DNA of 64,000 nt from Desulfosporosinus sp. Sb-LF. Its GTDB lineage: Bacteria; Bacillota; Desulfitobacteriia; Desulfitobacteriales; Desulfitobacteriaceae. The notes under the pieces were generated by a model. The model did no database searches. It was not told where the DNA came from and worked only from the letters and a program-made list of their open reading frames with translations. The position numbers and the translations under genes are program-made. Shown here one piece after another: positions 1 through 64,000 of this stretch; position 1 is the stretch's first letter, and each line of letters starts with the position of its first letter. The stretch lies in assembly GCF_004766055.1 (NCBI RefSeq), contig NZ_SPQR01000001.1, forward strand, positions 62,001-126,000, written 5' to 3'.

Positions 1-630
1 ACTGACCTCATCACCAGTAATGGACAACAATTGCCAGTAATAACTCAAGTGGTAATTAATCTATCCGATTTTATAAGAACTAGAGGTTGGCTACTTGTTT
101 TGTCTTTTGGGGGAATGGGCGTAGCTTTCTATCGGTTAATTAAAATTCCGCGCTACAGGTTGTTTTGGCATCAGTTTTTACTTGGCATTCCAATCTTAGG
201 TAGAAATATGAAGGATGTTGTTATTGCTCGCATCTCTCGTTCTTTGGCTCTTTTTCTTCATTCTGCTGTACCAATTGTTCAAATTTTATTCTCGCTCGAG
301 AAAATCGTAGACAATGAAGTAACTAAACAAGCTATGGGACGTATTAGAGATAAAGTCATTAAAGGGGAATCGATAGCGGGTGCTTTCGGTCAAGAACCTT
401 TCTTCGACGCCCTGCTTATCCAAATGATGTTAATTGGCGAAGAAACGGGAAGATTGGAGGAATTGATGATTGAAGTAGCGAATAGTTATGATAAAAGGGT
501 CGATTTAGGTATTTCAAGGCTGGTAAGTTTAGTCGAACCAGTGTTCACACTTATTATCGGAGGTTTTGCTGCATTGATTATTGTTTCCATTGCGGTGCCG
601 ATCTTTAATATGTCTACCACAATAAAATAA
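1..630 (+). CDS. pilC: Type IV pilus inner-membrane platform protein PilC/GspF, C-terminal part
   Basis: This is the 3' part of a PilC/GspF gene. The reading frame is open from base 1 and no start is visible, so the N-terminal half lies off the left edge. The visible 209 residues carry a hydrophobic segment at about 28-48, a cytoplasmic GspF-type domain, and a C-terminal membrane span ending about six residues before the stop, as in the family. PilC-like proteins sit in the inner membrane and couple the assembly and retraction ATPases to pilin polymerisation. It heads a co-directional run of prepilin-like genes and pilM-pilN-pilO. A second, complete PilC homologue lies at 18540-19742, so this locus is a separate pilus or pseudopilus set. 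Confidence 0.85.
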   Translation, partial: TDLITSNGQQLPVITQVVINLSDFIRTRGWLLVLSFGGMGVAFYRLIKIPRYRLFWHQFLLGIPILGRNMKDVVIARISRSLALFLHSAVPIVQILFSLEKIVDNEVTKQAMGRIRDKVIKGESIAGAFGQEPFFDALLIQMMLIGEETGRLEELMIEVANSYDKRVDLGISRLVSLVEPVFTLIIGGFAALIIVSIAVPIFNMSTTIK

Positions 631-647
631 CTAGGACTGGATGAAGT

Positions 648-1205
648 ATGGAACTTGAAAATATAGGTTTGCTCTATCCAACTAATACTAGTCAAAACGA
701 GTTAAGGAAACGGAATCATAAAAATGCTGGATTTACCTTAATCGAAGTAGCTTTGGTTTTAGCGGTTATTGCAATTTTAGTGGTAGTTACAGCACCAAAA
801 TATTCAGTTTTAATGAAACACTATCGTTTAGAAAGCTCCGCCCTTAAGGTATTAGGGTATGCGGATTACGCTAAACAATTAGCTATTGACCATCGGGAAA
901 ACTATGGCGTAGGGATTACATCTGACAAAAGGGTAGTGGTACTCCAAATAATATCACCTTTAACTGAATTTTGCAGTATCCCTCTTGACATAGGAATTCA
1001 ATCGGGGGGTACCACTACTAATGTTTACAATAGTCCTTTAAACGGAATTACAACAAACTATATCTACTTTGACTACCGGGGCTTTGTGCACTTACCTGAT
1101 TCTTCGTTAGACAGTCGATTAGGATTGGCAATCGTAGGAGGCGGTGAAACGATAGGGGTTAACTTCTCTAAAACGTTAGGCAATGCATCGCTGATTTGGC
1201 CATAA
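648..1205 (+). CDS. Prepilin-type N-terminal cleavage/methylation protein
   Basis: The product is about 185 aa. After a 28-residue leader it has a class III prepilin motif, with G before F-T-L-I-E and a hydrophobic helix of about 20 residues. Cleavage would fall between G and F, and the Glu at mature position 5 is present. The leader is long for a prepilin, so translation could begin further downstream, but no better ribosome site is obvious. The gene follows pilC by 17 bp and is probably co-transcribed. The C-terminal domain has no recognisable family, so it could be a major or a minor pilin. Confidence 0.75.
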   Translation: MELENIGLLYPTNTSQNELRKRNHKNAGFTLIEVALVLAVIAILVVVTAPKYSVLMKHYRLESSALKVLGYADYAKQLAIDHRENYGVGITSDKRVVVLQIISPLTEFCSIPLDIGIQSGGTTTNVYNSPLNGITTNYIYFDYRGFVHLPDSSLDSRLGLAIVGGGETIGVNFSKTLGNASLIWP

Positions 1206-1274
1206 TGAAATTGTTTTAGCTGTTCATTAAAAAACTTCTAAAATAGGAACGACTGGAATGGGCAGGTGTTATTA

Positions 1275-1676
1275 ATGTATATCAGCAAGTATAATAGAGA
1301 TAATGGCATGACGATACTAGAGGTGGTACTAGCTATTACTTTGTTAATGATTTGTGTGACATATATACTGCGATCAAACTTTGCTGCGTACAAATATACT
1401 GTCCAAATAGATGTTCAGCAACAATTGACTTATTACGCACAGGGAGCGATCGAGGCAGCTCTAATCAATCCGGATTATACATTTGTTAGTAATTCCATAA
1501 GTGATATGTCAGCGCCATATAATTCATTCTCAATACTGCCCTCGGATCAACCGTTGGGGTATAGTGTCGAGGATGTTAATCCTTATCTTCAAAAGATTCG
1601 AATTACTGTTAAATCATCGTTGGCAAATATTAACCAAGTAACGCTTTATACTTACCGCTTGAAGCCGGAGTCGTGA
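1275..1676 (+). CDS. Prepilin-like minor pilin (PilV/GspI-type)
   Basis: This 133-aa protein starts with a short leader followed by G-M-T-I-L-E and a hydrophobic helix, a divergent prepilin signal with Glu at +5. The leader cleavage site is G/M rather than G/F, as seen in several minor pilins. ATG 1275 is preferred over an in-frame GTG at 1266 because a weak AGG-like site lies just upstream of the ATG. It sits third in the pilus operon and its stop overlaps the next gene. The PilV/GspI label rests on size and position only. Confidence 0.7.
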   Translation: MYISKYNRDNGMTILEVVLAITLLMICVTYILRSNFAAYKYTVQIDVQQQLTYYAQGAIEAALINPDYTFVSNSISDMSAPYNSFSILPSDQPLGYSVEDVNPYLQKIRITVKSSLANINQVTLYTYRLKPES

Positions 1677-2296
1677 ATAAAATGAGGCAATTAGCTATCA
1701 GGAGAAATGTTGTAGATGAAGCGCAAAAAATAGGAGGGTTTACCTTCTTAGAAGTCATTATTGCCATGATGCTCTTTGGGTTTCTAATGCTTTATGTTTC
1801 CCAGTTGATGAATAGCCAACTCCGTCTTTATAACACCGCTACTCAGAAGAATAGTCTTGAGCAAAAGGTCAGGGCTGCCACAGCTAAGATAGTAGATCAA
1901 GTGAGGTATTTCCCTAAAACCTATTACTCCTATAAACAAGGGCAAAAACCTAGTTTGCCAACGACTACACCTTCTGATGCGGGGGTTTACTCAAAGGATC
2001 CAATTACATTAGTCAATAGTTGCTTAGTGGATACAGATCCTAATCTGAGTTTGATAAATTCCACTTCCTACCCAAAGGGGATCATCTACGTGGATAAATC
2101 CAAGAACCCATGGGAACTACGGTATAAACTAAACAATGAACAATCAGTATTGTTAGCTGATGGGATTCAATCATTTTCAATTAGCCCCGTCACAAATTCT
2201 TCAGGTAACGACTTAATTAAGATCGATATAACCGCTTCAAATTCTAAGAGTGACTATAGACTAGTGACATGGGTGGGGTTGTACTATGGTCAGTAA
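1673..2296 (+). CDS. Prepilin-like minor pilin (PilW/GspJ-type)
   Basis: The product is about 207 aa, with G-G-F-T-F-L-E-V near residue 21-28 and a hydrophobic helix, the usual prepilin peptidase substrate. The candidate GTG start at 1673 overlaps the upstream stop, and an in-frame ATG at 1682 is an alternative. Translational coupling is likely. The larger size and third-prepilin position match PilW/GspJ proteins, but the body is not recognisable by eye. The stop overlaps the following gene by 11 bp. Confidence 0.72.
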   Translation: MNKMRQLAIRRNVVDEAQKIGGFTFLEVIIAMMLFGFLMLYVSQLMNSQLRLYNTATQKNSLEQKVRAATAKIVDQVRYFPKTYYSYKQGQKPSLPTTTPSDAGVYSKDPITLVNSCLVDTDPNLSLINSTSYPKGIIYVDKSKNPWELRYKLNNEQSVLLADGIQSFSISPVTNSSGNDLIKIDITASNSKSDYRLVTWVGLYYGQ

Positions 2297-3209
2297 ACCA
2301 GGATGTGAACCTTCCCAAGATAGAGGTTCCGCATTGCTGATGGTGATTTCTATCATAATGTTATTTATGGTCATCACAGGGATATATTTTTTCCTGTTAA
2401 ATTACCGATCCCGAATCCAGAATTCTGAAGAGAATACTATGAAAGCCTATTATTTAGCTCAAGCGGCAGTAAATTATGGTGGGTATATATTAAAAACGTC
2501 TGCAATTTTACCAGATACAAACGGGATCAGAAAGGATGATCCTTTTGGCTATGGAGGATCGTTCACGGTAACTTACGAATTTACTCCTGACACTATAAAT
2601 GTCGGTTGTTATTACGTGAATGTTAGAGGTACAGGGTATTATCCCTCTGGAGTCAATCCAGTTAAGCGTATCATCAATACTTCATATTTTTGGAACCCAA
2701 ATGTTAATTTATTGCAAGGTACAATTCAGCAGCAACTTGTGACTAATCAGGGTGGAGGAAATAGCACTCTGGTCTTAGCCAATAGTAATCTTGAAAGTTC
2801 GTTGCCCACGGACGGCACAATGCCAAAACTCTTGTATGCCACTGTTAATCAAGCATTTCCACTTTCGGTATTCGTCTGGACTAACGGGGGACACGTCCGC
2901 GGAACAAATGTACACGTTACGAACGCTACCCTCAGGCTTCTTGATCTTGACCATAACAATCAGTGCATCCCGCTAATAACATCCTTAAATAACCTGGGGA
3001 CAAATGTATATCAAATACCTGATTTCTATGCTGATCAGCCACCGCTTTTTAATATTACAATTAATCACGAGTATAGTCATGTTAAGTGGCAAATAGATGG
3101 AATTATCGCGACTGGTCAAAGCGCAGGAAGTCCTGGTGAGACCGTAACGGTAACCTCATTTTCCGTTACACTACCAATCTATGTGGTCTGGCAACAAGAA
3201 GGTAACTAA
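2286..3209 (+). CDS. PilX/GspK-like pilus assembly protein
   Basis: A 307-aa protein with a positively charged N-terminus, the sequence R-G-S-A-L-L-M-V at about 13-20 and a single N-terminal membrane helix. A segment rich in Y-L-A-Q-A-A follows the helix, as in PilX-family proteins. It lacks a canonical G-F-T-L-x-E site, which is normal for PilX/GspK. The remaining 230 residues form a beta-rich domain with many Thr, Asn and Val residues, likely exposed outside the membrane. It completes a four-gene prepilin set before pilM. Confidence 0.65.
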   Translation: MVSKPGCEPSQDRGSALLMVISIIMLFMVITGIYFFLLNYRSRIQNSEENTMKAYYLAQAAVNYGGYILKTSAILPDTNGIRKDDPFGYGGSFTVTYEFTPDTINVGCYYVNVRGTGYYPSGVNPVKRIINTSYFWNPNVNLLQGTIQQQLVTNQGGGNSTLVLANSNLESSLPTDGTMPKLLYATVNQAFPLSVFVWTNGGHVRGTNVHVTNATLRLLDLDHNNQCIPLITSLNNLGTNVYQIPDFYADQPPLFNITINHEYSHVKWQIDGIIATGQSAGSPGETVTVTSFSVTLPIYVVWQQEGN

Positions 3210-3221
3210 GGAGAAATCTAG

Positions 3222-4343
3222 ATGTTCGTTAGGACACAATGGTTAGCCTATATTCAAGGTAAGTATTGGGTTATTGCCAGGGTAAAACGCCGGAAAAATG
3301 AAATCCATGTGCTTCACTTAGCTACCTTTTCGGAAGAAATACCGGAACAAGAGATTGACCTTCTTGAAAAGCAAGGTGATATTGAGGCTCCAGATATAAT
3401 AGTTGAAAATGAAGAGAATCAATACCTACAAAGGCTAAAAAACTGGCTAAAGCAAGAAAAGGTATCGGTTAAGAAGCTAAAGATCAGTGTATCAATTCCT
3501 GGGGTTATTACTAGAATCATAACCCTACCTATTATTTCTAAGAAGTATCTCGATAAACTCCTAACGGAAGAAGTGGCTCAGTATTTCACAGTGAATATTA
3601 CCGACTATGTTTTAGACTACCGTGTATTAAAGTACTTTGAGGAAGACGGTCAAAAAAGGCAGCTTGTGCTGGTGGCCGCTTTACCCAAGCAACAGTGGGT
3701 GTCTCTTTGGACATTGTGGGAGGAACTTGGATTTTCCCCTCGTGTCGTTGATCTGGCCGCCGATTGCCTAACGCGTTTGTACGGTAGGCTTGGTAATTTG
3801 GGCCAAGAAACTGCCACTGTTGGGTTGGGAGAGTTAGGATCGGATGTAGCAATCATTGATTTGGGCAATGACCGGGTGGAGTTTTTGCTTCTCGATCAGG
3901 GAACGTTTTTCTTATACTCTGATATGCAGATATCGTTGGCGGCTTTGAAATCATACGCAGGCTTGTCGTGTGTTACAGGGGATGCTAAAAAAAGTTTGAT
4001 TGAAGAGACTGAGCCTAGTGATGACAATGCGGATTTTGGGGATACTGGCCGGATACGAAAACAGAAGACCGAAGACACTATCCTACCAGTATTGCAGACG
4101 TTGGACCAGCTTTTTAGTTTTTTTGCAGCACGCCATTATGGCAAGCGGATTGACCTTGTGTATCTGACAGGTGAGTATGCTGATCGGCCATTTTTACCAG
4201 AGATTTTTAAGGAGAATATTGACATAGATACGATGGTGGGTTTTCCTGACGGATGGAAGCCTTCATTTAGTGAACAAACGGGAGATTCTAATAATTGGAT
4301 GAAATACGGCAGCCTTTACGGTTTAGCTATGCGGGAGGACTAA
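3222..4343 (+). CDS. pilM: Type IV pilus actin-like assembly protein PilM
   Basis: A 373-aa cytoplasmic protein with the spacing of the PilM/FtsA-like actin fold: an N-terminal strand pair, a segment I-S-V-S-I-P-G-V at about 89-96 typical of PilM, and a late nucleotide-fold region. PilM binds the N-terminus of PilN and links the alignment subcomplex to the cytoplasmic ATPase. The ATG has a clear AAGGAG site 10 bases upstream. The stop is immediately followed by the pilN ATG. It is more diverged than typical PilM, so the family call rests partly on its position before pilN-pilO. Confidence 0.75.
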   Translation: MFVRTQWLAYIQGKYWVIARVKRRKNEIHVLHLATFSEEIPEQEIDLLEKQGDIEAPDIIVENEENQYLQRLKNWLKQEKVSVKKLKISVSIPGVITRIITLPIISKKYLDKLLTEEVAQYFTVNITDYVLDYRVLKYFEEDGQKRQLVLVAALPKQQWVSLWTLWEELGFSPRVVDLAADCLTRLYGRLGNLGQETATVGLGELGSDVAIIDLGNDRVEFLLLDQGTFFLYSDMQISLAALKSYAGLSCVTGDAKKSLIEETEPSDDNADFGDTGRIRKQKTEDTILPVLQTLDQLFSFFAARHYGKRIDLVYLTGEYADRPFLPEIFKENIDIDTMVGFPDGWKPSFSEQTGDSNNWMKYGSLYGLAMRED

Positions 4344-5576
4344 ATGCGAGAGAAGGTACAATTTAACTTTGCTGCGCGATGGGAAGCAGAAATGGCGACG
4401 GTTTTCGCTCCAGCGGGTTCTTTTCGGCGACCGAGCCGAATTATTGTACTCGGAGCTAGTGGGGGAATAGTGTTGCTTGTCTTAGCATGTTTACCGTGGG
4501 GATATCATTATAAGTTAAATTACGACTTGCAGGCTGTTAATCAGAAAATCTCCGCCATGCTTCCTGTGGAGCTGCAAGTCAAGAAGCTTAATGATCTAAA
4601 GACGAAGGTTCAGGCGGAAAAGCAATTTCTCGAGACTGTAATAAATGACAATTACGATCCAATCATCGTACTCAATCAGCTTAAAACTTTATTGCCAGCA
4701 GGAACTGAAGTACATTCATTTGCTTTCGGCAGTGATAAGAAAGTGAATATTAGCCTGACTGTAACCGGTCCGCTGGATCTGGCGCGCCTATGGGTTTCGT
4801 TACAAAATTCAGGCGTATTTGAAGGCGTAAATATTCAGTCAGTTTCTCTTGAAGAAAAAGTACAAAATCTATCTCTTTCTTTGACCTATAATGGGACAGT
4901 TAGATTGAATAATAATCAAAATACAGATGCTGGCGATCCAACTAAGATAGCGCCTCAAGGCAACACTTCGGATTCTAAGAGTACAACAGAAAAGCCCAAG
5001 GCACCACCCGTAAGTAAACCTGCTTCGGATTACCCGGGGATTCCCCAACATGTTAACGCAATTGTGCAGGGACCCGACAAGGTTGTCGTCGATTGGGATA
5101 GAGCCATTAATGCCATCACATATAATGTCTACCGGGCGACAAGCCCAGAGGGAGATTATATAAAAGTAGCCAATGTGACTGTCCCTCATTTTGAAGACAA
5201 CGGGCTTGCAAATCCTTTAACATATTATTATAAAATAAAATCCGTTAGTAAAAACGGGATAGAAAGCTCTTTTGACAATCCAGTGGGAGTCACTGGAAAT
5301 ATACCAGAAGCACCTTCTGGGGTTTCGACTATACCCGTTGCCCCAGGTCAGATAAGGGTGACATGGAACAGTGTAAGTTCCGCAACCGCCTACAAGGTAT
5401 ATCGAGGGGGAGCGGAAAATGGACCCTTTGTTATAGTGGGAATTGTCACTGAAACTAAATTGTTAGATAGCGGTTTGCCAGTTGGTATCTATTATTACAA
5501 AGTAAGTTCTTTATCGGAGAATCTAGAGGGGCCATGTAGTGCTTTGGACAGTGTTGCCTTGGTTAATGGAAAGTAA
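4344..5576 (+). CDS. pilN: PilN-like alignment protein with two C-terminal fibronectin type III domains
   Basis: This 410-aa protein begins with a cytoplasmic segment, a membrane helix at about 33-52, then a coiled coil and a PilN-like periplasmic fold to about residue 195. A Thr/Ser/Pro/Lys-rich linker (about 195-230) leads to two fibronectin type III repeats at about 232-318 and 320-408. Each repeat has the conserved pattern V-x-W followed by Y-x-V-Y-R and Y-Y-Y-K-V/I-x-S. PilN normally ends near 200 residues, so the repeats are an added module. The start has GGGAGG upstream. The tandem domains could bind carbohydrate or another extracytoplasmic partner; this is inference. Confidence 0.75.
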   Translation: MREKVQFNFAARWEAEMATVFAPAGSFRRPSRIIVLGASGGIVLLVLACLPWGYHYKLNYDLQAVNQKISAMLPVELQVKKLNDLKTKVQAEKQFLETVINDNYDPIIVLNQLKTLLPAGTEVHSFAFGSDKKVNISLTVTGPLDLARLWVSLQNSGVFEGVNIQSVSLEEKVQNLSLSLTYNGTVRLNNNQNTDAGDPTKIAPQGNTSDSKSTTEKPKAPPVSKPASDYPGIPQHVNAIVQGPDKVVVDWDRAINAITYNVYRATSPEGDYIKVANVTVPHFEDNGLANPLTYYYKIKSVSKNGIESSFDNPVGVTGNIPEAPSGVSTIPVAPGQIRVTWNSVSSATAYKVYRGGAENGPFVIVGIVTETKLLDSGLPVGIYYYKVSSLSENLEGPCSALDSVALVNGK

Positions 5577-5633
5577 ACGTCTGTACAATACTTTCTTTAA
5601 TGCTCTTTAGTTATAAGTATAGGTGGAATAGAT

Positions 5634-6536
5634 ATGAACAAAGAAAAGATAGAAAAGACAGCCTTAATAATCTTAGTTGTTATGGGACTAGTATATGCCT
5701 ATTTCTATTATATGTTTTTGCCCGAATGGGAAGTTTCGCAAAAAATTAAAGGACAATTAATTGAACGTCAGCAATATTATGATAAGTTAGCCTCGTACCA
5801 ACAAAATAAGTCTGATCTAGAGAAGAACATCGAAGTGATGAACACAGAAACTATAAATCTAAGTGCTCAAATTCCTCCCCGCCTTGAAAATCCGCAGATT
5901 ATGGTAGATATTTACAATAGCGCTAAACTATACGGCGTAGACCCTAATACCCTGCAATTTGAGCCTCTTCAAAACAAAGGTAGTTATCAGTCTGTGGGAA
6001 TGACGTTTACCTGCAAGGGTAAGGTCGATGATGTACTTACAATGATAAGTGCTTTTGGATATACACCGTTACAAAAACTGTCGGTTCAGAGTGTTACAAT
6101 AACTGCAGAAAAGGCTCCAAATACTACTAACTCCTCTAGTCAACCCACTGGAACCGCCGGATCAATCATTCCAAATATTACCCCTACAGCGTATGTACCA
6201 GTTTCTCCACTTATTGCTCAATCGCCTAAAGTAACAGTCGTGGATGCAACCAAGATACTGGATAATGGATATTCAGGCAGTTCTAGTTCTCCCAATTCCG
6301 GTGATCAGGCTCCGAGTGAGAATGTCTCAACTGCGGATTCAGGTAGCCAGTCAACACAAGAGGGCAACACCGAGTTATTGTCTTCTGATTCATCTTCCGC
6401 TCAGGTAGTTATTACTGCCCAAATCAAGTTGACAGCCTATGCCAGTTCGCTTGGAACAGCTAATATTAATAGTCCTAATCCACCCTTTATGTCGGCTCAG
6501 TTCGGAGTCAATTCGGCTGCTGAGATGTTTAAATAG
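5634..6536 (+). CDS. pilO: PilO-like pilus alignment protein with Ser/Pro-rich insert
   Basis: A 300-aa protein with one N-terminal membrane helix (about 10-30), a coiled coil to about 80 and a small ferredoxin-like fold, as in PilO. From about residue 165 it carries a Ser/Thr/Asn/Pro-rich low-complexity stretch of roughly 90 residues before a short conserved-looking end. PilO normally is near 200 residues. It pairs with PilN in the periplasmic-side alignment complex. The start has AGGTGGA 8-10 bases upstream. Its place directly after pilM and pilN supports the call more than its sequence does. Confidence 0.65.
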   Translation: MNKEKIEKTALIILVVMGLVYAYFYYMFLPEWEVSQKIKGQLIERQQYYDKLASYQQNKSDLEKNIEVMNTETINLSAQIPPRLENPQIMVDIYNSAKLYGVDPNTLQFEPLQNKGSYQSVGMTFTCKGKVDDVLTMISAFGYTPLQKLSVQSVTITAEKAPNTTNSSSQPTGTAGSIIPNITPTAYVPVSPLIAQSPKVTVVDATKILDNGYSGSSSSPNSGDQAPSENVSTADSGSQSTQEGNTELLSSDSSSAQVVITAQIKLTAYASSLGTANINSPNPPFMSAQFGVNSAAEMFK

Positions 6537-6612
6537 GATAAGCAAACAATCATACTTCTTTGCATAGGTTTTACCAGAGTGAAATGCAGGCGCATTAGGA
6601 GTTGTGTTTTTT

Positions 6613-6762
6613 ATGATCTACCGTTTAATCCTATTCTTGATAATATTTATTATTTTGCTGTCAAGCGCTGGCATCGGATCAGGGATGGGTTCTTATATGA
6701 CTTTTTCGATAAACCAGCTTAAACAAGTGCAACAATACAATTCACTATTGCAGGATAAGTGA
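6613..6762 (+). CDS. Small membrane peptide at the end of the pilus operon (49 aa)
   Basis: The frame encodes 49 aa: a hydrophobic helix at about 3-26 rich in Ile and Leu, a Gly/Ser motif, then a short polar tail ending in K. An AGGAG site lies about 10 bases upstream of ATG 6613, and an in-frame GTG at 6604 is a less likely start. It lies between pilO and the operon's terminator, in the same direction, so co-transcription is likely. No family is recognised. A role as a small pilus accessory protein is only inferred from position. Confidence 0.5.
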   Translation: MIYRLILFLIIFIILLSSAGIGSGMGSYMTFSINQLKQVQQYNSLLQDK

Positions 6763-6902
6763 AAAGATGCACCTCATCCTTAAAAATTTGCCCATTGAAT
6801 ACTACTGTTAATAATGCACCTAAAAACCGCCTCCCCCAAACTCTGAACTGAACCCTGTCCAACGGACAGTATTAAAAAGGCCTATCGTAGAATTTCATTG
6901 AT

Positions 6903-7759
6903 TTACGCAATCTGGCACCGCTTTTCGAGCGGTGTCAGTTTCGTTTTGAGCTGAATACGTTCATGGTTGTAGAAATAAATATAATCATTAATTAGTTGTC
7001 GGGCCTCATCAAAGGTTTTTGGCTTGTGTTTATAGATACACTCTGATTTGAGAATACCGAAGAAATTTTCCGCTATTGCGTTATCATAACAATTCCCTTT
7101 TCTTGACATTGAAGGTATTATACCGTACTCTTTGGTTAGGTTGAAATACCCGGTTGAAGTGTATTGAAACCCTTGGTCACTGTGGAGTTGCAGCTCTTCG
7201 GTGACCCCTTCTTTTTGTATAGCCGCTTAACAGTATTAAGTACGAGATTAACAGTTTGCTCTGTGCCTACCTTATGTGCAATTATGCTTTCGTCAAATAG
7301 ATCACGGATCATGGACAGATAAAGAGTCCCTTGACCAGTATGAATATAGGAGATATCGGTAACCCATTTTTGATTAGGTTTAGCAGCCTTAAACTCTCGA
7401 TTTAGAAGGTTCTCGTACTTATGTAGTTGCTCACCCATTCGTTTATATTTTTTGCGTCGTCGTATTTCAGCCAATAATCCATATTTATTCATGATTCGCA
7501 ATATGGCTTTGTGGTTAACCAATAGCTGCTTCTTTCGATGCAACCATATCTTCACTCGTCGATAGCCGTATGTTTTACCTGTACGGTCCTGGCACTCCTG
7601 TATCATTTGTGCCAAGGGTTCATCTTTGTCAGGTTTATCAATTCTCTTGCAGAAATCGTAATATCCGCTACGGGATACCGCAAAAAACTTACACATGGCC
7701 GTTATTGAATAATAATCTCTGTGACGGTATATTGCTAAATAGTTTACTGATGGACTCAC
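6903..7759 (-). pseudogene. IS3-family transposase orfB (DDE integrase), frameshifted
   Basis: Two minus-strand frames, 7136-7759 and the one ending at 6903, together encode a complete IS150-type integrase core. The first frame has the HTH_21-like N-terminus and the first catalytic Asp in W-V-T-D-I-S-Y. The second carries S-D-Q-G with the second Asp, and the Glu of F-F-G-I-L-K-S-E 35 residues on. Reading is lost near 7212-7216, where an A5 run on the coding strand appears to be one A short. The GTG start overlaps the orfA stop, so coupled or frameshifted translation would be expected in an intact copy. A sequencing error in the homopolymer is the alternative. Confidence 0.85.
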
Positions 7760-8073
7760 CTCCTTCCAGCGATTTGAAGAAAAGAACGCAGAAGTTCATT
7801 CTCCATTTTTAACCGCTTAATCTCGTTGTCTTTTTCCTGATCGGTTGTTAAACTTGTTCCTTTCCTTGGTCTTCCTTTTGGTCGTATTACGATTCCCGCC
7901 TCTAGGGACCGTTGCTTTCGATTGTGTCTATTCACTAGACTTTTAACGGCCTTAGTATTTCTCAAGTTGAAGTATTCAGCAATTTCACGATTGGTCATTC
8001 CATTTTCCTTCATTTGAAGAACTTCTTTAATAATGCTTTCCCCGAAATGTTTCATTCCTCGTTTTCCTGACAT
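7756..8073 (-). CDS. IS3-family transposase orfA (DNA-binding helix-turn-helix)
   Basis: A 105-aa protein with an N-terminal helix-turn-helix (about 10-45, with N-R-E-I-A-E-Y-F), a basic middle and a C-terminal leucine-rich coiled coil ending R-S-F-L-Q-I-A-G-R-R. This is the usual OrfA of IS150-type elements, which recognises the terminal repeats and joins OrfB. An AGGAGG site lies 7 bases upstream of the ATG but falls inside a hairpin at the element's left end. The frame is intact. Confidence 0.85.
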   Translation of the reverse strand: MSGKRGMKHFGESIIKEVLQMKENGMTNREIAEYFNLRNTKAVKSLVNRHNRKQRSLEAGIVIRPKGRPRKGTSLTTDQEKDNEIKRLKMENELLRSFLQIAGRR

Positions 8074-8078
8074 AACAA

Positions 8079-8127
8079 ACCTCCTATTGCAGATTTCTAA
8101 TTCTACAATAGGAGGTCTTTTTCTTTC
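8079..8127. promoter_or_regulatory. Hairpin at the IS end: hides the orfA ribosome site and resembles a plus-strand terminator
   Basis: Bases 8079-8089 and 8106-8116 form an 11-bp perfect stem (CCTCCTATTG with CAATAGGAGG). On the minus strand the AGGAGG of orfA lies within the stem when transcription enters from outside the element, which would block translation. On the plus strand the stem is followed by a T-rich run (8116-8126), so it also looks like a terminator facing sigK. Confidence 0.6.
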
Positions 8128-8250
8128 AATGTCCGGATTTAGGATTTAGATCATCACTCTGGGGCAGGCGGTTTTTTAAATAATGTGGATAAGCAAAATC
8201 TCCCCCTCTTAAGCATAGGTATTAAAATAACGTGTGAAAGGGGTGGAGAA

Positions 8251-8994
8251 ATGTTCGCGGAACTGTTCTTTGTCAGTATGGCACTCTCCGTTCTTAAGGG
8301 AGTTTCTTTATTAGTTTCGTATATCAATAATAATGCCTTCCCCCAGCCCTTAAATGAGAAGGAGGAAGCGCGTTATTTACGAATCCTGAGTGAAAGCAAA
8401 ACAGAGCCCTTTACCTTAACCCGTGAGGTTGAGCAAGCGCGCAATACGTTAGTGGAGCACAATCTGCGGTTGGTGGCTCATCTAGTGAAGAAATTTGACG
8501 GAACAGGGGAAGATGGGGACGACTTAATTTCGATTGGTACAATTGGTTTAATTAAGGGAATTAATACGTTTGATCCGGGGAAAGGGACGAAGCTTGCCAC
8601 TTACGCGGCTCGTTGTATAGAAAATGAAATTCTAATGCATTTGCGGTCACTGAAGAAGTCGCGCGGCGAAGTTTCTATTTATGATCCGATTGGAATGGAC
8701 AAAGAAGGTAATGAGATCTCGCTTATTGATGTCTTGGGTTCAAATGAGGAGGATATTTCCTTGAGGGTTGAAAATGAATCTGAGCAAAAGGCTTTACTTG
8801 AGCTTGTGAAGAAGCTCACTGGAAGGGAAAAAATGGTGCTTCAAATGCGTTATGGATTAATGAACAGTCCGAAAAGGACACAACGGGAGATTGCCAAGGC
8901 CTTGGATATTTCACGATCGTATGTTTCTCGCATCGAGAAGAAAGCTATCCAAAAATTAATGGAAGAGATGGGGAAGATTGATCCAAATAAATGA
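8251..8994 (+). CDS. sigK: RNA polymerase sporulation sigma factor SigK
   Basis: A 247-aa sigma-70 family protein. It begins with a hydrophobic pro-sequence (F-F-V-S-M-A-L-S) typical of pro-sigma-K. Region 2 follows, with D-L-I-S-I-G-T-I-G-L-I-K and Y-A-A-R-C-I-E-N-E-I at about 90-125, and a region 4 helix-turn-helix at about 205-230. Sigma-K drives late mother-cell gene expression. ATG 8251 is chosen because GGGGTGGAG lies just upstream; a longer frame from 8185 has no such site. The gene is uninterrupted, with no skin-type element. Only about 73 bp separate the terminator remnant from the start, so the promoter must be short or lie beyond the IS. Confidence 0.9.
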   Translation: MFAELFFVSMALSVLKGVSLLVSYINNNAFPQPLNEKEEARYLRILSESKTEPFTLTREVEQARNTLVEHNLRLVAHLVKKFDGTGEDGDDLISIGTIGLIKGINTFDPGKGTKLATYAARCIENEILMHLRSLKKSRGEVSIYDPIGMDKEGNEISLIDVLGSNEEDISLRVENESEQKALLELVKKLTGREKMVLQMRYGLMNSPKRTQREIAKALDISRSYVSRIEKKAIQKLMEEMGKIDPNK

Positions 8995-9003
8995 GTCCAT
9001 TAC

Positions 9004-9033
9004 TTGCCCTTGTGGCATCCTCTAAGGTATAAT
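9004..9033 (+). promoter_or_regulatory. Sigma-A-type promoter for yqeG
   Basis: TTGCCC (9004-9009) and TATAAT (9028-9033) are separated by 18 bp. Transcription would begin near 9040, which rules out a start codon at 9035 and supports the yqeG ATG at 9065. Confidence 0.6.
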
Positions 9034-9064
9034 TATGAAAAAGTTCTGCACTTTGGAGGGTTCA

Positions 9065-9595
9065 ATGTTTGAATATTTTCGACCGACACTTCAAGCTCCT
9101 TCACTCGATCTTATTTCGGTTGAACAACTCGTTCGTGATGGGATCAAAGGGCTCATTATCGACTTAGATAATACCATGACCCCATGGAATGATGTCGAAG
9201 TGGGTCCAAAAGTGGCAGAGTGGTTTATTAAAGTTAAAGATGCTGGAATTGGTGCCTGTGTTGTGTCAAACAATAAGAAGCGCCAGCGTGTTGCTGTTGT
9301 TGCTGAACGATTAGGAATACCGTTTGTTTTTCGTGCGACAAAGCCACGAAGAAGAGCGTTTCGAGCGGGAATGGACATTTTAGGAACTGGGCATGAGGAT
9401 ACAGCTGCCATTGGGGATCAGTTGTTTACGGATATTTTAGGTGGAAATCGGCTTGGACTCTATACGATTTTAGTCACTCCGATAAATGACCATGAGTTTA
9501 TCGGGACACGCGTTATGCGACGGATTGAGAAGGCGCTCGTCTGGATAATGAAGCATTTTGCTTCAGCGAAACCCTTCAGTCCTAAAATTCATTAA
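9065..9595 (+). CDS. yqeG: YqeG family HAD phosphatase
   Basis: A 176-aa HAD-superfamily protein with D-L-D-N-T (motif I, about 39-43), a Ser-Asn-Asn (motif II), and G-D-Q-L-F-T-D-I at about 117-124 (motif IV). The residue set and length match YqeG, a IIIA-type HAD phosphatase whose substrate is not established here. GGAGGG lies 5-8 bases upstream of ATG 9065. It is preceded by its own promoter and followed by a terminator, so it seems to be a single-gene unit. Confidence 0.85.
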   Translation: MFEYFRPTLQAPSLDLISVEQLVRDGIKGLIIDLDNTMTPWNDVEVGPKVAEWFIKVKDAGIGACVVSNNKKRQRVAVVAERLGIPFVFRATKPRRRAFRAGMDILGTGHEDTAAIGDQLFTDILGGNRLGLYTILVTPINDHEFIGTRVMRRIEKALVWIMKHFASAKPFSPKIH

Positions 9596-9601
9596 GCATT
9601 A

Positions 9602-9628
9602 AGGGAATGGCATGCCATTCCTTTTTTA
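9602..9628 (+). terminator. Rho-independent terminator after yqeG
   Basis: An 18-base perfect palindrome (GGAATGGCA mirrored, 9604-9621) is followed by six T. Confidence 0.8.
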
Positions 9629-9718
9629 CTATAAGATCAGTCAGAAAGATTGAGCCTCAGTAGGCCGGCCATGGTTGACGAGTGTCGCTGAAATTAACAC
9701 GTAAAGGACTGTCATAAA

Positions 9719-10558
9719 GTGGAGAAACATTATGCAGTGATCGGAACTCCGATAGACCATTCTCTTTCCCCGTGGATGCACAACGCAGGGTATAAAGCTT
9801 TAGGTATCGACGCGGAGTATCAACGTTTTAATGTTGAGCCTAGCCATTTGGCGGAAGCGGTAGAAGGTCTCTGTTCCCTGGGCTTTTCTGGTTGGAACGT
9901 AACTCTACCCCATAAAGAACCCATTATTTCCCTGTTAGATGCTCTTACTCCCGAAGCCAGGCGCGCGGGAGCTGTTAATACAGTGAAGATTCTTGATGGG
10001 CAAAGAATTGGTCACAATACGGACGGCGTTGGGTTTGTTCGTTCAGTGCAAGATGATCTCAAGGGATTTAAAGGGAAAAAAGCAGTTCTCCTAGGTGCGG
10101 GTGGTGCAGCTAAAGGGATTGCCTTGGCTCTTGCCGAACAAGAGATGGAACTGCATATTCTTAATCGAACGCCAGAAAAGGCGAGTGAGTTGGTTCAGGC
10201 GATTCAACGTGAGGGAGGAATCGCGACTTCGGGTTTATTTGCCCCGGGAAAATGGCTTGAAGGTGTAGACCTCTTAGTACAAACTACGTCCGTGGGCTTA
10301 CATGGTGAATCCTTTCCGTTTTCTCTTAAGGGAATTTCAGATCAAACGCTCGTCGTTGATATCATCGTTAATCCCAGGGAAACGGTTTTTTTGCAAGAAG
10401 CAAGAAAGCAGGGGTGTCGTACGTTGGATGGATCAGGTATGCTGCTGTTTCAAGGGGTTTTGGCTTGGGAGTTCTGGCTTGGGGGACAAGCTCCCGTTGA
10501 GGCGATGCGACAGGCTTTGAAAGGGCAGCTCATGCAGCGAATGTTTTACAAAGGGTAA
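9719..10558 (+). CDS. aroE: Shikimate dehydrogenase
   Basis: A 279-aa protein with the AroE signature near the N-terminus (G-x-P-I-x-H-S-L-S-P), the catalytic Lys/Asp region N-V-T-L-P-H-K-E at about 60-67, and a Rossmann nucleotide site G-A-G-G-A-A-K at about 127-133. It reduces 3-dehydroshikimate to shikimate with NADPH. Translation starts at GTG 9719, about 10 bases after AAAGGA. It opens an aro group whose other members, aroC, aroK and aroB, follow after a prepilin gene. Confidence 0.95.
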   Translation: MEKHYAVIGTPIDHSLSPWMHNAGYKALGIDAEYQRFNVEPSHLAEAVEGLCSLGFSGWNVTLPHKEPIISLLDALTPEARRAGAVNTVKILDGQRIGHNTDGVGFVRSVQDDLKGFKGKKAVLLGAGGAAKGIALALAEQEMELHILNRTPEKASELVQAIQREGGIATSGLFAPGKWLEGVDLLVQTTSVGLHGESFPFSLKGISDQTLVVDIIVNPRETVFLQEARKQGCRTLDGSGMLLFQGVLAWEFWLGGQAPVEAMRQALKGQLMQRMFYKG

Positions 10559-10606
10559 CGTGAAAAGTAATAGGCAAAGGAAAAGCAGAAGTAAAGGAAG
10601 AGGTAA

Positions 10607-11044
10607 ATGAGCAGAGTGAGGACCGATGATCAAGGATTTACGTTACTGGAAATTCTGCTTGTTTTAATTCTATTGGCGGGTTCAGGTTTTTATCTGCTCA
10701 TTAAGCTTCCTGTAAACTTTGAAAAGCAACGCCTTGCCTTTGAGTCAACACAATTATTAGAGGACATTCGGGATGCACGGCAGGCCGCATTGGCCGAGAA
10801 TAATTGGTATGCGGTCAATTTTTATTATCAGACAGGGGATCACCATTATCAAATCTTTAGGCAAGGCAAAATGATAAAAAATGTATACTTTGAAGATGGG
10901 ATTGAGTTTTTTGGAAGTCCGAAAAATTTATCATTTAATGCATTAGGGCGAAGTGTAGGAACAACGATCATTTTAACAACTCCTTCGGGTGTGCGAAGGA
11001 GCATCGTCGTTGCCCCAGTAGGTATGCGCATTAGAGAAAAGTAG
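10607..11044 (+). CDS. Lone prepilin-type protein between aroE and aroC (GspH/FimT-like)
   Basis: A 145-aa protein with a short acidic leader, then G-F-T-L-L-E at about 10-15 and a hydrophobic helix, followed by R-x-A-A-L-A-E-N-N-W-Y-A-V-x-F and a C-terminal G-V-R-R-S-I-V-V. The arrangement of a helix and a short beta-rich tail resembles GspH/FimT minor pseudopilins. It sits inside the aro gene run in the same direction, 48 bp after aroE and 24 bp before aroC. It is likely co-transcribed with chorismate genes although its product belongs with the pilus machinery nearby. Confidence 0.8.
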   Translation: MSRVRTDDQGFTLLEILLVLILLAGSGFYLLIKLPVNFEKQRLAFESTQLLEDIRDARQAALAENNWYAVNFYYQTGDHHYQIFRQGKMIKNVYFEDGIEFFGSPKNLSFNALGRSVGTTIILTTPSGVRRSIVVAPVGMRIREK

Positions 11045-11068
11045 GGAATAGAGAGAAGGGACTAAAAA

Positions 11069-12220
11069 ATGCGTTTTTTAACGGCAGGGGAATCACATGG
11101 TCAAAAATTAGTAGGGATTATCGAAGGGCTACCATCGGGAATGAAGATTTCCAAGGATCAAGTTGATGAGGCCCTCAGACAACGTCAACGAGGCCCTGGG
11201 CGTGGTGGGAGAATGGCTATTGAACAAGATGAAGTTCATCTTGTTTCCGGAATACGAGGCGGGTTAAGTACGGGGGCCCCCGTCGCTTTGGAAATTCTAA
11301 ATCGAGATTGGGAAAACTGGGAAAAAATTATGGCCTGGGGGAAAGAGGCTGATTTAGAGAGTCGCAAAGTGCTGACCCCTCGACCAGGTCATGCTGATTT
11401 ATCAGGAGCTCTTAAATACCGGACCGAAGTTCGGAATATCCTCGAACGGGCGAGTGCTCGAGAAACTGCCATGCGGGTGGCAATCGGGAGTATTGTTAGA
11501 CAAGGGTTATCCGCATTAGGGGTGGAGGTCAGAGGACATGTCCTTGCGGTGGGTGGTGTTCACGCAGAGCGGTCAAATGAGGAAGAATATTGGGAACGTG
11601 TCAAAAGGTCGGAGTGGTCTGTTGGCGACCTCACTGCTGAACAAAAGATGGGGGAACGACTCGCTGTTGCACGAGAACGTGGTGAATCTTTAGGCGGATT
11701 ACTAGAAGTGCAAATTCATAACATCCCCGCAGGATTGGGATCCCATGTACAGTGGGACCGGAAGCTAGATGGAAAATTGGCTCAGGCAGTTCTCTCTGTG
11801 CAAGCAATAAAAGGAGTCTCCTTTGGGTTAGGATTTGAAGCGGGGGAACGAATGGGTTCGATGGTTCATGATCCGATCTATTATCACCAGGGAGAGGGCT
11901 TTAGAAGAGGATCTAACCATGCCGGGGGAATCGAAGGGGGAATGAGCAACGGAGAGGCCATTATCCTTCAGGCGGTGATGAAACCGATTCCTACCCTATA
12001 TCAGCCGTTAGACACGGTACATTTGGAAACTAAAGAAGTAGTTAAGGCCAGCGTTGAGCGTTCAGATGTCTGTGCTGTGCCCGCAGCTCTGGTAGTTTTA
12101 GAACATGTGGTGGCTTGGGTGATCGCCGAAGCGGTACTTGAGAAATTCCCTGCGGATAGCTTTATAGAATTGCAAACGGCATGGGAAGCCTATAAGACAT
12201 ATTTGACACATAATCATTGA
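11069..12220 (+). CDS. aroC: Chorismate synthase
   Basis: A 383-aa protein with the AroC signatures: G-E-S-H-G near residue 7, the R-Q-R-Q-R-G-P-G-R-G-G-R-M segment at about 36-50 that holds the FMN and phosphate contacts, and the late G-G-I-E-G-G-M-S-N-G-E region. It converts EPSP to chorismate using reduced FMN. The length fits Gram-positive AroC. A weak GAAGGG site precedes the ATG. It is followed by aroK after 15 bp. Confidence 0.97.
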   Translation: MRFLTAGESHGQKLVGIIEGLPSGMKISKDQVDEALRQRQRGPGRGGRMAIEQDEVHLVSGIRGGLSTGAPVALEILNRDWENWEKIMAWGKEADLESRKVLTPRPGHADLSGALKYRTEVRNILERASARETAMRVAIGSIVRQGLSALGVEVRGHVLAVGGVHAERSNEEEYWERVKRSEWSVGDLTAEQKMGERLAVARERGESLGGLLEVQIHNIPAGLGSHVQWDRKLDGKLAQAVLSVQAIKGVSFGLGFEAGERMGSMVHDPIYYHQGEGFRRGSNHAGGIEGGMSNGEAIILQAVMKPIPTLYQPLDTVHLETKEVVKASVERSDVCAVPAALVVLEHVVAWVIAEAVLEKFPADSFIELQTAWEAYKTYLTHNH

Positions 12221-12235
12221 GAGGAATGAAGCTCC

Positions 12236-12769
12236 ATGCGAAACATCGTTCTCATTGGATTTATGGGAACTGGCAAAAGCACGGTGGGAAAGCGCTTAGC
12301 TCTGTCGCTTGCTTGGGATTTTGTCGACACAGATTTGGAAGTCGGAGAAATCACAAGTTTGAGTGTGTCTGAGATTTTCCGACGGTACGGTGAGACTCGT
12401 TTTCGTTCTGAAGAACGGCTCGTAGTTCAGCGTCTCAGTCAACAGGAGCAGTTAGTCATTGCGACGGGCGGTGGGACTGTGTTGAACTCACGTAACTGGG
12501 AAGCGTTGGCCCAGAATGGGATTATCATAGCTCTTCATGCCTCGATGGAAGCGATTCTCAGTCGAATCGGCCATAAAAATGATCGACCTCTTCTCAAAGG
12601 CACAAGAGAGGCGATTGAAAAGTTGTGGTCTGAACGGCAAGTATGCTACGCCCAGGCTGACTTTACGGTTGACACGTCAGATAAAAATATTGATGAAGTG
12701 GTCGGTGAAATTCTTGCAAGGTTAGAGAGGATGAAGAAGAATGGGTTTAGCGACGTGGCAAAAGATTAA
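12236..12769 (+). CDS. aroK: Shikimate kinase
   Basis: A 177-aa P-loop kinase with Walker A G-F-M-G-T-G-K-S-T at 8-16, D-T-D at about 32-34 for shikimate and Mg binding, R-x-x-E near 58, and G-G-G-T at about 79-82. The lid carries R-P-L-L. It phosphorylates shikimate at the 3-hydroxyl. GAGG lies about 15 bases upstream. Its 3' end overlaps the aroB start by 29 bp. Confidence 0.95.
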   Translation: MRNIVLIGFMGTGKSTVGKRLALSLAWDFVDTDLEVGEITSLSVSEIFRRYGETRFRSEERLVVQRLSQQEQLVIATGGGTVLNSRNWEALAQNGIIIALHASMEAILSRIGHKNDRPLLKGTREAIEKLWSERQVCYAQADFTVDTSDKNIDEVVGEILARLERMKKNGFSDVAKD

Positions 12770-13832
12770 TGTAGAGGCGAATAGCCCGTACCCAGTATTT
12801 TTGGGAGTGCCTCTCGAAGAGTTAGGAGAGTACCTTTCTTCTCAAATTGAAGAGGTGGAGCACATTCTGATCATTACAAATCAGGCTGTCGCAGAGCTTT
12901 ATTCAGAACGTCTTAAGCAAGGCCTTCTTGACTATCGCGTGAATTTATTAACAGTCCCTGCAGGAGAAATGGAAAAGTCCCTGGAACGCTTAAGTCAGCT
13001 AACGACAGCGGCACTGCGTTGTGGTGTAGACCGCAAAACCCTCGTAATTGCCCTCGGAGGAGGCGTTATTGGGGATTTGGCTGGTTTTTTTGCTAGTGTT
13101 TTCATGCGGGGAATTCGTTTGATTCAAGTCCCAACCACGTTGTTGGCGCAAGTGGACAGTAGCATCGGTGGGAAAGTTGCTGTGAATCATCCCGCGGGCA
13201 AGAATATTTTAGGCTCATTTTATCCTCCGCTGGCAGTTTGGACAGATTTTACAACTCTCGAAAGTTTACCTTGGAGCGAAGTGGAAAACGGTTTAGCTGA
13301 AAGCATTAAGCACGCCTTAATTGCCGATCTGGATCTCTTTGAGTTTTTTGAAAACCAGGAAGAAAACATTAAGCAACGGAACCCCTCGATTTGGCAGGAA
13401 ATGGTGACACGATCTTCAGCAGTCAAAGTGAGGACTGTTTCGCAGGATGAACAAGAACACGGGGTACGTGCTTTGCTGAATCTTGGGCATAGTTTTGGGC
13501 ATGCCTTGGAGACGGAGATGAACTATCATGGAGTGACCCACGGCCAAGGGGTTAGCATTGGGATTGTGGCAGCCGCATTTCTCGCCAGCGCTAAGGGGCT
13601 CATGACTTTGGCAGAGGTTGATAGAATCAAGCATTTGCTAAGCATTTATGGTTTACCTACCACAATTAAAGGGCAAGACCCTCAGGCCTTGTTGCAACGG
13701 ATGAAAACAGATAAGAAAAACCAGGGGGGACGAAAAATCCTGATTCTTCCTCAAGGGATCGGGCGAACGGTGATCTCGAAGGACTGTACAGATTCAGAGA
13801 TACTAGCTGCATGGATACAGGTGATTTCCTGA
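12741..13832 (+). CDS. aroB: 3-Dehydroquinate synthase
   Basis: A 363-aa protein with the AroB NAD site G-G-G-V-I-G-D-L-A-G-F at about 106-116, P-T-T-L-L-A-Q-V-D-S-S-I-G-G-K at about 130-144, and the Zn ligands in N-L-G-H-S-F-G-H-A-L-E near 250. It cyclises DAHP to 3-dehydroquinate. The ATG lies inside the end of aroK, so translation is probably coupled. With aroE, aroC, aroK and the distant aroQ (24.2 kb), most of the shikimate route is in the window. Confidence 0.96.
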   Translation: MGLATWQKINVEANSPYPVFLGVPLEELGEYLSSQIEEVEHILIITNQAVAELYSERLKQGLLDYRVNLLTVPAGEMEKSLERLSQLTTAALRCGVDRKTLVIALGGGVIGDLAGFFASVFMRGIRLIQVPTTLLAQVDSSIGGKVAVNHPAGKNILGSFYPPLAVWTDFTTLESLPWSEVENGLAESIKHALIADLDLFEFFENQEENIKQRNPSIWQEMVTRSSAVKVRTVSQDEQEHGVRALLNLGHSFGHALETEMNYHGVTHGQGVSIGIVAAAFLASAKGLMTLAEVDRIKHLLSIYGLPTTIKGQDPQALLQRMKTDKKNQGGRKILILPQGIGRTVISKDCTDSEILAAWIQVIS

Positions 13833-13849
13833 AAATAATTGAGTGATGA

Positions 13850-13896
13850 AAATCTGATAAGGGTCGAATGACCTTTGTCGGATTTCTTTGTTTTTG
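13850..13896 (+). terminator. Terminator after aroB
   Basis: Bases 13850-13866 pair with 13869-13885 through about 17 positions, including several G-T pairs, and a T-rich run (TTTCTTTGTTTTT) follows. The remaining bases to 14100 hold no feature beyond the AAGGAG at 14083-14088 for the next gene. Confidence 0.65.
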
Positions 13897-14100
13897 GGGG
13901 TAGGATCATGGCGCTTAAGAGAATAATCTACGACAAAATCAAGGGGAATGTAAATTGTTTGTATTTTTCAAAAAAATCTGTCGAGCAGAAGGTATTTCAT
14001 AAAGAATAGAGAAATAAAAGGGAATAAGAGGTAATGAAAATTGTTCTTGGAATATTGTGAGCAAGACACATTAAGGATTGCTAAGGAGTAGAAGTGAGGC

Positions 14101-14454
14101 TTGGCAAGAGAGAGTAACGTACAATCTGGATTCACGTTGTGGGAACTCCTTCTTGTACTTTTTCTGATGGGAGTCCTTCTGACCACAGTTACACCCCATT
14201 TCGGTTCAGCCGCGCAACAGGTTCGCGTCCGTGTCAATTTGGCCAATATGGAGAAGATTGAAGGTGCAGCACAACTTTACCGGATTGATGTCGGAGTTTA
14301 TCCGTCAAGTGTTCTGGATTTAGTACACATACCAAAAGGGGTGAGTGGATGGCGTGGTCCTTATCTAATTGAAGTTCCCATAAATCCCTTCAATTCTGCT
14401 CAAAGTTATCAGATCGATACTTTCGGGCAAGTAAGCTATTCAGGGGGGAGATGA
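14101..14454 (+). CDS. GspG-like prepilin
   Basis: A 117-aa protein. After a 9-residue leader it has G-F-T-L-W-E and a hydrophobic helix, then a short C-terminal domain ending Y-Q-I-D-T-F-G-Q. Features typical of GspG pseudopilins are Y-R-I-D-V-G-x-Y-P-S and W-x-G-P-Y-L. No ATG or GTG is in frame; TTG 14101 follows AAGGAG by 12 bases. It starts the second pilus locus, which runs without a clear terminator to about 23.2 kb. Confidence 0.78.
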   Translation: MARESNVQSGFTLWELLLVLFLMGVLLTTVTPHFGSAAQQVRVRVNLANMEKIEGAAQLYRIDVGVYPSSVLDLVHIPKGVSGWRGPYLIEVPINPFNSAQSYQIDTFGQVSYSGGR

Positions 14455-14846
14455 CTACGAAAGAAGTAAATCCCACGCAAGGGTATGTCATGTTTGATGT
14501 GTTACTTGCCCTTTTTCTCTTTTCATTAGGATTTGCTGTTCTTTATGGATTGACTGAGGGGGCGGTTTACGAATCCCGCCAAGCGTCAACTTTCATGGAG
14601 GGAGCAAACCTTGCTCAGAAGAAACTAGACCAGTTAGCGGTTCATACTTGGAGTGATAATATTAATCAAGGAGCTTGCATACCTGGTGGAATTGTCGAAG
14701 GAAGCGAGGGGAAGTTCCACTGGCTAATTCGTACCGATTGGGATGATATACCACAACTCTTGCGAGTTAGTGTGGAAGTCCGCTGGTCAGAGCAGGGGAA
14801 TCCCTCATCTTGGTACATATTGGAGAGCCTATATGCGGTTGATTAG
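14451..14846 (+). CDS. Prepilin-like minor pilin (PilV/GspI-type)
   Basis: A 131-aa protein with G-Y-V-M-F-D-V-L-L-A-L at about 11-21, a divergent prepilin motif in which Asp replaces Glu at mature +5, then a helix and a small domain with W-L-I-R-T-D-W-D. The first codon overlaps the upstream stop by four bases. The Asp at +5 is unusual and may affect methylation or helix assembly. The gene overlaps the next one by 14 bp. Confidence 0.7.
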   Translation: MTTKEVNPTQGYVMFDVLLALFLFSLGFAVLYGLTEGAVYESRQASTFMEGANLAQKKLDQLAVHTWSDNINQGACIPGGIVEGSEGKFHWLIRTDWDDIPQLLRVSVEVRWSEQGNPSSWYILESLYAVD

Positions 14847-15351
14847 AGGAGGCTATGATTCTGAACGTGGTTTAACACTTATGGAAGTCTTATTTGCATT
14901 ACTGATTTCCGGGATTATTCTGGTAACTGGGCTTAGCCTATTAACAGATCAATGGCGTGGAGCACGAGCCTTAAAAAATCATTTAGAAGCGCACTATGCC
15001 ATTATGACCGCTGGAAAAACCGTCTCTACTGAGATTCGTTCTGCGCAAACCGTGGAATGGGTTACTGATACCTGTGTGTTGAAGATCTTACCAATGCCTG
15101 CAGATTCAAACCCAGTGCCTACGGTCGATGCTTATTTTATCGATGATTTGGATTATGATGGTACAAAGGATCTTTATTGGAAGCACTTAGTAGCTAAAGA
15201 ACCCTTGGCTAGTTATATTACAGGATGGGAATGTGTGGAGGTGGAACCAGGGCTGTGGGACGTGTTCTTGGAAGCGAGTGTGGAAGGACAACGAGCGTCG
15301 TGGCGAAGCTCTATCCGTCAGAGGTCATTCTCTCCAACATCTCGAGGATGA
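14833..15351 (+). CDS. Prepilin-like minor pilin (PilW/GspJ-type)
   Basis: A 172-aa protein. ATG 14833 is preceded by GGAGA and leads to a 13-residue leader, then R-G-L-T-L-M-E-V and a hydrophobic helix. A frame open from 14743 has no ribosome site. The body includes T-E-I-R-S-A-Q and a Y-F-I-D-D-L-D-Y-D-G segment. It overlaps the preceding gene by 14 bp and the next by 4, indicating tight coupling of the prepilin set. Confidence 0.72.
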   Translation: MRLIRGGYDSERGLTLMEVLFALLISGIILVTGLSLLTDQWRGARALKNHLEAHYAIMTAGKTVSTEIRSAQTVEWVTDTCVLKILPMPADSNPVPTVDAYFIDDLDYDGTKDLYWKHLVAKEPLASYITGWECVEVEPGLWDVFLEASVEGQRASWRSSIRQRSFSPTSRG

Positions 15352-15785
15352 ACGATAACTTGTGTAATTCCAATGATCCTGAGAAGTTGAATGATTTTGA
15401 AAAGTCAAGGTCGACTGGATATGTTAGTCTTCTTGTTCTTCTGCTATTGACGATCTTTTCAGGACTAGGAATGGAAGGCTATCTAAAGGCTAATATAGAG
15501 CACAGAATGGTGAGACGGGAAATTCAAAGCAGACAGGCTCTTTACGCAGCTGAAGGTGGAATTGAGTGGGCTAAAGCCCATTTGCTTGTTAATTCCGGAC
15601 TGCGAGGAGGAGGTTTTTTGTTAAATTTTGGGCGTGTTGATGTAGCAATAGAGACGACGAGTGGAGGAGAGTATAAAGTGACTTCTCAGGGACATTCAGG
15701 ATTAGCAGTTCGTAAAATTGAAGTCATACTTCAGTTAAACACCGGAAAGTGGATCATGAAAAAATACCAAGAGCTGCATACTTAA
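15348..15785 (+). CDS. PilX/GspK-like pilus assembly protein
   Basis: A 145-aa protein. The ATGA overlap at 15348-15351 sets the start. It has a polar leader of about 24 residues, then S-T-G-Y-V-S-L-L-V-L-L-L-L and a helix, then Q-A-L-Y-A-A-E-G-G-I-E-W-A, the motif that follows the helix in PilX/GspK proteins. It lacks the large second domain of the paralogue at 2286-3209. It directly precedes pilB. Confidence 0.68.
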   Translation: MNDNLCNSNDPEKLNDFEKSRSTGYVSLLVLLLLTIFSGLGMEGYLKANIEHRMVRREIQSRQALYAAEGGIEWAKAHLLVNSGLRGGGFLLNFGRVDVAIETTSGGEYKVTSQGHSGLAVRKIEVILQLNTGKWIMKKYQELHT

Positions 15786-15786
15786 T

Positions 15787-17478
15787 ATGAGAGAAAGTAG
15801 TGGGTTGGGGCAATTTTTACTCGCTAAGGGCTATATTGACGTTCAGAAATTCGAAGTGGGATTAGAAATTGCGCTGAAAAATGGAGAACCGATTGGTGAA
15901 GCACTTATGCGTATGGGAGCCTTGTCCAAAGAGAGTTTAGCAGAAGCAGTTCGTGGATACCTGGGTATTCCTGAAGTTTCGCTGACCAAAGTCATTATTG
16001 ACCCAAGGATCGCGGGTTTAATTCCTGAAGAGTTGGCTCGTCGCTATACACTTATCCCATTTGAAAAGCGATCGGGTATTTTAAGAGTCGCCATGTTAGA
16101 CCCCACTCATGAGAGGGCTCGCCGTGATGTCCGGATTTTGACGGGGTTGGAGGTTGAAACCGTCTTTGCTAAGGCGGAGGAAATCCAAGCCGCAATTCGT
16201 AAGTACTTGACCGTAGAGCAATCAGTCGCTCGTCTGGCCAACTCCGCGGACAGAATCTTAGAACATCGAGGTGTATGGTCGGCCGAGGTCACAGAAACCG
16301 ATTTTCTGGAAGAGGATGACGCCCCCACTCTCAAATTAGTTCGGTCCGTGTTGTACGAGGCGGTCATGCAAGGGGTAAGTGACATTCATTGGGAACCACG
16401 TAAAAGTGATTTTGTCGTGCGCTATCGTATCGATGGTAAACTTATCCGGAAACATACCCTCTCTTCGAGTGTCGCTCGGAGTATCGTTTCTTGCTTAAAA
16501 GTCATGGCTCAAATGGATGTTGCAGAGCGCAGAATTCCACAGGATGGACGAATGACGTTTAACGCTGGGACTCGACGTGTTGACTTGCGAATGGCTTCGA
16601 TGCCAACTGTGTATGGAGAGAAAATCGTTGTGCGCATTTTAGACCCCGAGATGGCCCAGCGTCCGCTTAATGCTTTAGGAATGCGCTCGGAGATTGAATC
16701 AGGGTTACAAGGCTTGTTAAGACGTCCGAATGGTTTAATATTGGTGGTCGGACCGACGGGAAGTGGTAAAACCACAACCCTTTACGCGCTTCTTAGGGAA
16801 CTGAATGCTGAGGAGCAAAACATCATTTCAATTGAAGAACCTGTCGAGTATCAACTTTCAGGGATAAATCAGGTTCAAGTAAATCTTCCAGCGGGACTTA
16901 GTTTTGCTGTCGGATTACGACATATCTTGCGGCAAGACCCAGATGTGATCATGATTGGGGAAATCCGAGATGAAGAAACGGCTAGAATCGCCATCACGGC
17001 TTCTTTAACAGGTCACTTGGTTTTATCGACACTACATACCAATACAGCCGCAGAGGCGTTGGCAAGACTCGTTGATATGGGGATAGAACCATACCTCCTG
17101 GCGGCAGCTGTCAGCGGAGTTTTATCCCAACGCTTGGTCCGTCGTTTGTGCGAACACTGCAAGACAGCTTATCGAATAAATGAGGCAGAGAAAAGGACCC
17201 TTCGCTTACCGGCTTCCATTACGTTACTTTATGGATCCTCTGGTTGCTCTGAATGTATGGAAACTGGGTTTCGAGGCAGGATTGGGATTCATGAGTTTTT
17301 GCAATATAGCCATGAGATCAAGGAACTGGTACTTTCTAGTCATAATTCGAGGGACATTGAGCAACAGGCCATGGTTTCAGGCATGCTCACCGTTTTGGAA
17401 GATGGGCTATCGAAAGTGACCCAAGGAATAACAACTGTAGAAGAAGTTCTACATGCTACATCTGGAATTGAAGGGTAA
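15787..17478 (+). CDS. pilB: Type IV pilus assembly ATPase PilB/GspE
   Basis: A 563-aa hexameric ATPase. It has an N-terminal MshEN/GspE-N domain (about 1-150), then the ATPase core with Walker A G-P-T-G-S-G-K-T-T-T near 322-331, the Walker B/Asp box around D-P-D-V-I-M-I-G-E-I-R-D near 384, and the His box T-L-H-T-N near 415. Two Cys pairs (C-E-H-C near 455 and C-S-E-C near 487) form the zinc site seen in PilB/GspE but not PilT. It powers pilin polymerisation from the cytoplasm. The start is one base after the preceding stop. Confidence 0.93.
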   Translation: MRESSGLGQFLLAKGYIDVQKFEVGLEIALKNGEPIGEALMRMGALSKESLAEAVRGYLGIPEVSLTKVIIDPRIAGLIPEELARRYTLIPFEKRSGILRVAMLDPTHERARRDVRILTGLEVETVFAKAEEIQAAIRKYLTVEQSVARLANSADRILEHRGVWSAEVTETDFLEEDDAPTLKLVRSVLYEAVMQGVSDIHWEPRKSDFVVRYRIDGKLIRKHTLSSSVARSIVSCLKVMAQMDVAERRIPQDGRMTFNAGTRRVDLRMASMPTVYGEKIVVRILDPEMAQRPLNALGMRSEIESGLQGLLRRPNGLILVVGPTGSGKTTTLYALLRELNAEEQNIISIEEPVEYQLSGINQVQVNLPAGLSFAVGLRHILRQDPDVIMIGEIRDEETARIAITASLTGHLVLSTLHTNTAAEALARLVDMGIEPYLLAAAVSGVLSQRLVRRLCEHCKTAYRINEAEKRTLRLPASITLLYGSSGCSECMETGFRGRIGIHEFLQYSHEIKELVLSSHNSRDIEQQAMVSGMLTVLEDGLSKVTQGITTVEEVLHATSGIEG

Positions 17479-17496
17479 GAGGAGAGAAAAAGAAAG

Positions 17497-18543
17497 ATGC
17501 TTTCACTAGAAGAACTTTTACATCTGGCAGGAGAAAAAAAGGCATCAGACATCCATCTGACGGTGGAGAGTCCGCCGGTTCTGCGGATTGACGGCTCACT
17601 GGTTCAAATTGGAAGTGAGAAGATTTCACAAGCTGATCTTGAAGCGTTTGGCCGTTCCCTAATGAACGAGCAACAGGCCCAACGATTTGCAGAAAACGGA
17701 GAATTGGATCTTTCTTATAGCCTGCCAGGGGTTGGACGATATCGAGTTAATGCTTTTCGCCAGCGAGGGTCCATTAGTGTGGTCATTCGTTTGATTCCCT
17801 TTGTTATACCCAGTCCAGAAAATCTGGGTCTTCCGCCTGTAAGTATTGAATTGGCTCGTTTACATAAGGGCTTAGTGTTAGTGACGGGTCCTACTGGAAG
17901 CGGCAAATCAACGACACTAGCTTCGTTAGTGGATTATATTAATAGCACACGCGCTTGTCACATTGTAACCATTGAAGACCCTATTGAATATTTGCACCGG
18001 CATAAATTGAGCTTAGTTAATCAAAGAGAAGTTGGTAATGATACTCAGTCGTTTACAAATGCGCTGCGCGCTGTCTTACGTCAAGATCCAGATGTGATTT
18101 TAGTAGGCGAAATGCGAGATTTAGAAACTATCGCAACCGCTGTCACAGCTGCAGAAACGGGGCACTTAGTCTTCAGTACGCTTCATACGAATGATGCAAC
18201 TCAATCAGTGGATCGGATGATCGATGTTTTTCCACCGCATCAACAACAGCAAATTCGTGTGCAGCTTGCTGCCGTCTTGCAGGGGATAATGTCTCAACAA
18301 TTATTTCCCAGAGCTGATCACAAAGGGCGTGTAGCGGCCATTGAAGTCATGTTGGCGACGCCAGCAGTCCGCAGTTTGATTCGTGAGGGGAAAACCCATC
18401 AGTTACCAACCGTCATTCAAACAAATGCTAAGCTAGGGATGCAAACGATGGATAAAGCTATTATGGACTTAGTTCAAAAAGGTCTTGTTTCTTATGAGGT
18501 TGCCCAAGAAAAGCTACAGAGTCCCGATAGTTTAAGGAGATGA
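17497..18543 (+). CDS. pilT: Twitching motility ATPase PilT
   Basis: A 348-aa ATPase with the PilT N-terminal PAS-like domain (K-A-S-D-I-H-L-T near 14-21), Walker A G-P-T-G-S-G-K-S-T-T near 130-139, D-P-D-V-I-L-V-G-E-M-R-D near 197, T-L-H-T-N-D near 228, and the PilT C-terminal R-S-L-I-R-E-G-K motif. No zinc Cys pairs are present, which separates it from PilB. It drives pilus retraction. GAGGAGAG precedes the ATG. Presence of PilT favours a retractable type IV pilus over a type II secretion pseudopilus. Confidence 0.93.
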   Translation: MLSLEELLHLAGEKKASDIHLTVESPPVLRIDGSLVQIGSEKISQADLEAFGRSLMNEQQAQRFAENGELDLSYSLPGVGRYRVNAFRQRGSISVVIRLIPFVIPSPENLGLPPVSIELARLHKGLVLVTGPTGSGKSTTLASLVDYINSTRACHIVTIEDPIEYLHRHKLSLVNQREVGNDTQSFTNALRAVLRQDPDVILVGEMRDLETIATAVTAAETGHLVFSTLHTNDATQSVDRMIDVFPPHQQQQIRVQLAAVLQGIMSQQLFPRADHKGRVAAIEVMLATPAVRSLIREGKTHQLPTVIQTNAKLGMQTMDKAIMDLVQKGLVSYEVAQEKLQSPDSLRR

Positions 18544-19742
18544 AGAAGCGACGATTCGTATGGAAAGCGGTTGACGAGAAGGGGATAATTCAAAGGGGTT
18601 GCTGGGATGGTGATGAAATTCCAGAGATTCAAGCACGACTAAGGAAGGAAGGGTATTTCCCTGTGGGGGTTCGTTCAACGCGAAATTGGCAAAGCGTTTT
18701 TGTACCGACCCGTAAGAAGATTCAGTGGAGCCATTTCGCCCGCAGGTTAGCTACTTTATTAGAAGCAGGGATTCCGATGCTTCAGGCCTTAGAGATGATG
18801 ACCTTTCATGAAACAAAATTAACCTTTGAGCAGGAACAATGGAAGAGTGTCAAGGAACAAATAGAAGAAGGTAGAGATTTGTCGGAAGCTTTAACTCTTT
18901 TAAATCCATGTCCTAATTCGTTCGTCCTCTCTATGGTCAAAGCTGGGGAATATACTGGTACACTGGCAAAAGTCCTCAAGGAAGTCGCAGACGAGTTAGA
19001 TCAGGAACACGTTTATCAGAAAAAGCTAAAGGCAGCCCTGGCCTACCCTCTTCTTTTATTCCTCGCAGTGATCGTAGTGCTCTATGTCCTTTCTGTCTGG
19101 GTACTCCCTATGTATGAGAAACTTTTTATAAGTATGGGCGCAGAATTGCCGTTTTTGACTAGAGTCATTTTTGCGGGTGGACGAAAAATTCCCTTTTTTC
19201 TGTGGGGTACATTTGGTTTGGTTACGGGTGGTTTACTTGTTATGAAACACACGAATTCAGATCGTTGGAAAATGCGCTTAGACCACTTATTAGGATGGAT
19301 TCCCCTTCTCGGAAAGGTCTATCGCTTTCGCGATTTAGTCCAATTTAGCCAGATTTTGGGTCGATTGATCGATGCCGGAATCCCTTTACTCGAGGCTTTG
19401 CGTTTAACGGCTGGTGCATTGCATAGCCGAGAAATGTTGGAATTGACGAGCCAGCTTGTCTTCGAGGTTCGGCAGGGAAAACATATGGCCCCTTCACTGC
19501 GTGCGAGCAGGATTTTCCCTAGAGAGGGAGCTGAAATGATCTCTGTCGCTGAAGAATCTGGCCAATTGGATCGTATGTTGCATTATGTCACGCAAATGTT
19601 TCGGCGTGAACTAGAGGATCAGCTCAACCGATTAACACGTATGCTTGAACCAGCACTTATTCTTGCTTTAGCCGGGCTGATCGGGCTTGTCGCCAGCGGG
19701 GTAATGCTCCCTATCTTTGATCTTAGTTCACATCTGGAATAA
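18540..19742 (+). CDS. pilC: Type IV pilus inner-membrane platform protein PilC
   Basis: A complete 400-aa PilC/GspF protein with two GspF domains (about 60-190 and 265-390) and membrane spans at about 165-190, 210-230 and 370-395. It has the L-x-x-G-I-P-M-L-Q-A-L-E and L-I-D-A-G-I-P-L-L-E-A-L signatures. It starts with an ATG overlapping the pilT stop. It forms the base on which PilB and PilT act. A paralogue is truncated at the left edge of the window. Confidence 0.92.
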   Translation: MKKRRFVWKAVDEKGIIQRGCWDGDEIPEIQARLRKEGYFPVGVRSTRNWQSVFVPTRKKIQWSHFARRLATLLEAGIPMLQALEMMTFHETKLTFEQEQWKSVKEQIEEGRDLSEALTLLNPCPNSFVLSMVKAGEYTGTLAKVLKEVADELDQEHVYQKKLKAALAYPLLLFLAVIVVLYVLSVWVLPMYEKLFISMGAELPFLTRVIFAGGRKIPFFLWGTFGLVTGGLLVMKHTNSDRWKMRLDHLLGWIPLLGKVYRFRDLVQFSQILGRLIDAGIPLLEALRLTAGALHSREMLELTSQLVFEVRQGKHMAPSLRASRIFPREGAEMISVAEESGQLDRMLHYVTQMFRRELEDQLNRLTRMLEPALILALAGLIGLVASGVMLPIFDLSSHLE

Positions 19743-19863
19743 TCTAGATAAACTCAAGGTCTATGACTCTACGCTAATGGCTAAAACTTGGAGAGGTCAC
19801 TCATAACTTTGAGGAAAGGAATAGGTTAGGTTTTATCCAAGTTTTCTTAACCGGGTAGCTGGG

Positions 19864-20364
19864 ATGAACAATAACAAACGAGACAACGGATTCACTCTAA
19901 TTGAAGTGTTAGCCGTAGTGATTATTATAGGCGTTTTAGCGACTATAGTAATTCCAAAGTTGGGTTCGAGTACATTAAATGCACGCCAAAAAGCTGATAT
20001 AGCGACGGCACACCAAGTCAAAGCGGCCTTGGATCGCTATCAGGTTGAAAACGGAAATTACCCTAAAAAAGCTGACGTAGTAGTGAATGCAGCTGGAGAG
20101 GTGGTCAATTCGAATCTTATTCCGAAATATATTAATAAATTGGATAAAACAACAACACAACAGATTGTCAATGACGCCAACAAGGGATTTGGGATCCTCA
20201 CGCTTACACCTAACTCGGATAAGACACAATTTAGCATTACTGAACCTGGAGCTGATGTCACTAAGAACACGATCATGATTTATTTGGATGCAGAGGGCTT
20301 GGCAGCTGAGGTCCGTGTATACAATGATAAATTAGATAGTGTTCTATGGACGTCGGCAAATTAG
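19864..20364 (+). CDS. pilA: Major type IV pilin / GspG-like prepilin
   Basis: A 166-aa protein with a short basic leader, G-F-T-L-I-E-V-L-A-V-V-I-I-I-G at about 9-23, and the typical A-T-I-V-I-P-K-L. A GspG-like helix follows with A-D-I-A-T-A-H-Q-V-K-A-A-L and Y-x-x-E-N-G-N-Y-P. It has the most canonical pilin signal in the locus and stands alone after a 121-bp gap, features of the major pilin. No clear SD is visible in the seven bases before ATG 19864. Gene symbol by role, not proven. Confidence 0.82.
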   Translation: MNNNKRDNGFTLIEVLAVVIIIGVLATIVIPKLGSSTLNARQKADIATAHQVKAALDRYQVENGNYPKKADVVVNAAGEVVNSNLIPKYINKLDKTTTQQIVNDANKGFGILTLTPNSDKTQFSITEPGADVTKNTIMIYLDAEGLAAEVRVYNDKLDSVLWTSAN

Positions 20365-20405
20365 CGTAGGTAGTCCAGGAATCTAACCAGGAAGGGGATA
20401 TTTCG

Positions 20406-21185
20406 TTGTATTATTCGTTATATTTTATAAGTATTACATTCGGGCTCTTCGGTCTCCTGATTGGTAGTTTTCTGAACGTGGTCATATATCGCGTCCCTCG
20501 TGGCGAATCCATCGTAACCCCTGGTTCTCACTGTCCTGACTGTGGACATGCTCTTCGAGCATGGGAACTTATTCCCGTGATTAGTTTTTTGATTCAGAAA
20601 GGGCAGTGTCGTAACTGTCAAACACATATTTCTTGGCGTTATCCCATGGTTGAACTTCTTACAGGGGGTCTCTTCTTTCTTACGGCAATGCTCGGTTTGG
20701 ATACGGGGATCAATACAACGCGATTACTTTTAAACTTAGTTTTTGTAGCGGTGCTCGTTGCCTTATCTTTGATTGATTTAGATACATTCCGCTTGCCAGA
20801 TGTTCTTACCCTTCCGCTGTTGGGACTTGGTATTCTAGGAGCGTTTCTAATACCGGGAAACCCGACTGGATGGGAAAGCGTGTTCAGTGCCTTGGGGGCC
20901 GGGGGGTTATTTTGGATTATTGCTTTAGTTTATCCGCAAGGAATGGGACTTGGAGATGTAAAGCTGGTAGCTGCAATGGGTGCCTTTTTAGGGTTTCCCT
21001 CTATTTTCCTAGCTGTATTTGCTGGAAGTTTTGCGGGAGCGTTCCTGGGAATTATCCTTCTTTTGGCGGGTAGAAAGGCTTTTCGCCAACAGATCCCCTT
21101 CGGACCTTACCTTGCACTTGGCGCGATACTGACGTTATTATGGGGAACTCAACTTTTGGAATGGTATTGGGCGTGGGCTAGATAA
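20406..21185 (+). CDS. pilD: Prepilin peptidase / N-methyltransferase PilD
   Basis: A 259-aa polytopic membrane protein with the N-terminal cytoplasmic zinc site made of two Cys pairs (C-P-D-C near 43 and C-R-N-C near 68) and the two catalytic Asp regions (D-L-D near 124 and G-x-G-D-V-K near 180). About seven membrane spans. It cleaves prepilin leaders and methylates the new N-terminus, so it would process all the prepilins listed here. The start is TTG 20406, 7 bases after AGGAAGGGG. Confidence 0.93.
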   Translation: MYYSLYFISITFGLFGLLIGSFLNVVIYRVPRGESIVTPGSHCPDCGHALRAWELIPVISFLIQKGQCRNCQTHISWRYPMVELLTGGLFFLTAMLGLDTGINTTRLLLNLVFVAVLVALSLIDLDTFRLPDVLTLPLLGLGILGAFLIPGNPTGWESVFSALGAGGLFWIIALVYPQGMGLGDVKLVAAMGAFLGFPSIFLAVFAGSFAGAFLGIILLLAGRKAFRQQIPFGPYLALGAILTLLWGTQLLEWYWAWAR

Positions 21186-21207
21186 TAGAAATGTGGGAGG
21201 TGACCTC

Positions 21208-22644
21208 ATGCGAAACGATTCAGTGGTCTTTGAGTTGACCGATGGAGAAATTCGGGCGTTTTGGTTTTCGGTCCCTCCCTTCATACATAAGGGTCATAGT
21301 TCTAATATGGTCAAGTTTGACCGCATCCCAATATCGGCTGGGCTCATCGAGCAGGGTAACGTACGAGATGAAAATGCTTTAATCAATATCTTATTGACGT
21401 ATACCTCCCATCAACCCTGCAAAGGTCAGAAGGTATATCTGGCAATTCCTCTTCAACAGGGCTTTATACGGGCATTTTCCTTGCCATGGCTTCCAAAACG
21501 TGATAGAAAATCGGCAGTGTCTCTGTTAGTCGATGAGGAGATTCCTATTGTAAGGGCAGATTTACTTTATGATTTCCTTGTAATTTTAGAGGAAAAAAAC
21601 AAAAGTTTACAGGTTTTATTAGGGGCTACACGAAAAAGCATCCTTGAACAGTATGTCTTTATCTTTAGAAAAGCAGGGTTTAAGGTTGAAGGTATAGATT
21701 TTGCATTTTTTGTCTTAGGGCAAGCTTTAGGCTTTCAACCGAAGGAGGATGTGCTTTATCTCCATGGAGAATCTGATTGTTTTCAAATAGCTTTGTTTGA
21801 AGGAATGGTTCCGGAAAGTGTTCATACCATACCCCCTTTCGCGCCATTAATAGGAGGTGGAGAGAGTTTAAAAGAGCGGTTAGAAGCCTTGGAAAATGAG
21901 ATTCATCGTTTTTTGTTATATTACAGAACACAACAAACGGATCTTAACTTGAAACGCTTGGTTTGGAGTGGAGACTCAATCACAGATCAACTGGCACAGA
22001 GAGTACTGGCGTCAGGTCATGTTTCCATAGTGGAGCAAGCTCTACTCAAGGGTGTCCCAGAGTCCTGGCAAAGGGTCCTTGAAGAGAATAAGGGTTGGAG
22101 CGAGGTGGTCGTTGGGTATGGACTGCGAATTTCTACACAGCATCCTGAACTTAATCTGTGGCGGCAACCAAATAAGGAACAGAGGCATAGGCGAACATTC
22201 GGCGGGCTGGCTTTTTTTAGTGCGGCCCTGTTGCTGATTGTTACTATTGGATACTTCGTACTCAATCAAATGACATTACCACTGCGACAAGAAGTTCCAT
22301 TGCTTTCACGACAGGGTGTTAGAATTGAGGAACAGGCCAGACATCGGGAAAAGCTCGAAGATGCCTGGAAAAAGGTCAAGATTCACCCTGAGAGAATTGG
22401 AGAGGGATTGGCACAAGTTCAGGCGCTGTCGGGACAGGGGTTAAAGATTGAACAAGTGATGTATAAGCAAGGTAGCCTGTCTTTAAGCGCGAGGGCTGAT
22501 GAATATAAAGGAGTTCAAAACTTGATCAGTACAATGCGGGGCATAGGCTGGGAGCAACCGGCCTTGACGAGTTATAAATTGACCGAGCTAGACAACGTCG
22601 AGTTTACATTAAGTGCAAAACGTGGAAAAGCTGAAGGAGGTTAA
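21208..22644 (+). CDS. pilM: PilM-PilN fusion-like pilus assembly protein
   Basis: A 478-aa protein. Residues 1 to about 320 resemble a PilM-type actin-like domain with I-P-L-Q-Q-G-F-I-R-A-F-S-L-P. The part after about 320 starts with L-N-L-W-R-Q-P, followed by a single membrane helix (about 335-355), a coiled coil and a PilN-like domain. Its neighbour is pilO-like, and no separate pilN exists in this locus. ATG 21208 is chosen because GGGAGGTG lies just upstream. Fusion of the cytoplasmic and membrane components is inferred from the order and the spacing. Confidence 0.7.
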   Translation: MRNDSVVFELTDGEIRAFWFSVPPFIHKGHSSNMVKFDRIPISAGLIEQGNVRDENALINILLTYTSHQPCKGQKVYLAIPLQQGFIRAFSLPWLPKRDRKSAVSLLVDEEIPIVRADLLYDFLVILEEKNKSLQVLLGATRKSILEQYVFIFRKAGFKVEGIDFAFFVLGQALGFQPKEDVLYLHGESDCFQIALFEGMVPESVHTIPPFAPLIGGGESLKERLEALENEIHRFLLYYRTQQTDLNLKRLVWSGDSITDQLAQRVLASGHVSIVEQALLKGVPESWQRVLEENKGWSEVVVGYGLRISTQHPELNLWRQPNKEQRHRRTFGGLAFFSAALLLIVTIGYFVLNQMTLPLRQEVPLLSRQGVRIEEQARHREKLEDAWKKVKIHPERIGEGLAQVQALSGQGLKIEQVMYKQGSLSLSARADEYKGVQNLISTMRGIGWEQPALTSYKLTELDNVEFTLSAKRGKAEGG

Positions 22645-22647
22645 CCA

Positions 22648-23214
22648 ATGGCTTATTCCCCAAGCGAGATTAAGGTTAAACCTATCGTCTGCCCGTCCCT
22701 AATTTGTCTAATAAAGCAGCTTTCGTTACGTAATATTAAGAGAATTATCTTGATGTCATTGGCTTGCACTATCGCATCATTTTTGATTCTCTGGCAACCG
22801 GCTTATCTTCATCTGCGCGCTTTACAAAAAGAAAAAATCTATTGGCAAAACGTATTGCAAGCGGAGTCGGTAAATACTGAAGGAGATGACAGACCATCCA
22901 TTGTTCCTACGATGGATCAGTTACCCGACATGATCGATCAGTGTCGCAATGTGTTTATAAAGGAGAGTGTGAATGTATTTGCCTTGAATGTTGAACGGTT
23001 TGGAGAACGGCTAGAGATCGGTAAAGGCGTAAGCTTAGATTACGGTTTAGTTCGATTCAGATTACGCGGCCCCTGGGAGGGCATTTTAAGGTCGCTCAAA
23101 ATACTTGAGGAAATGCAGGGGGTCAGTATTTATGTCCAGGAAGTAGTTTTAGATTCGCAAGGCACTGAAGGTGGGGAAGCGCTTCTTCGAATTGATTTTT
23201 GTACCGGGGAGTGA
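22648..23214 (+). CDS. pilO: PilO-like pilus assembly protein
   Basis: A 188-aa protein with a membrane helix at about 36-55, a coiled-coil segment and a C-terminal ferredoxin-like part (V-R-F-R-L-R-G-P-W-E-G-I-L-R-S-L-K). This matches PilO in architecture and in place after the PilM-PilN protein. The upstream gene ends in GAAGGAGGTTAACC, which provides the ribosome site. It is the last gene of the second pilus locus. Confidence 0.65.
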   Translation: MAYSPSEIKVKPIVCPSLICLIKQLSLRNIKRIILMSLACTIASFLILWQPAYLHLRALQKEKIYWQNVLQAESVNTEGDDRPSIVPTMDQLPDMIDQCRNVFIKESVNVFALNVERFGERLEIGKGVSLDYGLVRFRLRGPWEGILRSLKILEEMQGVSIYVQEVVLDSQGTEGGEALLRIDFCTGE

Positions 23215-23330
23215 CCACAATTTTCGTCTATTATGTCCAATACTATTTACCAATTATCTATAGAATTTGGTAGTTTTATGTAACGAGACATTCCCTTATA
23301 TCCATAGTCTAAGGAGAGGAGGGAATGTAT

Positions 23331-24011
23331 ATGGCTAAAGAATATAGCATTCAACCGGGAGATAATTTTCACAGCTTGGCACAACGTTGGGGAGGGTGCT
23401 GCGATGACTTTATTCAGCTTAACCCAAGTGTTGATCCACTCAAACTTCAAATAGGACAAATCATTGTTCTCCCAGAATTTAAAGCAACTAAAGGGCAAGA
23501 ACAATATGCAGATATCCATGGAAATAAAGGGCAAGAGTTTGTAGGAGATTATCTGGATGAGGTAGAAATGGAAGTCGAGGGAGTTCGGTTTCGACTTCGA
23601 CGTATCGGCGAACCCAAAACTCCCCACGAAATTCACTTTATTCTTCCACGTACAGAGATCCGTAAAGTTCAGCCGGTAGGGGAAGGCGGACCGACAGAAG
23701 TTCAAATTATGCTCAGCAATTTTGACGTTGTGCTCTCTCCTCGTCTAGTGAGTGGCCAAGGGGATAAAGCGGAGCAGGCTAAACCAGCTGCCCAACCGTC
23801 GGGGCAAGGGCAACAAACTCAGCAAATTCAATTACCACAAACTTCTCAAACTCAAATGCAACAAACACAACAAACACAACAAACACAACAAACACAATCC
23901 GAGGCAGCTCCGCAATACGGCCAGGCTGCAATACCGACAATGGAACAGTCCCAAGGGTTCACGCCAGTACAGGAACAACCAAAACGGCGTATGTCGTTCC
24001 CATTTAAATAA
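23331..24011 (+). CDS. LysM-domain protein with Gln/Thr repeat tail
   Basis: A 226-aa protein. One LysM domain (about 4-44, Y-S-I-Q-P-G-D-N-F-H-S-L-A and the I-G-Q-I-I-V-L-P end) is followed by a central domain of about 100 residues, then a Gln/Thr/Pro-rich tail with a run of Q-Q-T triplets. LysM binds peptidoglycan or spore cortex, so a spore- or wall-associated role is likely but unproven. No signal peptide is visible. The second ATG (23331) is preferred because GAGGAGGG is 7 bases upstream. It has its own terminator. Confidence 0.65.
   Translation: MAKEYSIQPGDNFHSLAQRWGGCCDDFIQLNPSVDPLKLQIGQIIVLPEFKATKGQEQYADIHGNKGQEFVGDYLDEVEMEVEGVRFRLRRIGEPKTPHEIHFILPRTEIRKVQPVGEGGPTEVQIMLSNFDVVLSPRLVSGQGDKAEQAKPAAQPSGQGQQTQQIQLPQTSQTQMQQTQQTQQTQQTQSEAAPQYGQAAIPTMEQSQGFTPVQEQPKRRMSFPFK
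23859..23897 (+). repeat. Nine-base tandem repeat inside the LysM gene
   Basis: At least four tandem copies of a 9-base unit (ACAACAAAC) encode Gln-Gln-Thr repeats in the tail. Copy number changes here would keep the frame. Confidence 0.85.
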
Positions 24012-24024
24012 TCTTTAGTACATC

Positions 24025-24049
24025 ACCTCCGTATAACGGAGGTTTTTGT
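24025..24049 (+). terminator. Terminator after the LysM gene
   Basis: ACCTCCGT (24025-24032) pairs with ACGGAGGT (24036-24043), then five T. Confidence 0.75.
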
Positions 24050-24180
24050 ATAGAAAGAAAAAGCACTATTATTATCGCTTTGTGCGGAAACGTGATGCTG
24101 ATTTATTTAAAGATATCTCGCAGTGGAAAATACTCTGAACTTGTGATAAAATTTCGGGTATGTGACGAGGGAGTGATTAA

Positions 24181-24633
24181 TTGGCGAGCATATGGGTGTT
24201 TCATGGCCCTAATTTGAATTTATTAGGACTACGAGAGCCAGAACATTATGGATCGCGTACCTTGGCAGAGATTAATCAGGCAGTGTTAACAATAGCGGAT
24301 CAGGCGGGATTGAACGCTGAATGTCGGCAAACGAATCACGAGGGAGACCTTATCGATTGGATTCAAACCTTAACGCCTGCTGATTTCTTAATTCTGAATC
24401 CTGGAGCCTGGACGCATACAAGTTATGCGATTCGGGATGCCATTCGCGCGGTAAGAGTACCTACGGTTGAAGTCCATCTTTCAAATATTCATGCGCGTGA
24501 AGCTTTTCGGGCCAATTCCGTGATTGCTCCAGTCTGTATTGGACAAATATCGGGCTTAGGAGCAGAAGGGTATATCTTGGCGATGCGTTATGCCATCGAC
24601 TATCAAGGTCGACAGGAAAAAGAATCACCATAA
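24181..24633 (+). CDS. aroQ: Type II 3-dehydroquinate dehydratase
   Basis: A 150-aa protein with G-P-N-L-N-L-L-G near 9-16, Y-G at 24-25 region, the catalytic N-P-G-A-W-T-H-T-S-Y near 75-84, and E-V-H-L-S-N-I-H-A-R-E near 100-110. These are the type II dehydroquinase signatures, including the Tyr/Arg/His set. It removes water from 3-dehydroquinate and completes the shikimate genes of the 9.7-13.8 kb cluster. It starts at TTG 24181 after GAGGGAG. It lies next to the M24 peptidase and efp, as in B. subtilis. Confidence 0.95.
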   Translation: MASIWVFHGPNLNLLGLREPEHYGSRTLAEINQAVLTIADQAGLNAECRQTNHEGDLIDWIQTLTPADFLILNPGAWTHTSYAIRDAIRAVRVPTVEVHLSNIHAREAFRANSVIAPVCIGQISGLGAEGYILAMRYAIDYQGRQEKESP

Positions 24634-24648
24634 CAAGGGGGAAGGTAT

Positions 24649-25710
24649 ATGACCCGGTTAGAACGGATGCGCCAACAGATGCTCGAAGAAGAAATTGATG
24701 CTTATGTGGTTATTCGCCCGGAGAACGGACGGTATCTTAGCGGTTTTTCTGGCGGGGAAGCAACCCTATATATTACTGCAAAAGAGGCCTTTTTACTGAC
24801 GGATTTCCGTTACATTGAACAGGCGAAGCTCCAAGCTCCTGATTTTGAAATCATTAAGGCAGGACAGGACCACTTTACGGCTTTAGCAGAACTAGGGCAA
24901 CAGGCTAGGCGGGTTGGTTTTGAAGGGGACTATATCAGCTATGTGGACTTTGGAAAACTTAAAAATGCGTTTCCGCAGGCTGAGCTCCAATCTCTACCCA
25001 ACCTTGTTAGTCATTTGCGATCTGTGAAGGATAAAGCGGAAATTAAGCTAATCCGTCAAGCTGTAAAAATTGCAGACGACGCTTTTGCAGATGTATTAAC
25101 CAGCGTTGAAATTGGACAAACGGAAGAAGAAATCGCACTGAACTTAGAATTTTCTATGCGCCATGCCGGTGCAAGTGGGGCTTCTTTCGAATTTATCGTG
25201 GCTTCTGGCATTCGTTCGGCGATGCCTCACGGAACGGCTAGTTCAAAGCGCGTTCAGTTAGGTGAATTTCTGACAATGGATTTTGGTGCAATCTATCAGG
25301 GATACTGTTCAGATATCACGCGAACTGTGTTTTTGGGAGAACCAGAGGACAAGCATCGGGAAGTTTATGAGATTGTCTTGGCGGCCCAGCGGGCGGGTAT
25401 TGAGGCTATCGGCTCGGGGCGAACCGGAAAAGAAGTGGATGCTGTAGCCCGCAAAATCATTGAAGAAGCTGGGTATGGCGAGTACTTTGGACATGGCTTA
25501 GGGCACTCGGTAGGGTTGGCCATCCATGAAGGACCAAATCTAAATATGCGGGAAGATCGTGTGCTTGAACCAGGCATGGTCATTACCGTCGAACCGGGTA
25601 TATATATCCCGGATTGGGGTGGCGTTCGGATTGAAGATATTGTTTTGGTGACTGAAAATGGCTGCGAAGTCTTGACACAGGCACCCAAAGAATTCATTAT
25701 CTTTGAATAA
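24649..25710 (+). CDS. Xaa-Pro aminopeptidase/dipeptidase (M24 family)
   Basis: A 353-aa enzyme with a creatinase-like N-terminal domain (about 1-125) and the pita-bread M24 core. The metal-binding residues lie in M-D-F-G-A, C-S-D-I-T-R-T, G-H-G-L-G-H-S-V-G-L-x-I-H-E-G-P and the late E-P-G-I-Y and R-I-E-D-I regions. It releases residues before proline. It is the YqhT/PepQ-type gene that precedes efp in many Firmicutes. GGGGGAAGG lies upstream of the ATG. Confidence 0.92.
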   Translation: MTRLERMRQQMLEEEIDAYVVIRPENGRYLSGFSGGEATLYITAKEAFLLTDFRYIEQAKLQAPDFEIIKAGQDHFTALAELGQQARRVGFEGDYISYVDFGKLKNAFPQAELQSLPNLVSHLRSVKDKAEIKLIRQAVKIADDAFADVLTSVEIGQTEEEIALNLEFSMRHAGASGASFEFIVASGIRSAMPHGTASSKRVQLGEFLTMDFGAIYQGYCSDITRTVFLGEPEDKHREVYEIVLAAQRAGIEAIGSGRTGKEVDAVARKIIEEAGYGEYFGHGLGHSVGLAIHEGPNLNMREDRVLEPGMVITVEPGIYIPDWGGVRIEDIVLVTENGCEVLTQAPKEFIIFE

Positions 25711-25787
25711 AGTTTGTTGACCTTTATATTTGACTTTAGAAAGGGACAAACTTAAGACAAAAGAATATTTAGGGGGAAAGAGTATTT

Positions 25788-26345
25788 ATGATTTCTTCGA
25801 ATGATTTTAAGACGGGCTTGACAATTCAATTAGATGGCGATGTATTTTCAGTTGTTGAGTTCCAACATGTTAAACCAGGTAAAGGGGCGGCCTTTGTCCG
25901 AACCAAATTGAAGAACGTTAAGACGGGTGGGGTTGTAGAGCGAAGGTTTAATGCAGGGGAAAAGGTCCCGAAGGCCCATGTCGAACGTCGTGAAATGGAA
26001 TACCTCTATAAAGATGGAGAACATTTTGTGGTTATGGATAAGGAAACTTATGAACAAATTTCTCTTACAGGGGATCAAATCGGGGACGGTGTCAAGTGGC
26101 TGAAAGAGAACATGACTTTAGGGGTACTTTTTTATGATATAGAGGTTATCGGAGTCGATGTTCCTAATTCTGTTCAACTTGCTGTTTCAGCTACTGAGCC
26201 AGGTGTTAAAGGAGATACGGCAACTGGAGGGACAAAACCCGCAACGTTGGAAACTGGTGCCGTGGTGCAAGTGCCTTTCTTTGTCAATGAAGGGGATGTG
26301 CTCATCATCGATACTCGGACTGGAAGTTATGTTCAACGCGCCTAA
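25788..26345 (+). CDS. efp: Translation elongation factor P
   Basis: A 185-aa three-domain protein with the KOW-like N-domain around G-K-G-A-A-F-V-R at about 32-39, where Lys 33 is the position modified in other bacteria. The C-domain ends in [14 protein letters not shown] relieves ribosome stalling at consecutive prolines. GGGGGAAAG lies 8-12 bases upstream of the ATG. Length and motifs are standard. Confidence 0.95.
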
Positions 26346-26369
26346 CATTATTTTAACGACATGATATTT

Positions 26370-26412
26370 CCTCCTCTGGGGCAAGCTAAGAATAGTTGCT
26401 ACCATAGGAGGG
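26370..26412 (+). promoter_or_regulatory. Leader hairpin that could hide the RNase J ribosome site
   Basis: CCTCCT (26370-26375) is complementary to the AGGAGG (26406-26411) used by the next gene. Between them GCAAGCTA (26381-26388) pairs with TAGTTGC (26393-26399) with one bulge. The whole leader could fold into one stem that covers the Shine-Dalgarno sequence. Confidence 0.45.
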
Positions 26413-26420
26413 ATTTTTTT

Positions 26421-28097
26421 ATGCTTTCAGGAAAAACGTCAAAACTTAGTGTGATTCCTCTCGGAGGAACTGGAGAAATTGGAAAGAATCTAATTGCCTT
26501 TGAATATGAAGATTCAATAATAATTATTGACGGTGGCGTCAAATTCCCAGATGAAGAGCTTTTAGGTATCGATTTGGTCATTCCGGATATTACGTATTTG
26601 GAAAAAAACAGAGATCGGATCAAAGGGCTCTTTATTACACATGGACATGAGGATCATATTGGAGGACTTCCTTTTATCCTACCAAAATTAATGATCCCAA
26701 TTTATGGGACAAAACTAACGATTGGATTAGTTCAGGCAAAGTTTCAGGAACGGACTCCTTACCCAGAATCCTTGGTGAATATCATACAACCGGGTGAACG
26801 TATCCAAGCTGGGGCCTTTGAAATGGAAGCATTCAGAGTAACTCACAGTATTCCAGATGCTGTCGGGTATTCCTTGCTCACTCCAGTAGGTCGAGTGGTC
26901 TACACAGGAGACTTTAAGGTCGACTATACGCCCATAGATGGTCAAAACATGGACCTTGGAAAGCTTGCTGCCTGGGGAGAGGAAGGAATTCTGGCCTTAC
27001 TTTGCGACTCCACAAATGCGGAGCGGTCAGGTGTTACGTTGTCGGAGATGGTTGTTGGAAAAACCTTGAGGGAGTGGTTCGAACGGGCCGAAGGCAAAAT
27101 TATTATGGCATCCTTCGCCTCAAATGTGCATCGGATCCAACAAGCAATTGATGCAGCTGCAGAGATTGGGCGAAAGGTTTGTGTTGTGGGAAGAAGTATG
27201 GAAAATGTAGTTCGTACAGCAACAGAGTTGGGATATCTGAAACTGCCTGATGAGGAGATCCTTGTCGACAGCTCAGAGGTGGGAAATACTCCCCCAGAAC
27301 AACTACTGGTTCTGACCACAGGGAGTCAAGGAGAGCCTCTGGCCGCCTTGACGAGGATGGCCACTCGGAGTCATCGACAAATTAATGTCCTTGTTGGGGA
27401 TATGGTTATTATTGCGGCAACCCCTATACCTGGAAACGAGAAACTCATTGGAAAGACAATTAATCATCTATATCAAATTGGTGCAGAGGTTGTCACTAAA
27501 GAAATGGGACAAGTTCATGTATCTGGACATGCCAACCAAGAGGAAATTAAGCTAGTGATTCGTCTCGCCCGCCCGCGTTTTCTCATTCCGCATCACGGCG
27601 AAATTCGACATCAGGCTGCTTTACGCCGGATCGGGAATTCACTTGGATATTCGGATCAGGACATCGCCTTAACCCAACTTGGCTCTCGTGTTGAGCTTTC
27701 CTCGAACAGTATGGAGTTTGGGGAGCGTGTGGAAGCAGGAAGCGTTTACATCGACGGACTGGGTGTCGGGGATGTAGGGCAGATTGTCTTACGGGATCGC
27801 CAACAATTGGCGCAAGATGGTGTGGTCGTGGTTATCGCCGCGCTTTCCAAAACAAAACCTTATAGGATAATGTCTGGGCCAGACATTATCTCTCGAGGTT
27901 TTACGTTTATGAAAGAAGCAGGAACCCTGGTGGATGGAGCTAAAAAAGTCGTGGGAAATACCTTAGAAATCCAATTACAGAAAGATCAAATTGAATGGAG
28001 TGTACTAAAATCTAACATTCGTGATAGCCTAAGCAAATATTTATGGGAAAAGACCCGTCGGCGACCGATGATCTTGCCCGTATTATTGAATACTTAA
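26421..28097 (+). CDS. rnj: Ribonuclease J
   Basis: A 558-aa metallo-beta-lactamase/beta-CASP RNase. It shows G-G-T-G-E-I-G-K-N near the N-terminus, the H-G-H-E-D-H-I-G-G motif at about 74-82, D-S-T-N-A-E-R-S-G, the G-S-Q-G-E-P beta-CASP motif near 304 and V-S-G-H-A-N-Q-E near 370. RNase J has 5'-3' exonuclease and endonuclease activity on RNA. ATG 26421 follows ATAGGAGGG by about 8 bases; an in-frame start at 26361 has no ribosome site. Length is usual for the family. Confidence 0.92.
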   Translation: MLSGKTSKLSVIPLGGTGEIGKNLIAFEYEDSIIIIDGGVKFPDEELLGIDLVIPDITYLEKNRDRIKGLFITHGHEDHIGGLPFILPKLMIPIYGTKLTIGLVQAKFQERTPYPESLVNIIQPGERIQAGAFEMEAFRVTHSIPDAVGYSLLTPVGRVVYTGDFKVDYTPIDGQNMDLGKLAAWGEEGILALLCDSTNAERSGVTLSEMVVGKTLREWFERAEGKIIMASFASNVHRIQQAIDAAAEIGRKVCVVGRSMENVVRTATELGYLKLPDEEILVDSSEVGNTPPEQLLVLTTGSQGEPLAALTRMATRSHRQINVLVGDMVIIAATPIPGNEKLIGKTINHLYQIGAEVVTKEMGQVHVSGHANQEEIKLVIRLARPRFLIPHHGEIRHQAALRRIGNSLGYSDQDIALTQLGSRVELSSNSMEFGERVEAGSVYIDGLGVGDVGQIVLRDRQQLAQDGVVVVIAALSKTKPYRIMSGPDIISRGFTFMKEAGTLVDGAKKVVGNTLEIQLQKDQIEWSVLKSNIRDSLSKYLWEKTRRRPMILPVLLNT

Positions 28098-28118
28098 GTC
28101 AAATTAATGAGCTTTTAA

Positions 28119-28162
28119 GAGAACGTTGCGGTACGTTATGATACGACCACAGCGTTCTTTAT
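28119..28162 (+). terminator. Probable terminator after RNase J
   Basis: AGAACGTTG (28119-28127) pairs with the stretch ending CAGCGTTCT near 28156. Inner pairing continues with GGTACGT/ACGACC around an ATGAT loop, and a T-rich run follows. Confidence 0.55.
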
Positions 28163-28285
28163 TTATTTGGGGGTGATTTATGCGCTAATAGAGATTGATC
28201 GATTATTTATAGAACAGACCCTGCGTTGCAGGAATTTCGACAAAATTGGAGAACTATAGTCTGGAAAGGAAGGAGTCATCAGGAT

Positions 28286-30610
28286 ATGAACTATACAATC
28301 TGTAAGGGTTCAAGTCAGAAGAATTATCACCGAATAACTCCCTTACGGATGGCCATACTTTATGCGCTAACCGGAGGAGGATGGATTCTCTTCTCAGATA
28401 AATTATTAGGGATTATTGTGACGAATCATCAGTTGCTTATCCAGTTAGAAATGGCTAAAGGGTGGTTTTTTATTACTGTGACGGCGGTACTACTCTATTA
28501 CCTTTTTTACATAGGATTTAATTCACTTCAGCAATCTGAAAAAGTTCTTCAAGAAGATCAACGACACTTAGAACGCTATCGCCTTTTGGCAGATGATTCC
28601 ATGGATATCATTTTATTTATCCGTCAGGATGGACAAATCATTGATGCCAATGAGGCTGCAGTGAACCGCTATGGTTATACTCGCCAAGAATTAACTCATA
28701 TGCCCCTTTCCAAATTGCTTTTGACAGAGGATCAGGCTACATTACCCTTTTTCCTTCAAAAGGCACCGGAGGGAATTCAGTTTGAGCTCCAGCATGTATG
28801 CAAAGACGGAAGTGTTTTCCCGGTTGATGTTAGCGCTAAGGGAGCAACCTCAAATGGAAATCCTATTATTGTAAGTATCATTCGCGATATTACTGACCGT
28901 AAAAATGCAGAGGCGACAGTTTGGCTAGAGAAAGAACGGGCCCAAGTCACTCTGGACTCTATAGGGGATGCAGTCATCACCACTGATGTTCGGGCGAATG
29001 TAGAGTATCTTAACCCAATTGCTGAAGCTTTAACTGGATGGAAAAATGCAGAAGCAGTTGGTCAGCCGTTGGAAAGAGTCTTTCGAATTGTCAATGAAGA
29101 AACTGGCGAATCGGTTAAAAGTCCGATTGAATGCTGTCTTCGTGAAGGGAGTGTTGTTTGTTTAGCGAACCATACTGTTTTAATCAACAGAGTTGGGGCT
29201 AACATCGCGATTGAGGACACGGCGGCTCCCATTCGAGACCGATCTAACGCGGTCATTGGAGCAGTTCTGGTGTTTCATGATGTGAGTTATAAACGAGCTC
29301 TTATGAAAGAACTGGCATATCAAGCGCATCACGATGCCCTAACTGGTCTTCCCAATCGGCTCCTCTTTACTGAGCACTTGAACCAGGCTTTAGCCCGGGC
29401 AAGGCGTAAGAAGGGTAAACTAGCGGTGATGTATTTAGATTTAGACCGTTTTAAATTGATTAATGATTCGATGGGGCATAACCTTGGGGACCTATTACTT
29501 AAAAATGTTGCGGAGCGTGTTCGCCAAACGTTACGTGAAGGAGAGACGCTTGCGAGACAGGGCGGGGATGAATTTTTAATCTTGCTCCCGGAAATTCAGA
29601 ATGAACAAGAGGTAGTTGCAGTATCAGATCGAATTTTGAGGGTTTTCACCAATCCTATAATGCTCGAGGATAATGAAGTCTATATGAGTACGAGTATCGG
29701 GATTAGTCTTTATCCGAACGATGGCGATGACAGAGAAACTTTGTTGAAGCAAGCGGATACGGCGATGTATTATGCAAAGGAGAAGGGCCGAAATAATTAC
29801 CAATTCTTTACTACAGGACTCAATATTAAGGCTAATGATCGGCTTTCGACAGAGAACAGCCTGCGTAAGGCTTTAGCCCGTGGAGAGTTTGTCCTTCATT
29901 ATCAGCCTCAGGTCGATTTAGAAAGCGGATTAATTGTGGGTCTTGAGGCTCTAATTCGATGGAACTCGACAGAACGGGGAATCATTTCCCCTCTCTCATT
30001 TATTCCCATTGCGGAGGAAACTGGCTTAATTGTGCCGATCGGAGAATGGGTTTTGCGGACTGCCTGCGCTCAAAATATGGCCTGGAGAAGGCAAGGATAC
30101 CCCTTCTTGCGAATGGCAGTTAATATCTCAGCTCGGCAATTTCGAGAACCGAATTTCATCAAACTTGTTTCGGGAATTTTACAGGAAACTGGCATGGATC
30201 CACAATGGTTGGAGCTCGAGATAACGGAAAGCATTGCCATGGAAAATGGTGAAACTTCGGTAGACATGTTGAATCGTTTTAAGGAGTTAGGGATCCGAAT
30301 TTCCATTGATGATTTCGGAACTGGATTTTCGTCACTTAATTATTTGCGACGCATGCCGATTGATACCCTGAAAATAGATCAATCCTTTGTTCAAGATATC
30401 AGCACGGGAGAAAATGGAGAAGAAGTTGTTACGGCTATCATCCAGCTAGCTAAAAACCTTCGCTTGAAAGTCATTGCCGAAGGAGTTGAGACGGCTACCC
30501 AATGCTCCTTTTTAAAGGGCAAGCGGTGTGATGAAATGCAGGGTTACCTCTTTAGTCAAGCGGTAACATCTCAAGAGCTGGAAGAGATGTTTGGTCGTTC
30601 CTTAAAATAA
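28286..30610 (+). CDS. Membrane-bound PAS-PAS-GGDEF-EAL cyclic di-GMP protein
   Basis: A 774-aa protein with two N-terminal membrane helices (about 17-40 and 52-75), two PAS domains (about 95-205 and 215-325), a GGDEF domain with the intact G-G-D-E-F near 424 and an EAL domain with E-A-L near 553. The EAL domain retains the D-D-F-G-T-G-F-S-S motif. Both diguanylate cyclase and phosphodiesterase sites look complete, so it could make or degrade c-di-GMP depending on signal. The start at 28286 gives a short cytoplasmic N-terminus; a longer frame from 28226 is less likely. It lies between RNase J and the spoIIIA operon. Confidence 0.88.
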   Translation: MNYTICKGSSQKNYHRITPLRMAILYALTGGGWILFSDKLLGIIVTNHQLLIQLEMAKGWFFITVTAVLLYYLFYIGFNSLQQSEKVLQEDQRHLERYRLLADDSMDIILFIRQDGQIIDANEAAVNRYGYTRQELTHMPLSKLLLTEDQATLPFFLQKAPEGIQFELQHVCKDGSVFPVDVSAKGATSNGNPIIVSIIRDITDRKNAEATVWLEKERAQVTLDSIGDAVITTDVRANVEYLNPIAEALTGWKNAEAVGQPLERVFRIVNEETGESVKSPIECCLREGSVVCLANHTVLINRVGANIAIEDTAAPIRDRSNAVIGAVLVFHDVSYKRALMKELAYQAHHDALTGLPNRLLFTEHLNQALARARRKKGKLAVMYLDLDRFKLINDSMGHNLGDLLLKNVAERVRQTLREGETLARQGGDEFLILLPEIQNEQEVVAVSDRILRVFTNPIMLEDNEVYMSTSIGISLYPNDGDDRETLLKQADTAMYYAKEKGRNNYQFFTTGLNIKANDRLSTENSLRKALARGEFVLHYQPQVDLESGLIVGLEALIRWNSTERGIISPLSFIPIAEETGLIVPIGEWVLRTACAQNMAWRRQGYPFLRMAVNISARQFREPNFIKLVSGILQETGMDPQWLELEITESIAMENGETSVDMLNRFKELGIRISIDDFGTGFSSLNYLRRMPIDTLKIDQSFVQDISTGENGEEVVTAIIQLAKNLRLKVIAEGVETATQCSFLKGKRCDEMQGYLFSQAVTSQELEEMFGRSLK

Positions 30611-30624
30611 AATATGGGCGAGTC

Positions 30625-30669
30625 CGTGAAAGCCGGGTACATATGTTTGATATGTGCCCGGCTTTCACG
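30625..30669. other. 19-bp hairpin between the GGDEF-EAL gene and spoIIIA
   Basis: CGTGAAAGCCGGGTACATA (30625-30643) pairs with 30651-30669 over 19 positions with one G-T pair and a 7-base loop. A T run is absent directly after it (a T-rich stretch begins at about 30681), so it may be a weak or non-canonical terminator. Confidence 0.55.
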
Positions 30670-30728
30670 TGGTGAGAAAGTGCCTTATTTTTTTGTAAAG
30701 GATCCATGTCTAAAACTTGAAAGACGGA

Positions 30729-30736
30729 CATACCTT
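30729..30736 (+). promoter_or_regulatory. Possible sigma-E-type -10 element for spoIIIA
   Basis: CATACCTT lies 15 bases before the spoIIIAA start and agrees well with the sigma-E -10 consensus. A convincing -35 element 14-15 bp upstream is not seen (GTCTAAA is the nearest), so this is tentative. Confidence 0.35.
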
Positions 30737-30750
30737 CAATCAAGGGGGCA

Positions 30751-31827
30751 ATGACGTTGTCGCTACATTACAAGTTATCGGTCATCAAGGAATCTAAAGA
30801 GGTGCATACAGTAAAACCTAAACCTAATGGAGGGTCTTCAACGAAGGAGAGCGTTTTCAGATCAAATCAAAGTTCAGTATTATGGGCAGATATGGCTAGA
30901 TGGTTTAGTGAAGACATTCGTTCGATTATAAGCAATACTAGGGCGGTCGCCTTTCAAGAGGTTGAAGAAATACGATTGCGAATAGGTCAGCCGTTCTTAG
31001 TCCGGACATCAGACAAGGATATTTTCTTGAACCGGGAGGGTCGAGAGACGAGTCCTGACAAGGCTTATATTATTAATCGAGAAGATCTAGCGTGTGCTCT
31101 GGAACGAATGACCCAAAGCTCGGTTTATGCGGTTGAAGAGGATCTCAAGCAGGGCTTTCTAACTCTTCCTGGTGGGAATCGGGTTGGGGTAACAGGGGAG
31201 GTAGTTTTGCATCATGGTCTTGTTCAAACGATAAAGCATATTTCTTCCTTGAACCTTCGTATTGCCAGGGATATACAGGGACGAGGCCTTAAGATCTTGC
31301 CTTTGCTTATAGGGACTGATGGAGGGTTTTGTCACACGCTCGTGATATCCCCACCTCGTGCTGGTAAAACAACCCTCTTAAGGGATCTGATTCGTCTGAT
31401 TAGCAATGGGGTTCCACAATTAGGGTTGATGGGTCAGACTGTTGGGGTTGTGGATGAACGTGGCGAACTTGCTGGAACTTGGCAAGGGATACCGACTTTC
31501 AATTTGGGATACCGTACGGACGTTTTAGATGGCTGTCCTAAAGCTTATGGGATGAGCATGATGGTTCGTTCCATGGCACCTCAAGTCATGGCGATGGATG
31601 AGCTTGGTCATACCGACGATGTTACAGCCTTAATGGACGCCTTGCGTACGGGGGTACAAATACTTAGTACAGCCCACGCTAGTTCTCTAGAAGAAGCTCG
31701 AAATAGACCGACTTTAGCTCATCTGTTGGATCAGGGAGTATTTGAACGTTTGGTTGTGTTGAGTAGGAAACATGGTCCGGGGACGATAGCAGGTGTTTAC
31801 GATCTTAGAACTGGGAGGATCCTGTGA
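30751..31827 (+). CDS. spoIIIAA: Stage III sporulation protein AA (ATPase)
   Basis: A 358-aa protein related to secretion ATPases, with Walker A around P-P-R-A-G-K-T-T-L-L near 200 and the G-x-V-D-E-R-G-E-L-A motif near 230. Later comes D-E-L-G-H-T-D-D, the Walker B region. SpoIIIAA powers the channel between mother cell and forespore. It is longer than the B. subtilis protein by about 50 residues, mostly at the N-terminus. Either the start is further downstream (for example near 30892, with no obvious ribosome site) or the extension is real. AGGGGGC precedes ATG 30751. Confidence 0.93.
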   Translation: MTLSLHYKLSVIKESKEVHTVKPKPNGGSSTKESVFRSNQSSVLWADMARWFSEDIRSIISNTRAVAFQEVEEIRLRIGQPFLVRTSDKDIFLNREGRETSPDKAYIINREDLACALERMTQSSVYAVEEDLKQGFLTLPGGNRVGVTGEVVLHHGLVQTIKHISSLNLRIARDIQGRGLKILPLLIGTDGGFCHTLVISPPRAGKTTLLRDLIRLISNGVPQLGLMGQTVGVVDERGELAGTWQGIPTFNLGYRTDVLDGCPKAYGMSMMVRSMAPQVMAMDELGHTDDVTALMDALRTGVQILSTAHASSLEEARNRPTLAHLLDQGVFERLVVLSRKHGPGTIAGVYDLRTGRIL

Positions 31828-32336
31828 TGCGTATATTGGGATGTATTGCTCTTATTGCGGGCTGCGGGTGTTTGGGATTGTGGTTGGCTCAGCGAATTCG
31901 GCGTCGACCGTTGGAATTGCGAGAATGTTTAATGGCCTTGGCACTTTTGGACACGGAAATTGTATGGGGTGCAACCCCTTTGCCAGAGGCATTCGGCATC
32001 GTGAAGGAACGTACAGATACCCCCTGGCAAGGGTTTTTTGCAGAACTCCAGGAACGTTTGCAGCGAGGAGAGTCAGCTAACAAGGCATGGAAAGACTCCA
32101 TTATAACTCATAAACCTCATTTTTGTTTGCAGCAAGGAGACTGGCAAGTGATCCATGATGTGGGTAAAGGATTAGGCCGATCAGATCGTATGGAACAACA
32201 CAAACAACTAGAACTCGTTCAGCGTCAACTCACATTAATAAAAGATCAAGCGGGAATATGGTCTGATAAACAAGCAAAAATGTGGTCTTATTTGGGTTTC
32301 CTCGGTGGGATCGCAGGTGTGCTCATTTTGATTTAA
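31827..32336 (+). CDS. spoIIIAB: Stage III sporulation protein AB
   Basis: A 169-aa protein with an N-terminal membrane helix, then a charged alpha-helical domain with R-P-L-E-L-R-E-C-L-M-A-L and a C-terminal membrane helix. It resembles a GspF-type cytoplasmic domain and is anchored in the mother-cell membrane. ATG 31827 overlaps the spoIIIAA stop, with GGAGGA about 8 bases upstream; GTG 31824 is an alternative. Second gene of the operon. Confidence 0.9.
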   Translation: MRILGCIALIAGCGCLGLWLAQRIRRRPLELRECLMALALLDTEIVWGATPLPEAFGIVKERTDTPWQGFFAELQERLQRGESANKAWKDSIITHKPHFCLQQGDWQVIHDVGKGLGRSDRMEQHKQLELVQRQLTLIKDQAGIWSDKQAKMWSYLGFLGGIAGVLILI

Positions 32337-32355
32337 CGGGAGAGGAGTCGATGGA

Positions 32356-32553
32356 ATGAGCTTCAATCTTATTATTACTGTTGCTGGAATTGGTATTTTG
32401 GTCGGAGTACTAGCATCTGTGCTGAATCAATCTGGCCGCAGTGAAATGGCTCAAGGCGTTACAATCATGGGCGTGATCGTGGTCCTTTATATTGTGGTAC
32501 AGTCTATTGCACAATTATTTACCTTGGTTAAGAGTGTTTTTAACCTTTATTAG
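32356..32553 (+). CDS. spoIIIAC: Stage III sporulation protein AC
   Basis: A 65-aa membrane protein with two hydrophobic helices, I-x-G-I-G-I-L-V-G-V-L-A in the first, and the standard length of SpoIIIAC. It is a membrane part of the SpoIIIA feeding-tube complex. The ATG follows GGGAGAGGAG by about 8 bases. It lies 19 bp after spoIIIAB. Confidence 0.92.
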   Translation: MSFNLIITVAGIGILVGVLASVLNQSGRSEMAQGVTIMGVIVVLYIVVQSIAQLFTLVKSVFNLY

Positions 32554-32564
32554 GGGGCTAAGAC

Positions 32565-32951
32565 GTGGAGATTTGGCAAATCGTAGGGCTAGCCCTGATT
32601 GTTACGGTGATCGGTGTTGTATTGAAACAAATTCGCCCAGAAATTGCGTTGCAACTGACGATATTAGCGAGTGCATCAATCTTTATTCTTATTTTGAGCA
32701 AGATCAAAGTCATTGTCGATCTGCTCCAGACTCTAGCAGATCAAGCCAATATCAGTTCTTATTATTTACTTATCGTTCTGAAGATCGTGGGTGTGGCTTA
32801 TCTTGCTGAGTTTGGCGCTCAAATATGTCGTGATGCGGGGGAAAGTGCGATAGCGACTAAGATTGAGCTTGCCGCGAAAGTTGGGGTTATTGTCCTAGCG
32901 ATTCCTATTATTGTAGCCATTACAGAGTCACTGGTACGACTCGTTCCGTGA
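32565..32951 (+). CDS. spoIIIAD: Stage III sporulation protein AD
   Basis: A 128-aa integral membrane protein with about four hydrophobic segments and the family motif around G-V-A-Y-L-A-E-F-G-A-Q-I-C-R-D-A-G-E. It starts at GTG 32565, 8 bases after TTAGGGGG. It is usually paired with SpoIIIAC in the channel base. Confidence 0.92.
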   Translation: MEIWQIVGLALIVTVIGVVLKQIRPEIALQLTILASASIFILILSKIKVIVDLLQTLADQANISSYYLLIVLKIVGVAYLAEFGAQICRDAGESAIATKIELAAKVGVIVLAIPIIVAITESLVRLVP

Positions 32952-32962
32952 GGTGATGTTAT

Positions 32963-34135
32963 TTGCGGCGATTCATCATTAGTTTAGTTCTATTCGTTAT
33001 CTTATTGAATGGGACAACTTCTCCCGTACTTGCCGAGGGAGTTGCCTCACAACCACAGGAGAAGGTAGAACTTACGCAACAAATTGATCTAAGTCAAATG
33101 CGAGGCTTTCTGGACCAACTGGATAGCGATGTTCAAGATGGAATGCCTGGTTTTTCTTTATCTCGCATGTTTGAAGAATTAAAAAACGGAAAACTGAATC
33201 TCCAACCAGAAAAGTTAGGACAGACCTTACTGACTATTCTGGGACGTGAAATCTTAAGCAGTGCTCCTTTAATCGGCAAGTTGCTGGTTTTAGCCGTACT
33301 CGGCGCTGTATTAGGACAGCTTCAGGTTGCATTTGGAGGAAGTGTCGGGAAAACGGCTCAGGTTATGACTTACCTGGTTTTGTTAAGCTTAGCACTAACG
33401 TCCTTTCGAGAGGCCTTACGTGTCGCCACGAATGCAATTGATCAGATGGTCGGACTCATGCAAACGTTGTTTCCCGTTTTGTTGACTTTATTAATCTCGA
33501 TGGGGAATTTAACCAGTGCAGCTTTATTTAAGCCTCTTATCATGGGCAGTCTAACCGTTTTAGCAACCATTATCAAAACGGTTGTTTTACCACTCTTTTT
33601 CTTAGCTGCTATCCTAAAACTTTTCAATCATATCTCTGATCAGTTCAAGCTAAGTAAGCTCGCAGGACTTTTTGAATTCGCAGGAAAACTTTCCTTAGGG
33701 GTTATTATGACTGTGTTCATTGGAGTAATGACGGTGCAGGGGGTGACAGGAGGGGTTGCTGATAGTGTTGTTTTTCGTACGGCCAAGTATTCAGCGGATC
33801 TTATCCCGGTCATGGGTAAATTTTTCAAAGATGCCGTCGAACTGGTCATTACGTCCGGGCTTTTACTTAAAAATGCTGTTGGAATCGTCGCTTTAATTGC
33901 GATTATTGTTATTTGCCTAGGTCCTTTGGTTAAAATTCTTGCGATGCTTCTCGTTTTCCGCATTTCTGCGGCCCTTATCGAGCCACTCGGTGAAAAGGGC
34001 TTGGCGGATAGTCTTCAGGACATGTCCAAAAGTCTAATTTTCATTTTAGTAACGGTCACTTCAGTGGCGATTATGTTTTTTATGACTGTTGCCGTAGTTG
34101 TAGGAACGGGAACCTTTTCGGTGATGTTGCACTAA
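32963..34135 (+). CDS. spoIIIAE: Stage III sporulation protein AE
   Basis: A 390-aa polytopic membrane protein. It has a signal-like N-terminal helix followed by a polar region to about residue 90, then about seven membrane spans, with the conserved G-K-L-L-V-L-A-V-L-G-A-V-L-G segment. The TTG start at 32963 follows GAGGTGA. It forms part of the export channel. Length fits the family (about 390-400). Confidence 0.93.
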   Translation: MRRFIISLVLFVILLNGTTSPVLAEGVASQPQEKVELTQQIDLSQMRGFLDQLDSDVQDGMPGFSLSRMFEELKNGKLNLQPEKLGQTLLTILGREILSSAPLIGKLLVLAVLGAVLGQLQVAFGGSVGKTAQVMTYLVLLSLALTSFREALRVATNAIDQMVGLMQTLFPVLLTLLISMGNLTSAALFKPLIMGSLTVLATIIKTVVLPLFFLAAILKLFNHISDQFKLSKLAGLFEFAGKLSLGVIMTVFIGVMTVQGVTGGVADSVVFRTAKYSADLIPVMGKFFKDAVELVITSGLLLKNAVGIVALIAIIVICLGPLVKILAMLLVFRISAALIEPLGEKGLADSLQDMSKSLIFILVTVTSVAIMFFMTVAVVVGTGTFSVMLH

Positions 34136-34139
34136 GGAG

Positions 34140-34727
34140 GTGAGGACTGTGCAAACGTTACAAACTCTTGTGCGCAATTTGGCTATGATTCTACTACTTG
34201 CTACCTTTCTTGAGATGTTGTTACCCAATAAATCTATGCGGGGGTTTGTTCAACTAGTGATGGGGTTGTTTGTGATTTCGGCAGTTCTCACACCGATCAC
34301 TACCTTCTTACATACTCCGTTGTCAATGGAGGTTCCCGCTTGGTCAGCAACGACACCCCAGGATTTGCCCGCCATTGCCTCTGAAGGTCAAGGGATTAAA
34401 GTGGGACGGGATGCCGTCCAAGATCAATATCGGCAGATCCTTGTAAACCAGATCAAAGCGCTTGCGCTGAGTACTAATGGAGTCGAGTCTGCGGAGGTAG
34501 AGATCAAGTTCGAGGAGGGATTAGGGGGGGTAATAGATCAGCCAAAGATTACAATGGTTAGTGTTACGCTGACTTCTGTAAAGGGAGAAATACGGCCTGT
34601 TCAACCCATTGCCATCGGGCAGCAACGTCTCACTAATACGCAGTCAACTAAAGCGGAAGAAGTACGTGAAAGGGTTGCTGCACTCATGAGTTTGTCGAAG
34701 GATAAGATTCTAGTTCAAGAAATCTAG
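34140..34727 (+). CDS. spoIIIAF: Stage III sporulation protein AF
   Basis: A 195-aa protein with two N-terminal membrane helices (about 13-30 and 35-58) and an extracytoplasmic beta-alpha domain with V-E-S-A-E-V-E-I near 110-120, as in SpoIIIAF. It starts at GTG or the nearby codon after AGGAGGTGAGG. It lies four bases after spoIIIAE. Confidence 0.9.
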   Translation: MRTVQTLQTLVRNLAMILLLATFLEMLLPNKSMRGFVQLVMGLFVISAVLTPITTFLHTPLSMEVPAWSATTPQDLPAIASEGQGIKVGRDAVQDQYRQILVNQIKALALSTNGVESAEVEIKFEEGLGGVIDQPKITMVSVTLTSVKGEIRPVQPIAIGQQRLTNTQSTKAEEVRERVAALMSLSKDKILVQEI

Positions 34728-34759
34728 TGATAAAACTATTTGAAGGGAGGCTATAATCC

Positions 34760-35323
34760 GTGAAGTTTATGAAACTGATTTCATCGGATAAATTGTTAGT
34801 TAGTTTAGTCGCGCTTATTGCAGTTGGGATGTCTTTAATTTATTTAGGAAAAGGTACCATTGCCCCTGCTCAAAATTTGCAGGCAAAGTCTACATCAACT
34901 ACCATCTCGACTCCAGAAACCAAGATTGGTGTTTTGGAAAAAGAATTAGAGGCTAAGCTACAAGCAAATATCTTGCAGATGGAAGGGGTAGGCAGGGTGC
35001 ACGTTTCGGTAAGCTTTTCGACGGGATTAAAAAATGAGTATGCCCGAAATGCTAATGTTACGAAACGAACTTCGAAGGAAACCGACAAGACTGGAGGGAC
35101 CAGAGAAACGACGGAAGTGACGGAAAATAACCAAGTAGTTATGCCTAGTGGTTCATCCCAGCCTGTTATGGTAATGGAGGATCGTCCAGAAGTGGCTGGG
35201 GTTTTGGTGATTGCGGAGGGGGCTCGGGATGCAAAAGTTAGAGAAGGAATTCATACGGCGGTACAAACACTCTTGAATATTTCAGGGACTAAAATTACCG
35301 TCGTGCCAATGGGAGGCGCATAA
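34760..35323 (+). CDS. spoIIIAG: Stage III sporulation protein AG
   Basis: A 187-aa protein with one N-terminal membrane helix (about 10-28) and a ring-building motif domain with V-G-R-V-H-V-S-V-S-F near 77-86 and R-P-E-V-A-G-V-L-V-I-A-E-G-A near 135-148. SpoIIIAG forms a large ring between the two membranes around the forespore. It starts at GTG 34760 after GAAGGGAGG. Confidence 0.93.
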   Translation: MKFMKLISSDKLLVSLVALIAVGMSLIYLGKGTIAPAQNLQAKSTSTTISTPETKIGVLEKELEAKLQANILQMEGVGRVHVSVSFSTGLKNEYARNANVTKRTSKETDKTGGTRETTEVTENNQVVMPSGSSQPVMVMEDRPEVAGVLVIAEGARDAKVREGIHTAVQTLLNISGTKITVVPMGGA

Positions 35324-35326
35324 TGA

Positions 35327-35896
35327 ATGTTCAATAGTGCGAAGAGACCCATTGTGATGTTTATTGGGCACAAATCTCGGGTATTGTGGATAGGGTTCCT
35401 GACATTTGTAGTAATTCTTGGGATTCTGGGGGTAAGGTTAATTGACGAACCGCAGGTTTATTCTCCAGGTCAATCCAGCTTACCTGTCAATGCCAATATT
35501 GATAACACTTCAATTCAATTTCAAGTTGAACCTGTTAAGCCGGACGTATCGGGAGAGAACTATTTCGTGAATTATCGTTTGAAAAGAGAACAGTTTCGCC
35601 AGGAGACGAAAGCCATGCTCTCAGAGTTACTGAACTCAACTGTAGAGAAAAGTAAAGAGCAAGCACAAGAAAAATGGCTTGAACTCAGTACAAAAATACA
35701 AAAAGAAGGGGAAATCGAAAACCTCCTTAAAATAAAGGGCTTTCAAGATGCTGTGTCAGATGTGTTTTTAGAAAACGTTACAGTAATTGTTTATTCGACT
35801 AGCTTGACCCCGAATGAGGTGAGTATTATTCAAGACATCGTTAGCCGAGTAACAAAAGTGCGAATGGATAAAATTACGATTTCTATTAAAAAATAG
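35327..35896 (+). CDS. spoIIIAH: Stage III sporulation protein AH
   Basis: A 189-aa protein with an N-terminal membrane helix (about 18-38) and a C-terminal ring-building domain that contacts SpoIIQ in other sporulators, with N-Y-R-L-K-R-E-Q-F-R. The ATG lies 4 bases after the spoIIIAG stop, with GGGAGG upstream. Last gene of the complete eight-gene operon. Confidence 0.93.
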   Translation: MFNSAKRPIVMFIGHKSRVLWIGFLTFVVILGILGVRLIDEPQVYSPGQSSLPVNANIDNTSIQFQVEPVKPDVSGENYFVNYRLKREQFRQETKAMLSELLNSTVEKSKEQAQEKWLELSTKIQKEGEIENLLKIKGFQDAVSDVFLENVTVIVYSTSLTPNEVSIIQDIVSRVTKVRMDKITISIKK

Positions 35897-36009
35897 ATAG
35901 GATTTATGCTTAAAGTTCTTTGAATTAGGCAGGATAATGGGGTTGCTAGCGCGAATTTATAGAGATGGATAGGACGAAAGTCTTGGTTAAGAGGGTGAGG
36001 ACACCGTGA

Positions 36010-36372
36010 ATGAGCAGAATTCTTATTGCCGATGATGCAAGTTTTATGCGTCTGATGATTTGCCAGATTCTTGCACGCAAGGGTCTAACGAACATCGTAG
36101 AGGCTGAAAACGGTCGGCAGGCCGTGGAACGTTTTAAAACCAATAAGCCTGACCTTACGCTTATGGATATTACTATGCCGGAGCTCGATGGATTGGCCGC
36201 ACTAGCGGAAATCTTAGAGATTGATTCTTTGGCCAAGGTAATTATCTGCAGTGCAGTAGCCCATGAAAGTATGGTTTTGGATGCATTAAAACGCGGAGCG
36301 GTTGATTTTGTGGTCAAACCATTTCGACCTGATGAACTTCTGCGGACGGTTTTGCAGCATCTAAAAAACTAG
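36010..36372 (+). CDS. Stand-alone CheY-like response regulator receiver
   Basis: A 120-aa receiver domain with D-D (acidic pair at 8-9), phospho-acceptor Asp in L-M-D-I-T-M-P near 52-55, Ser in I-I-C-S-A near 79 and Lys in V-K-P-F near 102. It has no output domain. It lies alone between spoIIIAH and the carboxylase genes, with a terminator behind it. The kinase partner is not in the window. Its resemblance is to CheY-type regulators; a role in motility would be inference. Confidence 0.85.
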   Translation: MSRILIADDASFMRLMICQILARKGLTNIVEAENGRQAVERFKTNKPDLTLMDITMPELDGLAALAEILEIDSLAKVIICSAVAHESMVLDALKRGAVDFVVKPFRPDELLRTVLQHLKN

Positions 36373-36404
36373 AAATCGGTTTGTTTGCATTTTCACGATT
36401 ATAG

Positions 36405-36438
36405 AAGCTGTTGCATTTGTTAGCGGCAGCTTTTTTAA
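36405..36438 (+). terminator. Terminator after the CheY-like gene
   Basis: AAGCTGTTGC (36405-36414) pairs with GCGGCAGCTT (36423-36432) with two G-T pairs, and is followed by six T. Confidence 0.7.
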
Positions 36439-36474
36439 ATTGCCCTAATATATTGTATACTTGGGCTTGTTTCG

Positions 36475-36503
36475 TTGAAAAAGGTACCTTTGCCCCATAT
36501 AAT
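36475..36503 (+). promoter_or_regulatory. Sigma-A-type promoter for the carboxylase operon, flanked by direct repeats
   Basis: TTGAAA (36475-36480), a 17-bp spacer, and TATAAT (36498-36503). A 10-base direct repeat TATACTTGGG occurs just upstream (36456-36465) and just downstream (36516-36525), a layout that could bind a regulator. Confidence 0.6.
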
Positions 36504-36617
36504 AAGGTATATGTTTATACTTGGGAACCTATTGACTTCACCTAATGTGGGAAGCTCTAAAAAATCAATCTTTTGAAGAGTTACTTTAGATGGAGAATAC
36601 AGAGAGGGGTAACGGCA

Positions 36618-38546
36618 ATGAAACCAGTCAAGATTACGGATACGACATTGAGGGATGCTCACCAGAGCCTTTGGGCAACCCGGATGCGTACTGAAGATAT
36701 GTTGCCGATCCTGTCGGATTTGGATGAGGCAGGTTTTTACTCGTTGGAAGTCTGGGGAGGAGCTACATTTGATGTTTGTCTGCGCTTCCTGGGGGAAGAT
36801 CCTTGGGAGCGGTTGAGGCAGATTAGGAGCCGTGTTAAAAAGACACCACTGCAGATGTTACTAAGAGCGCAATCTCTGGTTGGTTATCAACACTATCCAG
36901 ATGATGTGGTACGGGAGTTTGTATCTCTGAGTGTGAAAAATGGGATTGATATCATTCGGATTTTCGATGCGTTAAACGATGTCAGAAATATGATTGTTCC
37001 CATGGAAGCAGCTAAACAGGCGGGAGCACACGTTCAGGCGTCTGTTGTTTACACTATTAGTCCAGTGCATACGATAAAACATTATTTAGAAACAGCTATA
37101 GCTCTCGTCGAACTTGGTGCAGATTCTATCTGTATCAAAGATATGGCTGGTTTGCTCACACCTTTCAAGGCTTACGAATTGGTTTCGTTGCTGAAAAAGG
37201 AATTAGGAATTATGGTTCATTTGCATAGTCATTATATTGGCGGAATGGCCGTTGGAACGTACTTGAAGGCAGCTGAAGCCGGAGTGGATGTCATTGACAC
37301 TGCCAGTGTTCCCTTGGCATTTGGTGCAAGTCAGCCTCCTGTCGAAACAGTCGTTCGGGCGTTTCAAGATACAGAGTTTGGTACCGGTCTTGACCTTCGT
37401 CATTTGTTCCATATTGCGAAGTATTTTGAAGCACTGCGTAAAAGTCGTGGCTTTGAACGCGGTATCACTCGAATTTCGGATATGAGAGTGTTTGAACATC
37501 AGGTGCCGGGGGGAATGATATCCAACCTTGTTTCTCAACTGGAAGAGCAACGAGCCCTGGAGCGCATTCATGATGTTCTGGAAGAGATACCGAAAGTCAG
37601 GGCGGATTTGGGGTATCCCCCCTTGGTTACGCCCACCAGTCAAATTGTTGGAACGCAAGCGGTATTAAACGTTTTGAGCGGGGCAAGATATAAATTAGTA
37701 CCTGGTGAAGTCAAGGCCTATGTGCGTGGTTTATATGGTAGGCCCCCGGCGCCTATGAATCCTGAAATTCAAACGAAAATTATTGGAGATGAAGAACCGC
37801 TAACTGTCCGGCCAGCCGATCGGTTGGAACCGGGGTTAGCTAAAGCAGAACGAGAAAGTATGGGATTGGCTCGTTCTCCGGAAGATGTTATCAGCTATGC
37901 GATTTTCCCTCAGATAGCCAAGAAGTTTTTTGAGGAACGACAAAGCGGTTGCATCTCAAGAGAAGAACCCAAGGAAAGTAAGCTTAAAGACACAAAAAAT
38001 TCAAAGGATATTAAAGAACCGTCCAAATCATGGGCAGCGGCATTTTCTAAGGAGGATTCCAAAATGAATTTAAAAGAAATCAAAGAGTTAATTAAAATTA
38101 TAGATGAAACCGAAATTAGTGAATTGAATCTTGAAAGTGATGGAGTAAAGATTGCAATTCGCAAAGGACCAAGCATGGTTACCGGCGTTCCAGTCACAGC
38201 AGTCGCGCGCCAGGAGGTTTTGACGCAAGCTGTGTCCACTTCTGTTCAGCCTGCGCCCGTTATTGAAGCGGTGATGGCAAAAGCTCCGGAACCAGTTGCC
38301 CAAGCGAACACGGAGACTATTACCGCTCCTATGGTAGGAACGTTTTATAGCTCACAGTCTCCTGATGCGGCTGCTTATGTTGAGGCGGGACAGCGGGTCA
38401 AAGTGGGACAGCCGGTTTGTATTATTGAGGCTATGAAATTAATGAATGAGATTGAGTCGGAAATCGAAGGCAATGTTGTACAAGTTCTTGTTGAGAACGG
38501 GCAACCGGTAGAATATGGTCAACCGCTGTTTATTATTGAAAAATAA
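36618..38546 (+). CDS. Oxaloacetate decarboxylase/pyruvate carboxylase carboxyltransferase fused to a full BCCP
   Basis: A 642-aa protein. The HMGL-like carboxyltransferase core spans about 5-275 and starts [11 protein letters not shown], with the carboxybiotin-binding region after it (to about 470). Residues about 482-642 form a complete AccB-like biotin carboxyl carrier protein with its own N-terminal helix, a linker, and the biotin site E-A-M-K-L-M with Lys near 607. The start is ATG 36618. An in-frame ATG at 38064 has a TAAGGAGG site 8 bases upstream, so a free BCCP could also be made. It precedes accC. Whether it works as pyruvate carboxylase subunit B or as oxaloacetate decarboxylase alpha cannot be decided here; no sodium-pump partners are near. 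Confidence 0.85.
38064..38546 (+). CDS. accB: Possible internal start: free biotin carboxyl carrier protein (160 aa)
   Basis: Within the fusion gene, in the same frame, TAAGGAGG (38048-38055) and ATG 38064 make a strong internal initiation site. The product would be a complete AccB-like carrier protein with the biotin Lys in A-M-K-L-M, ending 11 bp before accC. In B. subtilis accB-accC sit at this place in the chromosome. Whether both proteins are made is inference from the sequence. Confidence 0.55.
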
Positions 38547-38557
38547 GGAGAAATGGC

Positions 38558-39904
38558 ATGTTTAAAAAAATTCTGGTCGCAAATCGAGGAGAAATAGCCT
38601 TACGCATCATTCGAGCATGTCGTGAACTTGATATAGAGACAGTCGCTGTTTTTTCAGAGGGAGATAGAGAAGCTTTGCACGTTAAGGCTGCGGACGAAGC
38701 GGTATGTATTGGTCCAGTGTCAAGTGCCAAAAGCTATCTTAATATCCCTAATATCATTAGTGCGGCGGAATTAACGGGTGTCGACGCGATTCATCCCGGT
38801 TACGGTTTTTTAGCTGAAAATGCACGATTCGCAGAAATCTGTGAATCGTGCGGCATCACTTTTATCGGTCCGTCTCCTGAAGCTATTGAGAACATGGGGG
38901 ACAAAGCCAAAGCACGTAAAACCATGATTGAGAGTGGTGTTCCTGTAGTCCCTGGTTCGAAGGATGTTATCAAAGATGAAGAAACGGCCGCCAAGGTTGC
39001 GGACGATATTGGTTATCCCGTATTAATTAAAGCATCAGCAGGTGGCGGGGGCAAAGGAATGCGAGTTGCCCAAAATTCCAAAGAATTGAGTAAATCGATT
39101 CAAGCAGCACAAAGCGAAGCTCAGGCTTCCTTTGGCAATGCAGAGGTCTACTTAGAGAAATACGTCGAAGAACCTAGACACATAGAGTTTCAGATTCTAG
39201 GTGATAAATATGGTCAGGTGGTACATCTAGGTGAACGAGATTGTTCACTGCAACGTCGTCACCAAAAACTTTTAGAGGAATCTCCCTCGAGTGCTATAAC
39301 CCCGGAGTTACGAGCAAAAATGGGTGCAGTGGCAGTCAAGGCGGCTAAGTCAGTGAACTATTCGAATGCTGGGACGATCGAATTTTTATTAGATCGGCAC
39401 GGTAATTTTTATTTTATAGAAATGAATACACGGATACAGGTTGAGCATCCGGTCACTGAGTTGGTGACGGGGCTGGACTTAATTAAGGAGCAAATTCGTA
39501 TCGCTGCAGGGGAACCACTGGGATATACCCAAGAGGATATTCAAATTAGAGGCTGGGCAATTGAATGTAGAATCAACGCGGAAAACCCAGATAAAAATTT
39601 TATGCCCTCACCAGGACTGATCAAAATCTATCATGTTCCAGGCGGTCCAGGAGTACGAGTTGACAGTGCAGCGTACCAGGGGTATACAGTTTCACCTTAT
39701 TATGACTCAATGGTTGGAAAGTTGATTGTCTGGGGTGCCACAAGACAAGAAGCTATTCAACGGATGAAGCGAGCACTTGAGGAATTTGTCATTGAAGGGA
39801 TCCATACTACAATCCCATTTCAGTTGAAGGTGCTGGACAATGCCTTCTACCGTCGTGGGGAAGTGTATACGAATTTTATTCAACGGAGAATTTATGAAGA
39901 ATAG
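38558..39904 (+). CDS. accC: Biotin carboxylase (acetyl-CoA/pyruvate carboxylase subunit)
   Basis: A 448-aa ATP-grasp enzyme with A-N-R-G-E-I-A near the N-terminus, [11 protein letters not shown] near 74-84, the glycine-rich G-G-G-G-K-G-M-R-V near 163-171, H-L-G-E-R-D-C-S near 227-234, and [10 protein letters not shown] near 287-296. It carboxylates biotin on BCCP using ATP and bicarbonate. An AAGGAG precedes the ATG. It follows the carboxyltransferase-BCCP gene by 11 bp. Confidence 0.95.
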
Positions 39905-39923
39905 ACCCGTTAGTATAATGTCT

Positions 39924-39952
39924 TTGCCAGAACTCCCTTGATTTGTTATAAT
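39924..39952 (+). promoter_or_regulatory. Sigma-A-type promoter for asp23-amaP-nusB
   Basis: TTGCCA (39924-39929), 17 bp, TATAAT (39947-39952). The leader that follows can form a hairpin from about 39968 to 40010 (GATGGTTTTGAG with CTCAAACATC). Confidence 0.6.
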
Positions 39953-40030
39953 AGCAACGTTATAGTAGATGGTTTTGAGGTGTGGTAATCGAACCACGAT
40001 CTCAAACATCGACTCAGTGGGAGGTGACGC

Positions 40031-40426
40031 ATGGAAAGCTTGGAAATGGATAATTCCCTCGGTTCGATCCGAATTGCTGATGAAGTTGTGGAAATCATTG
40101 CGGGGTTAGCTGCTTCTGAAGTAGAGGGTGTAGTTGGCATGAGTGGAGGTCTTGTAGGAGATCTTGCACACATATTAGGTAGAAATAAAAACCTATCCAA
40201 AGGGGTAAAAGTAGAAGTCGGCGAACATGAGGTTGCCGTTGACCTCTTTATTGTCGTGGAGTATGGCGTGGCGATTCCCGAGGTCGCCTTAAACGTGCAG
40301 GGGTCGGTGAAGGATGCTATTGAAAGCATGACAGGGCTTAGGGTAGTGGAAGCAAATGTTCATGTACAGGGAGTAAATTTCAAACCAATTCCTGAAACCA
40401 AAGAAGAAGACTTCCGTCTGAAGTAG
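40031..40426 (+). CDS. Asp23/Gls24 family envelope stress protein
   Basis: A 131-aa Asp23/Gls24 protein with the family pattern G-S-I-R-I-A-D-E-V-V-E-I-I-A-G-L-A-A-S-E-V-E-G-V near 10-33 in broken form and a C-terminal V-x-V-Q-G-V. It corresponds to B. subtilis YqhY, which lies next to accBC. GGGAGGTGA precedes the ATG. The family acts at the membrane in cell-envelope homeostasis; the following amaP gene probably encodes its anchor. Confidence 0.92.
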   Translation: MESLEMDNSLGSIRIADEVVEIIAGLAASEVEGVVGMSGGLVGDLAHILGRNKNLSKGVKVEVGEHEVAVDLFIVVEYGVAIPEVALNVQGSVKDAIESMTGLRVVEANVHVQGVNFKPIPETKEEDFRLK

Positions 40427-40431
40427 AGTGG

Positions 40432-40458
40432 GCCCCCCCTGGAAATACCAGGGGGGGC
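40432..40458. other. GC-rich hairpin between asp23 and amaP
   Basis: GCCCCCCCTGG (40432-40442) pairs perfectly with CCAGGGGGGGC (40448-40458) around a 5-base loop. No T run follows, so it is more likely an mRNA-processing or stability element than a full terminator. Confidence 0.6.
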
Positions 40459-40479
40459 TTCTGAAAGAGGGGACGATAA

Positions 40480-40998
40480 ATGTTAGCCTATGCTTTAGGA
40501 CTCCTTCTGATTGCGGGAGCCCTTTGGATATTAGCCATGGCCACAGGGTGGGGACTTCCGTATGTTCTGCTCGCTCAAGGGCTTGAGTGGCTAAAAGCAA
40601 ACCCTTGGGAAAGTACTATGGTGGCAGCACTTTTGCTCGCGTTGGGTTTACTTTTGTTTGTGAGACCGCGCGAAGGTACAGACCGTGCCATTCGAACGTC
40701 CTCGAATGGGGGAGATGTTCTCATTTCAATGGATGCTTTGCAGGAGATCATTGCCCGAAGTGCAACAGAGTTGAAGGGTGTTCTACAGATTCAATCGAGT
40801 CTTAGAGAGTGCGAATCTGGCCTTCAGATTACGGTCTCTTGCCAATTAGAGCAGGGTGTTCTCATTCCCCAAACCTCCGCGGATCTCCAAAAGAAGGTTA
40901 AACAGGATGTCGAACTTTACACGGGAATTACGGTGACAGAGGTGAGAGTGCTGGTGCGTCGGCTGGATAAGGCCCGTAGTACAGGGCGCGTTCGATGA
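40480..40998 (+). CDS. amaP: Alkaline shock response membrane anchor AmaP-like protein
   Basis: A 172-aa protein with two N-terminal membrane helices (about 2-22 and 45-63) and a cytoplasmic Asp23-like half that begins G-G-D-V-L-I-S-M-D-A-L. In staphylococci AmaP anchors Asp23 at the membrane. Its place between asp23 and a DUF2273 gene matches that set. GAAAGAGGGG lies before the ATG. Confidence 0.85.
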   Translation: MLAYALGLLLIAGALWILAMATGWGLPYVLLAQGLEWLKANPWESTMVAALLLALGLLLFVRPREGTDRAIRTSSNGGDVLISMDALQEIIARSATELKGVLQIQSSLRECESGLQITVSCQLEQGVLIPQTSADLQKKVKQDVELYTGITVTEVRVLVRRLDKARSTGRVR

Positions 40999-41240
40999 AT
41001 GGGCTCACACAAATTGGAGAAAAGATTTCGAAATTTTTGGTTTGGGCCATGGATAATCATACAGGCAAACTCATTGGAACATTTATAGGGGTTTTATTGG
41101 GTTTATTGATGGTGACTTTGGGCTTTTGGCGTACGCTAGTATTAGCCTTGTTTGCTATTCTGGGATTTGTCTTAGGAAAGCGCCAAGATGACCATAAAGA
41201 TATTTTAACTTGGTTGGAAAGAAACTTTAACAAGTACTAG
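40995..41240 (+). CDS. DUF2273 small membrane protein
   Basis: An 81-aa protein with a central pair of membrane helices (about 26-44 and 46-62) and the family feature G-x-x-G-x-L-L-G-L-L. DUF2273 proteins accompany AmaP and Asp23. The start overlaps the amaP stop by four bases. Function beyond that association is not known. Confidence 0.85.
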   Translation: MNGLTQIGEKISKFLVWAMDNHTGKLIGTFIGVLLGLLMVTLGFWRTLVLALFAILGFVLGKRQDDHKDILTWLERNFNKY

Positions 41241-41251
41241 GAGGAATTTCC

Positions 41252-41683
41252 TTGAGTCGAAGATTAGCCCGTGAAACAGCATTACAAGTGCTTTTTCAAA
41301 AGGACCTAACGAAAGAACCGTTGATTATTGCGGAGGCAGTTCAACGTTGGGCCGTAGAATTTGACGTCCCCGAGGCAAGTATTCCCTTTGCCCAGGAATT
41401 GGTCGAAGGAACTATTACTCACCAACGGGAAATAGATCAGAAGATTGCTTCCCTTGCCCAGGAATGGAGCATTGGCCGTATGGCGAATGTGGATCGGAAT
41501 GTGATGCGTTTAGCTACGTACGAGATACTATTTTGTCCTGATATTCCAGGTCGAGTAAGTCTTAATGAAGCAATTGAGCTGGCGAAACGTTTTGGCGGAG
41601 AGGAATCGGCAAAGTTCGTTAATGGAATTCTTGATAGAGTCGTGGAAGGTATCACGAAAACAGAGCGCAAAGGGGCTGAGTAA
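41252..41683 (+). CDS. nusB: Transcription antitermination factor NusB
   Basis: A 143-aa all-helical RNA-binding protein with an R-x-x-A-R-E-T-A-L-Q-V-L-F-Q start, I-A-S-L-A-Q-E-W-S-I-G-R-M-A-N-V-D-R-N-V-M-R-L-A in broken form, and F-V-N-G-I-L-D near 123-129. It acts in rRNA antitermination with NusE. It starts at TTG 41252 after TAGGAGG. The accC-asp23-nusB-folD order is that of B. subtilis. Confidence 0.95.
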   Translation: MSRRLARETALQVLFQKDLTKEPLIIAEAVQRWAVEFDVPEASIPFAQELVEGTITHQREIDQKIASLAQEWSIGRMANVDRNVMRLATYEILFCPDIPGRVSLNEAIELAKRFGGEESAKFVNGILDRVVEGITKTERKGAE

Positions 41684-41712
41684 TTACTTTTATTTGATTT
41701 CAACATGTAGCC

Positions 41713-41742
41713 TTGAAGGAAAATCGAGTAAAGATCTAGAAT
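41713..41742 (+). promoter_or_regulatory. Possible sigma-A promoter for the flavoprotein pair
   Basis: TTGAAG (41713-41718), 18 bp, TAGAAT (41737-41742). Confidence 0.45.
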
Positions 41743-41789
41743 AAGCATAAAATGTGAGAAAAATTTTCTAGACATTGAGGAGGAGTCAA

Positions 41790-42632
41790 ATGTACCGCGT
41801 CGTTAAGAAGAGACTGTTAGCATCGGCTATTGCCTTGCTTGAAGTCGAAGCACCGGCAGTGGCTGCGAAAGTAGAAGCAGGCCAATTTGTTATTGTTCGA
41901 GTGGACGAGCTTGGTGAACGTATTCCGCTTACTGTCATGGACTTCGATCGGAAAAAGGGCACCGTCACGATTGTTGTGCAAGATGTAGGATATTCTTCGG
42001 CCATCATCACGGGCATGAATGAAGGGGATGAATTCCAAGACTTTGTGGGACCGTTGGGTGTTGCGTCTGAAATTGAAAATCACGGTACTGTTGTTCTCAT
42101 CGGAGGGGGGTTAGGTATTGCTCCTATTCATCCGATCGCACGGGCTTTAAAAGAAGCGGGGAATCATGTGATTTCCGTCTTGGGTTCAAGAAGTGCAGAC
42201 CTTCTGATTTTGGAAGAAGAGATGCGCGCTGTGAGTGATGAAATTGTTATTGCCACAAACGATGGCAGTGCAGGCGTAAAAGGGTTTGTGACAGACGGGT
42301 TAGCAAAAGTCTTGGAACAAGGTCATAAGGTTGAGGCAATTTGGGCGATTGGCCCTATGGTTATGATGAAGGCAGTAGTGGATTATACCCGTCCTTTGGG
42401 TCTCAAAACGATCGTCAGCATGAATCCAATTATGGTTGACGGGACAGGAATGTGTGGCGCTTGCCGAATCAGTGTGGGCAATGAAACTAAGTTTGCTTGT
42501 GTAGATGGACCAGAGTTTGATGGGCATTTAGTTGATTTTGATTTAGCTATGAAGCGTCTTGCTTTTTATAAAGATGAAGAAAACCGGGCTAAGGCACGGC
42601 TAGAGTGTAACCATGAAGGAGGGCATCATTAA
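41790..42632 (+). CDS. Ferredoxin-NADP reductase-like subunit (NfnA/SudB type)
   Basis: A 280-aa FAD/NAD-binding protein. It has an FAD domain with R-I-P-L-T-V at about 49-54, a nucleotide site G-G-G-L-G-I-A-P near 104-111, and the C-terminal [2Fe-2S] Cys set in G-M-C-G-A-C-R and F-A-C-V-D-G-P-E-F-D-G-H. This is the small subunit of NfnAB/sulfide dehydrogenase-type complexes that couple NADH, NADPH and ferredoxin. GAGGAGGAG precedes ATG 41790. The stop overlaps the next start, so the pair is co-made. Confidence 0.9.
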   Translation: MYRVVKKRLLASAIALLEVEAPAVAAKVEAGQFVIVRVDELGERIPLTVMDFDRKKGTVTIVVQDVGYSSAIITGMNEGDEFQDFVGPLGVASEIENHGTVVLIGGGLGIAPIHPIARALKEAGNHVISVLGSRSADLLILEEEMRAVSDEIVIATNDGSAGVKGFVTDGLAKVLEQGHKVEAIWAIGPMVMMKAVVDYTRPLGLKTIVSMNPIMVDGTGMCGACRISVGNETKFACVDGPEFDGHLVDFDLAMKRLAFYKDEENRAKARLECNHEGGHH

Positions 42633-44044
42633 TGACTGAGAAGGTTGAAAGCACAAAAAAAGTAAAAATCCCTCGTCATGAAATGCCTTGCCAGGACGCT
42701 CAGGTTAGAGCGCATAACTTCGAAGAAGTCGCACTAGGCTATTCAAAAGAAACGGCCATTGAAGAAGCAAAGCGTTGTTTACAATGTAAAAACCCTAAAT
42801 GCATTACGGGATGCCCTGTGTCAGTTCTCATTCCAGATTTCATCAAACAGATTGCAGAAGGGGATTTTCAGGAAGCCGCCAAAGTTCTGAAAATTAAGAA
42901 TTCTCTGCCAGCTGTTTGTGGTCGAGTTTGCCCCCAAGAATCTCAATGTGAAAGCAAATGTATTGTGGGGATTAAGGGAGAACCTGTGGCTATTGGTCGT
43001 CTTGAACGCTTTGCTGCCGACTTTGGCATGAAAGCGGAAAAATCAAAGTTTGAAAAACCAGAGTCTAGCGGAAAACGTGTTGCAATCATTGGAGCGGGGC
43101 CATCAGGGTTGGCGTGCGCAGGAGATTTAGCGAAGGCCGGGCACGCTGTTACCGTTTTTGAAGCGCTCCACGTTGCAGGGGGCGTTCTGATGTATGGTAT
43201 ACCTCAGTTCCGTCTGCCGAAGGAGATTGTTCAGACTGAAATTGCAAACCTCAAAGAAATGGGCGTTGAGATCCTTACCAATCAAGTTGTTGGTAAAATT
43301 ACGTCAGTCGATGAACTCATGGAAAACGGATATGACGCAGTGTTCATTGGTACAGGCGCAGGGCTTCCTTACTTTATGGATATCCCGGGCGAGAATCTGA
43401 ATGGGGTCTATTCTGCGAATGAGTTTTTGACCCGTACCAATTTAATGAAGGGTTATAAATTCCCGGACTATGCGACTCCAGTAAAAGTAGGGAAAAACGT
43501 TGCTGTACTCGGTGCTGGTAACGTTGCGATGGACTCGGCGCGTACGGCTTTTCGTTTGGGTGCAGAAAATGTTTACGTTATCTATCGTCGTTCACGCGAT
43601 GAGATGCCTGCACGGAAAGAAGAACTTGAGCATGCGGAAGAAGAAGGAATTCAATTCCGTCTGTTAACCAATCCCGTTTCCATCGAAGGTGATGAGCGTG
43701 GATGGGTAAAAAGTCTAACTTGCTTGCGTTATGAACTCGGAGAACCGGATGCTTCTGGTCGACGTGCACCTGTTGCGATTCCAGGATCAGAATTTGATAT
43801 TCCGATGGATACAGTAGTCGTGGCGATTGGACAGGGCCCGAACCCCTTGGTAACGACATCCACTCCTGGCTTGGAGTTAAACAAACGAGGTAACATTGTT
43901 GCAGATGCAGAAACGTTAATGACTTCTAAACCGGGTGTTTTTGCAGGTGGAGACATTGTTACGGGTGCCGCAACTGTTATCTTGGCCATGGGTGCTGGTA
44001 AAAAGGCTGCTGCAGGTATCGATCAATATCTTAAAGCAAAGTAA
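42632..44044 (+). CDS. gltA: NADPH-dependent glutamate synthase-like large subunit (NfnB/GltA type)
   Basis: A 470-aa flavoprotein with N-terminal Fe-S cysteines (R-C-L-Q-C-K-N-P-K-C-I-T-G-C-P-V near 47-62, V-C-G-R-V-C-P near 92-98), a first dinucleotide site G-A-G-P-S-G-L-A near 151-158, and a second G-A-G-N-V-A-M-D near 290-297. Annotation in genomes is homotetrameric glutamate synthase small-chain type, but with the NfnA-like partner an NfnAB or SudAB complex is more likely. It overlaps the preceding stop. Confidence 0.88.
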   Translation: MTEKVESTKKVKIPRHEMPCQDAQVRAHNFEEVALGYSKETAIEEAKRCLQCKNPKCITGCPVSVLIPDFIKQIAEGDFQEAAKVLKIKNSLPAVCGRVCPQESQCESKCIVGIKGEPVAIGRLERFAADFGMKAEKSKFEKPESSGKRVAIIGAGPSGLACAGDLAKAGHAVTVFEALHVAGGVLMYGIPQFRLPKEIVQTEIANLKEMGVEILTNQVVGKITSVDELMENGYDAVFIGTGAGLPYFMDIPGENLNGVYSANEFLTRTNLMKGYKFPDYATPVKVGKNVAVLGAGNVAMDSARTAFRLGAENVYVIYRRSRDEMPARKEELEHAEEEGIQFRLLTNPVSIEGDERGWVKSLTCLRYELGEPDASGRRAPVAIPGSEFDIPMDTVVVAIGQGPNPLVTTSTPGLELNKRGNIVADAETLMTSKPGVFAGGDIVTGAATVILAMGAGKKAAAGIDQYLKAK

Positions 44045-44101
44045 ACTAGCACAGTAGAAGCTGAACCGAATCCTCAGAACGGCTCATCTCATATGTAATT
44101 T

Positions 44102-44137
44102 TTAAGAACTCCCACTCATAGACGTGGGAGTTCTTAA
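44102..44137. terminator. Perfect hairpin after the flavoprotein pair
   Basis: TTAAGAACTCCCAC (44102-44115) pairs perfectly with GTGGGAGTTCTTAA (44124-44137), an inverted repeat of 14 bp with an 8-base loop. The T run is short, so termination efficiency is uncertain. Confidence 0.6.
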
Positions 44138-44217
44138 GAATCAAATAAGTCTGAATTTTGGTGCAGATTAGCAAGAAAAACAAAGAATTATGGTAATTTC
44201 TGAAAGGAGTGTGTAGA

Positions 44218-45069
44218 TTGGCTCAATTATTGGATGGTAAAGCGGTATCGAAAATTCTTAAGGAAGAAATTCGTGAGGAAATTGCACAGTGGAAAGAAAA
44301 AGGCGTGCAGCCTAAACTTGCGGTAATTCTAGCAGGGGATGATCCGGCCTCGGTGGTTTATGCACGGTCAAAGCAGAAAGTCTGCGAGGGTATAGGCATG
44401 GCCTTTGAACTTTTTACGATGCCCGCAGCTACACCAGAAGCCGACATTCTTGCACGGATTGAAAGCCTAAACAATGATCAGGAAGTCCATGGTATTATGA
44501 TCGAACTCCCACTTCCTAAGGGAATTCAGAAAGAAAAGGTCATGGCGGCAGTACGACCTGATAAAGATGTCGACGGAGTTCATCCCATTAATCGAGGGTA
44601 TATTTTAAGCGGCGAGGAAGGGCTCTTTCCAGCCACTCCGCAAAGCTGTATTGAGCTGCTTCTGCGTTCCGGTGTTGCCATTGCAGGAAAACATGTCGTC
44701 ATTGTTGGACGTGGAGAAACCGTTGGCAAGCCCCTTGTTTTCCTTATTCTAAAGCATAATGCGACCGTAACTATTTGTCACTCTAAAACACCCGACTTAG
44801 GGGCATTTACCCGTCAGGCGGATATTTTGATTGCAGCGGTGGGTCGCGCTAAGTTAATCAAAAAGGAAATGGTCAAGACGGGAGCGATTGTTGTCGATGC
44901 GGGAATCAACGAGACCCCAGAGGGAATTTGCGGGGATGTGGATTTCCAAGCCGTCCAAGAAGTGGCCGAGTTGATTTCTCCAGTACCGGGAGGAGTCGGT
45001 TCTCTGACCACTGCTTTGATTATGCGCAACGTTCTTAAGGGAATCGTTCTGCAAGGAGGGGCGCGTTAA
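44218..45069 (+). CDS. folD: Bifunctional methylene-THF dehydrogenase/methenyl-THF cyclohydrolase
   Basis: A 283-aa FolD with the catalytic Y-A-R-S-K-Q-K near 46-52, Q-x-P-L-P in the variant form I-E-L-P-L-P-K-G near 92-99, P-D-K-D-V-D-G near 115-121, and P-G-G-V-G at about 260-264. It interconverts one-carbon tetrahydrofolates with NADP. TTG 44218 is the likely start, as GTG 44209 lies too close to GAAAGGAG. Its neighbour fchA extends the same pathway. Confidence 0.95.
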   Translation: MAQLLDGKAVSKILKEEIREEIAQWKEKGVQPKLAVILAGDDPASVVYARSKQKVCEGIGMAFELFTMPAATPEADILARIESLNNDQEVHGIMIELPLPKGIQKEKVMAAVRPDKDVDGVHPINRGYILSGEEGLFPATPQSCIELLLRSGVAIAGKHVVIVGRGETVGKPLVFLILKHNATVTICHSKTPDLGAFTRQADILIAAVGRAKLIKKEMVKTGAIVVDAGINETPEGICGDVDFQAVQEVAELISPVPGGVGSLTTALIMRNVLKGIVLQGGAR

Positions 45070-45704
45070 TGGATATGAATAAGATTTGGCAATGGACGAC
45101 GGAAGAATTTCTGACGGTATCTGCAAGTTCCTCCCCGACACCGGGAGGGGGAAGTGTTTCTGCTTATGTTGGAGCATTAGCTGCGTCAATGACTTGCATG
45201 GTTGCTAACCTCACAGTCGGAAAGGAAAAGTATAAAGAGGTCGAACCTCAAGTGAAGGAGATCTTGTCTGAGGCAGAAACGGTTTTAGGTATGTTGAAAA
45301 CTGGATTAAGTCAAGATATTGCCGAATTCTCCAATTTTATGGATGTTTTAAAACTACCAAAAAACACTGATGAGGAAAAAACCGTGCGTGCTGGAAAAAT
45401 GCAAGAGGTGTTAGTTTCAGCTACGGATACTCCACTGGGAATTTCCCAAAACTGTTTTAAGGTTTTGCAATTGGCGCAGAAGTTAGCTCCGATCGGTAAC
45501 AAAGGGGCGATTAGTGATGTTGGCGTTGCTGCTTATTTAGCGGAGAGCGCGCTGAAATCTGCGATGCTCAGCGTGGACATTAACCTACCTCAGATCAAAG
45601 ATGAAGGGTATCAGGAGCGGGTCAAGGCAGAACGAGTAAGACTATTTGAACAAGCGGCTGTTATTTGTGCTGAGACGGTTGCGGTTGTCCAAAGTCGAAT
45701 GTAA
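45069..45704 (+). CDS. fchA: Cyclodeaminase/cyclohydrolase family protein (FchA type)
   Basis: A 211-aa all-helical protein with S-S-S-P-T-P-G-G-G-S-V-S-A near 18-30, the family's folate-binding hallmark, and L-P-K-N-T near 97-101. It belongs to the FTCD_C family of formiminotetrahydrofolate cyclodeaminases and methenyl-THF cyclohydrolases. Next to folD it likely handles methenyl-THF in one-carbon metabolism. The ATG overlaps the folD stop. A serine cycle protein of the same fold cannot be ruled out. Confidence 0.85.
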   Translation: MDMNKIWQWTTEEFLTVSASSSPTPGGGSVSAYVGALAASMTCMVANLTVGKEKYKEVEPQVKEILSEAETVLGMLKTGLSQDIAEFSNFMDVLKLPKNTDEEKTVRAGKMQEVLVSATDTPLGISQNCFKVLQLAQKLAPIGNKGAISDVGVAAYLAESALKSAMLSVDINLPQIKDEGYQERVKAERVRLFEQAAVICAETVAVVQSRM

Positions 45705-45770
45705 GAATGCGAGGTTCGGAGTGGATGCGTGAGGTTCGAAGCTTGCCTTAGAAACTGTAACTTAAGAGAT

Positions 45771-45817
45771 AAAAAGCAAGAGGTTAGGGAATAATTCCTT
45801 ACCTCTTGCTTTTTTTG
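45771..45817 (+). terminator. Strong terminator after fchA
   Basis: AAAAAGCAAGAGGT...GGGAAT pairs with ATTCCTT...ACCTCTTGCTTTTTTT, a stem of about 20 bp ending in a seven-T run. Confidence 0.85.
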
Positions 45818-46000
45818 CCGGAAGGTCAATCTTTTTGGGCGTATAAATCAAATGAAAGCTACGAACGAAAAGGTATTGAGTATCAAGTATCAAATGTTGA
45901 ATTTGTCTGAATGGCGTGGGCTTTTGAACCCACTCTAGCTTTCTAAGGCTTGGTACTAGAAGTTTTCTATTATGTTATAATAGGCTCTGAGGTGAAGCTT

Positions 46001-47203
46001 GTGCCGAAGATTTGGATGGTATCCGAGCTTGTAGGGCAAATTGGTCAAGTCCTGCAGGAGCGGATAGACTTACAAAATTGCTGGATCAGTGGTGAACTTT
46101 CGAACTTTAAGAACCATCGTGCTTCCGGACACTGGTATTTTACTCTGAAAGACGAGTCGTCCAGTCTTAAAGGGGTAATGTTTAAGAGTCGGTCGGAACG
46201 CGTTCGTTTTGTCCCTACAGATGGATTAAAGGTTGTAATTCGGGGAAATATCCGTATGTACGAGCGAGAGGGAACGATTCAATTCTATGCTGAAGAAATG
46301 GAACCGAGTGGATTGGGCCAACTTTATTTGGCATATGAGCAACTTAAAAAGAAACTTGCTGGAGAAGGGTTATTTGATCCGATACGCAAGAAAGAGATTC
46401 CACGCTTTCCACTGCGAATCGGGATTGTAACTAGTCCGACTGGAGCTGCGATTCGGGATATTCTTAACATTATGGGGCGTCGGCATCCAAGAATGTCCTG
46501 GCTCTTGGCGCCAGCGGCAGTCCAGGGAGAAGCGGCACCAAGAGAAGTTGCACAGGCGATCGCTCGCCTTAACCGTTATGGAGCTGTCGACGTGATCATT
46601 GTAGGGCGTGGAGGGGGATCTTTGGAAGAGTTATGGGCTTTTAATACTGAAGTAGTCGCCCGTGCTATTGCAGCATCCGCTATTCCGATTATATCAGCCG
46701 TGGGGCATGAAACAGATGTCACTATTTCAGACTATGTTGCGGATCTGCGTGCGCCAACACCTTCAGCGGCGGCTGAATTGGCTGTACCAATCCTACAGGA
46801 TTTACAGTATCAAGTGACCCAACTAAGCATTCGGCTCCAGGGTGCTATGGGAATGCTCATCGAGCGTAACCGTCAGAACCTTGAGCGGCTCGCCAACAAG
46901 GGCCCACTCAGAGATCCTTATTGGCGAATCGATCAAAATCGTCAACGCATAGATACTCTACAAATGCGCCTGCAAGAGGGTATGACTAGATTTGTAATCG
47001 ATAAAAATGGTATACTTGAATTATTGGCTGCTAGGCTGCATTTGCTGAGCCCTTTGGCTATTTTGGGGCGAGGATACTCGTTAGCCTACGATGAGGGGGG
47101 AAATCTTCTTCTGTCCGCTCAAAAGGTGGAGCTCCAGGAAAAAATCCGGATTCGTTTAGGAGAAGGAAGTTTACGCTGCCAAGTGTTAGAAAAGGGGATT
47201 TGA
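46001..47203 (+). CDS. xseA: Exodeoxyribonuclease VII large subunit
   Basis: A 400-aa protein with an N-terminal OB-fold (G-E-L-S-N-F-K near 26-32, H-W-Y-F-T-L-K-D near 40-47) and the catalytic domain with G-I-V-T-S-P-T-G-A-A-x-R-D-I near 136-149 and D-x-x-I-V-G-R-G-G-G-S near 192-202. It forms the nuclease with XseB. GTG 46001 with GAGGTGA just upstream is preferred to an in-frame start at 45950. Standard length. Confidence 0.93.
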   Translation: MPKIWMVSELVGQIGQVLQERIDLQNCWISGELSNFKNHRASGHWYFTLKDESSSLKGVMFKSRSERVRFVPTDGLKVVIRGNIRMYEREGTIQFYAEEMEPSGLGQLYLAYEQLKKKLAGEGLFDPIRKKEIPRFPLRIGIVTSPTGAAIRDILNIMGRRHPRMSWLLAPAAVQGEAAPREVAQAIARLNRYGAVDVIIVGRGGGSLEELWAFNTEVVARAIAASAIPIISAVGHETDVTISDYVADLRAPTPSAAAELAVPILQDLQYQVTQLSIRLQGAMGMLIERNRQNLERLANKGPLRDPYWRIDQNRQRIDTLQMRLQEGMTRFVIDKNGILELLAARLHLLSPLAILGRGYSLAYDEGGNLLLSAQKVELQEKIRIRLGEGSLRCQVLEKGI

Positions 47204-47206
47204 TCT

Positions 47207-47485
47207 ATGATACTTGAAGAATCACCGACTACGATAGATAGGAATGAGGACCAAGAACCAAAATCTCTGGAAACAGGGCTTCAGAATTTGGAAACGATCG
47301 TCAAGACTCTTGAACAAAAGGACCTTCCGTTGGAAAAAGCATTAAGCTTATTCAAGGAGGGGGTAGGTCTTGTACAATACTGTTCTAACGTGTTAGATCA
47401 AGCTGAAAAACAGATGGAGATTCTTCTTGAAGGCCCAGACGGACAGTTGCAGATCGAACTTGCAAGTTTTGAAGTGGAAGGGTGA
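47207..47485 (+). CDS. xseB: Exodeoxyribonuclease VII small subunit
   Basis: A 92-aa helical protein with L-E-T-I-V-K-T-L-E near 31-39 and P-L-E-K-A-L-S-L-F-K-E-G near 46-57, the hallmarks of XseB. It starts three bases after the xseA stop and has a slightly long N-terminus. It is followed by ispA. Confidence 0.93.
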   Translation: MILEESPTTIDRNEDQEPKSLETGLQNLETIVKTLEQKDLPLEKALSLFKEGVGLVQYCSNVLDQAEKQMEILLEGPDGQLQIELASFEVEG

Positions 47486-47494
47486 ACGTATAAC

Positions 47495-48361
47495 GTGTTT
47501 AAGGAGACCTTTCAACGCTATCTAACCATGATCGAAGAGACCCTTGCACAATTGCCGTGGGACCAGGACATCTTAAATCAGAGCATGTCTTATTCCCTGA
47601 TTGGGGGAGGAAAGCGTATTCGACCTGTTTTGGCACTGGCCTCGGCAGAAGCAGTAGGCGGAAATCCAAAAGCAATTTTGCCGGCGGCTGTGGCAATTGA
47701 ACTCATTCATACCTACTCATTAATCCATGATGATTTACCGGCTATGGATAACGACGACTATCGAAGGGGAAGATTATCTAATCATAAAGTTTTTGGGGAA
47801 GCCCATGCAATTTTAGCGGGAGATGCGTTATTAACTTATGCCTTTGAACTATTGGCTGATTCTGAACTCGGTCAGCCTGACCGGCAGCTTCTTATTATTC
47901 GTGAGGTTGCAGTGGCCGCCGGAAAAGCGGGCATGGTTGGAGGTCAAGTTGCCGATCTGGCAGGAGAAGGAAAGATTCTAAAGCTAAGTGAAATTGAAGA
48001 AATTCATAAGGCTAAAACGGGGGCATTACTAACGGTTTCTGCTCGGCTTGGTGGTATCCTAGCGGGCGGTACTAAGCAGCAAGTCGGAGCATTGACAGAT
48101 TATGCCCAAGCGTTAGGATTAGCTTTTCAAATAAAGGATGACATTTTGGATGTTGTTGGAGACAGTGAAACCCTCGGGAAACCTGCTGGGAGCGACCTCC
48201 GTCAAGGTAAGGCGACCTACGTTTCTTTACTCGGGCTGGAAGGCGCAAAACGTCAGTTGCAAGCCCAAATTTCAAAAGCACTATCTTCTTTGAAGTCGTT
48301 TGATAAAGGCGCAATCTTTCTAAATGAGCTAGCATACTACATTGAACAACGCCAGCATTGA
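47495..48361 (+). CDS. ispA: Polyprenyl (farnesyl) diphosphate synthase
   Basis: A 288-aa all-alpha prenyltransferase with G-G-K-R-I-R-P near 35-41, the first Asp-rich motif D-D-L-P-A-M-D near 83-89, and the second motif D-D-I-L-D near 222-226. It condenses isopentenyl and dimethylallyl diphosphate into a C15 chain. GTG 47495. Its neighbour dxs makes the precursor via the MEP route. Confidence 0.95.
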   Translation: MFKETFQRYLTMIEETLAQLPWDQDILNQSMSYSLIGGGKRIRPVLALASAEAVGGNPKAILPAAVAIELIHTYSLIHDDLPAMDNDDYRRGRLSNHKVFGEAHAILAGDALLTYAFELLADSELGQPDRQLLIIREVAVAAGKAGMVGGQVADLAGEGKILKLSEIEEIHKAKTGALLTVSARLGGILAGGTKQQVGALTDYAQALGLAFQIKDDILDVVGDSETLGKPAGSDLRQGKATYVSLLGLEGAKRQLQAQISKALSSLKSFDKGAIFLNELAYYIEQRQH

Positions 48362-48372
48362 AAGAGGTCGTT

Positions 48373-48816
48373 ATGATGCCGATTATCCCGGGAATCTTTT
48401 ATAATGCAATTCTTGTGTCAGCTGTGACCGCTTGGTTGATAGCCCAACTGTTAAAGGTCGTCGTTAATCTAGTCTTGTTAAGAAAACTAGATTTTCAGCT
48501 TCTTTTCAGTGCAGGTGGGTTTCCAAGTTCTCACTCTTCAACAGTAAGTGCTTTGGCTTTAGGTATCGGGAAATACTATGGCTGGGATTCTCCCATATTC
48601 GCTGTATCTGCCGTTTATGGTATGGTTGTGATGTATGATGCGGCTGGCGTGCGACGTGCTGCGGGAAAACAGGCAGAGGTCCTAAATCAGTTAGTTGAAC
48701 GTTTATATCAGGGACCTGACCTCGCCCAAGAGCGGCTAAAGGAACTGATTGGTCACACTCCGTTTGAAGTCTTTGGGGGTGTGATCGTGGGAATTATTGT
48801 GGGTTTGCTGATCTAA
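48373..48816 (+). CDS. Divergent PAP2 family membrane protein (DUF212)
   Basis: A 147-aa membrane protein with G-G-F-P-S-S-H-S-S-T near 47-56, the hydrolase-like motif of DUF212, then Y-D-A-A-G-V-R-R near 92-99. DUF212 resembles acid phosphatase/VanZ-like PAP2 enzymes, but its substrate is not known. AAAGAGG lies upstream of ATG 48373; a TTG at 48358 is an alternative. It sits between ispA and dxs, where such genes are often found. Confidence 0.88.
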   Translation: MMPIIPGIFYNAILVSAVTAWLIAQLLKVVVNLVLLRKLDFQLLFSAGGFPSSHSSTVSALALGIGKYYGWDSPIFAVSAVYGMVVMYDAAGVRRAAGKQAEVLNQLVERLYQGPDLAQERLKELIGHTPFEVFGGVIVGIIVGLLI

Positions 48817-48837
48817 AGGATCTAGTTGGGGAGGGTA

Positions 48838-49461
48838 ATGATTCTATTGGCAGTGCGCAAACGTAAAAGCTGGAAGCACCTAGTAATCGTCTTTATCGGG
48901 AGTTTTGTCATTGCAGCCATAGTTGGGATAGGTTCTGAACTCTTAATGCGCCATACGTCATCATTATGGTTGGCAGCATTGTTTCTCTTAGCGGTGATAG
49001 GAGTTCATGTTATTTTTGACGTTATTGGGATTGCGGCTACCGCAGCGAATGAGGCACCTCATCATGCAAAGGCAGCGAACCGAATTAAGGGTGCACGTCA
49101 AGCTGTATATCTTGTGCGACATGCAGACTTGGTGGCGAATATGGCGAACGATGTCGTAGGAGATATTACGGGCACATTAAGTGGAATGTTGGCCGCTGCC
49201 ATTGTTATAGATATTATCCGTTTATACCCGACGTTGGGTGCGAAAGAAATTTGGCTAACGACTCTAATCTTGGCCTTGGTGGCGTCCATAACCGTAACAG
49301 GCAAAGCTGTGGGAAAATCTCTGGCAATACAGGAGGCCAATGAAGTTATTGCCTGGGTCGGAATTGTCCTTGCTACTGTCGAGCAGATTGCGGGTTGGAA
49401 TCTTACTGGACCAAAAAAGCGAGGGGGCAAGAAGAATGGGACTACTCGAAAAAATTCATGA
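48838..49461 (+). CDS. Uncharacterised membrane protein between DUF212 and dxs
   Basis: A 207-aa protein with four membrane spans (about 13-35, 43-65, 115-135, 140-160) and a hydrophilic loop containing [11 protein letters not shown]. It ends in a Lys/Arg-rich tail. The pattern recalls the membrane (DUF21) half of CorB/CorC transporters, without CBS domains, but this resemblance is weak. GGGAGGG before ATG 48838 sets the start. Its 3' end overlaps dxs by 26 bp. Confidence 0.65.
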
Positions 49462-51322
49462 ACCAAAGGACTTGCGCTCGTTAGACTTGCCCAAACTAAA
49501 GATATTGGCGCAAGAGATACGGCAAGAAATGATTGACGTGGTCTCCAAAAATGGGGGGCATTTAGCGCCGAACCTTGGAGTTGTCGAGCTTACCTTGGCG
49601 TTACACCGGACATTTGACAGTCCTCAAGATAAAATTATCTGGGATGTTGGTCATCAGACTTATGTACATAAGCTTTTAACCGGTCGAGTGGAGAGCTTTA
49701 ACACTATTCGTCAATATCATGGACTGTCTGGCTTTCCTAAACGGGCGGAGAGCGAGCACGATTGCTTCGAAACAGGTCATTCTAGTACCTCCATATCCGC
49801 TGCCGTTGGCTTTGCCAAAGCACGGGATGTGCTTCGAGAGAGCCACCATGTTGTGGCGGTGATCGGGGATGGAGCAATGACGGGTGGCATGGCTTTTGAA
49901 GCTTTAAATCATGCTGGACATACTGAAACTAATATGATTGTGGTTCTGAATGATAATGAAATGTCTATTTCTCCTAATGTTGGGGCAATGTCTTCGTATC
50001 TAAATCGATTAAGGACAGACCCACTCTATGATAAGCGAAAAGAAGATATTGAAGACCTGTTAAAACGCATTCCGGGCATTGGATCAAGAGTTGCTAAGGT
50101 GGTGGCAAAAGCCAAGGATAGTTTGAAATATCTGCTGGTTCCAGGACTGATCTTTGAGGAATTGGGATTCACGTATTTAGGACCGATTGATGGACACGAT
50201 CAAGCCTTAATGGAGCAGGTTCTAGACCAAGCTAAAAATAAAAAAGGACCAGTGCTTGTACATGTTGTGACACGCAAAGGAAAAGGGTATAAACCTGCTG
50301 AAGAAAATCCGGATATTTTCCATGGGGTTGGCCCGTTTGATACGGAAACTGGCAAGATCATAAAGAAATCGGCCCCACCCACTTACACGGCTGTCTTTGG
50401 TGAAACCCTCTGTGCTCTCGCCGAGGAAAATTCTAAAATCGTTGCGATCACTGCAGCAATGCCTGGTGGGACAGGCCTTAATCTGTTTGCACGTCAATTT
50501 CCAGAACGCTTTTTTGATGTCGGAATTGCGGAGCAACATGCTGTAACCTTTGCAGCTGGGTTGGCGTTTGGAGGGCTTAAACCCGTAATCGCAATTTATT
50601 CTACCTTTTATCAGCGGGCCTATGACCAAGTGCTACACGATGTTTGTTTGCAAAATGCTAATGTGGTAATTGCAATTGACCGTGCTGGAGTCGTCGGAGA
50701 TGACGGACCAACACATCATGGTGTATTTGATGTTTCAATCTTTCGGATCATTCCTAACCTGGTCTTCATGGCCCCAAAGGATGAAAATGAATTACGCCAT
50801 ATGCTCTACACAGCGTTACAATATAGCGGGCCTGTGGCGTTGCGTTATCCGAGATCGGTCGGGACGGGCGTGAAGCAGGATGAAACTCTTAAGGAAATTC
50901 CAATTGGTAAAGCTGAAGTCCTACGTGATGGCAAAGATGTGACCATAATTGGGGTCGGGCCGATGGCGAATATATGTCTTATTGCAGCTCAGGAGTTACG
51001 CCACCTTGGAGTGGAGGCTGCGGTCATTAATTTGCGTTATATTAATCCACTTGACCGTGAACTCCTCTTACATTATGCGCGCTTAACCAAACATTTTATT
51101 ACGGTAGAAGACCATGTTCTACAGGGGGGGATGGGAAGCGCCATCTTGGAACTTCTGGATGAAGAGGAAGTAGAAGGGGTGGCCTTCGAACGTCTGGGGT
51201 ATTCTGGATTTGTGGATCAAGGATCGATTCCTCAACTTCATAAGGTCCATGGATTATCGGTGAAAGGGATAGTGCGAGCAGCGGAACGCTTACAATTAAT
51301 TCGTCACGTTGCACAATCCTAA
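49436..51322 (+). CDS. dxs: 1-Deoxy-D-xylulose-5-phosphate synthase
   Basis: A 628-aa thiamine-diphosphate enzyme. It has W-D-V-G-H-Q-T-Y near 70-77, the TPP site [10 protein letters not shown] near 149-158, and the transketolase motif [15 protein letters not shown] near 415-429. It condenses pyruvate and glyceraldehyde 3-phosphate, the first MEP step. ATG 49436 overlaps the upstream gene and has GGGGG just before it. Length typical. Confidence 0.96.
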
Positions 51323-51356
51323 GAAGAGCAGCTTATGGACAGAAGGAAGGAATACT

Positions 51357-52166
51357 GTGGCTAAGGGGAAAGAACGCATTGATGTATTAATGGTTAAAAA
51401 TGGGTTGGCAGCTAGTCGTGAGAAGGCGAAAGCATTGGTTATGGCGGGAATCGTTTTTGTAAGTTCACAGCGCGTGGACAAACCAGGTACGGAATTGCCG
51501 ATAGATTCTTTAATCGAACTTAAAGGTGAAACCCTGCCGTTTGTTTCGCGCGGAGGACTGAAACTAGCCAAAGCAGTGAAAGTCTTCCAAATCCCATTTA
51601 AGGATATGGTCGTAGCTGACATTGGAGCTTCGACAGGTGGTTTTACGGATTGTGCCTTGCAAAACGGCGCCAAACGAGTCTATGCTGTGGATGTAGGGTA
51701 TGGACAGCTAGATTGGAAACTTCGGACAGACCCTCGGGTCGTTTCGATGGAGCGGGTAAATGCTCGCTACCTTAATCAAGATTCCCTTCCTGAGAAGGTG
51801 GATTGGGTCGTTTCAGATGTGGCATTTATCTCCATAACAAAGATATTTTCAGCAATGCTAACGATTCTCAAAGACGACGGGCAAGTAATGTCTTTAATCA
51901 AGCCCCAATTTGAAGCCGGACGAGAGTATGTTGGAAAAAAAGGCGTTGTCAAAGATGCAAATATTCATAAACAGGTTCTGGAGACGGTCCTAAGTCAGGC
52001 GGAAAGTGTCGGCTTCAGCATCCTAGGTTTAGACTATTCACCGATTCGCGGCCCAGAGGGTAATATTGAGTACCTTGCCTGGATGGGATTGCAAACCGTT
52101 TCTGAAATGAATTGGAATTTAGAGCTGGAACGTGTGGTTCAAAGTGCTCAGAAAGAGACGGAGTGA
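51357..52166 (+). CDS. tlyA: TlyA family rRNA ribose methyltransferase
   Basis: A 269-aa protein with an S4 RNA-binding domain (about 4-65, R-I-D-V-L-M-V-K-N-G-L-A) and an FtsJ-like Rossmann methyltransferase with D-I-G-A-S-T-G-G-F-T-D near 86-96. TlyA-type enzymes 2'-O-methylate ribosomal RNA; B. subtilis YqxC is its counterpart at this place. GTG 51357 with AAGGAAGG upstream. Confidence 0.92.
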   Translation: MAKGKERIDVLMVKNGLAASREKAKALVMAGIVFVSSQRVDKPGTELPIDSLIELKGETLPFVSRGGLKLAKAVKVFQIPFKDMVVADIGASTGGFTDCALQNGAKRVYAVDVGYGQLDWKLRTDPRVVSMERVNARYLNQDSLPEKVDWVVSDVAFISITKIFSAMLTILKDDGQVMSLIKPQFEAGREYVGKKGVVKDANIHKQVLETVLSQAESVGFSILGLDYSPIRGPEGNIEYLAWMGLQTVSEMNWNLELERVVQSAQKETE

Positions 52167-52169
52167 CAA

Positions 52170-52988
52170 ATGGAAAGAGTCGTTGGTTTATGGCTCAATA
52201 AAAGTAAACCAGAAGCCCAGACGTTAGCTCTCCAAATTGAACCTTGGTTCAAAGCTCGTGGGTGGGACGTTTTAACCGAGTGGGAAGATATTGTTGAGCG
52301 CAGAGCACAGTTTCTTATTTCCTTAGGTGGCGATGGAACATTGCTTCAAGCAGCTCGAGAAGGTGCATCGTTTGGAATTCCTGTTTTAGGTGTTAACTTT
52401 GGTCGCTTAGGATTTTTATGCGAAATTGAACGGGAAGAAATTTTTAGCACCTTAGAAAAGATTTTGCGGCAAGAATTTAAGATTCAAGAACGTCTGATGT
52501 TGAATGCGATCATTAAGCGGGTCGGTAAGGACGATCTTTCTCAGATGGTCTTAAATGATATCGTGTTTTCCAGAGAGAGTAACGACGGGGTTATAACACT
52601 TCAAGTGAATCTGTCTGGGGAACCCTCGGTAAGTTATCCAGCCGATGGCTTGATTATCTCGACCCCGACTGGTTCAACCGCGTATTCGCTTTCGGCATTT
52701 GGGCCGATTATTAGCCCGAATGTTCAAGCAATTTTACTAACGCCGTTGGCCGCGCACTCCCTGTCTGCGCGCCCTATGGTTGTCTCAGATCATGAAGAAA
52801 TTCAAATCCTTCTAGCTAATGGGGAGCAATGCCTAGTGACCTTTGATGGGCGACATAGTGTCAAAATCTGCGCGGGAGATACTGTCGTTATTAAGACGGC
52901 TTCCATAAAGGCTCAGCTAATTCGGGTTGGCAGCCGAAGTTTTCCACAAGTGGTTCGAGAAAAGTTGAGGGATCGTTGGCATGAATAA
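52170..52988 (+). CDS. nadK: NAD kinase
   Basis: A 272-aa kinase with the G-G-D-G-T motif near 52-56, N-x-G-R-L-G-F-L near 74-81, N-D-I-V near 128-131 and T-P-T-G-S-T-A-Y near 167-174. It phosphorylates NAD to NADP. It lies four bases after tlyA and before argR, as in many Firmicutes. Confidence 0.95.
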   Translation: MERVVGLWLNKSKPEAQTLALQIEPWFKARGWDVLTEWEDIVERRAQFLISLGGDGTLLQAAREGASFGIPVLGVNFGRLGFLCEIEREEIFSTLEKILRQEFKIQERLMLNAIIKRVGKDDLSQMVLNDIVFSRESNDGVITLQVNLSGEPSVSYPADGLIISTPTGSTAYSLSAFGPIISPNVQAILLTPLAAHSLSARPMVVSDHEEIQILLANGEQCLVTFDGRHSVKICAGDTVVIKTASIKAQLIRVGSRSFPQVVREKLRDRWHE

Positions 52989-53038
52989 AAGAGCATTCCT
53001 TGATAGAATGTGATTGAAAGAACATTGGAGGCTTGTGT

Positions 53039-53491
53039 ATGAAAGCCCGTCGCCAGATGAAGATACAAGAAATTATCACGAAGCAGACCATCCGTACTCA
53101 GGAAGAACTTGCCGATCGATTGCATATAGCGGGCTTTGATGTCACTCAGGCAACGGTCTCACGAGATATTAAGGAAATGGGACTCATTAAAGTCCCGAGT
53201 TCTGATGACGAATATCGGTATGCTGTACCGAGCGAGGTCCATCCGACAAACTTGCAGGATCGTCTTAAACGATTACTACGCGAAACTGTGGTTTCGATTA
53301 ATGACACAGAAAGTCTTGTCGTTATTCGAACGATCCCAGGAAACGCACATGCATTAGCGGCAGTCATGGATAATAGTCATTGGGAAGAGGTGATAGGCAC
53401 AATAGCTGGAGATGACACGATTCTGCTGATTATTAAGCCGAAAGAGGCAGTTCCTACGGTCTTAGAACGGATTACCACCTTGCTTGGATAG
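53039..53491 (+). CDS. argR: Arginine repressor/regulator ArgR
   Basis: A 150-aa protein with a winged-helix N-terminus (T-Q-E-E-L and V-T-Q-A-T-V-S-R-D-I-K near 37-47) and a C-terminal hexamer and arginine-binding domain (G-D-D-T near 123-126). It senses arginine and controls its synthesis and breakdown. GGAGG lies about 9 bases upstream of ATG 53039. In many Firmicutes it precedes recN. Confidence 0.95.
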   Translation: MKARRQMKIQEIITKQTIRTQEELADRLHIAGFDVTQATVSRDIKEMGLIKVPSSDDEYRYAVPSEVHPTNLQDRLKRLLRETVVSINDTESLVVIRTIPGNAHALAAVMDNSHWEEVIGTIAGDDTILLIIKPKEAVPTVLERITTLLG

Positions 53492-53503
53492 GAGGTTGAA
53501 ATT

Positions 53504-55174
53504 ATGCTTGCGGAGATGCACGTGGAGAATTTCGGGTTGATGGAAGCAGTTCGTTTGAATTTTGGCCGTGGGTTGACGGTGTTTACAGGAGAAACCGGAG
53601 CCGGAAAATCAATGCTGATCGATGCTTTAGGGGTTCTATTAGGTGGACGAGCTAGCGTAGATCTGATCCGGCACGGGGAGGTTCGGGCCAGGATTGAAGG
53701 GGTTTTTGAAAACCTTGTACCAGAGTACTTATTAAGGCTTGAAGAGGCTGGTTACCCCGTCGAAGAGGGTCAATTGTTCCTCTCTCGCGAAATGAATTCC
53801 TCAGGAAAAAACATTTGCCGTGTTCAAGGTCGTACGATTCCGTTAACCCTATATCGCTCACTTTGCGTAGGGCTGGTGGATATTCACGGGCAAATAGAAC
53901 ATCTGTCTCTCTTTCGCTCTGAGACTCACAGAGACCTTCTGGATGCTTTGGGGGGGCTTCAGGACGATGTTGCCTTAGTGAATAAAGCCTCTAAAGCTTA
54001 TCATGCGATCCTTCGTAAAGAACGGGAGCTGTCCCTTTCAGAAGAGGAACGCCAAAAACGCGAGGAAATTCTGCGGTATCAAATCGAGGAAATCGATCAG
54101 GTTAATCCGCTTCCAGGTGAAGAAGAAGAACTTACTCAAGAGAAGAAACGCTTAAGTAATGCGGAACGAATTACTAGTTTGGTTTCTGATGCCTATGTTG
54201 CCCTTTATGAGGGGTCAGCGGGCAAACTAGCGGCGTTTGACCTTTTGGGTCAAACGCGTAAATCCCTTCAAGAGCTGGCGCGGTTAGATGAGGCATTTGA
54301 AGGTTTCGAGCAAATCGAGTCCATCTATTATGCAACCGAGGATTTGGCGGATCAAGTCAGGTCATACCGTGATAATTCTGAGTTTGAACCGGGAAGACTA
54401 GACCAGATCGAGGCTCGGCTTATACAGTTAAATAGACTCCGGAAATATGGTGCGATTCTCGAAGAAGTTTTGGAAAAACGTGCGACAATGTTTGAAGAGC
54501 TAGATCAGATCACCCATGTGCAGGAGCAATTTGAAACGATCAATAAAGAAAAGATGATGACACGTCAAACCTATGAAATGGTTGCGAAGTTGCTTAGTCA
54601 AAAACGTCTCGATTTCGCAGAACGAATCGAAAAAGGTCTTAACTTAGAACTTGCGGATTTAGGCTTGGATAGAAGTCGGTTTGAGGTTCGATTTACACCG
54701 AACGAAGAGCCAGCGGGTGGTGGTGCTGAGATGGTAGAGTTTTATTTCTCAGCCAATCTCGGAGAACCCCCTAAACCTCTGGCGAAAGTTGCATCTGGTG
54801 GAGAGATGTCTCGTTTAATGTTGGCATTAAAAAGTTTACTGGCCAAAGTGGAGTCAGTTGGAACGTTTGTCTTTGATGAAGTTGATAGTGGAGTCGGAGG
54901 TAGGACTATCCATAAGGTGGGTGAAAAGCTGGCGAAAATTGCCCAGAACAAACAGGTTTTTTGTATCACTCATGCTGCTCAAGTGGCCGCATTTGCAGAT
55001 GTTCATTATGGCATACTAAAAGAAGTAAACGGCGAAAGGACACGGACACGAGTAGATCCGTTGTCAGAGTCTGACCGTATTGAGGAGCTTGCCCGGATGC
55101 TGGGAGGCGGAGAAGATGAAATTGCGCGTAAACACGCCCATGAGCTATGGCAACGGTCTGGGCACAATAGATAG
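53504..55174 (+). CDS. recN: DNA repair protein RecN
   Basis: A 556-aa SMC-like ATPase with Walker A G-E-T-G-A-G-K-S near 28-35, long coiled-coil arms, the ABC-like S-G-G-E-M-S-R near 428-434, and F-D-E-V-D-S-G-V-G-G near 457-466. It acts early in double-strand-break repair. TAGGAGG precedes the ATG. It is followed by a terminator. Confidence 0.95.
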   Translation: MLAEMHVENFGLMEAVRLNFGRGLTVFTGETGAGKSMLIDALGVLLGGRASVDLIRHGEVRARIEGVFENLVPEYLLRLEEAGYPVEEGQLFLSREMNSSGKNICRVQGRTIPLTLYRSLCVGLVDIHGQIEHLSLFRSETHRDLLDALGGLQDDVALVNKASKAYHAILRKERELSLSEEERQKREEILRYQIEEIDQVNPLPGEEEELTQEKKRLSNAERITSLVSDAYVALYEGSAGKLAAFDLLGQTRKSLQELARLDEAFEGFEQIESIYYATEDLADQVRSYRDNSEFEPGRLDQIEARLIQLNRLRKYGAILEEVLEKRATMFEELDQITHVQEQFETINKEKMMTRQTYEMVAKLLSQKRLDFAERIEKGLNLELADLGLDRSRFEVRFTPNEEPAGGGAEMVEFYFSANLGEPPKPLAKVASGGEMSRLMLALKSLLAKVESVGTFVFDEVDSGVGGRTIHKVGEKLAKIAQNKQVFCITHAAQVAAFADVHYGILKEVNGERTRTRVDPLSESDRIEELARMLGGGEDEIARKHAHELWQRSGHNR

Positions 55175-55297
55175 ATTGGGTCATGTTTAATTTAAAACGA
55201 AAATACCTACCTTAAAACTTGGCAATTGTTATAATTTGTGAATTCGATAGTTTTCCATATTCGTTCAATTGGATTTTCTCCTGTCTGTGCTTGGCTT

Positions 55298-55330
55298 AGA
55301 CTGCAAAACATAAATATGCAGTCTTTTTCT
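55298..55330 (+). terminator. Terminator after recN
   Basis: AGACTGCA (55298-55305) pairs with TGCAGTCT (55317-55324) and five T follow. The remainder of the 55175-55504 gap is AT-rich; no convincing sigma-G promoter for spoIVB was found by eye. Confidence 0.75.
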
Positions 55331-55504
55331 TTTGCCTAATATGACAATGTTTTAGAAAATATGGTACGGTTTTTACAGGATGAAACACAAAGGATTTGGT
55401 TAATTTAAGATCAGAATTCACTTAAACTTATAATGAATAACGCTTTAAAAAAAGAGGAAAAAGGAAGAAAAAATGGGGAGAACAGAGTGGAGGATGATAA
55501 GAGA

Positions 55505-56782
55505 GTGAAAAAAAATAAAAGTTACTTTTTGATTTTTTTTATCAGTCTCTTGTTCTGCACCTTCCTATGTGCGAGTCCCGATTTTAAACGTTTGGTAGAA
55601 TTCCCTGAACAATATTTAGCTCAAGACAATCAAGAAGAACCTCAATTTAATGGAATCTGGTCTAAAATCATAACGGTAGAAAAAGTGCCTATAAATCAAA
55701 TTGTTTCAGTTTCATCGGGGATGTCTTCATCTAAAGGATCAGAAAAATTAGAAGTAGCTTATAAGCTATTTGGAATTTTTCCTCTAAGGTCAGGTGAGGT
55801 AGAAGTAATGACTCCCATGAAATTAATACCGGGAGGACAGTCTATTGGGGTTACTTTGCAAACCAAGGGTGTTATGGTAGTCGGACAAGCCCCTGTTGTT
55901 GACAAAAGTGGCAAAAAGACATTTCCTGCTAAGGAAGCTGGAATTGAGGTCGGAGACATTCTCTTGAAAATTGATAACCAAGAAGTACGAACAGATCAAG
56001 ATGTTTCCAATGCGGTTCATATAGCAGGTGAACAAAAAGGAAAAACAAATGTGCTATTCAAGCATCAGGATCAGATCATAGAAAAAATAATAAAACCTAT
56101 TTTTTGTGTGGAAACAGGTAGATATCGCATGGGCTTATTTGTTAGAGATGAGGCAGCAGGCGTCGGAACTCTTTCTTTTTTAGATCCAGTTTCTAAGCAG
56201 TATGGCGCGCTTGGACACGTGATCACTGATGCGGATACAAACCAGAAGATTGAAGTATCAAATGGAAAAGTCATGGCTTCCACGATCTATGCTATTGAAA
56301 AGGGTAAACGTGGGCATCCTGGAGAAAAAATCGGATCTTTTGTCTCGAATTCAATGTTTAATGGAACCATTGAAAAAAATACCCTGACTGGTATCTTTGG
56401 TACAATGAGCGGACAAATCACAAATCCTTACTTTAAAGAGGCAATTCCCGTTGGTTGGGAAGCAGATGTAAAAGTCGGTCCTGCAAAGATTTATACCGTG
56501 ATTCAAGGTGAAAAGATAGAGGAGTTTGATATTAATATCGATCGAATCATGCATAATCGTACAGACAGTAAAAATATGATTGTGCGGGTGACTGATCCTA
56601 GACTATTAGAAGCTACGGGTGGAATCATCCAAGGAATGAGCGGAAGTCCTATTATTCAAGATGGGAAAATTATAGGTGCTGTCACCCATGTTTTTGTAAA
56701 TGACAGTCAGCGTGGATACGGTGTATTCATCCAAAATATGATTAATGACGCCAATCATTTCGAAAAAAGACAAGCAGCTTAA
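55505..56782 (+). CDS. spoIVB: SpoIVB serine peptidase (stage IV sporulation)
   Basis: A 425-aa S55-family peptidase, the same length as B. subtilis SpoIVB. It has an N-terminal membrane anchor (about 7-25), a PDZ domain (about 120-205, G-I-E-V-G-D-I-L-L-K), the catalytic His in L-G-H near 237 and the catalytic Ser in G-M-S-G-S-P near 377-382. It cleaves SpoIVFA from the forespore side and so permits pro-sigma-K processing. GTG 55505 is preferred because GGAGGA lies 10 bases upstream; a longer frame begins at ATG 55433, which has no ribosome site. Confidence 0.92.
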   Translation: MKKNKSYFLIFFISLLFCTFLCASPDFKRLVEFPEQYLAQDNQEEPQFNGIWSKIITVEKVPINQIVSVSSGMSSSKGSEKLEVAYKLFGIFPLRSGEVEVMTPMKLIPGGQSIGVTLQTKGVMVVGQAPVVDKSGKKTFPAKEAGIEVGDILLKIDNQEVRTDQDVSNAVHIAGEQKGKTNVLFKHQDQIIEKIIKPIFCVETGRYRMGLFVRDEAAGVGTLSFLDPVSKQYGALGHVITDADTNQKIEVSNGKVMASTIYAIEKGKRGHPGEKIGSFVSNSMFNGTIEKNTLTGIFGTMSGQITNPYFKEAIPVGWEADVKVGPAKIYTVIQGEKIEEFDINIDRIMHNRTDSKNMIVRVTDPRLLEATGGIIQGMSGSPIIQDGKIIGAVTHVFVNDSQRGYGVFIQNMINDANHFEKRQAA

Positions 56783-56806
56783 ACATTAAAAAATAATCAA
56801 GGAATG

Positions 56807-56838
56807 AGAGCAGCCTATGAAAAGGGGCTGCTCTTTCT
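56807..56838 (+). terminator. Terminator after spoIVB
   Basis: GAGCAGCC (56807-56814) pairs with GGCTGCTC (56825-56832), followed by TTTCTT. Confidence 0.7.
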
Positions 56839-56928
56839 TAATGTTGAGATGAAATTAACCACTACATTAAAAAGTTTATTTGAAATTACTAATTTTTTAT
56901 ATAAACTAGTTTTTATATTCTATAAAAG

Positions 56929-56957
56929 AAGGATAATTAAGAACAATTGTCGAAAAT
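56929..56957 (+). promoter_or_regulatory. Possible sigma-H promoter with overlapping 0A box for spo0A
   Basis: AAGGATAA (56929-56936), 12 bp, then GTCGAAAAT (56949-56957) agree with the sigma-H -35 and -10 pattern. TTGTCGAA, the Spo0A-binding core, overlaps the -10. This would give autoregulation, as known in B. subtilis. Confidence 0.45.
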
Positions 56958-56996
56958 ATAATTTCTGAATGTCTGTAATGAGGAGGATCCTGGGAA

Positions 56997-57908
56997 ATGC
57001 AAAGGCCTATACGAGTCTTATTGGCAGATGACAACCGGGAATTTGTCGAGATAGTTAAGGAATTTATTGAACGACAAGAAGATATGAACCTTGTAGGGGT
57101 GGCATATCATGGAAATGAGGCTCTGGAATTAATTTCTCGGGAAGAACCTCATGTTGTGCTCTTGGATATTATTATGCCCCATCTTGATGGTTTGGGTGTA
57201 CTTGAAAAGCTCCAAGACGTAGCTCATAGACCTAAGATTATTATTTTAACCGCGTTCGGACAGGAATCAATGACACAACGGGCTGTAAACCTGGGAGCTA
57301 ATTATTACATCTTAAAACCCTTCGATTTGGATACGTTAGGTAAACGAATACGCCAATTGCAAGACCATTTTTCGGATACATCAAATATGTTGCCACTTGG
57401 AAATGGTATGAGTAACGGAAAAACGATGCAAAGCCCGCAGAACGTACAGACTATGCACAACGCTCAGAACGAGCAGAATGCGCAAACTATGCAGAGCGCT
57501 TTGAATATGTCAAATACATCAGACCCAATCTCTAATGGAATCTTGCCGCCAACAACTAAAAATCTTGAAGTTGAGGTCACTCGAATGATCCATCAAATGG
57601 GAGTGCCGGCACATGTTAAAGGGTATCAATATTTGAGGGACGCAATTGTCAGCGTGGTGCTGAATGTATCACTCCTCGGAGCAGTAACCAAAGAACTTTA
57701 TCCTATGATTGCTGTTAAATACCAAACTACTCCAAGTCGTGTTGAACGTGCAATACGTCATGCTATTGAATTGGCTTGGGATCGTGGCAACGTGGAGTTC
57801 ATGAATCGTTTTTTTGGTTATACGATTAATGTCGATCGTGGTAAGCCTACAAATTCTGAATTTGTGGCTATGGTGGCTGATAAACTACGCATGTCAATGA
57901 TGTATTAA
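56997..57908 (+). CDS. spo0A: Sporulation master regulator Spo0A with expanded linker
   Basis: A 303-aa response regulator. The receiver (about 1-122) has the acidic D-D pair at 11-12, the phospho-Asp in L-L-D-I-I-M-P near 56-59 and Lys in L-K-P-F near 109. The C-terminal DNA-binding domain (about 190-303) has [13 protein letters not shown] near 245-257, as in other Spo0A. The linker between them (about 125-185) is long and rich in Asn, Gln, Met, Thr and Ser with near-repeats. Typical Spo0A is about 265 residues, so about 35 are extra. AGGAGGATCC precedes the ATG. Confidence 0.95.
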
Positions 57909-57950
57909 GAATGTAGTTGTACCAAGGGATACAGGGTTTTAAAAACGGAA

Positions 57951-58036
57951 AGCATTGCAATAAACTAATTTAAATCGTTATAAATAACCATCTTATAGCG
58001 ATAAACTAGTTATTTTCATTGTTATAAACTTTCTGT
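57951..58036. repeat. Clustered ATAAACT-type repeats upstream of the integrase
   Basis: The motif ATAAACTA or ATAAACT occurs at about 57960, 58001 and 58025 within 75 bp, among AT-rich sequence with GTTATAAATAAC (a near palindrome) and TTATAGCGATAAAC. Such repeats ahead of a tyrosine recombinase could be arm-type binding or attachment-site elements. This is inference. Confidence 0.35.
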
Positions 58037-58079
58037 CTGCAAACATCTCTATGTTGGAAAACTTGGAGGTGTTTTTGTT

Positions 58080-59054
58080 GTGAAATTATCCCAATTTGAT
58101 ATGAGTATAGAAGAATTTATGCTTTATTGTTCCAGTAAAAATCTTTCTAGAAAGACTATAATGGCATACGAACAGACACTAAAATTATTTTCAGACTACA
58201 TGAGAAAAGAATTTGATATCCTAAAGGTCGATGATGTTACTAAGGGTCATATCCGACAGTATGTCAAATTTGTACAAGAGCGAGGAAAGTATAATAGTGT
58301 ACGGGTAGATGATACGGCTAAAAACAACCTCCATGCACGTACTGATTATGGAAAACCTATCAGTTCTAATACTATTAATAATTATGTTAGAAATATCAAG
58401 GTGTTCTTTAATTGGCTATCAGATGAAGATGAAATAACCAAAAATCCAGTTGATAAAATTAAATTGCTCAAAGGATCCGAACGATTGAAACCACTTCTTA
58501 GTGAAAGCGAAATTAAATCTATTCTAAATTCCTTCGATAAAAGTAAATTTGATGGATACCGAAACTATCTTATGACGGTATTAATATTTGATACAGGTTG
58601 CAGAATTACAGAGTGCTTAAACATAGAAGTGAAAGATGTGGACTTATCCAATAAAGCAATCATACTGAGATACACTAAAAACAAAAAAGAACGACTTATT
58701 TTCTTTTCCACAAAGATGAGAAAAGAATTGCAACGATGGATTCAATATAAGGATAGGTATTTCTCGAATGAGTTGCTATTTCCTTCCAATAGGGGGAACA
58801 TCATGCTTCCAGGGACTTATGAAACTGCCTTACGTAGAATTGGTCAAAAAAATAACATTGAGTTGTTTCCTCACAGGATTAGAGCAAACTTCGCTCAATA
58901 CTATTTGCTTAATGGTGGTGATCTCTATTCTTTAAGTCGTATTATGGGTCATTCATCCTTAGAGGTAACAAAGGTTTACTTGCAATTAGATAATGAGAGT
59001 GTGAGAAAGCAATATCAAAAATTTAGTCCACTAAATGGCATTAACATAGATTAA
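58080..59054 (+). CDS. Tyrosine recombinase/integrase
   Basis: A 324-aa site-specific recombinase with an N-terminal SAM-like core-binding domain (about 8-115) and a catalytic domain. Catalytic residues: Arg in G-C-R-I-T-E near 181, a Lys near 205-210, the H-R-I-R region near 260 and the late G-H-S-S and V-Y-L-Q Tyr near 298. It resembles XerD-like integrases of mobile elements rather than chromosomal XerC/XerD. GTG 58080 follows GGAGGTG by about 8 bases. It marks the start of an AT-rich accessory stretch after spo0A. Confidence 0.88.
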   Translation: MKLSQFDMSIEEFMLYCSSKNLSRKTIMAYEQTLKLFSDYMRKEFDILKVDDVTKGHIRQYVKFVQERGKYNSVRVDDTAKNNLHARTDYGKPISSNTINNYVRNIKVFFNWLSDEDEITKNPVDKIKLLKGSERLKPLLSESEIKSILNSFDKSKFDGYRNYLMTVLIFDTGCRITECLNIEVKDVDLSNKAIILRYTKNKKERLIFFSTKMRKELQRWIQYKDRYFSNELLFPSNRGNIMLPGTYETALRRIGQKNNIELFPHRIRANFAQYYLLNGGDLYSLSRIMGHSSLEVTKVYLQLDNESVRKQYQKFSPLNGINID

Positions 59055-59674
59055 AGAAGATAACTCGCCCGTTAAGATTGAACGCCTTAAAACGTACTCT
59101 GTGTGCGTCTGAAAACGATTCTTTTTATTATTAATAGTATAATAGAGCCTTAATCAAGACCAAGTGTCATCGCTTATCTGCAGATCCAAAAATAATGCCT
59201 TCACAGCGTCTATAATGACATTGTGAAGGCATTTCTTTCATAAAGAACCCTTTGCAAGAACAGAGAACTTAGGAATCAGTCGTTATGATGCCCTTTCAAA
59301 ATAAAGGATGGGGAGAGCTTAACGCTCTCCTTCTTCTGTTTCTACTAGGTCGCTAACTTAGGTCGTTCTTTGTTCGGTCATTGCGTAATTACTTTAATTC
59401 GTTAAATCGTGCGTTAATTTGAACGCTAACTAAGCAGTAGATGGCACTCTCTAACGTCCGATTGAATGAGCTATAAACCGCTTGAGAGTACGATGGACAA
59501 AAAGGTTAATCGATTTTAAATAAAGCGAAGAGAACCGTTCAAAAGATTCGTTTTTAAGACAGAGGTAATTTTGGAATTCTGTCGAATTGGTTATTGCTGA
59601 TAAAGCTGATAGAAAATGAGTTCTTAACGGATGATTCTAACCGTTTTGAGCTAATGTTTAAGAAGGAGAAGATT
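59055..59674. other. Intergenic stretch after the integrase (no gene found)
   Basis: 620 bp without a supported ORF. It holds repeat copy A and a hairpin GGAGAGC-TTAAC-GCTCTCC (59312-59330) followed by TTCTTCTGTTT, a probable terminator. The rest is AT-rich with CGTTAA-type short repeats and otherwise shows nothing. Confidence 0.6.
59151..59281 (+). repeat. Imperfect dispersed repeat, copy A
   Basis: About 130 bp that recur imperfectly at 62097-62224, beginning AATCAAGACCA and ending TAGGAATCAGTC (copy B AAGGAATCAGTC). The core GCCTTCACAGCGTCTATAA...GACATTGTGAAGG forms a hairpin (GCCTTCACA with TGTGAAGGC) that looks terminator-like in this copy. Confidence 0.6.
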
Positions 59675-60244
59675 ATGAAAAAATACTTTTGGCTAATTAT
59701 TATCGGAATAATTATTATGATTATATTCCCCATCTTCACAAACGGATTATTGGTAATGAAGGTTCCTATTCAAGTAGCTTCAGACAATGATTGGATTGGT
59801 TTTTTTGCCTGTTATTATGGAGCGATATTTGGTGGAATCATCGGTGGACTGTTTACATTTTTAGGAGTTAGAATTACTCTTAAAAAACAAGAGTCATCAG
59901 AAAATGAAGAACGTAGCAATCACCAAAAAATGTTATATACACAGCTCGTTTTTACTTATGAAATGTTTAGTGCATGTGGTAATTTAGAACCTGAAGTAAG
60001 GATAGAATCAGACTTCGTTATTTATGACCATGATTGGAATATGCATTTAATTTTTGTTAAAAACCTGACGAAAGACGAATTTAGATGGGTGGTTAATTGG
60101 TTTTATGCAATGGGCAATATCGAAAACGCAGTTCGTAGAAATGGATCCGTTACAGCTCGATGGGTGAGTCAGGTTTTTTTGAATGATAGATTGCCTGAAA
60201 TAGAAAAGGTAATTGAGAAGTTAAAGTTAGAACTCGAGAAATAG
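59675..60244 (+). CDS. Hypothetical membrane protein with two N-terminal helices
   Basis: A 189-aa protein of no recognised family. Residues 2-22 and about 40-70 are hydrophobic; between them lies a short N-W/G-F-F-A-C-Y-Y-G-A-I-F-G-G segment. The remainder is soluble and helical with K-K-Q-E-S-S-E-N-E-E-R. ATG 59675 has AAGGAG 8 bases upstream. It lies in the accessory region, in the same direction as its neighbours. The G-A-I-F-G-G-x-I-G-G motif recalls phage/plasmid-borne membrane proteins. Confidence 0.55.
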   Translation: MKKYFWLIIIGIIIMIIFPIFTNGLLVMKVPIQVASDNDWIGFFACYYGAIFGGIIGGLFTFLGVRITLKKQESSENEERSNHQKMLYTQLVFTYEMFSACGNLEPEVRIESDFVIYDHDWNMHLIFVKNLTKDEFRWVVNWFYAMGNIENAVRRNGSVTARWVSQVFLNDRLPEIEKVIEKLKLELEK

Positions 60245-60530
60245 CCTGTATAATAAGTTTGTGTTTTTTATAATTATTGTGATTATTTTATAGAAATCAC
60301 GTAGCATTTTTGTGCAATCTATTATATAGGAAGGATAGATGAACTTATAATTGTGAAATCCGTGACCTCAATAAGAACAAAGTAGACACATTCGGAAATT
60401 AGTTTCATAGAGAAAAAAGAATTAATCCATTGAAGAATATGGTCGATATTTATATTGCTATATGATCTAAATACCAAAAAAAGTTGTTCAATCAAATGAG
60501 AATGAAACAACTTTTTTGGTATTTAATTTA
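60245..60530. other. AT-rich gap between two hypothetical membrane-protein genes
   Basis: No supported gene. Contains the hairpin at 60468-60521. A minus-strand frame at 60322-60510 is open but has no ribosome site and overlaps this hairpin, so it is not called. Confidence 0.55.
60468..60521. terminator. Long A/T-tailed hairpin
   Basis: Bases 60468-60488 (AAATACCAAAAAA, then GTTGTT) pair with 60506-60524 over about 18 positions. A T run sits in the right arm, so it resembles a bidirectional terminator. The 44-aa frame at 60531-60665 begins just after it. Confidence 0.5.
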
Positions 60531-60665
60531 ATGACTGAAGATGTGCAAATTGTATCAAATGGTGTACCATGTGATATGAATATTGAAAACGTACCCTCTA
60601 AACAGTGGGTTAAGAACCTAAAAATTACAATTTACTATATTTACCAAAGGTTTCTGGGGGTTTAG
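60531..60665 (+). CDS. Possible small protein (44 aa) upstream of the zinc-ribbon membrane protein
   Basis: The frame begins ATG 60531 and ends three bases before the TTG of the next gene. The product (M-T-E-D-V-Q-I-V-S-N-G) has a mixed composition typical of a real protein, and its frame extends upstream to 60471 without a start. No ribosome site is seen, so it may be a remnant. No family recognised. Confidence 0.25.
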   Translation: MTEDVQIVSNGVPCDMNIENVPSKQWVKNLKITIYYIYQRFLGV

Positions 60666-60667
60666 CA

Positions 60668-61516
60668 TTGAATTGGCAATATATGTCCATAGAAAAGGTG
60701 TTTCTTGTCATGAACACTCTTATGAGAATAAAGGAGTTGTTAGAGAAAATGAGAAACCTATTGACCATAATTGAAGTTCTATTAGTCTTAAGTTCTATAG
60801 TCGGTTTTTTAGCCTGTCTAACTTTGTCAATTGTTTCGGCAATTACAAAGAATGGAAAAGCAAAGAAGTGGGTGATAGGCGTTACTATTTGTTTCGCAGG
60901 TTTCATTTTCGCCCTTACAATTCCAAGTAGATACAGTCCGTTATATTTATTTATTTTAATAAGTTACATATTTTTTATTTTACGATACAACGGAATTATC
61001 TCCCAAAGGGACTATCACAAATATTTGAATGCCTTATGGCTAAAAGAGTTCATTAGAAAGATTATGTTAAATACGGTTAAATTTACCGCGAAATTTTTCT
61101 CTTCAATAATATCTGTTATTTCAGCTTTATTATCTGCTCATAATCGGATTCAACAAGCAATTGAAACTGATGAAAAACAACAACTACAAAAAATACTTAT
61201 GGGAAATGAAAAGCAAATAGTATCATTATTTTCAAATAAAAAGGCAAATAAACTTCTAAGTAAAGAAGTGAAATTGGAAGTTGAGTGCAATTGTCAGGTA
61301 TGTAACCATTTCTGGTGCTATGGACAAAAGGAAGTAAATGATACATTAAAAGCCACTAAAGTTAAGGGAATTAAATCATTAGGGACGTTAGTAGGTAATT
61401 ACGGACAGGTATTGGCATTAAATTCTGTAACCAAAGATATTAGGGCTTACCAATACTTCGATAAATGTCCTGCATGTGGTTCGATAAGAATTGAAAAGGG
61501 AGTAGTGGAATTGTAG
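60668..61516 (+). CDS. Hypothetical membrane protein with a C-terminal zinc-ribbon-like domain
   Basis: A 282-aa protein with two or three membrane helices (about 36-58, 72-90, 95-112), then a long helical region and a C-terminal Cys-rich part: C-N-C-Q-V-C near 206-211, C near 216, and C-P-A-C near 266-269, which could bind zinc. GGGGG lies 7 bases before TTG 60668. No family is recognised. Other ATGs (60683, 60710) would shorten the N-terminus. Confidence 0.5.
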   Translation: MNWQYMSIEKVFLVMNTLMRIKELLEKMRNLLTIIEVLLVLSSIVGFLACLTLSIVSAITKNGKAKKWVIGVTICFAGFIFALTIPSRYSPLYLFILISYIFFILRYNGIISQRDYHKYLNALWLKEFIRKIMLNTVKFTAKFFSSIISVISALLSAHNRIQQAIETDEKQQLQKILMGNEKQIVSLFSNKKANKLLSKEVKLEVECNCQVCNHFWCYGQKEVNDTLKATKVKGIKSLGTLVGNYGQVLALNSVTKDIRAYQYFDKCPACGSIRIEKGVVEL

Positions 61517-61572
61517 AAACTTGATGACATATTCTCATCATCGGTTGACCGTCGATACTAGTCCCTAATCAC

Positions 61573-61683
61573 CTATGTTTTTGTACCTTTTTGACCCTCA
61601 TAAATACCTATATCCTCCATGTATTCGTCGATTCCATAACGCCCCTCTATTACAAGATGTGTTCTAATCTTATATAACGTCAT
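61573..61683 (-). CDS. Possible minus-strand small ORF (36 aa)
   Basis: The minus-strand frame from ATG 61683 to a stop at 61573 encodes M-T-L-Y-K-I-R-T-H-L with an Asp/Glu/Gly-rich middle. No ribosome site is visible. It could be a decayed gene fragment or chance. Confidence 0.2.
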   Translation of the reverse strand: MTLYKIRTHLVIEGRYGIDEYMEDIGIYEGQKGTKT

Positions 61684-61749
61684 TATTTGAATTGAAATCG
61701 TCTAATATGAATGAATATCAACTTTCTGTTCTTTACCTCATTAAAATTA

Positions 61750-61887
61750 TCATTTCATGACGTTAAAACGATGCTCTAAGTCTTTGAATATTTGAAGGGG
61801 TAAGATTATACCACCTTGATCAATTAAATGGCTTAGAGCATCGATATTGTTAATTTTCTTCATTAATCTGTTGTTCTCAAGTGCCAT
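61750..61887 (-). CDS. Possible minus-strand small ORF (45 aa)
   Basis: ATG at 61887 (minus) to a stop at 61750 gives 45 aa beginning M-A-L-E-N-N-R-L-M-K and containing a L-S-H-L-I-D-Q-G-G-I-I-L-P segment, plausible for a real helical protein. No strong ribosome site precedes it. It is the longest plausible frame in this otherwise gene-free stretch. Family unknown. Confidence 0.25.
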   Translation of the reverse strand: MALENNRLMKKINNIDALSHLIDQGGIILPLQIFKDLEHRFNVMK

Positions 61888-61947
61888 GATTATCTCATTT
61901 ATTATGTTTGGCAAAAAAGATATTTCCACGCCTTGGATTGTTTTAGG

Positions 61948-62400
61948 TTAATCTTAAAGCAGGTTAAAACAATAAAAGGCTAAACAAGCATAGAATCACG
62001 ATTTTGTAGTACAACCTCTAGTTATAAAGCTAGGGGTTACTTTTTTGATTGTGCAGAGGTGGTAAGGACAAAATAGTCCAGAAGTGTTTTCAAGGAAATC
62101 AAGACCATTTGTCTTTGCTGATCCTATTGATCCAAAATAAAGCCTTCACAGCGTCTATAAGACATTGTGAAGGTTTTTGCTTCCATAAGGTACTTCTTGC
62201 TAGTAAGAGCTAAAGGAATCAGTCTTAAGATGTTGAAACTTATATGTCCTTGATCCACTTTGAACTTGCCTTGGTTGATCTTTAAGTAAGGCAATAATAC
62301 TGATAATAAGCCATAGAATAAGTATTTTGTATTACAACCATAGCTAGGGGTTGTTTATGCTTGTGCTGAAATAGTTAAGAACAAGAATATATCCGAGGTT
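61948..62400 (+). repeat. Diverged paired repeat (D1/D2) around repeat copy B
   Basis: Segment 61948-62079 resembles 62271-62400: GGTTxATCTT, then AGCxATAGAAT, ATTTTGTAxTACAACC, CTAGGGGTT, GTGCxGA, and TAAGxACAA in the same order. The D1 copy can form a 9-bp hairpin (62013-62021 with 62030-62038) followed by TTTTTT. Copy B of the other repeat lies between them (62097-62224). Confidence 0.5.
62097..62224 (+). repeat. Imperfect dispersed repeat, copy B
   Basis: Second copy of the 59151-59281 repeat, with the GCCTTCACAGCG...CATTGTGAAGG core hairpin and a T-rich run (AAGGTTTTTG) directly after. Confidence 0.6.
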
Positions 62401-62484
62401 GCTTCCATCTGCATAATTCTTTACTAAAAGGAGATATAACTATTTTCGTAATTTGCGAAATGCAGAAATAAAAGTAATAAGTGT

Positions 62485-62555
62485 TTGACATATAAAAATA
62501 AAAGTGGTATAATCTTAAGTTACCTATTGACATTGGCCTAACATTGTGATATAAT
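62485..62555 (+). promoter_or_regulatory. Two tandem near-perfect sigma-A promoters
   Basis: TTGACA (62485-62490), 17 bp, TATAAT (62508-62513), then TTGACA (62527-62532), 17 bp, TATAAT (62550-62555). The second -35 lies 13 bp after the first -10. Both match the sigma-A consensus exactly, so expression of the downstream region may be very strong or repressor-controlled. Confidence 0.85.
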
Positions 62556-62633
62556 ACACAAAAGGGTAAATCGAAAGGGGTTGCATTAAAAATAATAAAT
62601 TAACTGGGAAAACTCAAAGTCGGAAGTAATGAA

Positions 62634-62658
62634 AGAGTACCAGTGGTGACTCTTTTTT
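62634..62658 (+). terminator. Attenuator-like hairpin after the tandem promoters
   Basis: GAGTACC pairs with GGT(G)ACTC with one bulge, and seven T follow. It lies about 80 bp after the second promoter and before the AAAGGAGGTGA at 62678-62688, so it could regulate readthrough. Confidence 0.5.
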
Positions 62659-62693
62659 TATTTATCTGATACTATTTAAAGGAGGTGAACCAA

Positions 62694-62919
62694 ATGGAAA
62701 TTTAAAAAGATAACCACAAAAATTGAAAAAATGGTTAAAGAAAATGTTAATGAAGGGTGGAAAGTATTATAAGTAATCTCAACTATTAATGAGGATATCT
62801 TTACAATTATAGAGAACGAACTAAATGAAAGTATTCCTTGCAATGAGGAACGGGCTAGTACGTTTTTTGGATCTTGATCTAAGTTAGAGTATTTCACACT
62901 TTATTCACGATTAGTTTAA
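62694..62919 (+). pseudogene. Decayed small gene behind a strong ribosome site
   Basis: AAAGGAGGTGA is followed at ATG 62694 by only three codons and a stop. If one T is removed in the ATTT run at about 62701, the frame runs about 74 codons (M-E-I-K-K-I-T-T-K-I-E-K) to 62919 but has internal stops near 62770 and 62876. This suggests a frameshifted, decayed helical protein gene. Alternatively the three-codon ORF is real and regulatory. Confidence 0.45.
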
Positions 62920-62979
62920 AAAAATTTTAATAGAGGTATGGAACGGAAACCGTGAAGGGATAAAAAAGCAACCCCCTTG

Positions 62980-63001
62980 CCTCCTAATCAATTTTAGGAG
63001 G
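62980..63001 (+). promoter_or_regulatory. Hairpin that hides the ribosome site of the primase-like gene
   Basis: CCTCCTAA (62980-62987) pairs perfectly with TTAGGAGG (62994-63001), which includes the Shine-Dalgarno of the gene at 63007. The 6-base loop is TCAATT. Translation might be controlled by opening this stem. Confidence 0.5.
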
Positions 63002-63006
63002 GTAAT

Positions 63007-64000
63007 ATGTCAATATTAAGATTAGTAATTCCTATGGAATCTAAATGTCATCGTAGGAAACCCAGTAATAACGAAATCCCTGAAATAAGTAACTCGCTCA
63101 CTTGTGAGACTGTTGAAGGGACTGTAAAAGGCTTAGCACTTTTAATGGTGCAACCTTATGGATACAGTTGGACTCCTGTTACGTTTAAAGGTAATACAAG
63201 AAATAATAAAGGATTTCTTAAACAACAATTATTTGCTCTAGACTTTGATAATGGGATTACCCTTAAGGAAACAATTGAACGATGTAAACAAAATAATATT
63301 AATCCTGCGTTTGCATATACTACTTTTTCGTCTATAAAAAATAATAAATTTCGAGTGGTCTTTGTGCTAGAACATGAAGTTACGGATGTACGAGTTAGAA
63401 ATCTAATACAGTTAGCCTTGATGAAAATATTTCCTGAATGTGATAACGCGTGTAAAGACCCTAGTCGTTTGTTTTTTGGTGGTAAAGAACTAATATATTG
63501 TGACTATGATGCTACCATTAGCATTCCAGAACTAATTGACAATATGGTTATCTATATTAATTCTCAGGATAAAAACAATAATTCTTCAAGGACAATAACA
63601 AATTTTTGCAAGAGCGTGGGAGTAAATATGGTCAACGGTCTTCCAGATATTAAATATCTAGAAGACGATGATGTTTATTCGGATAATGACGTAATTAACG
63701 CAAGTCCTATAATTTACTATAGGACATGCGGTAATAACGTCAAAAAGGTATATCACATAATCTTCAGTAAAGAGACAATTACCTCGCCCGAAAAGAAGAA
63801 TTTTAATGTAACAAACATTAGAGTTCCACGGACGAAGGTTACTAGAAATTATAATTGGAATGAACTAGAAGATAATTGCAAGTTGTTTAAGGAATACATG
63901 GATGGGAGTTATTGGGCTTATCATCCAGAATTATTCGGTATGGCAACAAATCTATTAGCGATTGAGTGTGGCAGAGAAAAACTTAGTGAAGGATTAGCTA
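63007..64000 (+). CDS. Primase/replication protein-like gene, cut by the right edge
   Basis: An open frame of 331 codons from ATG 63007 to the window end, with AGGAGGG 6 bases upstream. Residues around L-F-A-L-D-F-D-N near 76-83 and S-R-L-F-F-G-G near 155-161 recall the archaeo-eukaryotic primase fold of plasmid and phage replication proteins, with the Asp pair as metal ligands. The middle part is Asn-rich. Identification is by motif only, at moderate confidence. It supports the view that the right end is part of a mobile element. Confidence 0.55.
   Translation, partial: MSILRLVIPMESKCHRRKPSNNEIPEISNSLTCETVEGTVKGLALLMVQPYGYSWTPVTFKGNTRNNKGFLKQQLFALDFDNGITLKETIERCKQNNINPAFAYTTFSSIKNNKFRVVFVLEHEVTDVRVRNLIQLALMKIFPECDNACKDPSRLFFGGKELIYCDYDATISIPELIDNMVIYINSQDKNNNSSRTITNFCKSVGVNMVNGLPDIKYLEDDDVYSDNDVINASPIIYYRTCGNNVKKVYHIIFSKETITSPEKKNFNVTNIRVPRTKVTRNYNWNELEDNCKLFKEYMDGSYWAYHPELFGMATNLLAIECGREKLSEGLA

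Follow-up and report, generated by a model that had tools for sequence, protein, structure and literature searches.

An IS3-family insertion sequence in the loop of a predicted transcription terminator, and the preference of its relatives for hairpin loops

How does an insertion sequence (IS) come to lie exactly in the loop of a terminator, and was the hairpin or something else the reason that it landed there? This question is raised by a 64,000-nucleotide stretch of the Desulfosporosinus sp. Sb-LF genome (hereafter the window), in which an IS3-family element of 1313 bp occupies positions 6844–8156, minus strand. The explanation that I consider very probable is that an IS with TGAACTG-type ends entered the loop of a pre-existing terminator because its transposase lineage prefers hairpin loops; the preference of the window element itself is read from relatives, most of them about 40% identical to it.

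The element is flanked on both sides by CTC. To its left lies an A tract followed by a GC-rich arm, AAAAACCGCCTCCCCCA (6822–6838, plus strand), identified from the sequence, the empty-site fold and the orthologous hairpins of relatives; the loop AACTC (6839–6843) comes next, with CTC at 6841–6843 as the first copy of the target duplication. The second CTC is at 8157–8159, and is followed by the right arm TGGGGCAGGCGGTTTTT (8160–8176) and the T run (T8177), which together span 8160–8177 on the plus strand. Removal of the IS and one CTC yields AAAAACCGCCTCCCCCA-AACTC-TGGGGCAGGCGGTTTTTT, a stem closed by a loop of 5 nt and followed by a T run. An earlier note on this DNA had placed the element exactly in a terminator loop with both arms intact, and the coordinates agree. 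It had also described a 17-bp stem, a 5-base loop and a T run; the loop, the T run and the strong fold stand, while in the stem 16 of the 17 positions are paired, the exception being a C-C mismatch (C6833/C8165). For the rebuilt empty site the folding energy is -25.9 kcal/mol, compared to a mean of -10.6 for 200 dinucleotide shuffles, none of which matched it (z = -6.0). With its GC-rich stem, short loop, T run and conserved position, the hairpin under the IS is predicted to be an intrinsic terminator, and the note's identification of the target as rho-independent is upheld by both the empty-site fold and the orthologous hairpins with their T runs.

These orthologues were anchored on the downstream gene (8185–8994, plus strand), which encodes a sigma-70-family sigma factor (Pfam Sigma70_r2 and Sigma70_r4) that I take to be sigma-K-like, and which was matched in 53 of 61 genomes. 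Relatives do not lack the stem, a possibility that the earlier note had raised: at least eight genomes of the genus that have no IS at this locus carry hairpin and T run in the same place (L035, L037, L039, L042, L043, L046, L048 and L053), directly before a conserved GTGGATAAGC stretch, 5' of the same sigma factor gene. Even the stem core AAAACCGCCTCCC..GGCGGTTTT is shared in L046 and L048, and the orthologous stems vary in sequence between genomes, as is usual for terminators. Other relatives have no hairpin at the orthologous position of the sigma-gene-anchored locus, and the terminator is common there, not universal. At L033 the orthologous terminator was examined for a second insertion, and no IS was found. 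Since the IS-free loci carry hairpin and T run in the same place, the hairpin at the insertion site was there before the IS: it is an ancestral terminator that the IS did not create.

The inserted element has the hallmarks of the IS3 family. On the minus strand, orfA (7756–8073; 105 aa, with homologues in L008 (50%) and L060 (59%)) overlaps by GTGA with orfB (6903–7759), the DDE transposase gene, which combines an HTH_21 domain with a retroviral-type integrase core (Pfam HTH_21, rve and rve_2/rve_3; PF13276, PF00665, PF13333 and PF13683, with PF00665 exactly at the cut-off). The termini, TGATGATCTAAATCC at 8156 and TGAACTGAACCC at 6844, are of the TG...CA type (TGATGATC.../...GTTCA) and form imperfect inverted repeats, which match each other loosely in the window IS and better in L008; the CTC duplication falls in the 3–5 bp class. 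As orfB is broken by a frameshift near 7205–7210 into the ORFs 7136–7759 and 6903–7109, this copy is probably inactive now, barring a sequencing error behind the frameshift. At the orfA/orfB junction (about 7756–7772, minus strand), a AAGGAGGTGA stretch noticed by eye is common to three relatives, including L060 and L008, and suggests internal ribosome binding or frameshift stimulation, not the classic A6G slip alone. A leader hairpin (8064–8117, minus strand; -26.1 kcal/mol, z -8.5) takes the AGGAGG ribosome-binding site of orfA into its stem. Similar leader hairpins are present in L060, L008 and L261, where the paired sequence differs (for example CCCCCTGATGTAG..CTACATCAGGGGG in L261). This arrangement suggests that the transposase may be shielded from read-through transcripts, as would suit an element at home in terminators.

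In order to see where related elements insert, relatives were drawn from bacterial genomes, 398 genomes of the phylum, viral contigs, extra copies, plasmids and E. coli. Inverted repeats and target duplications served to define the element ends, blind to hairpins; four loci were added later via stated end sequences, two of them (L142, L170) with the same ends as from the automatic search and two (L001, L060) with ends set by eye. Sites were scored by the energy of a hairpin spanning the junction, an earlier requirement for an empty loop having been dropped as too strict. By this measure 88% of 58 distinct sites have a hairpin of -10 kcal/mol or better across the junction; for 3480 points drawn at random from the loci concerned, the figure is 30% (p = 3e-22). 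Loops have a median length of 5 nt, with a median distance of 1 nt between junction and loop centre. The earlier note had considered that other copies might lie at random sites; they are instead found in hairpin loops, mostly terminator-like ones, far above controls. The elements entered the loops of hairpins that were already there, left both arms intact and usually duplicated 3–5 bp, as illustrated (duplication in brackets) by L073, AAAAAAACCGCTG[CAAGC]AGCGGTTTTTT, whose duplication might equally be assigned to the stem, by L074, AAAAAGCTCTCGC[ACCC]GCGAGAGCTTTT, and by L115, AAAAAAACACCTT[ATA]CAGGTGTTTTTTT. Hairpins are absent from about 10% of the TGAACTG-type sites (L147, L253, L181, L085 and L087). 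A 48%-identical relative with other ends (GGTACTGCCCCC), at L260 (G096:C1:2390556-2395371), appears to interrupt a terminator (GATGCACC..GGTGCATTTTC) in its left arm, not in its loop.

Could the element recognize a terminator motif, that is A tract, GC arm and T tract, by its primary sequence, the loop position being secondary? Such tracts are indeed frequent: a T tract accompanies 58% of the hairpin sites and 8% of the control hairpins, and an A tract 66% and 10%, respectively. However, the actinobacterial sites L080, L116 and L117 are strong hairpins without T runs, and T/A tracts are similarly missing from further hairpins of the actinobacterial, Pseudomonas and palindromic-unit kinds (L082, L084, L081 and L274). 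Duplications and stems vary from site to site, the former without any consensus. I therefore consider targeting by primary sequence unlikely; because duplications and stem sequences differ, shape and not sequence is what the sites have in common.

A second possibility is that the IS inserts anywhere, and that copies persist at harmless intergenic spots such as terminators. The sites do avoid genes, 15 of 57 falling within ORFs of 100 aa or longer as opposed to 65% of random points, and this part of the earlier note's description of the terminator as a safe site between operons holds. The site is less safe for the terminator, whose arms the IS now sets 1.3 kb apart, and the insertion should for this reason disrupt or weaken it. 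Selection against gene disruption, however, cannot put the junction about 1 nt from the loop centre, and within these same regions the signal is gone 10–20 nt away: the median energy, -19.2 kcal/mol at the junction, weakens to -13 for a shift of 6 nt, to between -7 and -8 for 10 nt, and to roughly -4 to -5 for 20–40 nt (individually, -5.3 at +20, -3.8 at -20, and -4.5 at +40 and -30). Moreover, in the same search, no loop placement was found for IS3 elements with other ends (L118/L122, L128/L132/L135/L137, L127, L156 and L129/L130). These account for the bulk of a branch of the orfB tree, with 11 of 12 rows negative in what is a quick tree with no bootstrap. Hairpin and no-hairpin labels cluster roughly on it, the hard threshold scoring several clear hairpins as "no" (L166, L172, L252, L278 and L265). 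The comparison with non-targeting elements is based on hand-checked ones, the automatic "other IS3" control having contained hairpin-targeting relatives and misjudged ends. Given how sharp the junction-shift profile is, persistence at harmless spots is largely refuted as an explanation, and I regard it as very unlikely.

Coincidence in the window case alone would draw on the fact that the host genome (30 contigs) has one full copy of the IS, otherwise only short leader remnants, a number too small for statistics. Yet the nearest relative with both ends, a Pelosinus propionicus copy, lies in the loop of AAAAATAGACTGCC..GGGCAGTCTATTTTTT, with no clear duplication, and most of the wider group behaves alike, leaving coincidence a very slim chance. 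This Pelosinus copy has 80% amino acid identity to the window IS over its best segment. Short remnants, often one end plus the leader hairpin (G000:C4:50746-50822, G000:C26:2984-3182, L010, L013, L014 and L015), are present in several genomes of the host genus; where a copy in the genus is truncated, the single flank that it retains sometimes resembles one arm of a terminator, such as AAAAAGCCGCTCGA (L003) and GAAAGGCCCTCCCCC (L015).

In E. coli, ISEcB1 lies in the terminator between the convergent yfbM and nuoN genes (duplication CATG), as well as in the sseA terminator (duplication ATTT). Of 5426 E. coli genomes, 4266 have the joined yfbM/nuoN site in unbroken form (coverage of 80% or more), its stem having been read in one of these (L280). 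That the IS itself supplies the hairpin, as extended inverted repeats, might be thought from the arms abutting the element directly, but the stem is different at every site and empty alleles carry it, both at the window orthologues and at yfbM/nuoN, so that this has practically no chance of being correct. In Klebsiella aerogenes (L289, LR134127.1), an ISEcB1-like element adjoins nuoN with a different upstream gene and one terminator arm only, which may reflect a separate insertion into the same terminator and a later rearrangement.

Loop targeting by a preference of the transposase lineage thus being the favoured account, the following course of events can be proposed. The terminator that was hit would be a bidirectional rho-independent one, between a pilus-type operon and the sigma factor gene, and insertion would have produced the 3-bp duplication. 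The lineage would favour the loops of hairpin-forming inverted repeats: mostly intrinsic terminators in Bacillota, terminators and palindromic units in enterobacteria, and GC-rich hairpins without T runs in Actinomycetota. The complex of transposase and transposon circle may read the hairpin, as an extruded cruciform, a single-stranded loop or a two-fold symmetric duplex; since the target sequences are unrelated, I infer that this shape, and not the base sequence, is recognized.

Targeting of REP sequences and other extragenic palindromes by IS1397, ISKpn1 and REP-associated IS has been reviewed (PMC1525189). IS1397 and ISKpn1 resemble the window group in their IS3-family DDE transposase and in their insertion in the loop of a palindrome. 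The link that the earlier note drew to them is strengthened by an annotated IS1397 copy, whose end reads TGAACTGCACCCC and which interrupts the loop of a hairpin resembling a palindromic unit (GCCGGATAAGACGCCA..GCTTACGTCGCATCCGGC), in agreement with what is published for IS1397 (PMC1525189). Loop insertion, retention of both arms and a short duplication are common to the window IS and the wider set. The target differs: for IS1397 and ISKpn1 it is reported to be a repeated, species-specific REP, whereas the window IS has entered an ordinary terminator, not a REP or palindromic-unit repeat, and its group uses unrelated single-copy terminators in many phyla. IS1397 is also longer (∼1432 bp, compared to 1313 bp), and the window transposase is distant from it, its orfB falling outside the clade of IS1397 and ISEcB1 in the quick orfB tree; a relation of the window IS to the IS150 group is suggested by similarity to IS1397 together with the literature classification. 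ISEcB1 (E. coli B, E. coli C and BL21) is alike in its TGAACTG ends, 3–5 bp duplication and use of terminator loops, and no description of its target choice was found in the open-access literature. ISPsy8 and ISPsy9 likewise target extragenic palindromes, but are REP-specific as reported (PMC1525189); the single ISPsy9 site read here is a weak hairpin.

IS1272 and TnSha1 belong to the IS1182 family, which is unrelated. They target terminator hairpins without sequence specificity (PMC4923244), but differ in making a blunt cut in the stem that deletes part of the hairpin, with no duplication (PMC4923244). A limited search of the open-access literature turned up no account of IS3 elements aimed at the loops of terminators, and I make no claim of priority.

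The window IS adds a member to the loop-of-palindrome targeting known from IS1397 and ISKpn1, and a broader version of it that is aimed at terminators. Whether an IS3 clade across Bacillota, Actinomycetota and Pseudomonadota reads shape alone, entering the loop of any strong enough hairpin, with terminators as its main niche and the REP targeting of IS1397/ISKpn1 as a special case, seems to me evenly balanced. On such a reading these special cases become a general rule, one that can be put to the test in laboratory strains of E. coli B that harbour ISEcB1, and maps of terminators would predict insertion sites genome-wide. The finding suggests a route by which IS may spread while rarely breaking genes, and implies that such elements alter transcription read-through between adjacent operons. 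It also makes the extrusion of terminator hairpins in vivo accessible to experiment.
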